Below the pieces are notes generated by a model. The model was given only the letters and a program-made list of their open reading frames with translations. It was not told the origin of the DNA and did no database searches. Below, in pieces: positions 1 through 24,024 of a stretch of DNA of 24,024 nucleotides (its first letter is position 1; each line of letters opens with the position of its first letter). Both the position numbers and the translations under genes were made by a program. This DNA comes from a virus, in IMG/VR virus record IMGVR_UViG_3300022539_000319, positions 1 through 24,024 of that record. One strand, given 5' to 3'.

Positions 1-2
1 GC

Positions 3-3000
3 CTTTATCAGGACATTCTTTCCAAATATGATGTAGGCGTGGCTGTGGAGTGGGCGTTTAGTATCGACCCAGATGGAAAGTTGAGGTTCATTGTGGCCGA
101 TGACAGTGCGGGCGTTGCTGTGTATAAACTGTCCGAAAGCGCTCTCACCGAAGGATGGCATTTTGTATGCGTGACATATAACGGGGAGCATACTTCCTGG
201 ACAGGCCCGACCGCCGCGAACTATATCACCTTATATGTAGATGGCGAGGAAATAACCACAAAATCCACTGTAAATTTATGTTTAACTGGAACGCCAATTT
301 TTACAAAAGGGGCTGAGAAGTTTATTGATGCTTGGTTTGAAACTGCTGCGAATTTGAATGATGATTCTACTGGGACAAGAGTTGGATTTTATGGTGAATC
401 TGTGGACGGCCCTTATGCTACCTATACTGCCCAGGTGGATTTTATAACCAATGCACCGTTGGTAGAATCAATTAAGTATTATCGGTATTGGCGTTTGGGA
501 GGTGATGTAGTTCATACAGGTTATGAAAAAGTATATTTGTATTATGCTGATGCCTGGCATTTAGTGAATACCGAAACTTATGCTGCCGAAGGTGGTGGTA
601 CAGGATGGATAACAATTGACGGCTCTTGGAATGATGTAACAAAAATCAAAATTGAATGTTATATGCGTGCGTTCAATACTCCAGGAACTAATGCTTATGC
701 TTATCATTATACTTACGAACTTCAGGCTTGGGGGCCTGGGGCTTCAGTTAATAATCCCGCTTATGTGAAAATGGAAGATACAGCCACAAAGGTTGTAATC
801 GGCGCTCGTTACACCAATAGCGTTCTCGACAGTCATTTTGGAGACAAAATTGACAATGTTATGCTGTTTGGTTCGACACTTACGATTGCCGATATTTTAA
901 CGCTTTATAATTCCGGCGAGGGAACAGAGAATATGCCTTCGAGGGAAATTTCCGCTATAACAACCGTCGCACTGACGACAGGCTGGCATTTTCTTTGTGT
1001 CACCTACAGCGCCCCCGCTGATGCGGCTGTCGCCGCCGATGGCATAATATTATATGTGGATGGCGTAGCAGTCCTCTCTACTAATACTAACAATATTTCT
1101 TATAGTGCAATGCAGAACGCTGGATTAGATGTACGAATAGGCTCGCAGCTCAACTCTGCTGGTACTGCAAATGAAAACTTCTGGGAGGACAAGATAGACG
1201 AAGTATCTCTCTTTAAGGATGTCCTTACGCCAACAGAGATTGCAAGTCTATATTCTACTAATCCATTTGAAATTACAACTCCATACTTAACGGCAGATTT
1301 ACCAGCCCTGAAATTCGAGTCATCGGCAGATGTTTTATTTATTACTCATCCATCTTACGAGCCAAGAAGATTGTCCCGAATAGAACACGCTGTATGGACA
1401 TTAGCGGTCGAAGATATGCGAACCGGCCCATTCCTAAACGAAAATGACACTATCTCAAAAACAATTACTCCAAGTGCGACTACAGGCAACATAACTCTAA
1501 CGGCGATAGGCCATAAGCCATTTCGTCTCGGAACAACGGCTGGCCATGAGCCGAGCGGAAGTGCTGATACATCTAAATCGCAAACGGGGGCGTTGTTTAA
1601 GTTGGTTCACGGAACGGGTACGCCATCTCAAGTTGGCGCTCTTGATACCAGTGCTGTTAATGATACCCACACTGCCTTGGCAATTCCCAAAGGCATCACT
1701 TGGGACTTTACGACCAATGGAACTTGGGGAACGGCGGGCAATGCCGCAAGTGTAGTTTTGGAAAGAAGTTATGATGGTTTCACGACCAAGGAGACCGTTG
1801 TGACCGTGACCTCTGCGGCGAATAAAAATATAACCACTTCGGGAACGGAGGAATTTGCCGATGCGACATACAGGGCAAGGGTGTCCGAGGCAGGTGGTGA
1901 CGCTTCGATATGTTCTACTCAATTATCTGTCAGGGATACTTCTCATATAGGAATAGTTGAAATAACATCAGTCGTAAGTCCCACCTCTGCTTTAGGTACT
2001 GTGCTGAAAACTCTTGGCTCTACAGACCTTACCCATCGCTGGTCAGAAGGTTCATTCTCGAATTATCGTGGCTGGCCGATAGATGTTGTTATCTCAGCCG
2101 AGGAAAGATTGACCTTTGCTGGAAGCATAAAGCAGCCTTTGAATATATGGGGTAGTGCCTCTGGTAATTTCTCAGACTTTTCAGGTGGTACTAATCCAGA
2201 CGATTCAATGATTCACGCCTTGGTAGGAACAGGCCAACAAAACAGAATACGATGGATTTTGGCTAAAGACATACTCATTCTTAGTACGATTGGTGGAGAG
2301 CATTTATTCGGTGCTTCAAAAGATGATGAAGCACTTACGCCAACTAATAAACGTGCTAAAATCCAAACGACCCACGGTTCAGAAAATATTGCTGCCTTGA
2401 TAGTCAATCAGGCAATTCTTTTCGTTCAGCGAGGTGGGAAGAAGATACGTGAACTTCTTTATCACTTTGAATCTGATTCCTATAAAGCTGATGACTTGAC
2501 GGTTTTTGCTAATCATATAATGGGTATGGGTCTTACCGATGGCGTAGTAGATATGGCTTTTCAGAGAACTCCCGACCCGATGTTATGGTGCGTTAGGAAT
2601 GATGGTCAAATCGCAGTTATGTCCTACGAGAGAGACCAAAAGGTATTTGCGTGGTCGAGAATTGTTACTGCCGATTCCGATGCTGATTCTGTTTTTGAGT
2701 CTGTAGCTATCATTTACGGTGGGACACGTCGAGAAGATGAGGTCTGGGTTACGGTCAAGAGAAAGATAAATGATGGGACGGTCAGATACGTGGAAAGGTT
2801 CAAGCCCCGCAACTGGGGAAGTGACGATGAGGACGCCTTCTTTGTGGATTCAGGAGTTACTTATGACGGTGCTGAGATAACCGAAATGACAGGGGCAACC
2901 CATCTCGTAGGCGAATCGGTGGCTATCTGTGCGGATGGAGAAAAACAAGATAACAAGACGGTTTCAGCTACCGGAACATTTACTTTGGATACCGCCGCGA

Positions 3001-3341
3001 GTAAAGTCCAATACGGACTTCCCTATATACCTGAATACAAGCCGATGAAGTTGAACCTATTCAATCTCGGCCTTGCGACCACCAAGAAGATTCTCGGTGG
3101 TGTGATTAGCTTCTACAAGACCAAGGGCGGTGAATGGGGTGCTGACACCGATAAGATGAATCCTATTGTTTTCAGAAAAGCCGGACAAACATCGGCGGAG
3201 TTTCCAATGTTTACCGGAGATATTGAAATGCCGTTCAGGGGGGGGTACGAACGGGAAGGGAACATTATCATAAGACAACCTGACCCATTGCCTATGACTA
3301 TTCTCGCAATCACACTTGATGTTGGAGCGTATAAAGACTAA
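3..3341 (+). CDS. Podoviral tail protein with LamG domains, 5' end outside the window
   Basis: The reading frame is open to the left edge, so this is the C-terminal 1112 or so residues of a larger gene; the GTG at 39 is only the first start-like codon inside the window. From residue 240 or so onward (numbered from that GTG) it carries the body of a podoviral tail-tube/tail-assembly protein: THPSYEPRRLSR near 436 and RGWPIDVVISAEERLTFAG near 680 are typical of that family. Upstream lie LamG (concanavalin-like) segments, marked by GWHFVCVTY plus LYVDG at about 39-69 and GWHFLCVTY plus LYVDG at about 315-342, probably for glycan binding at the host surface. The first LamG is split by about 165 extra residues (79-243). 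A run of eight G lies near the 3' end (3238-3245). The stop overlaps the next start as TAATG. Family assignment is from recognised motifs, not from a search. Confidence 0.8.
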   Translation, partial: LYQDILSKYDVGVAVEWAFSIDPDGKLRFIVADDSAGVAVYKLSESALTEGWHFVCVTYNGEHTSWTGPTAANYITLYVDGEEITTKSTVNLCLTGTPIFTKGAEKFIDAWFETAANLNDDSTGTRVGFYGESVDGPYATYTAQVDFITNAPLVESIKYYRYWRLGGDVVHTGYEKVYLYYADAWHLVNTETYAAEGGGTGWITIDGSWNDVTKIKIECYMRAFNTPGTNAYAYHYTYELQAWGPGASVNNPAYVKMEDTATKVVIGARYTNSVLDSHFGDKIDNVMLFGSTLTIADILTLYNSGEGTENMPSREISAITTVALTTGWHFLCVTYSAPADAAVAADGIILYVDGVAVLSTNTNNISYSAMQNAGLDVRIGSQLNSAGTANENFWEDKIDEVSLFKDVLTPTEIASLYSTNPFEITTPYLTADLPALKFESSADVLFITHPSYEPRRLSRIEHAVWTLAVEDMRTGPFLNENDTISKTITPSATTGNITLTAIGHKPFRLGTTAGHEPSGSADTSKSQTGALFKLVHGTGTPSQVGALDTSAVNDTHTALAIPKGITWDFTTNGTWGTAGNAASVVLERSYDGFTTKETVVTVTSAANKNITTSGTEEFADATYRARVSEAGGDASICSTQLSVRDTSHIGIVEITSVVSPTSALGTVLKTLGSTDLTHRWSEGSFSNYRGWPIDVVISAEERLTFAGSIKQPLNIWGSASGNFSDFSGGTNPDDSMIHALVGTGQQNRIRWILAKDILILSTIGGEHLFGASKDDEALTPTNKRAKIQTTHGSENIAALIVNQAILFVQRGGKKIRELLYHFESDSYKADDLTVFANHIMGMGLTDGVVDMAFQRTPDPMLWCVRNDGQIAVMSYERDQKVFAWSRIVTADSDADSVFESVAIIYGGTRREDEVWVTVKRKINDGTVRYVERFKPRNWGSDDEDAFFVDSGVTYDGAEITEMTGATHLVGESVAICADGEKQDNKTVSATGTFTLDTAASKVQYGLPYIPEYKPMKLNLFNLGLATTKKILGGVISFYKTKGGEWGADTDKMNPIVFRKAGQTSAEFPMFTGDIEMPFRGGYEREGNIIIRQPDPLPMTILAITLDVGAYKD

Positions 3342-3667
3342 TGGGCTTAGAAAAAATAGAATATCCACCATTACCCCTTGTAGAAATTAGTACTCTTGCT
3401 GTTCAAGGTCAGACAAAACTACCAGGAGGACTACAAATAAAATGGGGTTCTTATAGCCTAACGACTAATCAGACAAAGGCGTATGATTTTACTGATAATG
3501 GTCTCACAGATTTTGATAATGCTTGCCTGCAAGTATTTCCTACCTATGGAAGCACTGCTCACTGGCAAGATACTTGCGGTGTGACGGCTAAAAGTACAAC
3601 TGGTTTCTCTGTTAAAAATAATAGTAATTTTACAAATACAGTAGCTTGGCTTGCAATAGGATATTAA
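3341..3667 (+). CDS. Small tail protein with gp53-like C-terminal domain
   Basis: This 108-residue protein starts in a TAATG overlap with the tail gene. Its layout (GLQIKWG near residue 31, a beta-rich middle with NACLQVFPTYG, then GFSVKN and the ending AWLAIGY) matches the C-terminal domain of phage tail-fibre proteins of the gp53-like family, which forms the fibre tip. Here the domain is almost free-standing, with only about 25 residues before it. It may assemble onto the tail protein encoded just upstream and contact the receptor. The domain call rests on the motif pattern; the receptor role is inferred. Confidence 0.65.
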   Translation: MGLEKIEYPPLPLVEISTLAVQGQTKLPGGLQIKWGSYSLTTNQTKAYDFTDNGLTDFDNACLQVFPTYGSTAHWQDTCGVTAKSTTGFSVKNNSNFTNTVAWLAIGY

Positions 3668-3690
3668 ATGCCACCGATACAAGTATAAAA

Positions 3691-4131
3691 ATGAATAATT
3701 TCGAGAAAAATAAGAATATAGAGGCTTTGTTAGAAGATATTGCAAAATTACCAATCGACCTATTGGCCTATCTTGTTCGATTTTTGGAAGACAGCGAACC
3801 TGGGAAAATAGTGGTACTCAACAATCCAAACAGGAAGCTATACGCCGTGGCAAAACCGACATCGGATGAGTATTTACAGCGGCTTAGGGTTTTGTTGGAC
3901 TTGGATGGGGAACAGGGTGCTATATGGCGCTCCATATTCCGCTTGACATTACCGATGATGAAGTTTTATCAATATATGTTGGGTTATCATCAGCGCGGGC
4001 AGATTAGTTGTGTTGTGTATGATGACTTGGTGGACAAACTTCTTTTGGTTTGTTTTAGCGAACTTGGAAAGGTTGTTGAATTAGATTTTTTCAAACAGGA
4101 TTTTGCCGAAATCAGTAAAGAAGAAAGTTAA
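3691..4131 (+). CDS. Hypothetical protein in the virion operon
   Basis: The ATG at 3691 gives 146 residues. An upstream TTG at 3646 would overlap the previous gene by 22 nt and is less likely. I see no strong ribosome binding site, only an A-rich stretch before the ATG. The protein is largely helical, with a hydrophobic patch (LPIDLLAYLVRFLE) near residue 20, and no motif I recognise. Its place between the fibre-tip gene and the GNAT-like gene suggests a virion or assembly role. No function is assigned. Confidence 0.6.
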   Translation: MNNFEKNKNIEALLEDIAKLPIDLLAYLVRFLEDSEPGKIVVLNNPNRKLYAVAKPTSDEYLQRLRVLLDLDGEQGAIWRSIFRLTLPMMKFYQYMLGYHQRGQISCVVYDDLVDKLLLVCFSELGKVVELDFFKQDFAEISKEES

Positions 4132-4158
4132 AATTAACTTTAGAAGTGAGATTTGCGA

Positions 4159-4641
4159 ATGATTATGCGAATGATTGACGTGGAAGTAATGAGTGGCGTA
4201 AAATCCTTCAAAGCGGAAGATATGCTGTGGGTTACCTCTCGTGGAATTAAAGAGTTGAATTTGAAAGCCACTCCTTCAGTCAACGATGAATTAAAAGCTC
4301 TCGCTGAGGAAAGAGAAAAGTCGGGTAAATGTTTTACCGGATGGGTGGATGGCGAAATAGTAGGTGTCGGGGGAATGGACGAGTCACGGACGGGTGTGGC
4401 TGAGATATGGCTAATACTTTCACCATACATAGATGAAGTTCAGGGATACAAATGTATTCTTGAAGGAATGAAGAATCTCATAAACGATAACCACTTAAGA
4501 AGAATCCAGTTTTTTGGCCGGGTGGACTTTCCTCAATGTCATATTCTCTTTGAACATCTTGGATTCAAAGTCGAAGGTATTGCTCGTAAGTACACGCCTG
4601 ATGGTGTTGATGCAATTATGTACGGTTTAATTAGGGATTGA
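4159..4641 (+). CDS. GNAT-like acetyltransferase fold protein of the ejection module
   Basis: About 160 residues. The pattern GWVDGEIVGVGGMD (beta hairpin), then a central EIWLILSP strand, a helix, and LFEHLGFKVEGIARKYTPDG near the end is typical of N-acetyltransferase-fold proteins. In many T7-like and other podoviruses a GNAT-like gene sits next to the internal virion proteins, as here, where it directly precedes the gp14-like gene. Several in-frame ATGs (4159, 4165, 4171) are possible; 4159 is placed about 8 nt after a weak GAAGTGAG. Whether it acetylates anything or is structural is not visible. Confidence 0.65.
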   Translation: MIMRMIDVEVMSGVKSFKAEDMLWVTSRGIKELNLKATPSVNDELKALAEEREKSGKCFTGWVDGEIVGVGGMDESRTGVAEIWLILSPYIDEVQGYKCILEGMKNLINDNHLRRIQFFGRVDFPQCHILFEHLGFKVEGIARKYTPDGVDAIMYGLIRD

Positions 4642-4643
4642 TA

Positions 4644-5192
4644 ATGTTTGATTTAATTCTTGCTACAGGCTTTGAGCCACTTATTGTTCCTCTTTTAATT
4701 GGTGGTATTACTGTAAGCGCTTATGGGATTATTCAACAAGGTCGCGCCGCCGATGTGCAGGCACAAGCTGAGCAGGACATTCTCAATTTCAACGCTGCCC
4801 AGAAGGTAAAAGAGGCCGAAGAAATAAGGGCGGCAGCCCAAGAGGAAGCCAGAAAGTTTGCTAAGGAAGGACGGAGATTTAGGGGCAAGCAGAAGGTTGC
4901 CGTTGCTTGGGCTGGCGTACTAACTACCGAAGGGACTCCTGCGTTGCTTTTAGAAGAAACCGCACAGGAGCTTGAAGCCGATAGATTAGCTATTTTGAAG
5001 CAGGGTTTTCTAAGAGGCGAGTTTGTCGAATCAGAAGCCTTCGGTATGAGATTTCAGGGAGTTGCAGCGAGGGCAAGAGGGAAAGCGGCAAGACGAGGCT
5101 CACAATTAGCCGCCGCAGGGACATTGCTAACGGGTATGGGAACGGTAGGTTTAACGGCTTATAAACTTAAAAAAGAAAAGACTGAGGTATAA
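4644..5192 (+). CDS. T7 gp14-like internal virion protein
   Basis: The ATG at 4644 lies 6 nt after AGGGA and just behind the stop of the GNAT-like gene; a TTG at 4638 is the alternative. The 182-residue product begins with a hydrophobic segment (about 5-28), then a long alanine-, glutamate- and lysine-rich helix, then GVLTTEGTPALLLEETAQE, which resembles the conserved block of gp14-type internal virion proteins. Those proteins leave the capsid and form part of the DNA-ejection channel across the host envelope. A second glycine- and leucine-rich hydrophobic stretch is near the C-terminus. Its position before two other large ejection-type proteins fits. Confidence 0.65.
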   Translation: MFDLILATGFEPLIVPLLIGGITVSAYGIIQQGRAADVQAQAEQDILNFNAAQKVKEAEEIRAAAQEEARKFAKEGRRFRGKQKVAVAWAGVLTTEGTPALLLEETAQELEADRLAILKQGFLRGEFVESEAFGMRFQGVAARARGKAARRGSQLAAAGTLLTGMGTVGLTAYKLKKEKTEV

Positions 5193-5194
5193 TT

Positions 5195-6667
5195 ATTCCA
5201 GATATACCAAAATATTACGCTAAAATAACGCCGAAGCCGGTAGGCAAAGCGCCGATACCATTAGCCGCCGCTGATGTAGGCGCTGGGGCAATAGGTCGGG
5301 GATTACAATGGGCTGGTCGGGGACTTATTAACTTTAGCAAGGCTCTATTTGCAATAGATGAGGACAAGCAGCGAATCCGAGATAATGCTGTTTTAGCCTC
5401 TGCTTATGGTGACAGGAATAAGCAAATCACCAAGAGTATGAGAGAAGCCAGCCTAAACACATTTACGGATATAAAACAGTTTGATGACTTTAGAAAAAAA
5501 GTCAATACCGACCTCAATGCTATTGAGAAAAATTCCATTTCCAAGATGAGCTATAGAGCCGGTCAGGATTTCTCAAATTATACTAAGAAAAACAGACAGG
5601 CAGCACTTCGGCAGATAGAATATATAGTCTGGCGTAAAGAGGTTGAGTTCCAGCGCAATGAAACTGGCCGCCAGTACACTAACCTTTTCGAGCGTATGGC
5701 CAGTGCTGGTTTCTCAGTTGAGGATATGTATAAAAATCCTTCGCTGGATGTTATAGAAGATGGGATGGCTCCTTATTGGAGGGCTGGTGAGCTTGAAGAA
5801 TATAGAGACCAAATGCTTGTTGGCGCCTTGGTTAATGTTGGTCGTTATGACGATGCAAGAAACTTGGCAAAATCAACAGAGGTATTTACGCCTACTGAAA
5901 AAACGGCAATACTAAAAAGTATTGACATTGCCGAAAGAACCAAGGCTGCAAAATTAAAAATTGCACAGGAAGAATATATAAACGCCGAGCAGGGACGCTT
6001 AATACAGTTGGCCAGAAAAGGCCAGCTAACCGAAGATATTATCCAAGCGAGTAAACTTGACGAGTTCGGTCTGGGCAGCAAAGACACTTTCTACACGATG
6101 CTTGACGATTGGGCGAAGGCTGTTCTCAAAGATAAAGAGGCTCTGTTTAAGGAATCCAACCCAGAAGTCGAAGCCCGAATACTTGAAGAAATACGTGACC
6201 CACGCTCCAAGATAACCCCGAAGGATATATCCGCTCTTGTCGGTAAGGGACTTTCGATTGACGATGCCGACCGTTTCATAAACCGTATGGATGTTTACAA
6301 GGGCTTCTGGTTTGGCCGTGCCGACCGTTTCCTAAAAGACCAATTAGGATGGTCTGATACCTACACTAAGTTTACCCATCCAGAAGGCGGAATAAGTTAT
6401 CACGCTGCGATGAATCAGTTGTTTACCGATATTGAAACGCAGGACTTGAAGGACAAGGACATCTACGAGCGGGCGATTGAGACTGGCATACCGTACATTG
6501 TGGATTATTGGTCAAACGTCCTCAGCCTGGAGAAACCGCAGATTGAGAGAATGACTCTTATGCTCCGAGGCAAGCCCACACCAAAGAAAAAAACAGAACC
6601 GGTCGGGCCGTTAAGGGAACAACCAGAAATTAAACTTGAATATGACCCGTTAGGGATTTTCAAGTAA
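5195..6667 (+). CDS. Internal virion/ejection protein, probable AUU start
   Basis: The first ATG in frame is at 5438, but the same frame is open back to the stop of the previous gene, and its 81 extra codons read as real protein (PDIPKYYAKITPKPVGKAP, then alanine/glycine-rich helix). No ATG, GTG, TTG or CTG lies in that stretch. An ATT at 5195 sits 7 nt after GAGG (5184-5187) and yields a product beginning (M)PDIPKYY, the kind of N-terminus I expect for this ejection-protein family. ATT at 5192 or ATA at 5189 are alternatives. The product is about 490 residues, mostly helical and charged, and ends in a proline/lysine-rich tail. The next gene overlaps as TAATG. Function is inferred from position. 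Confidence 0.7.
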   Translation: MPDIPKYYAKITPKPVGKAPIPLAAADVGAGAIGRGLQWAGRGLINFSKALFAIDEDKQRIRDNAVLASAYGDRNKQITKSMREASLNTFTDIKQFDDFRKKVNTDLNAIEKNSISKMSYRAGQDFSNYTKKNRQAALRQIEYIVWRKEVEFQRNETGRQYTNLFERMASAGFSVEDMYKNPSLDVIEDGMAPYWRAGELEEYRDQMLVGALVNVGRYDDARNLAKSTEVFTPTEKTAILKSIDIAERTKAAKLKIAQEEYINAEQGRLIQLARKGQLTEDIIQASKLDEFGLGSKDTFYTMLDDWAKAVLKDKEALFKESNPEVEARILEEIRDPRSKITPKDISALVGKGLSIDDADRFINRMDVYKGFWFGRADRFLKDQLGWSDTYTKFTHPEGGISYHAAMNQLFTDIETQDLKDKDIYERAIETGIPYIVDYWSNVLSLEKPQIERMTLMLRGKPTPKKKTEPVGPLREQPEIKLEYDPLGIFK

Positions 6668-9600
6668 TGCCAGAACTGAATGTGAAAACTGAATCTGAAA
6701 AGTCGACCGCGGGCGACAATCTGAAAAGTGTCACAGTGGGACATAATCTTGAATTTTCCGCAGTCGCGGAATATCCTGGCGAGCAAGAGTTTTTCGACCC
6801 GTCCGAACCGCCAGCCTTCGCTCCAGCCCAAGAGGTTGCCAAACCCGACTTTGGTATAAAAGTTGCTCCACTTTCTCCTGCAAGGGAATGGCTCTACGAA
6901 CATCGGCGTTTGGATATGAAACCTTACATTGATTACAGACCCGAAGGCCCAATGTATTATGAGAGAGGAGCGCTTGAGAGTCTGTACCCAGGGATAGCTC
7001 CGAAGATTATAAAGGCACGTCGAGCCGGATATACCGATGGTATGATAGCTACGAACATTGTCGATATGGTCGATAGAGCAATGAAGGCCGGATACACCGA
7101 TGGTCAAATCGAAATGAATCTTTTTAAGGGCTATATGGATTACGGCTTCTTTGAACGTCCTATCGGTAGTTTTTTTTACGGCAGGCGGGAGAACGTCCTT
7201 GAGAAGATGTGGGACTACGTTGGCACGACACCCGACTTTGAGACCAGCCCCATCAAGCACGAACTAAGGGCTGTTGTCGAGCGAGGCTTGAGCAGCTTCA
7301 CCGCTGGCCTGACAGATGCCTTGCAGACCGAAATAGCCCAACCGAAAACCATCCCAGGAGCTATTGGCGGTTCTGTTTCAAGTCTTATTGGTTTTATTCT
7401 CGGCCCAATGAAAATGGCGAAGGGTATCATCGGCGGAAGGCTTGCCCCGACATCTACCGGCCTACGTGGTATCGCTCAGTTGATGAAACAGGGCGGCGCT
7501 ACTTTGGGCTTGTCCGGTTTTCTGTCAAGTGCCATCCCTGCTGTTACCGAAAACGATGAGGCTACTGATGCCGCTGTCGAGCTTCTGGAAAACACGGCGA
7601 CTATGACGCTTACCGGCGCTCTATATCCCGTTGCCGGTGTGATACCCACAAAGCCCCTGCGAATGGCCGTTGGATTAGCAGCTTTGGATTACATTCGCGG
7701 TAAGGGCGAGTTTACTATTGACGATGTAGTCAAGGGTGTTGTGGATGGTACTATCGACCGAGAGGTTCTGGCCGAGCGTTCTTTCGGCTATTTGTTAGAC
7801 TTGTACTTCCTGAACAAAGTAAAACCTATGAGAGAGCAGCTTGCCGGTCTGGAAAAGAACGCTATGGTGCGCCGGATGCTCGAACTAAACGCAGAGGAAA
7901 CTGAGCAGACAATAATTTATTTACGAAAGGCCAATCTTATACCAAGCGACCCCGAAAGATTCTTAAACGGTTTGGGTAAGTTTGACAAGATTATAGCTTT
8001 CGGCAATGAGAAGAATTTTAACGCCACCTACAAGATGCTTATCAACGAGCAGTATAAGCTGGCAGCCAAAATTCAGGCCGACATCCTTGGCAAAACCACA
8101 ATCCGAATCCCGAAAGAGCTTAACGCTCTGGCGCAGACAGCCAGGCAATTCACCAAGCCAGTAAACTTCGCTAACGCAGTAAAGGCCAAAGGCAAACTAA
8201 CGGCGATCGAAAAAGAAGCCCTGCAAAAAGCTACCAAAGGCGATTTGAAAGCGTTTTGGAAGGGTGTGTCAGACAGAGACTACCTCGAAAAGCAATCTAT
8301 GATTCAGCACAAGAGTCAGAGCGAAAAGATACTCGATGCTATGAAAACCGAGATAATGTTCAACAAGGCCGATACTGAACTGCAACGATTGAGTGACGGC
8401 AAGATTAGGAGAGCATACCAGGGAGCTGCAAGGGCGTTGTGGGATACCTCTGCGAACATCAAGAAAGACCTACTCAAAAAAGGCGGGGCTTTGGGCAAAG
8501 AAGCTGTTATCCGGCACGACCTAATCCGAGGCGCAAGCTCTAAGGCTGCGCTAATGATAGACCAGGCGGCTGGTAAAATCTATCAAGGGCTTAATAAGAG
8601 CGAGGAAATCATACTCAATAGAATAATTCAGAGTCGCAGGACTATCGCTATCGAGAAGTATCGGGCAGACATTCGCCATCCCGCAGGCCTGGGACTCAAG
8701 GAACATCAGGCGTATCTTGACGGCATACCCAAAGAACAATTTATGAGATTGAGCGAGAGAGCAGACCTGTACTTCAAGGAGATGGACAGCCAGTTAAGCC
8801 AACTCCATAAGGCGGGAATTATCAGCCGAGAAAGCTACAAGGGCTTACTTGAAAAGGGCGACTATTCACCCAGGCGCTTCATTCAGCACATCGACCCTGA
8901 AAGGACATACACTTTCGCTGGTAAGAAGATAACCATTTGGGACTCCGGCATAAAAGCATTAGACGAAGGCTCTTATAAAACGCTTTCAAATAATTCAAGA
9001 GCTTTACTTGCTCAAGTAGTATCAAGAGTTCAAGCCAGGATATTCCGCAATCAAGCTAACAGGGCTTTGTACGACCTTGCGAAAGAAATGCCCGACAATG
9101 GCGTGGTCGGACTTGTCGAAGTGAAAAAAGTCACTAAGAAGGGCGTAACCATATACAAAAAAGCTCCGGCTGGTTTTGAACAGATAGGCGTTATGATTGA
9201 CGGTAAATCCGTACCGATGAACATACCGTCAGCTATGGCAAGGGAATGGGTAAACAGCGACCCTGCGATAAACTCTCAAGTGGCTAATATGATTGGCTGG
9301 TTGTCGGGAGCTAAAATCCTAAGACCTATGGCGACTGGAATCAATCCGGAGTTTGCTTTGACCAACCTACCGAGGGACATCGCCCACGCTTGGATAACAA
9401 CTACCGAGTACAGCCCGCACCTGCCGATAACAGTGGCGCAGATGGTAAAAGACTATGCGAAGGTCTTGCCCGATACAATCACAAGGCAGGGAAGGTGGCT
9501 GGACTATCTGAATCAAGGCGGCGGGATGAGCTTCTTGACCCACCAGGGACATATTACCCGCAAGGGGGTAGGAAAATTATCTGCTATTCAAAATGTTTTG

Positions 9601-10893
9601 GGTTATCTTGGAGAGACCAGCGAGATATGGACGCGACTTGCACTGCGAGAAAGAGCTTTGCGAAATGGCAAGCCACCCCACGAGGCCACCTGGATAGCCC
9701 GCAACTATCTGGACTTCTCACAGGGTGGTAGTTTCACAAAAGCAGCCGATACAGCAATACCATATTTGAACGCCGGAGTTCAGGGCACAAGAGGGCTTGT
9801 CAGAGCAGCTAAAGAAAAGCCCGCGACCTTCACTTACAAGTTAGCAGAGATGGGCGCACTTGCAACTGGCCTATACCTTGCCAACAGACACACGAACCGA
9901 GAGTGTTGGGACTCTGTATCAGACCACGACAAGGCCAACTACTTCATTATCACTACTCCGCTCAGTTACACCGACAAAGAAGGAAATAAGCGACACCTAT
10001 ACTTTAGAATAGCCAAAGACCAGGGACAGAAGCTCGTCTGTACCGTCTTTGAGAATCTTATGGCGAAACACTTAGGAGAGGAAATCAGCGTTGACCAGGT
10101 GACGGAAGCTGCACGCGGTCTTGTAACGGTTATGCCGACCGACCTTATGCCCCCGACATTGGATGCAGCTTTAGGATACTTTTCAAACAAAGACTTCTGG
10201 CGTAACGAGGATATATGGAAGGGGCCGGAAGTCGAACCGAGAGAAGAATATCGAGCATACACCCATCCCGCCCTTGTCGAGATTGGCAGAGTTACAGGAG
10301 TATCACCGGAGCGGGCGGGATATGCCCTTGAGCAATTACTTACTTATGGCAATATCTATACCTCTGCGGTCGGTGGCGGCCTGCGTCTGGTGATGGACAA
10401 ACTGCCGGAAGATGTAAAAGAGCAAGCTACTCAGGATATGCTTAGGCAAGCCCCATTCATACGCCGAGTATTGAAAGCCACCGACCCGTACACCAAGCAC
10501 GAAAAGGCCATTGACATCGCCGCACGGCAAGAGGAGACAAGGCGATATGTCCAGACCCGAACCCTGGACGCATTATCAGAGCAAGTTTACGCCGGACAGA
10601 TAGAAAAAGCCAAAGTCATAAAGTTTATATCAGCTCAGCCCTGGCAAGACAGAGAACGATTACTCGAGCGCCATATGCGATACGGTAAGCTTCGCGGCAT
10701 ACCCGACAAGCGATGGTGGCTTAACCTAATAGACCTGCCCCCAGAGACCGCAGCGACCGTCTATTGGACACGCTACCAGCAGGCAGACAAAGCCGAGCAG
10801 AAACGGCTCGACCAATATATGCGGAAAGTGCCAGGAATTATCACAGAACGTTTTATGTTGCGCCTGAATCAACTCAAAAAGAAAAAGGAATAA
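6667..10893 (+). CDS. Large internal virion / DNA-ejection protein (LPD38-type)
   Basis: A 1408-residue protein, the largest gene here, in the position of T7 gp15/gp16-type ejection proteins. A glycine-rich hydrophobic segment at about 233-262 could insert in membranes. Helical regions occupy most of the length. From about residue 885 to 1110 the text GINPEFALTNLPRDIAHA and the following WTRLALRERAL and NYLDFSQGG resemble the large polyvalent protein-associated domain LPD38 found in phage ejection proteins. The C-terminus is lysine-rich. I see no clear peptidoglycan-cleaving motif, so any lytic role is unknown. The start overlaps the previous stop as TAATG. Probably carried in the capsid and injected with the genome. 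Confidence 0.7.
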   Translation: MPELNVKTESEKSTAGDNLKSVTVGHNLEFSAVAEYPGEQEFFDPSEPPAFAPAQEVAKPDFGIKVAPLSPAREWLYEHRRLDMKPYIDYRPEGPMYYERGALESLYPGIAPKIIKARRAGYTDGMIATNIVDMVDRAMKAGYTDGQIEMNLFKGYMDYGFFERPIGSFFYGRRENVLEKMWDYVGTTPDFETSPIKHELRAVVERGLSSFTAGLTDALQTEIAQPKTIPGAIGGSVSSLIGFILGPMKMAKGIIGGRLAPTSTGLRGIAQLMKQGGATLGLSGFLSSAIPAVTENDEATDAAVELLENTATMTLTGALYPVAGVIPTKPLRMAVGLAALDYIRGKGEFTIDDVVKGVVDGTIDREVLAERSFGYLLDLYFLNKVKPMREQLAGLEKNAMVRRMLELNAEETEQTIIYLRKANLIPSDPERFLNGLGKFDKIIAFGNEKNFNATYKMLINEQYKLAAKIQADILGKTTIRIPKELNALAQTARQFTKPVNFANAVKAKGKLTAIEKEALQKATKGDLKAFWKGVSDRDYLEKQSMIQHKSQSEKILDAMKTEIMFNKADTELQRLSDGKIRRAYQGAARALWDTSANIKKDLLKKGGALGKEAVIRHDLIRGASSKAALMIDQAAGKIYQGLNKSEEIILNRIIQSRRTIAIEKYRADIRHPAGLGLKEHQAYLDGIPKEQFMRLSERADLYFKEMDSQLSQLHKAGIISRESYKGLLEKGDYSPRRFIQHIDPERTYTFAGKKITIWDSGIKALDEGSYKTLSNNSRALLAQVVSRVQARIFRNQANRALYDLAKEMPDNGVVGLVEVKKVTKKGVTIYKKAPAGFEQIGVMIDGKSVPMNIPSAMAREWVNSDPAINSQVANMIGWLSGAKILRPMATGINPEFALTNLPRDIAHAWITTTEYSPHLPITVAQMVKDYAKVLPDTITRQGRWLDYLNQGGGMSFLTHQGHITRKGVGKLSAIQNVLGYLGETSEIWTRLALRERALRNGKPPHEATWIARNYLDFSQGGSFTKAADTAIPYLNAGVQGTRGLVRAAKEKPATFTYKLAEMGALATGLYLANRHTNRECWDSVSDHDKANYFIITTPLSYTDKEGNKRHLYFRIAKDQGQKLVCTVFENLMAKHLGEEISVDQVTEAARGLVTVMPTDLMPPTLDAALGYFSNKDFWRNEDIWKGPEVEPREEYRAYTHPALVEIGRVTGVSPERAGYALEQLLTYGNIYTSAVGGGLRLVMDKLPEDVKEQATQDMLRQAPFIRRVLKATDPYTKHEKAIDIAARQEETRRYVQTRTLDALSEQVYAGQIEKAKVIKFISAQPWQDRERLLERHMRYGKLRGIPDKRWWLNLIDLPPETAATVYWTRYQQADKAEQKRLDQYMRKVPGIITERFMLRLNQLKKKKE

Positions 10894-10982
10894 TGGTTGT
10901 GATATTATCATCATACCCTCTATCTTTCGATTTAAGGCGTCCAGCACGCCCGTTAGTGGACGAAAGCGCCAGAAACGTATAA
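10893..10982 (+). CDS. Possible 29-residue coupled ORF after the virion operon
   Basis: The ATG overlaps the stop of the ejection protein (TAATG) and has a good AAAAAGGA just upstream, so it may be translated by coupling. The product is 29 residues, MVVILSSYPLSFDLRRPARP followed by nine more, with no known motif. It could be a real small protein at the end of the operon or simply an accident of the overlap. Confidence 0.3.
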   Translation: MVVILSSYPLSFDLRRPARPLVDESARNV

Positions 10983-10989
10983 GTCCTCG

Positions 10990-11101
10990 GCTCATTGAAA
11001 AGCTCATATTTGCGGTGTAGGTACGTAATAACCCCCCCCACTTATTACGGTGTAAGCAACCCCTGTTTGAAATGTTTCGTTTTGAAACATTTGAAATGAG
11101 C
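10990..11101 (+). ncRNA. Three-way-junction-like structure or terminator after the virion operon
   Basis: Three perfect stems are nested. An outer 7-bp stem pairs 10990-10996 with 11095-11101 (GCTCATT/AATGAGC). Inside are an 8-bp stem 11024-11031/11042-11049 (CGTAATAA/TTATTACG), whose loop holds eight C in a row, and a 9-bp stem 11070-11078/11084-11092 (AAATGTTTC/GAAACATTT). A T5 run follows at 11103-11107. It may end the virion transcript or be a processed RNA. A second GCTCAT at 11002 could compete for the outer stem. Confidence 0.35.
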
Positions 11102-11148
11102 AATTTTTGCCCATTTGCTTCTATTGGGTATTTCTCTAAAGAATTTGA

Positions 11149-11355
11149 CTATCTGTTCAGAATCAATAAAATAATCACGATAATTGTGGCGATTATCGGA
11201 ATGGCTATGCCTAAAATGATTTGAAATTGAGTTATATGCCGATACCCAGCTTGACCCAAGAGTTGCTTAACGGTGGGCAACCCCTTAGATTTGCCCAATG
11301 CGTACCCAATTCCTAAAAGACCCAAGACAACGATAAATATTGAGAACCATACCAT
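11149..11355 (-). CDS. Small two-helix membrane protein, possibly holin-like
   Basis: On the minus strand, 68 residues. Two hydrophobic helices (about 3-22 and 46-66) flank a basic, glycine-containing middle (GKSKGLPTVKQLLGQAGYRH), and the protein ends in NR. This could be a small holin or another phage membrane protein; no lysis gene is otherwise visible. There is no clear ribosome binding site. A TTGAAA-17 bp-TACATT promoter-like pair reads toward it from just upstream. AT-rich DNA can mimic membrane segments by chance, so the call is tentative. The opposite strand carries a TTGACT-16 bp-TAAAAT promoter-like pair at 11145-11172. Confidence 0.45.
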   Translation of the reverse strand: MVWFSIFIVVLGLLGIGYALGKSKGLPTVKQLLGQAGYRHITQFQIILGIAIPIIATIIVIILLILNR

Positions 11356-11409
11356 AAAAACAATGTAACAGAAAATCAGAGAATTTTCAATACCTTTTTC
11401 AAAAAAGAT

Positions 11410-11437
11410 TTGACAACCGAAGAATTGACGATAGAAT
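11410..11437 (+). promoter_or_regulatory. Promoter of the first pseudoknot RNA
   Basis: TTGACA at 11410-11415 and TAGAAT at 11432-11437 are 16 bp apart, predicting transcription from about 11444. The 5' strand of the long A stem starts about five bases later. Confidence 0.6.
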
Positions 11438-11443
11438 TAGTAT

Positions 11444-11562
11444 ATGAACTCAATAGCAATGTCAAGTCTGTTGAATCAATCAATTATGGCTGGGGTAGAG
11501 GTCTATCCGCAAGGACGACCCGCGCTTTACATTGCTATTGAGCGCCATTTATCCCCAGCCAT
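11444..11562 (+). ncRNA. Interleaved-stem (pseudoknot) leader RNA, copy 1
   Basis: Two long perfect stems interleave. A (11449-11461, CTCAATAGCAATG) pairs for 13 bp with A' (11530-11542). B (11486-11495, ATGGCTGGGG) lies inside the A loop and pairs for 10 bp with B' (11553-11562), beyond A'. An AAGG at 11511-11514 can pair with CTTT at 11525-11528, one base before A'. The A'-B' linker is 10 nt. Lengths this great are very unlikely by chance. There is no U-run after B'. The RNA reads into a second pseudoknot and then the gene at 11650. It may fold as a true pseudoknot or switch between A-A' and B-B'. Confidence 0.6.
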
Positions 11563-11584
11563 TGATTATCTTAGGGCAGTCCGG

Positions 11585-11646
11585 CAGCGGTGGTTTTGGT
11601 TGCCTACCTTCCGCCGCTGTCCGTGCTGTCCAGAAAAGGTAGGCAA
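11585..11646 (+). promoter_or_regulatory. Second pseudoknot covering the ribosome binding site of the 11650 gene
   Basis: A 9-bp stem with one G-U pair (11585-11593/11611-11619) has in its loop 11600-11610 (TTGCCTACCTT), which pairs perfectly for 11 bp with 11636-11646 (AAGGTAGGCAA). The latter contains the Shine-Dalgarno-like AAGGTAGG, 4 nt before the ATG at 11650. This is an H-type pseudoknot that would block translation when folded. Confidence 0.55.
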
Positions 11647-11649
11647 AAA

Positions 11650-12378
11650 ATGTCAGACAAAAATGATGATTTAGAGCAAATTTACTTCTATAAGACGTTA
11701 ATTAACAAGTCAATTGACTTATACAAAGCACTTCAATCGCTAAGGGGAAAACACAAAAGCCTACCACTAAACGTTCCCGGACACATGCGCGGCAATGTTG
11801 ACCTGAAACCAGATGGTTTCTATTATTATAAAAGAAGAAATGGTCAACCTTATAACTGGAAGAAGGAATACGAAGAGGCGATAGATTGTATGCTCGCCCT
11901 GAAAATAAGGTTATTCAAATCAAACCCTAACCTTGAATTACCAGAATTACCGAAGAAAACCGAAGAAACCGATGCGGTTATAGGTTTTAATAAAATTCAG
12001 GAATGTCAAGAATGGTGTATAACAGCACAGAAAATATGGGACAGCAAAGAGCCAATAGGTGATTCAGGTGTTGGCGAAAACACTACGGAAAGACCTGTTA
12101 AAGAATGGAAAAAACCAAGAGGCTACACTGGTAGCAATACTATCATTTATTCGACAGTTGGAGAACTTAAACAAAAACTACATCTACCGACTCAGGGCGA
12201 TGAAAAAAACAAAATACCTCGCTCTACATTGGGGTCTTGGCGACAACAAGACAGTGTTAAAGGCGGCGAATTAGAAGGGGAAACTAAAACCGACCCAATT
12301 ACTTATGAAGTGTATTATCCTAATAAATGGCTCAAAAAACAAATCTTGAAATACAAGCCAAAAGACCGTAATTCGTAA
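11650..12378 (+). CDS. Unknown protein with a possible C-terminal HTH
   Basis: The ATG at 11650 follows AAGGTAGG closely; an earlier in-frame start at 11590 lies inside the leader pseudoknot and is unlikely. The product is 242 residues, charged and rather helical at the N-terminus. Near residues 170-210 the pattern STVGELKQKLHLP, a charged turn, then IPRSTLGSWRQQ looks like a helix-turn-helix of the small excisionase/regulator kind. It is the first gene of the regulatory and replication region and sits under a long structured leader, so a regulator is plausible. I do not recognise the family. Confidence 0.6.
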   Translation: MSDKNDDLEQIYFYKTLINKSIDLYKALQSLRGKHKSLPLNVPGHMRGNVDLKPDGFYYYKRRNGQPYNWKKEYEEAIDCMLALKIRLFKSNPNLELPELPKKTEETDAVIGFNKIQECQEWCITAQKIWDSKEPIGDSGVGENTTERPVKEWKKPRGYTGSNTIIYSTVGELKQKLHLPTQGDEKNKIPRSTLGSWRQQDSVKGGELEGETKTDPITYEVYYPNKWLKKQILKYKPKDRNS

Positions 12379-12519
12379 CACCACCCCTCTTAGGCAAAAC
12401 AGTTCTACGCGCAAAGCTTGCACATCTAAACACTTACAAACTTCGTAACTGTAACACGCCCTATTTTCGTGTTACGAATTGAAATAATCAAAAATAGGCT
12501 TATTCTCATACCAGAATAA
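12370..12519 (+). promoter_or_regulatory. Promoter with a cluster of inverted-repeat operators
   Basis: TTGAAA (12479-12484) and TATTCT (12501-12506) are 16 bp apart, ahead of the HTH gene at 12540. Around them: AATTCGTAACA at 12370-12380 is the exact inverse of 12470-12480; GTAACACG/CGTGTTAC pair at 12451-12458/12468-12475; CCTATTTT/AAAATAGG at 12460-12467/12491-12498 reach from upstream of the -35 into the spacer; TTATTC/GAATAA at 12500-12505/12514-12519 cover the -10. Half-sites TTCGTAAC and GTAACAC recur. This looks like a repressor-controlled early promoter. Confidence 0.5.
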
Positions 12520-12539
12520 AATTATTAAGGAGTAAACGT

Positions 12540-12746
12540 ATGGATTTTGTAACAGTTGGTGACATAGCAAAAAGGCTTGATGTTGATAGAGATGTTGTGT
12601 CCTACGCTATCCGTAAGATGAAAATTCAACCAGTAGGCCGCGCTGGTATTGTGAGAATGTTTACTGGTGCTGCACAAGCAAAGGTTAGTAAGTTTCTCAA
12701 TTCAAAAAGACGGGTTAGAAAGGAGATGTTGCGATGCACACTATAA
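12540..12746 (+). CDS. Small helix-turn-helix protein
   Basis: 68 residues behind a good AAGGAG ribosome site (10 nt spacing). TVGDIAKRLDVDRDVVSYAIRK is a clear helix-turn-helix of the MerR/excisionase type, followed by a wing-like segment with GRAGIVRMF and a basic tail. It probably binds DNA, perhaps the operator cluster immediately upstream, as an early regulator or excisionase. It overlaps the next small ORF by 13 bp. Confidence 0.65.
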   Translation: MDFVTVGDIAKRLDVDRDVVSYAIRKMKIQPVGRAGIVRMFTGAAQAKVSKFLNSKRRVRKEMLRCTL

Positions 12747-12919
12747 AAGCACCAAAAAGAAAGGTCGCCCTGCCAGGGACGACCCCGAAAAATCAACGAC
12801 ACAACGGAAAGTACCACAATCACGTTCAATTGTCAACCCCCTACGTAAAATTTTTTTCGAGGCCGAGAAAAGTGTGTCAGCGACCAGCCAACCGAAACGG
12901 AATTAAGAGAGCCTCTTGA
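12734..12919 (+). CDS. Small basic hypothetical protein
   Basis: The ATG at 12734 has AAAGGAG about 10 nt upstream, and the stop overlaps the next ATG as TGATG, which supports translation of this frame. The 61 residues are very basic and rich in proline and asparagine, without a known motif. A competing frame (12667-12906) encodes a more protein-like basic text (KKGRPARDDPEK) but lacks a clear start and ribosome site. One of the two is probably real. Confidence 0.4.
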   Translation: MHTIKAPKRKVALPGTTPKNQRHNGKYHNHVQLSTPYVKFFSRPRKVCQRPANRNGIKRAS

Positions 12920-13641
12920 TGGCGAAAACAACAAAAAATATAATCAAGAATGGATATATCATACTAGCGCGGATTATCAGGGAGTCCGCAATATGGCAGG
13001 ACAGCCCCGACTTGTTCAAGCTATTTCTATACCTGCTCATCGTGGCTCATCACGACAAGAAGCCAAAACGGTTCAATAATTTTGAGATTAAGCGTGGCGA
13101 GCTTATAACAAGCCTAAGCATCATTGCTGAGGATAATCAATATTATGAGCAGAAGGCAATTCGTAGATGGTCTCGCCAAAAAGTTGCTCGTATGCTCAGG
13201 AAATTGAAAGAACAAGAGCGAATAGAACTAATAACGGACACTTATGGAACACATATAAGTATTTGTAACTACGACCTTTACCAGAATCCAAGAGCATACA
13301 AAGCGGACAACAGTGGAACGGTAGCGGACAACAGTGGAACAACGCCGTACATATACAACAATGGTAATAATGGTAATAACGGTAACAATGATAATAAAAA
13401 GAAGGCGCGCGCTAAATTTACCAAGCCTACGGTTCAAGAGGTTTCAGAATATGCCAACAGTATCAACTATATCTCTTTGAACAGCCAGCTTTTCGTTGAT
13501 ACTTATGATGCCCGCGGCTGGATGATAGGCAAGAACAAGATGAAAGATTGGCGCGCAGCCGTCAGAACTTGGAGAGACAGAGAGAATGGACACAGTAAAA
13601 TTAGCGGAAGTAATCAACCCACTAAACAGTTTATCCGGTAG
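12919..13641 (+). CDS. Phage replication initiator (O/DnaD-like)
   Basis: The ATG at 12919 overlaps the previous stop (TGATG). The 240-residue protein begins with GYIILARIIRESAIWQDSPDLF, a winged-helix replisome-organiser N-terminus, and includes SRQKVARMLRKLKEQERIEL, its wing-helix core, near residues 90-112. A low-complexity linker of NGN repeats follows (about 148-160). The C-terminal part (FVDTYDARGWMIGKNKMKDWRAAVRTW) is the conserved block often found in phage replication proteins paired with a helicase loader. It should bind the origin and recruit the loader encoded next, with which it overlaps by 56 bp. The repeats in its coding DNA may be the origin. Confidence 0.7.
   Translation: MAKTTKNIIKNGYIILARIIRESAIWQDSPDLFKLFLYLLIVAHHDKKPKRFNNFEIKRGELITSLSIIAEDNQYYEQKAIRRWSRQKVARMLRKLKEQERIELITDTYGTHISICNYDLYQNPRAYKADNSGTVADNSGTTPYIYNNGNNGNNGNNDNKKKARAKFTKPTVQEVSEYANSINYISLNSQLFVDTYDARGWMIGKNKMKDWRAAVRTWRDRENGHSKISGSNQPTKQFIR
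13302..13395 (+). repeat. Iteron-like repeats inside the initiator gene; candidate origin
   Basis: Two exact 18-bp copies of AGCGGACAACAGTGGAAC start at 13302 and 13323 (21-bp period). They are followed at 13360-13395 by four 9-bp units (AATGGTAAT and variants), an AT-rich tract running into a stretch of A. Iterons plus AT-rich DNA inside the initiator gene is the arrangement of lambdoid origins. Confidence 0.45.
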
Positions 13642-14293
13642 GTGTGAAAACTGCGGATACGGGTTAAAACACAAAGATAAGGAAGGTCTGCGCAAGTGGT
13701 GCAAGCGATGTATTGATGTTTACTACCGCAAAGAACACCTGTGGCCAGAGTGTGCCGAACAGACAATCCTAAAGCTGGTCGAACAATTCTACCTCGATGC
13801 AAATATCGAAGCGCTGGACAAGGATGTTAGGGATAAGCTCCTGGAGCTAAAGTATGGGCAAGATGTTTTTATGTACGGGTCGGTAGGCACGGGGAAGACC
13901 TATGCTATGGCGACAATGATACGTAAATACATCTACGAAGGCTATCATTGTGAAAGAATAAACTTTGACGACTTCTGCGTAAAAGTACGGTCAACAATGG
14001 GTGTGGCAGCAAAAAAGACAGAGTGGGATTTGATAGAACCATTAAAACAGGTAGATAAAATGTTCATTGACGACCTGGGAATACGCAGCAAACAGGAAAC
14101 AGACTTTGCCTACGTCACATTCTACTCATTATTAAACAAACGCCAAGAACGGATGTTACCTACGTTTATAAGCTCCAATAAAACTATTGAGCAGTTAGGA
14201 GAATCGTTTGACCAAAGAGTAGCGTCCAGACTTCAAACAGCATTGGTGATTGAAATAACTGGCCAAGACCGGCGGGCAATTAAGAAGGATTGA
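13586..14293 (+). CDS. DnaC-like AAA+ helicase loader
   Basis: 235 residues. Walker A GSVGTGKT (98-105), Walker B MFIDDLG (159-165), sensor-1-like SSNKT (196-200) and an arginine-finger-like DQRVASRL (209-216) identify a DnaC/IstB-type ATPase. Two CxxC pairs (C20/C23 and C39/C42) near the N-terminus suggest a small zinc finger, a region where loaders contact helicase or initiator. It loads the host replicative helicase at the phage origin together with the initiator encoded upstream. The start has a purine-rich GGAGAGACAGAGAGA upstream and lies inside the end of the initiator gene. All catalytic motifs are intact. Confidence 0.85.
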   Translation: MDTVKLAEVINPLNSLSGRCENCGYGLKHKDKEGLRKWCKRCIDVYYRKEHLWPECAEQTILKLVEQFYLDANIEALDKDVRDKLLELKYGQDVFMYGSVGTGKTYAMATMIRKYIYEGYHCERINFDDFCVKVRSTMGVAAKKTEWDLIEPLKQVDKMFIDDLGIRSKQETDFAYVTFYSLLNKRQERMLPTFISSNKTIEQLGESFDQRVASRLQTALVIEITGQDRRAIKKD

Positions 14294-14297
14294 AGGA

Positions 14298-14522
14298 ATG
14301 TCACGAAACAGAAAGAGATTTGAAAGCAATAAACAGCGTAAGAGTAATCATCAGCAGAGAACATCACGGGTAACTATAGATGTTCGGCTGGAGGAAGAAA
14401 TTGTTTTATTTGATATGCGAAGTTGCAATACAACAAGGCTAAAGATTTATGAACAGCCTGGCGGGTTTACTATAGCTTTCCAAGTGCCGGCAAATATACG
14501 GATTAGCAGGAATGGCTTATGA
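14298..14522 (+). CDS. Small protein with a possible CsrA-like fold
   Basis: 74 residues, starting right after GAAGGA and 4 nt after the loader gene. The first 26 residues are basic and polar. From residue 30 the text RLEEEIVLFD lines up with the CsrA block (K/R)VGExIxIGD, and GGFTIAFQVPANIRISRNGL lines up with GxxVRxGIxAPxxVxVHRxEI, including the proline and the arginine used for RNA binding. The middle is about five residues longer than in CsrA. This resemblance was made by eye and may be chance; a structure prediction would settle it. If right, it is a phage RNA-binding protein for GGA motifs. Confidence 0.4.
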   Translation: MSRNRKRFESNKQRKSNHQQRTSRVTIDVRLEEEIVLFDMRSCNTTRLKIYEQPGGFTIAFQVPANIRISRNGL

Positions 14523-14569
14523 TAGAAAAGAGCGGTGGCGTAAAAAGACGGGTTAAGCCAGATACCTAA
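14519..14569 (+). CDS. 16-codon ORF in an ATGA overlap
   Basis: MIEKSGGVKRRVKPDT starts in an ATGA overlap with the previous gene and lies largely inside a hairpin. It may be a leader peptide or nothing. Basic composition; no known family. Confidence 0.2.
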   Translation: MIEKSGGVKRRVKPDT

Positions 14570-14584
14570 ACCGTTGCCGCCGCT
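14531..14584 (+). terminator. Long hairpin with short T-run
   Basis: AGCGGTGGC (14531-14539) pairs with GCCGCCGCT (14576-14584), 9 bp with one G-U, followed by TTTTATTTGATTT. An inner imperfect stem fills the loop. It may end the replication operon or attenuate the HTH gene at 14604. Confidence 0.4.
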
Positions 14585-14603
14585 TTTATTTGATTTATTG
14601 AAA

Positions 14604-14837
14604 ATGGTTGAATCCAACGAGAACAACTTGAACCCTTTATTACTGCCTGCGAGGGAAGCGGCGAAATTACTCAATATCAGCCTGGCGTTTTTCTATTCGC
14701 TGCACAATACAGGGAAAGTACCTTTGCCGAGGAAATTAGGTCGGCGAACCTTATGGTCGGTTCAGGAATTGAAGGATTGGATAGCTGCTGCATGCCCTGG
14801 GCGTGCAGAGTGGCAGAGACAGCGAAAGAAAGATTGA
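14604..14837 (+). CDS. AlpA/excisionase-like HTH protein
   Basis: The ATG at 14604 gives 77 residues; an upstream TTG in the same frame (14574) would lie within the hairpin. LLPAREAAKLLNISLAFFYSL, then GKVPLPRKLGRRTLWSVQELKDWI, is the winged HTH_17 pattern of AlpA and phage excisionases: it binds DNA and often controls integrase activity or expression. No ribosome site is evident. It is followed 8 nt later by a homing endonuclease gene. Confidence 0.7.
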   Translation: MVESNENNLNPLLLPAREAAKLLNISLAFFYSLHNTGKVPLPRKLGRRTLWSVQELKDWIAAACPGRAEWQRQRKKD

Positions 14838-14844
14838 TAAAGAT

Positions 14845-15342
14845 ATGAAGATAATACCGCTTACACAGGATAAGGTTGCCTACGTGGATGACGAGGACTT
14901 TGAGAGAGTGTCCCAGTACCGATGGTACGCTTTATGGAACGGTAATAAGTGGTATGCTATAGCAAATATTGACGATAAAACTGTTTATCTTCATCGCCTC
15001 ATATTAGAGACTCCTACCGGATTTGATGTTGACCATATTGACAATAACGGCCTTGACAATCGGCGCCAGAATATTCGCAACTGCACACACGCCGAGAATC
15101 TGCGAAATCAAGAGCCACAAAAAAACACTATGTCTTGTTTTAAGGGGGTTGTTTGGAATAAGCTAAAGCTCAAATGGCAAGCCCGTATAAAAGTGAACGG
15201 CAAACAGAGGTATCTTGGTTGTTTTGATAATGAAGATGAAGCTGCTCTTGCTTATAACGAAGCTGCGAAAAAATACTTCGGCGAATTTGCGAGGCTGAAT
15301 TTTATTGTCAAGCCAGGCGAAAGTTATTCTCTTTTTGCGTAA
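14845..15342 (+). CDS. HNH homing endonuclease with AP2 DNA-binding domain
   Basis: 165 residues from the ATG at 14845, which is better placed than starts inside the previous gene. Residues 45-90 hold the HNH core (VYLHRLIL, DVDHIDNNGLDNRRQNIRNC), with the DH pair and conserved asparagines intact. Residues 97-153 (FKGVVWNKLKLKWQARI ... YLGCFDNEDEAALAYNEAA) form an AP2-type DNA-binding domain. This HNH-AP2 fusion is typical of free-standing homing endonucleases of phages, which cut homologous sites lacking the gene. It sits between the AlpA-like gene and a structured intergenic region, and is probably a selfish insertion. Confidence 0.85.
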   Translation: MKIIPLTQDKVAYVDDEDFERVSQYRWYALWNGNKWYAIANIDDKTVYLHRLILETPTGFDVDHIDNNGLDNRRQNIRNCTHAENLRNQEPQKNTMSCFKGVVWNKLKLKWQARIKVNGKQRYLGCFDNEDEAALAYNEAAKKYFGEFARLNFIVKPGESYSLFA

Positions 15343-15474
15343 TTGGAAGGTAGGCTGTTAAACTACCCATCGACCTGCGAACGTCAAACACAGCTAACGT
15401 GGCAGCCTCGGAAAATAGCGAAAAGGGCTATAAATGCCCGATTCAGAAAAAAGTGATATTTTTTTTATTTTCTC

Positions 15475-15502
15475 TTGACGTAGCTTGATGGTATGATATA
15501 AT
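15475..15502 (+). promoter_or_regulatory. Promoter of the second pseudoknot RNA
   Basis: TTGACG (15475-15480) and TATAAT (15497-15502), 16 bp apart, predicting a start near 15509. The region before it, 15343-15474, holds a small GGTAG/CTACC hairpin near 15348-15366 and an AT-rich stretch, and no gene that I can see. Confidence 0.65.
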
Positions 15503-15508
15503 TGTAAA

Positions 15509-15608
15509 CACTATGAGACCCAGCGCTAATCACGGAATGATTACGGAAAGCCCAAAAGGAGTCCAGCCTTCGCGCTGGGTCTCAGCTTCTTGCGGGCTTT
15601 CTTTTTTT
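15509..15608 (+). ncRNA. Interleaved-stem (pseudoknot) leader RNA, copy 2
   Basis: A (15514-15526, TGAGACCCAGCGC) pairs for 13 bp with A' (15572-15584). Inside the A loop are a hairpin TAATCA/TGATTA (15527-15532/15538-15543) with CGGAA in its loop, then B (15546-15553, GAAAGCCC), then AAGG/CCTT (15556-15559/15567-15570) ending one C before A'. B pairs for 8 bp with B' (15594-15601), and seven T follow (15602-15608), so B-B' can act as an intrinsic terminator. The A'-B' linker is 9-10 nt. The gene at 15627 starts 19 nt after the T-run, so this is either a leader attenuator or a separate small RNA. Confidence 0.65.
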
Positions 15609-15626
15609 CTTACAAGGTAAGACAAA

Positions 15627-16343
15627 ATGTCAAAAGAGCGACTGAGCAAACTTCAAAAAGATATTCTATCTGTTATTTATAAAGAAGGAAAAACGACAGA
15701 TAAGGATATTGAATCTGTTTCCAAAAAAGACGAGAAAAAAATAACTGAACTCGAAAAACAAGGATACCAACCTGGCGGGATTGTCGGGGTTATCGGGGAA
15801 ATTGACGACCCTTTTATAACTGGAAACGCAATTTATACAAAAGAAGTGACGATTTATGAATTGACCAGGGCAGCGATTCTTTTCAAGATTTACAGATGGG
15901 AAGAATACAACGCATATGTGGAAGGCTATTATGGATTCGGTCGGTGGAGAGGCCGTCCCGATGATTATGATAAAAAACAAGTTACTCTCACTAAGACTTT
16001 ACAGAATCTTTGCGGCAAACGTTTAGTTGACTTGCGGTCGTGCTGGTATGGATTCGTCAGTGTTTATAACAAGAAACTTGCCGAGAAATTAGGCATAGAG
16101 CCGTCTGATTTTGAATCAAAAAAAAGAGAATCATTAGCTCGTAATAAGCAAAAGTATCTAAAAGAAAAGAAGGAAAATCCGCGAATAGGAACTTTTGATG
16201 AATGGTTCAATGAGACAATTATGAGCATAGGTGGGGGGCGAACAACGAGAAGGGCTATATCGGAGAGCTGGAATAATACGAGGGTGGGCAGGAATACAAG
16301 GGTAGTAAGGCTTACAGAGAACGGCGTTCAAAAAGCTAAGTAG
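15627..16343 (+). CDS. Winged-helix DNA-binding protein
   Basis: 238 residues behind AAGGTAA. The N-terminus LSKLQKDILSVIYKEGKTTDKDI is a wing-helix opening. Later, VTLTKTLQNLCGKRLVDLRS resembles the recognition helix with its LxxxGLV wing, and the C-terminus ends VVRLTENG, the typical last strand of MarR-like winged helices. About 100 residues (30-125) separate the first helix from the recognition helix and a charged stretch lies at 165-200, so it is longer than a plain regulator. Likely a transcription regulator or accessory DNA-binding protein; the target is unknown. It is controlled by its own promoter and the structured leader upstream. Confidence 0.55.
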   Translation: MSKERLSKLQKDILSVIYKEGKTTDKDIESVSKKDEKKITELEKQGYQPGGIVGVIGEIDDPFITGNAIYTKEVTIYELTRAAILFKIYRWEEYNAYVEGYYGFGRWRGRPDDYDKKQVTLTKTLQNLCGKRLVDLRSCWYGFVSVYNKKLAEKLGIEPSDFESKKRESLARNKQKYLKEKKENPRIGTFDEWFNETIMSIGGGRTTRRAISESWNNTRVGRNTRVVRLTENGVQKAK

Positions 16344-16405
16344 ATTGTTAAAGCTAAGTCCCGTATACCGTAATCAGATTTAACTTTAAGAAAGGTAGGT
16401 GAATA

Positions 16406-17077
16406 ATGTTTGTTGACTATGTTAGACTTTTTAATCGAGAAGAAAGAATCAAATATCTTTTTCAGAATTTTCAGGAATATTTTGGTCAGAAAATCTTAGA
16501 TGTAGGTTGTGATACGGCAATTCTGAAAAGGTTCATAAAAGACAAGGATATTGAATATACCGGAGTTGACATTACAGGAGAGCCGGACATTCGTTTAGAC
16601 CTTGAAAAGATTGAGCAATTACCTTTTGATGAATCTTATTTTGATTGTGTTATTTGCACAGACGTACTTGAACATATTGAGAATTTTCATTTAATTTTCT
16701 CAGAGCTTATACGTGTATCAAAAAGATATGTTGTAATTTCGTGGCCTAACTGTTGGGCATTTGTCAGAGTGCCTATGAGAAAAGGTCGTAGTCCCCATAA
16801 AAGCAAGTATGGATTGCCAGCCGAAAAACCTACAGACCGTCATAAATGGTTTTTTAACATAAAGGAAGCCATTCAGTTTGTTAATGAATATGTTAATAGA
16901 AATGAAAACATAAAACTCATTCACAAACGAGCGTGCGAGAAACCCAGAGTTTGCTGTTTTAGATGGTTGAGGCGGATAAGATACCCACGACACGAATTTT
17001 ATTTGAATAGGTATGCTCATACACTTTGGATAATATTAGAAAAATTACCAAATTTAGAAAGGAAGGTAGAAAAATGA
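16406..17077 (+). CDS. SAM-dependent methyltransferase
   Basis: 223 residues with the class I methyltransferase core: motif I ILDVGCDTAILK at 30-41 (the usual glycines partly replaced), an acidic D55 after the second strand, and FDCVICTDVLEHIENFH at 79-95, the methyltransf_11 signature. The C-terminal half (RKGRSPHKSKYG, DRHKWFF, basic tail) resembles methyltransferases found near sugar-modifying genes. The substrate is unknown; a DNA target is less likely because there is no DPPY-type motif. The start follows AAAGGTAGGTG, and the gene overlaps the integrase start (ATGA). Probably an accessory (moron-type) gene. Confidence 0.7.
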   Translation: MFVDYVRLFNREERIKYLFQNFQEYFGQKILDVGCDTAILKRFIKDKDIEYTGVDITGEPDIRLDLEKIEQLPFDESYFDCVICTDVLEHIENFHLIFSELIRVSKRYVVISWPNCWAFVRVPMRKGRSPHKSKYGLPAEKPTDRHKWFFNIKEAIQFVNEYVNRNENIKLIHKRACEKPRVCCFRWLRRIRYPRHEFYLNRYAHTLWIILEKLPNLERKVEK

Positions 17078-18348
17078 AAGCATATCAAACAAAATACAAA
17101 GACCGACACGGCAAGCCGAAGGTATGTAACGAATGGCATTTGACTTTCAACGACAGGGGGGGAACAAGAAGGCGTTTGAAGGCATATACCCACAAGAACG
17201 AAAGTGTTAAGCTCGGCCTTGAAATCGAAACCGTAATGAACAACAACGGCAAGCTCAAAACCGATGCAGATAAAAGATGGTTTACCGACTTGATGCCGAG
17301 AATCCAAAGCAATCTAATCGAATGGAATGTAGTTGACGGACGCAACACAACCGACCACTTGACCACGCCATTAAGCGAACACTTGAAGGTCTTTATTGAG
17401 ACCCGCAGGTCGAACGCTTGCAATGAGCGGTATATCGCCAACACCGACTCGAGTATATCGAGGACTTTGGAAGGTTGTGGATTCAAGATGTTCAGCGACA
17501 TTGATGCACCGGTGGTTGAAAACTTCCTTGCCAGAGGCAGGGGCGATACAGGGTATAGCGAAGGGACTTACAACGGACACCTAAGAGCAATAAAGATTTT
17601 CACAAAGTGGTTGTGTGATGAGCGCCAGTTGACCCCAGACCCGCTGGCAAGGATAAAGCTCGTTAAGCAAGTAGAAATCAGAAAGAACCGCAGGCCGTTA
17701 AGTGCAGACGAAAAGAGCAGGCTATTGAGTGCGACAAGGAACGGGGAACACAGAGGACGAATGAGTGCCGAGGCTCGCTATCTGGTCTATCGTATAGCTT
17801 CCGAATGTGGATTGAGGTACTCGGAAATCAAGGCTCTGAAAGTGCTATCATTTGACTTTGATGCGAACCCTTGCACTGTCCGGATAGAAGCCGAGAACAC
17901 AAAAGGAAAACAAGCAGACTACCTACCGCTGAACAATATCACAGCCGCCGAGATTAAGTCGTACCTGTCAGGGATGAACGCCACAGAGAAAGCGTTTGAC
18001 TTGCCACGTAGTACCAGGGCGGCGGTAATGATAAGGCTCGACTTGAAGGTCGCAGGAATCCCGCACAGGAACGAGGCCGGACAGGACATCGACTTTCACA
18101 GCTTGCGGCATACGTTTATTACAGACCTTTTTCTTGCTGGTGTCCCTGCGGTAGTGGTTCAGAGACTTGCCCGACACCAAGACCTAAAGACAACGATGGG
18201 ATATTCTCATATAACCTACGCTTCGGAAGTGGATGCAATCAGAAAACTCCGTGACTTGACCGTGACTGGACAAAATATAAAACAACCCTGGACACCAGTG
18301 GACACCAGTGGAATAGAGAAAGTGGACTTTCAGGCCAAAACCGCATAA
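17074..18348 (+). CDS. int: Tyrosine recombinase / phage integrase 1
   Basis: 424 residues from the ATG at 17074, behind GGAAGGTAG and overlapping the methyltransferase stop. An N-terminal region (1-95), a core-binding domain (about 96-185) and a catalytic domain (about 200-400) are all present. Catalytic residues visible: R248 (ECGLRYSE), K278 (NTKGKQ), H342-x-x-R345 (FHSLRHT), H368 (LARHQD), Y377 (MGYSHI). It should integrate and excise the phage at attP/attB; the attachment site may be in the gene-free region downstream, but I cannot define it. A run of seven G (17156-17162) and a 10-bp tandem repeat near the 3' end (18291-18310) are slippage-prone. Confidence 0.85.
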   Translation: MKAYQTKYKDRHGKPKVCNEWHLTFNDRGGTRRRLKAYTHKNESVKLGLEIETVMNNNGKLKTDADKRWFTDLMPRIQSNLIEWNVVDGRNTTDHLTTPLSEHLKVFIETRRSNACNERYIANTDSSISRTLEGCGFKMFSDIDAPVVENFLARGRGDTGYSEGTYNGHLRAIKIFTKWLCDERQLTPDPLARIKLVKQVEIRKNRRPLSADEKSRLLSATRNGEHRGRMSAEARYLVYRIASECGLRYSEIKALKVLSFDFDANPCTVRIEAENTKGKQADYLPLNNITAAEIKSYLSGMNATEKAFDLPRSTRAAVMIRLDLKVAGIPHRNEAGQDIDFHSLRHTFITDLFLAGVPAVVVQRLARHQDLKTTMGYSHITYASEVDAIRKLRDLTVTGQNIKQPWTPVDTSGIEKVDFQAKTA

Positions 18349-18690
18349 TCGAACCAATATCAAGGGTATTACAATGGACGGCTGGTATGTTATATGCGAC
18401 AGAAAATGAAAACGATAAGGCTATTAAAGTAATAGAGTTATGAAAACAGCCAGAACGAAAATGTTTGTTAATATGGACTGTCTTGACCTGGGCTTGTCTT
18501 TTCAGCTTAATTGTGCTATACTTTAGATGGTTAAAGTCGGCACAACTACCGCACACAGTACCTATTCTGCGCCACAGGGTACGCTCTGGCGCTATGCCAG
18601 CGAGCAAACGACCTTCTAATGGCTATCACAGGGTTTAGCACTATCTTACTACGCCCCCCCTAAATTTTTTTCACAAAAATCTCAGAAAAG
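18349..18690. other. Gene-free region after integrase 1
   Basis: Only micro-ORFs (11 and 28 codons) are present. TTGTCT (18494-18499) and TATACT (18517-18522), 17 bp apart, could be a promoter. Downstream, GTACC/GGTAC (18558-18562/18578-18582) and GCGCCA/TGGCGC (18569-18574/18587-18592) interleave, and a hairpin TGGC-GCTAT-GCCA overlaps the second. Seven C and a T-run follow at 18654-18671. attP would be expected in this stretch. Confidence 0.35.
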
Positions 18691-18692
18691 TG

Positions 18693-18720
18693 TTGACAAA
18701 CCCGCCCGAGCGCCGATAAT
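18693..18720 (+). promoter_or_regulatory. Promoter of the third pseudoknot RNA
   Basis: TTGACA (18693-18698) and GATAAT (18715-18720), 16 bp apart; predicted start near 18727. Confidence 0.6.
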
Positions 18721-18726
18721 GGTGGT

Positions 18727-18840
18727 ATGGAAACAACAAAGTTACAAAACCCATACCAAACAACTGCCCTGGAGTTCTGTTTCTGCAAAGGACAGACGGC
18801 CTTCACTTTGTTGTGCCGCATAGCTCCAGGGCGCCTTTTT
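18727..18840 (+). ncRNA. Interleaved-stem (pseudoknot) leader RNA, copy 3
   Basis: A (18733-18742, ACAACAAAGT) pairs for 10 bp with A' (18805-18814). B (18766-18774, GCCCTGGAG) lies in the A loop and pairs for 9 bp, extendable with G-U pairs, with B' (18824-18832). AAGG (18788-18791) pairs with CCTT (18800-18803), one C before A'. Five T end the element (18836-18840). The A'-B' linker is 9 nt. The HNH gene starts 13 nt later. The 5' end TGGTATGG can also pair with CCATACCA at 18751-18758. The architecture matches copies 1 and 2. Confidence 0.6.
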
Positions 18841-18853
18841 AAGAGGCTCTATT

Positions 18854-19204
18854 ATGAAAACAACAGAGACAGAACCAAAATCACAGGGGGACAACCAACT
18901 TAGATTTTCTCGCTGGCTGTTTTACCGCAACCGCCTACGCTTCGCCATCTTCCGCAGGGACGGCTTTCGCTGTCGATACTGCAATCAGTCGGTCGAAAGC
19001 GGAATCGAATTGACCTTAGAGCATATTGTCCCGTTGAGCAAAGGTGGCGATTACTCTGCCGACAACCTACTTACAGCTTGCAAGGAATGTAATCAGGGTA
19101 AAGCCGATGCCGAACTAACGCCTGCCGAGCTAAAGATGTTCAAAAGCCCAGGTCTGCTGTTTGCTAACTGGCCGTTCGTAGGATGGAAGGCGGTGGCGCT
19201 ATGA
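18854..19204 (+). CDS. HNH nuclease
   Basis: 116 residues. FRCRYC (C40, C43), LTLEHIVPLSKGGDYSADNL (H57, N71) and CKECNQGK (C76, C79) form a zinc-bound HNH nuclease core of the McrA/HNH_5 type, intact in all key residues. There is a basic N-terminal region (RWLFYRNRLRFAIFRR). It could be a homing or accessory nuclease. It shares a promoter and the structured leader with integrase 2, whose start overlaps its stop (ATGA). AAGAGG is the likely ribosome site. Confidence 0.8.
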   Translation: MKTTETEPKSQGDNQLRFSRWLFYRNRLRFAIFRRDGFRCRYCNQSVESGIELTLEHIVPLSKGGDYSADNLLTACKECNQGKADAELTPAELKMFKSPGLLFANWPFVGWKAVAL

Positions 19205-20484
19205 TTACCGAAGAAGTTCTTTCGCCGTATGTTACTCTGAGAAGGCTGCCTGAACCCGAACCAATACCTAAGCCAAAGCCTGAACCATTAAAAGAAAATA
19301 CTCCAATCACTGAGGCAGTCGATAAATGGATGGAACGCGCCCGTCAACTTAGTCCGCGTACTCAATATCCATACCACAATGTAATTTCTAACTTTTCATT
19401 ATCGCTACCAGAAAGTGTTGAGACTATCGGCCAACTTAGCTGCGAATTTGTCGAAAGCTATATTGAAAACATCAAAGATGAATATACACCGAAAACGCTA
19501 AAAAATTATCAGAGTATTGTAAGAGCGTTTCATTTTTGGTTGGTTCGTCAATATGGCATAAAAGACATTATTCAGAGAAAACCCAAAACAATAAAGACCA
19601 GAGCAGTAAAACCCAAACCTGAACCGAAGCCACTTCCCGTTCTGAAAGCGCCGGACGGTTCAAACGTAATCGCCGAATGGCTCGAATACTGTCGGCGTTA
19701 CGCCAAAAATACCCAAGATGACTATCGTAGTGTAATTTCGAGATTTATCAAATTCTTAGATATTGAAAACATCGACCAACTAAATTGTAGGGTAATCGAG
19801 CAATACATCAGCAGCCTGCTCGGTGAGGGCAAGAAAAACGCCACGGCCAACCGATATTTAGCTACCATCAAAAGTTTTTGTCGCTGGCTTGCCAGGAATT
19901 ACAATGTGCCTAACTGCACAATCGGAATCCAAAGATTAAAAACAGACCCGACAGAGCCGAGAGTATTGACCTGGGAAGAATACAAAAAAATCCTGTCCGT
20001 CTGCAATGGGCAAGAAGAAGGCGATATAGCTCGTTTCCTTGCCAACACCGGCGTCCGATGCTCGGAACTTATCAGCCTGCGGTGGGGAAATGTAAGTAAA
20101 GACCTCAAGATGCTCAAAGTAATTGGCAAAGGTCGCAAGCTGAGGCACATCCCGTTAAATGAAATATGCCGAGATATACTGTTAAAATATGAGAGGGGAC
20201 TGGACGATACCCGATTGGATTTTGTCAGACATCGTACCAATAGAAAGTCTATTTATAATATTTGTGCTAAGTTGGCAGAGCGAGCAGGAATCCCGAGAGC
20301 AGGTGCGCACTCATTTAGGCACTTATTTGCGACCGAGTTACTGCGTAGAGGTGTTCCAATTTCGCACGTCAGCAAGTTGTTAGGCCATAGCTCAATAGCG
20401 ATAACGGAAAAAGCCTACATACATTTCCAGCCAGATTTTCTGAACGGCTTGACGGATGTGCTTGTGTGCTTGCAGAGTAATTGA
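19201..20484 (+). CDS. Tyrosine recombinase 2 with two core-binding domains
   Basis: 427 residues, starting in an ATGA overlap with the HNH gene. The catalytic domain (about 253-420) has R286 (NTGVRCSEL), K310 (GKGRK), H370-x-x-R373 (HSFRHL), H396 (LLGHSS) and Y406 (KAYIHF), so it looks active. Unusually, two SAM-like core-binding domains lie in tandem: residues 35-122 (ITEAVDKWMERARQLSPRT ... AFHFWLVRQYG) and 155-236 (VIAEWLEYCRRYAKNTQDD ... SFCRWLARNYN). They are related to each other and joined by proline- and lysine-rich linkers (PEPEPIPKPKPEP, KPKPEPKPLP). Integrases normally have one. It may bind a longer or doubled arm site. Confidence 0.8.
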   Translation: MITEEVLSPYVTLRRLPEPEPIPKPKPEPLKENTPITEAVDKWMERARQLSPRTQYPYHNVISNFSLSLPESVETIGQLSCEFVESYIENIKDEYTPKTLKNYQSIVRAFHFWLVRQYGIKDIIQRKPKTIKTRAVKPKPEPKPLPVLKAPDGSNVIAEWLEYCRRYAKNTQDDYRSVISRFIKFLDIENIDQLNCRVIEQYISSLLGEGKKNATANRYLATIKSFCRWLARNYNVPNCTIGIQRLKTDPTEPRVLTWEEYKKILSVCNGQEEGDIARFLANTGVRCSELISLRWGNVSKDLKMLKVIGKGRKLRHIPLNEICRDILLKYERGLDDTRLDFVRHRTNRKSIYNICAKLAERAGIPRAGAHSFRHLFATELLRRGVPISHVSKLLGHSSIAITEKAYIHFQPDFLNGLTDVLVCLQSN

Positions 20485-20519
20485 AAAAAACAACAAAACT
20501 TAAATCAAAAGGATAGAAT

Positions 20520-20750
20520 ATGGAAACTTACAGAGTTTATGAAGTAGTATTATCAGCCCTTGCCTATGAAGTAAAGGCAGAATCAGAAGAAGAATCTCGA
20601 CAGAAATTAGAAGATAGTTGCTGGAGTGAAACTGAAGATATTATACGGACACCAAGGTACGATAAAACTGTTGACCGCACCACTGAAAGCACCGGAATAG
20701 TAGGAGAGCCTGGAGAGCCAGAAGGTCTCCCTATTGGCAGTGGTGGATAA
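20520..20750 (+). CDS. DpnD/PcfM-like small protein
   Basis: 76 residues behind AAAGGATAGAAT. METYRVYEVVLSALAYEVKA, then ESEEESRQKLED, fits the small beta-beta-alpha pattern of DpnD/PcfM-like proteins, of unknown function and common in mobile elements. The tail is glycine- and glutamate-rich (GEPGEPEGLPIGSGG). The 3' end can fold: CACCACTG/CAGTGGTG (20678-20685/20738-20745) encloses GGAGA/TCTCC (20712-20716/20726-20730), which might help stop transcription before the convergent gene. Confidence 0.5.
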   Translation: METYRVYEVVLSALAYEVKAESEEESRQKLEDSCWSETEDIIRTPRYDKTVDRTTESTGIVGEPGEPEGLPIGSGG

Positions 20751-20764
20751 AGTCGGCAAATAAA

Positions 20765-21346
20765 TCAATATAGCCCATTGACGCCTTCCCGCATTTCATC
20801 GAACGATACATCGGCGTAGATATTGGCCGTTACCGCAGGGCTTGAATGGCCGAGTTGTTTTTGCACTTGCCGGAGATTCTTTGTTTTCTTGAGCAGCATA
20901 AATCCCATCGTGTGCCGAGCGGAATGAATCGACAATTCTTTTGGTAGTCCAGCCCGCTTGATAGCGTTTTTCCAGATTCGTTGCAGACCTTCTCGATGTA
21001 ACCGACCGCGCTTGCCCATAAATAACCATCCGGACGCCCGCTCACCAAGATAATTTTTCAAGTGAGCTACAAGGCTGTCTGAAATAGCAAGAGTTTCGGA
21101 CTTCTTTTTCTTTTTTTTGAGCCGGACGACCTTAATGGCCTTGCGTTTGAAGTCAATATCTTTGACTTTTAGCTCTGCCATTTCACCGACTCGGAGTCCG
21201 GTCCCGAGCGCTACATCGACTACGAGCCACGTCAGCGTCCCTTGAATCCGTCCCTTGTATAAGTCAGCGTCATTCCAAGCGAGCGTTGTATAGCAGAGCT
21301 TCTTGACCTCTGAGTCATCGAGATACTTTGTTCGGTCGATACTCAT
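20765..21346 (-). CDS. Tyrosine recombinase 3, catalytic domain only
   Basis: 193 residues on the minus strand behind GAAAGGAAC. All catalytic residues are present: R52 (GTGLRVGEM), a lysine run at 77-82, H141-x-x-R144 (SIHSARHT), H167 (QLGHSS), Y177 (ANIYAD). The core-binding domain that should come first is missing: the protein starts directly at KYLDDSEVKKL, the usual beginning of the catalytic domain, and has its own good ribosome site, so this does not look like random decay. It is the third and last gene of a minus-strand operon. It might act as a small recombinase, cooperate with another DNA-binding protein, or be a remnant. Confidence 0.75.
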   Translation of the reverse strand: MSIDRTKYLDDSEVKKLCYTTLAWNDADLYKGRIQGTLTWLVVDVALGTGLRVGEMAELKVKDIDFKRKAIKVVRLKKKKKKSETLAISDSLVAHLKNYLGERASGWLFMGKRGRLHREGLQRIWKNAIKRAGLPKELSIHSARHTMGFMLLKKTKNLRQVQKQLGHSSPAVTANIYADVSFDEMREGVNGLY

Positions 21347-21420
21347 AATGTTCCTTTCGGTAAGGTTGATAAAACGGTTATCCCCGACCTATACGCATAT
21401 AAGCCGGAGTAACGGCTTGC

Positions 21421-21642
21421 CTAATCTATACCTCGTTGAATGTAAGGAACTGCCTCATTAATTCGCTGTTGGACACCTTCTCGAAATTGCTTCATAATTT
21501 CCCTGCCGGTACAAGCCCACCAACAAGTCAGACCGTGTTTGAACTCTGTATCTGGATTTGCTTTGGCAAGCTTAATGCCTTTTACGTAATTTCCAATTGT
21601 TACAGATTTGCCAATCGCTGGTAGCGTAATTATCCGTTTCAT
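21421..21642 (-). CDS. Small conserved-looking hypothetical protein
   Basis: 73 residues, the middle gene of the minus-strand operon, overlapping the previous gene by ATGA. LPAIGKSVTIGNYVKGIKLAK, FKHGLTCWWACTGREIMKQF and INEAVPYI read as a compact, well-structured small protein; I believe similar proteins occur in environmental phages and plasmids but know no function. A hairpin AAGCCG/CGGCTT (near 21400-21418) lies in the 74-nt gap before the recombinase. Confidence 0.6.
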   Translation of the reverse strand: MKRIITLPAIGKSVTIGNYVKGIKLAKANPDTEFKHGLTCWWACTGREIMKQFREGVQQRINEAVPYIQRGID

Positions 21643-21941
21643 ATCGCCACCGCTCTTTCCATAGCTTCGTCAAGACTAATCGTCTGGTATTTATCCCACG
21701 GACGATAACCTTTGGCCGCCCTTGTTGGCCGTCCACAGTTGTGCGCCCACTGTTGACGCCGATGCGACCACCTGAATCCCATATCTTTCAGGGATTGTCT
21801 GATTTCGGCAGAGGGTTTGGATGCGAATTGAATCCAGACCCATTTGCCGACTACTCGCGCCGGAAGGTTCTGCTCTTGGCAGAACTCCAGCACCTCAAGA
21901 ATTGACTTGTTTTTTTGGGGGTTTTCTGTTAGATGTGTCAT
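21639..21941 (-). CDS. Hypothetical protein with GFRWSHRRQQW motif
   Basis: 100 residues, the first gene of the minus-strand operon, with AAGGAG 8-9 nt before the ATG. IRQSLKDMGFRWSHRRQQWAHNCG is a motif seen in small mobile-element proteins, where a residue block GF(R/K)W...W precedes a possible zinc or nucleic-acid contact; the function is not known to me. Its start region overlaps the palindrome CCTTAACAGTTAAGG (21952-21966), so translation or transcription may be controlled there. Confidence 0.6.
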   Translation of the reverse strand: MTHLTENPQKNKSILEVLEFCQEQNLPARVVGKWVWIQFASKPSAEIRQSLKDMGFRWSHRRQQWAHNCGRPTRAAKGYRPWDKYQTISLDEAMERAVAI

Positions 21942-21951
21942 TGTCTTAACT

Positions 21952-22025
21952 CCTTAACAGTTAAGGCCACGGTCGGGGATATTACAGTATCGCCCGGCCA
22001 CTTTTACTGGATTCACGTTGAATCC
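21952..22025 (-). promoter_or_regulatory. Palindromes and hairpins in the leader of the minus operon
   Basis: CCTTAAC-A-GTTAAGG (21952-21966) abuts the ribosome site. A hairpin with 11 bp and one bulge lies at 21971-21999 (GGTCGGGGATA against TATC-G-CCCGGCC; G-U on the plus strand, C-A mismatch on the minus strand). GGATTCA-CGT-TGAATCC is at 22009-22025. These may be operators or leader structures. Confidence 0.4.
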
Positions 22026-22064
22026 GGATTTTCACTTTGCGATAAATAACTGCGTTTCTGGTTT

Positions 22065-22173
22065 GTTATCCTATTTATTCTACTCATTACAATAATAACT
22101 ATACTCTTATATCGGTAGGTTGTCAATGAAAATATAAGTTATCCTAAACATTTTATCTATTATGAGTAGAATA
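22065..22173 (-). promoter_or_regulatory. Minus-strand promoter flanked by paired operators
   Basis: On the minus strand TTGACA (22126-22121) and TATAGT (22103-22098) are 17 bp apart, with a start near 22091. TATTCTACTCAT at 22076-22087, just after the start, is the exact inverse of ATGAGTAGAATA at 22162-22173, upstream of the -35. GTTATCCTA occurs at 22065-22073 and 22138-22146. This fits repression by a protein bridging two sites. Confidence 0.6.
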
Positions 22174-22197
22174 TCAGAGCAGAGGGATTCACACACC

Positions 22198-22464
22198 ACC
22201 GAACAAACCATACCATACCAGACCAGCCAGACATACCCTACGAGCGCCGGACGCTGGCTGTAGTGGACGAACGTCCGTTTAATGTAGAAACCCCCCGACC
22301 AGACCCAGCCACCGACCGACTACCGAGCAGCCAGCCGGACGGATAGACCAGACAGACCAGCATAAAAGGCAGAGCAAAACCCTGGACACGGCCATCCTTC
22401 GATAATCGCACAGCAGAGAAAAACGCAAAGACAAAACCGGTGCAAGGGGGGGGTAGGGGCGGGG
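22198..22464. repeat. C/A-rich CCAG(A/C)C repeats and a G-quadruplex motif
   Basis: No convincing gene. The plus strand is poor in T and rich in C and A. CCAGAC, CCAGCC and GACCAG recur in two clusters (22218-22232 and 22297-22360), separated by a short palindrome GGACG-AA-CGTCC (22265-22276). At 22446-22464, G8-TA-G4-C-G4 fits a G-quadruplex. Lying just before the small terminase gene, it could hold the packaging site or an origin. The segment 22465-22572 is AT-rich with no clear feature. Confidence 0.4.
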
Positions 22465-22572
22465 TCGATGTTTGTGAGCGGATAAATGATACTACCCTGT
22501 CCCTTGTATATATCGTTTTTGGTAATAAAGGGGGTCAGTTGATAATTTTTTATTTTTTTTACGGTTATTTTA

Positions 22573-22600
22573 TTGACGCTGTTAAACATTTGTATATAAT
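22573..22600 (+). promoter_or_regulatory. Promoter of the terminase operon
   Basis: TTGACG (22573-22578) and TATAAT (22595-22600), again 16 bp apart, with a start near 22607. Confidence 0.65.
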
Positions 22601-22615
22601 TCTTGAAGGTTATCT

Positions 22616-22656
22616 GGCTGAATAAGAAGGAGATTCCTTCTCGTTCGGCCTTTTTT
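22616..22656 (+). terminator. Bipartite hairpin with T-run in the terminase leader
   Basis: GGCTGAA (22616-22622) pairs with TTCGGCC (22644-22650, one G-U), enclosing GAAGGA/TCCTTC (22626-22631/22635-22640), and six T follow. A terminator so close to its promoter suggests attenuation or antitermination of the terminase operon. Confidence 0.55.
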
Positions 22657-22684
22657 ATTGATTGTTTGTGTTCGGAACTGATTT

Positions 22685-22867
22685 ATGGAAAAGCGTAAGC
22701 GTTTAACAAAAGAAACGTTGATAGGATTTCGGGTGACTAAGGCCGAGGCACGTTCGATTGATATTTTAGCTGAGTTGACTGGCACGAATCGTTCAGTTGT
22801 TCTAAGACGTTTTGTACCAGACCTGAAAGAAACGCGGTCGCTTGATAAAGCGGGAAATAACGTATGA
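22685..22867 (+). CDS. Ribbon-helix-helix-like small protein
   Basis: 60 residues. The opening KETLIGFRVTKAEARSIDILAELTGTNRSVVLR has the beta strand, helix, turn, helix order and spacing of CopG/Arc-type ribbon-helix-helix repressors. The stop overlaps the terminase start (ATGA), so it is cotranslated; it may regulate this operon or take part in packaging-site recognition. The ribosome site is weak. Confidence 0.55.
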   Translation: MEKRKRLTKETLIGFRVTKAEARSIDILAELTGTNRSVVLRRFVPDLKETRSLDKAGNNV

Positions 22868-23508
22868 CTGATAATGGAGAATTAACACCAAAACAGCAAA
22901 GATTCTGCGAAGAATACATAATTGATTTGAACGCTGCTCAGGCAGCAATTCGGGCAGGATACGGCGAGAAATCAGCTCGTAGCAAAGCCTCACAGCTATT
23001 AACAAAAGTAAACATTCAGAACGAAGTGCAAAGACTTAAAGCTAAGCGCTCAAAACGAGTACAACTTGATGCTGATGATATTGTCCAGGAACTTATGCGG
23101 GTAGGATACAGCAATATCCGAGACTATTTGACGGTAGATGAAGATGGAGAAGTATATATCAAGAATTTTGATGATATTGACCGAGACAAGCTGGCTGCCG
23201 TCGAATCCGTCAAGGTAAACGTAACCAAGAACAAAGATGAGAGCAGGGAATACAAAACAACTCAATTCAAGCTACATAACAAGTTGACCGCTTTAGACCA
23301 ATTATGCAGACACTTGGGGTTATTTAAGGCAGATAGTCTCCAGAGAACAGAACAGGTTGAGGATTTTACGCCTGAGCAGCGAAAACGACTCAAGCACTTA
23401 GCAGGCTTAGCAGACGGCCTTGATAATAAGCGGGGCTTAACTGAAAGCCCACCAGACACCACTAAGAACGTCTCTCTTGAATCAGAGATTTCCGGAGAAC
23501 AAAGATGA
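22864..23508 (+). CDS. terS: Terminase small subunit
   Basis: 214 residues. LTPKQQRFCEEYIIDLNAAQAAIRAGYG (8-34), then SARSKASQLLTKVNIQNEVQRL, is the terminase_2 helix-turn-helix N-terminus, which recognises the packaging site on phage DNA. The middle (DDIVQELMRVGYSNIRDYL ... KLTALDQLCRHLGL) is the usual oligomerisation part, and the tail is polar. It should assemble as a ring and present DNA to the large terminase, which is not in the window. Start and stop both overlap neighbours by ATGA. Confidence 0.85.
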   Translation: MTDNGELTPKQQRFCEEYIIDLNAAQAAIRAGYGEKSARSKASQLLTKVNIQNEVQRLKAKRSKRVQLDADDIVQELMRVGYSNIRDYLTVDEDGEVYIKNFDDIDRDKLAAVESVKVNVTKNKDESREYKTTQFKLHNKLTALDQLCRHLGLFKADSLQRTEQVEDFTPEQRKRLKHLAGLADGLDNKRGLTESPPDTTKNVSLESEISGEQR

Positions 23509-23636
23509 ATCCGAATCATAACGGAGAAACAAAAAAAGCATTCTTTTTTCTGCATAAGGCCGGTACACCCTGGGGGTCGGTCTTTGTGGGCGCAGATAGA
23601 GTTCCTTGCCCCCTTAAATGTATATCGTTTTTTTAG
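23505..23636 (+). CDS. Possible 43-residue protein after terS
   Basis: The ATG overlaps the terS stop (ATGA). The text contains KKAFFFLHKAGTPWGSVFVG and ends CPLKCISFF; two cysteines, no known motif. GGGGG (23572-23576) and CCCCC (23609-23613) could pair. Coding status is uncertain. Confidence 0.35.
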   Translation: MNPNHNGETKKAFFFLHKAGTPWGSVFVGADRVPCPLKCISFF

Positions 23637-23647
23637 GATTATGAGTT

Positions 23648-23860
23648 ATGGTAGAAAAAAAAGAAGGCGTAAAACTTATATTCGCAGACCCCGACCCTGA
23701 CAAGAAAATAGTGTCTATGTTGGAATTAGAGGGTTTTGTATTGGTTGCTACTGAAAGAGGCATATATAGGCTTTCAGCAAATTCTTCCTTCTCCAAAGAT
23801 GAACGTGATACTGCAATCCGCTTGCAAGTCGAGGATAAGGGAATAAAAGGCGAAGCATAA
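23648..23860 (+). CDS. Hypothetical 70-residue protein
   Basis: The ATG at 23648 is preceded by AGGAT. KKIVSMLELEGFVLVATERGIYRL is a compact beta-rich block reminiscent of small proteins found next to phage structural genes, without known function. It is followed 13 nt later by a tail gene. Confidence 0.5.
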   Translation: MVEKKEGVKLIFADPDPDKKIVSMLELEGFVLVATERGIYRLSANSSFSKDERDTAIRLQVEDKGIKGEA

Positions 23861-23873
23861 CGGAGTTATAAAC

Positions 23874-24024
23874 GTGGCAAAAGTCTCACATCTAATTCTC
23901 TCAACAAATGCTGGCGAACAGAGTCCCTTGATGGCGAACAGGATAGACCAAGAAAAATATGCTTTCGGATGCCGGATTCTTGAAAACTTTTTCCCGTTGA
24001 TTTACGGTGCTGCCGAGAGGCGTC
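23874..24024 (+). CDS. N-terminus of a podoviral tail protein, cut by the window end
   Basis: Starts at GTG 23874, 8 nt after CGGAG. Only 50 codons are present: LILSTNAGEQSPLMANRIDQ, then EKYAFGCRILENFFPLIYGA and AERR. The pattern NAGExSPL...DxEKYxxGCRxLENFxPxxxGxAxRR is the conserved N-terminus of the tail protein family whose C-terminal body opens this window. The next residue in that family is proline; the last base, C, fits. Confidence 0.7.
   Translation, partial: MAKVSHLILSTNAGEQSPLMANRIDQEKYAFGCRILENFFPLIYGAAERR

Follow-up and report, generated by a model that had tools for sequence, protein, structure and literature searches.

The window analysed here is a linear 24-kb viral record in IMG/VR (IMGVR_UViG_3300022539_000319, positions 1 to 24,024). 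Among its genes are those for tail and internal virion proteins and for the small terminase, two of the HNH type, and three for tyrosine recombinases. It also encodes a DnaD-like loader and an ATPase of the DnaA/IstB-like type, which its position makes DnaC-like. Three interleaved structures, in which helices A:A' and B:B' are built from strands in the order A-B-A'-B', lie just 3' of promoters in this record (Table 1). Copy 1 stands at the head of the replication genes. Copy 2 leads a group made up of a 238-aa gene and the genes for a methyltransferase and an integrase, and copy 3 leads an HNH gene and another integrase gene. The 242-aa and 238-aa proteins encoded 3' of copies 1 and 2 match no family, and their AlphaFold models (pLDDT 36-38) are useless. 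The three tyrosine recombinases (17026-18348, 19183-20484, and 20765-21346) all differ from one another and two of them lie 3' of a knot leader; the presence of three in one 24-kb record suggests stacked mobile elements. Just 5' of promoter 2 (14803-15342) lies the gene for a protein with HNH and AP2 domains, the composition seen in free-standing homing endonucleases.

Table 1. Promoters, paired strands, leader ORFs, and adjoining genes of the knot leaders in the window
Feature	Position	Strand	Remarks
Promoter 1	11410-11437	+	TTGACA-16 bp-TAGAAT, direct reading
Leader ORF 1, 76 aa	11444-11674	+	ATG at predicted +1; spans both pseudoknots; 25-nt overlap with gene start at 11650
Copy 1 strand A	11449-11462	+	pairs with A' 11529-11542, 14 bp
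Copy 1 strand B	11486-11495	+	pairs with B' 11553-11562, 10 bp
Copy 1 strand A'	11529-11542	+	partner of A; linker A'-B' 10 nt
Copy 1 strand B'	11553-11562	+	no U-tract after it
Second, tandem interleaved structure near copy 1	11575-11646	+	score 47.5
Tandem structure, helix one	11575-11590 / 11614-11631	+	imperfect; limits read by eye
Tandem structure, helix two	11600-11610 / 11636-11646	+	11 bp; limits read by eye; 3' strand holds SD of gene 11650
Gene 3' of copy 1, 242 aa	11650-12378	+	no family match
Promoter 2	15475-15502	+	TTGACG-16 bp-TATAAT, direct reading
Leader ORF 2, 35 aa	15513-15620	+	ATG at about +5; stop TAA right after SD AAGG of gene 15627
Copy 2 strand A	15514-15526	+	pairs with 15572-15584, 13 bp; includes two start-codon bases
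Copy 2 strand B	15546-15553	+	pairs with 15594-15601, 8 bp
Copy 2 strand A'	15572-15584	+	partner of A; linker A'-B' 9 nt
Copy 2 strand B' and immediate U-tract	15594-15609	+	TTTTTTTC; B' is 15594-15601
Gene 3' of copy 2, 238 aa	15627-16343	+	no family match
Promoter 3	18693-18720	+	TTGACA-16 bp-GATAAT, direct reading
Leader ORF 3, 58 aa	18727-18903	+	ATG at predicted +1; 50-nt overlap with HNH gene start
Copy 3 strand A	18733-18742	+	pairs with 18805-18814, 10 bp
Copy 3 strand B	18766-18774	+	pairs with B' 18824-18832, 9 bp
Copy 3 strand A'	18805-18814	+	partner of A; linker A'-B' 9 nt
Copy 3 strand B', GCC, and U-tract	18824-18840	+	B' is 18824-18832; U-tract TTTTT; SD AAGAGG immediately 3'
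Gene 3' of copy 3, HNH endonuclease	18854-19204	+	then tyrosine integrase

Strength of the structures in the window

As the original prediction had it, each structure follows a promoter of the plan TTGAC(A/G)-16 bp-TATAAT-like, and the three were found at the expected places. They are also the best-scoring of their kind, since the structure scan returned copies 1, 2, and 3, with scores of 60, 56.5, and 48.5, as the top three nonredundant + strand interleaved structures in the window. In 837,574 scanned bases, the window included, they were the only sites to combine a knot score of at least 48 with a consensus-like promoter. When a promoter, an ATG, and an open frame were required, copies 1-3 and a locus from another viral record (L095, see below) scored 48.5-60, whereas the remainder of the 1.9 Mb reached 40.5 at most and the reversed-sequence control 37.5.

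The stem lengths predicted for copies 2 and 3 (13+8 and 10+9 bp) agree with our measurements; that of copy 1, predicted as 13+10 bp, is 14+10 bp. The predicted linkers of 9-10 nt are borne out, as are the U-runs before the gene in two copies, namely copies 2 and 3 and not copy 1. The AAGG...CYTT hairpin described as part of the plan is present in all three, but it is weak in copy 1 and absent from three of the four members added below. The original prediction had missed the fourth interleaved structure at 11575-11646, and also that all three RNAs sit within small ORFs. It had recognised no named RNA, and comparison of the whole window with all 4227 Rfam families at the gathering threshold likewise gave no match; at relaxed E-values there were chance matches only in copies 1 and 2, and none in copy 3. 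The view that one plan is shared by unrelated stem sequences is supported, and the plan recurs in three other viral records. Its description as natural covariation went too far, since the copies cannot be aligned as homologues and covariation is therefore not strictly shown. A covariance-model route fails because the architecture alone is common to the copies.

A further candidate at 18527-18616 (region 18494-18616), with a TTGTCT-17-TATACT promoter, an ATG, a short ORF, and interleaved helices of 5 and 6 bp, was rejected because the helices are short; the site is possibly a decayed copy, yet it is well within chance. Between the 242-aa gene and an HTH gene (12369-12498), mutually complementary repeats, TTCGTAAC / GTTACGAA with CCTATTTT / AAAATAGG, allow several alternative interleaved pairings, without a promoter.

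Members in other viral records

Further members were sought by scanning approximately 3 Mb of phage DNA and by two pattern searches of IMG/VR. Four probable members, admitted by rules set by judgement during the search, were added from three unrelated viral records (L095, L253, and twice L256, as L256a and L256b), giving a total of seven leaders in four viral records with a common plan and unrelated stem sequences. A total of 80 phage loci were collected through a conserved segment in the DnaD-like protein, and the structure scan of these yielded L095:1956, where TTGCAA-16-TAAAGT is followed after six bases by ATG, the B helix has 13 bp, the linker is 7 nt, and CTTTTCTT comes after B'. We grade L095 as a probable member, resting on the sum of its features, because chance would by itself bring a promoter and a U-tract to approximately 0.35 of 22 equally strong knots.

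When viral sequences were scanned for leaderless promoters combined with GGGC..TTTT, 28 sites emerged, and two of these, L253 and L256a, carry a knot; this retrieval pattern already demanded the promoter, the start codon, and the T-run. L253 has stems of 13+9 bp, a linker of 3 nt, and a score of 62.5. In L256a, a helix of 14 bp including two G-U pairs is combined with one of 7 bp and a linker of 10 nt, and the site scores 54.5, although its second helix (AAGCCCC/GGGGCTT) was assigned by eye and is paired differently by the scorer. Dinucleotide shuffling of these 28 sites, with 1,120 shuffles in all, gave a best score of 45.5, so that none reached 50. L256b, found independently in the promoter-based scan, lies on the opposite strand 1.4 kb from L256a and scores 54. 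Its start, ATTGTGAGCGC (L256, 9345-9434), resembles an E. coli lac operator half-site in the same promoter-relative place, which is probably a coincidence.

No relatives were found with the downstream proteins as queries, and the window leader peptides as queries revealed neither relatives nor a detectable common family. The element was absent from the scanned parts of L002 and L007, the closest phages by the 1408-aa protein (53%), and the rest of a set of 43 related viral records gave no further members. Patterns joining a promoter to the AAGG hairpin returned from IMG/VR coding-sequence clones and ordinary leaderless genes, with no knots, and pattern hits in L258 and L272 were rejected because their U-tracts, read by eye, follow local hairpins rather than an interleaved B:B'. 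One sequence pattern run against 396 Nitrospirota genomes listed approximately 30 distinct sites; none was accepted among the loci drawn and scanned, the best of which (L293, score 46) was rejected for having neither a consensus -10 nor a U-tract. With a looser stem finder, controls scored as high as hits, and it was judged too permissive to be used alone.

Anatomy of the leaders and their reading frame

The promoter, the strand order, the pairing, the U-tracts, the open frame, and the placement before the next gene are all read directly in the sequence. The 5' end is occupied by strand A, which overlaps or abuts the leader start; in L253, where the +1 ATG is followed by TGA, strand A instead carries an SD-like stretch and the leader ATG is at +20, so that A:A' would again mask the leader start. 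A U-tract follows B' in six of the seven leaders, directly in five and after two or three bases in copy 3, and is only TTT in L256a; copy 1 has none. The SD of the next gene comes right after the U-tract in copies 2 and 3, L253, and L256b, and in copy 1 the B' strand of the tandem knot includes the SD of the 242-aa gene. Thus, the G+C-rich stem leading into a U-tract that marks intrinsic terminators and attenuators is found in six leaders, with strands 33-67 nt apart, which is unusual for a terminator stem. The loops are long in all seven (L1, 13-27 nt; L2, 16-33 nt), and by geometric reasoning these lengths should suffice for both helices to coexist. In prefix folding, A:A' was the minimum-energy fold of every leader when A' had just emerged, and the nested minimum switched to B:B' in five of the seven as B' emerged. 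Nested folds are as stable as or stabler than the summed helices in several members, and the knot itself is therefore only a candidate structure. The AAGG hairpin occurs in four leaders (L253 and the three window copies) and is a nondefining feature.

The leader frame is open across the entire knot in all seven, with no stop in 221 codons, as compared with 14 in 218 and 6 in 217 codons in the other two frames (20/435 pooled). At the pooled 4.6%, zero stops in 221 codons has a probability of approximately 3e-5, a result somewhat favoured by the choice of leader start with the frame known; in copy 3, L095, and L256b, one other frame is likewise open across the knot. The start codon lies at the predicted +1 in copies 1 and 3, L095, and L256a (ATG) and in L256b (GTG), a position that was selected for in L256a and unselected in the other four. 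The leader of copy 2 stops just past the SD of the next gene, that of L256b ends on the next ATG (ATGA), those of copies 1 and 3 and L253 overlap the next gene start, and that of L256a joins the next gene in frame; L095 has no clear gene closely downstream. Leader ORFs range from 31 to 76 aa or continue into the next gene, and their peptides are dissimilar to each other, those of the window matching no family. A leader ORF that overlaps competing helices, the mark of a ribosome-mediated attenuator, is found at all seven knots, which makes an untranslated small RNA an incomplete description of elements that the original prediction treated as noncoding.

A possible attenuator and its alternatives

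It is quite plausible, if somewhat short of probable, that each element is a cis-acting promoter-proximal pseudoknot attenuator governed by translation of its own leader ORF. Among the three functions that had been offered, a cis attenuator fits best, since the U-tract follows B' in six of the seven leaders and precedes the next-gene SD in four. The prefix folding switch together with the leader ORF suggests a race between ribosome loading and RNA folding, and from the layout of the leaders we infer transcription start, termination, translation, coupling, and this race as follows. With a start codon that opens the transcript or lies a few bases into it, a ribosome could load by leaderless initiation once the 5' end leaves the polymerase, and a ribosome that did so would read through A and B so that neither helix forms. 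The terminator made of B:B' and the U-tract would then stay open, as would the second, SD-blocking knot that takes its place in copy 1, and by coupling the leader ribosome would carry translation into the downstream gene. Should A' be made, approximately 50-80 nt later, before any ribosome has arrived, A:A' would pair and mask the leader start, and its hairpin loop would hold B 3-10 nt from the emerging B'. B:B' would form directly 5' of the U-tract, leading to termination and a stable RNA of approximately 80-110 nt. Helix A would serve as the leader-start mask and helix B as the terminator or SD-blocker, and the elements look like an undescribed on/off switch in which an early ribosome would keep the downstream gene on.

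If this is true, the switch would sense ribosome arrival within about the first hundred nucleotides of the transcript, and phages would have attenuators that are invisible to sequence-profile searches, as the pairing plan alone is conserved. Leaderless starts in phages would also gain a testable role, and switches could be designed by a compact rule that is free of sequence. A more tentative proposal, possible although leaning toward the unlikely, is that the leaders form a new class of phage leader RNA set by topology and not by sequence, with a 5'-terminal start codon, a start-masking first helix, a second helix acting as terminator or SD-blocker, and a race of ribosome versus folding at several promoters of one phage.

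Judged by their layout, the knot leaders would work like an attenuator. In trp- and erm-type attenuators, the ribosome on the leader ORF decides the choice of helix by way of nested competing hairpins, whereas here two interleaved helices could coexist. In mycobacteria, according to work cited in PMC9031893, leaderless short ORFs at +1 (polycysteine uORFs) attenuate the next gene; these sense cysteine through codon content, in contrast to the knot leaders, which have no repeated codon and carry a pseudoknot and a U-tract instead. An HDV-like ribozyme seems improbable and was dropped, given the long J1/2, the lack of P4, and the overlong stems.

It is somewhat unlikely that the elements are U-tract-terminated small regulatory RNAs acting in trans on read-through copies (A on A' and B on B'), as RNA immunity or as a dual sRNA/mRNA like P4 CI RNA or Gifsy-1 IsrK, with fast-changing stems setting the specificity. 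A self-contained RNA of this size ending in U would suit such a role, as would a plan that is kept while the stems differ between copies and phages, and the position of copy 1 and L253 at the head of replication operons. In P4, an integrase-bearing element, CI RNA immunity ends the early transcript in its leader by RNA pairing, as may happen here; however, CI RNA is processed and acts in trans, and the P4 record has no match to the descriptor of promoter, ATG, and frame. The U-tract just before the next-gene SD in four of the seven points to action in cis, and the window holds no second copies of the A or B targets beyond scattered 8-mers. The C4 RNA of P1/P7 (c4-icd-ant operon) likewise has a promoter, a self-complementary leader with two paired sites, and a small ORF coupled to the next gene, but the order in the annotated P1 record is a1-b1-b'-a'-a2-b2, its sites are of 7-8 nt, and C4 is RNase P-processed and trans-acting (PMC5320573); the processed RNA has approximately 77 nt. 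Membership of C4 was dropped on site order, and Rfam gave no C4 match either.

By analogy, the nearest logic to the knot leaders appears to be that of IsrK. The Gifsy-1 locus of a Salmonella prophage (isrK-orf45-anrP) has a promoter, an intrinsically terminated short RNA, and a read-through mRNA, with leader ORF translation coupled to the next gene and an inactive long-range pairing (PMC4825925). The presence there of the same components (promoter, terminator, overlapping ORF, and coupled gene) favours a trans-acting RNA, yet orf45 lies 3' of the terminator with its own RBS, while in the knot leaders the ORF begins at or near +1 and extends across the terminator itself, and PMC4825925 describes no pseudoknot.

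It is distinctly unlikely that the knots are landing sites, recognised by shape and not by sequence, of one phage-encoded protein or modified polymerase that would control all such promoters by antitermination or termination. One phage can indeed carry several copies, as the window has three or four and L256 two, all just 3' of promoters, but no sequence element is common to all seven, even the AAGG hairpin being limited to four, and no candidate regulator was identified. We consider it quite improbable that the leader peptide is the main product, a small phage protein with the kind of coupling to the next gene that links Icd to Ant in P1, and that the pairing merely tunes translation. The frame is open in all members and overlaps or nearly overlaps the next gene in most, as such a protein would require; against this stand the dissimilar sequences, without a family in the window, the varied lengths, and the U-tracts, which would be left unexplained. 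Ordinary promoter-proximal terminators with a second helix interleaved by chance are very improbable: there are seven cases only, and the scan that retrieved L253 and L256a had promoter, ATG, and GGGC..TTTT as entry requirements, but the scores separate from those of the filtered remainder, the reversed control, and the shuffles, L256b was found independently so close to L256a, and three copies occur in one 24-kb window.

In the pattern scans of L039-L080 and L248-L275, many leaderless-looking phage genes had an ATG six bases past a consensus -10, and phages of this kind may often use leaderless starts.
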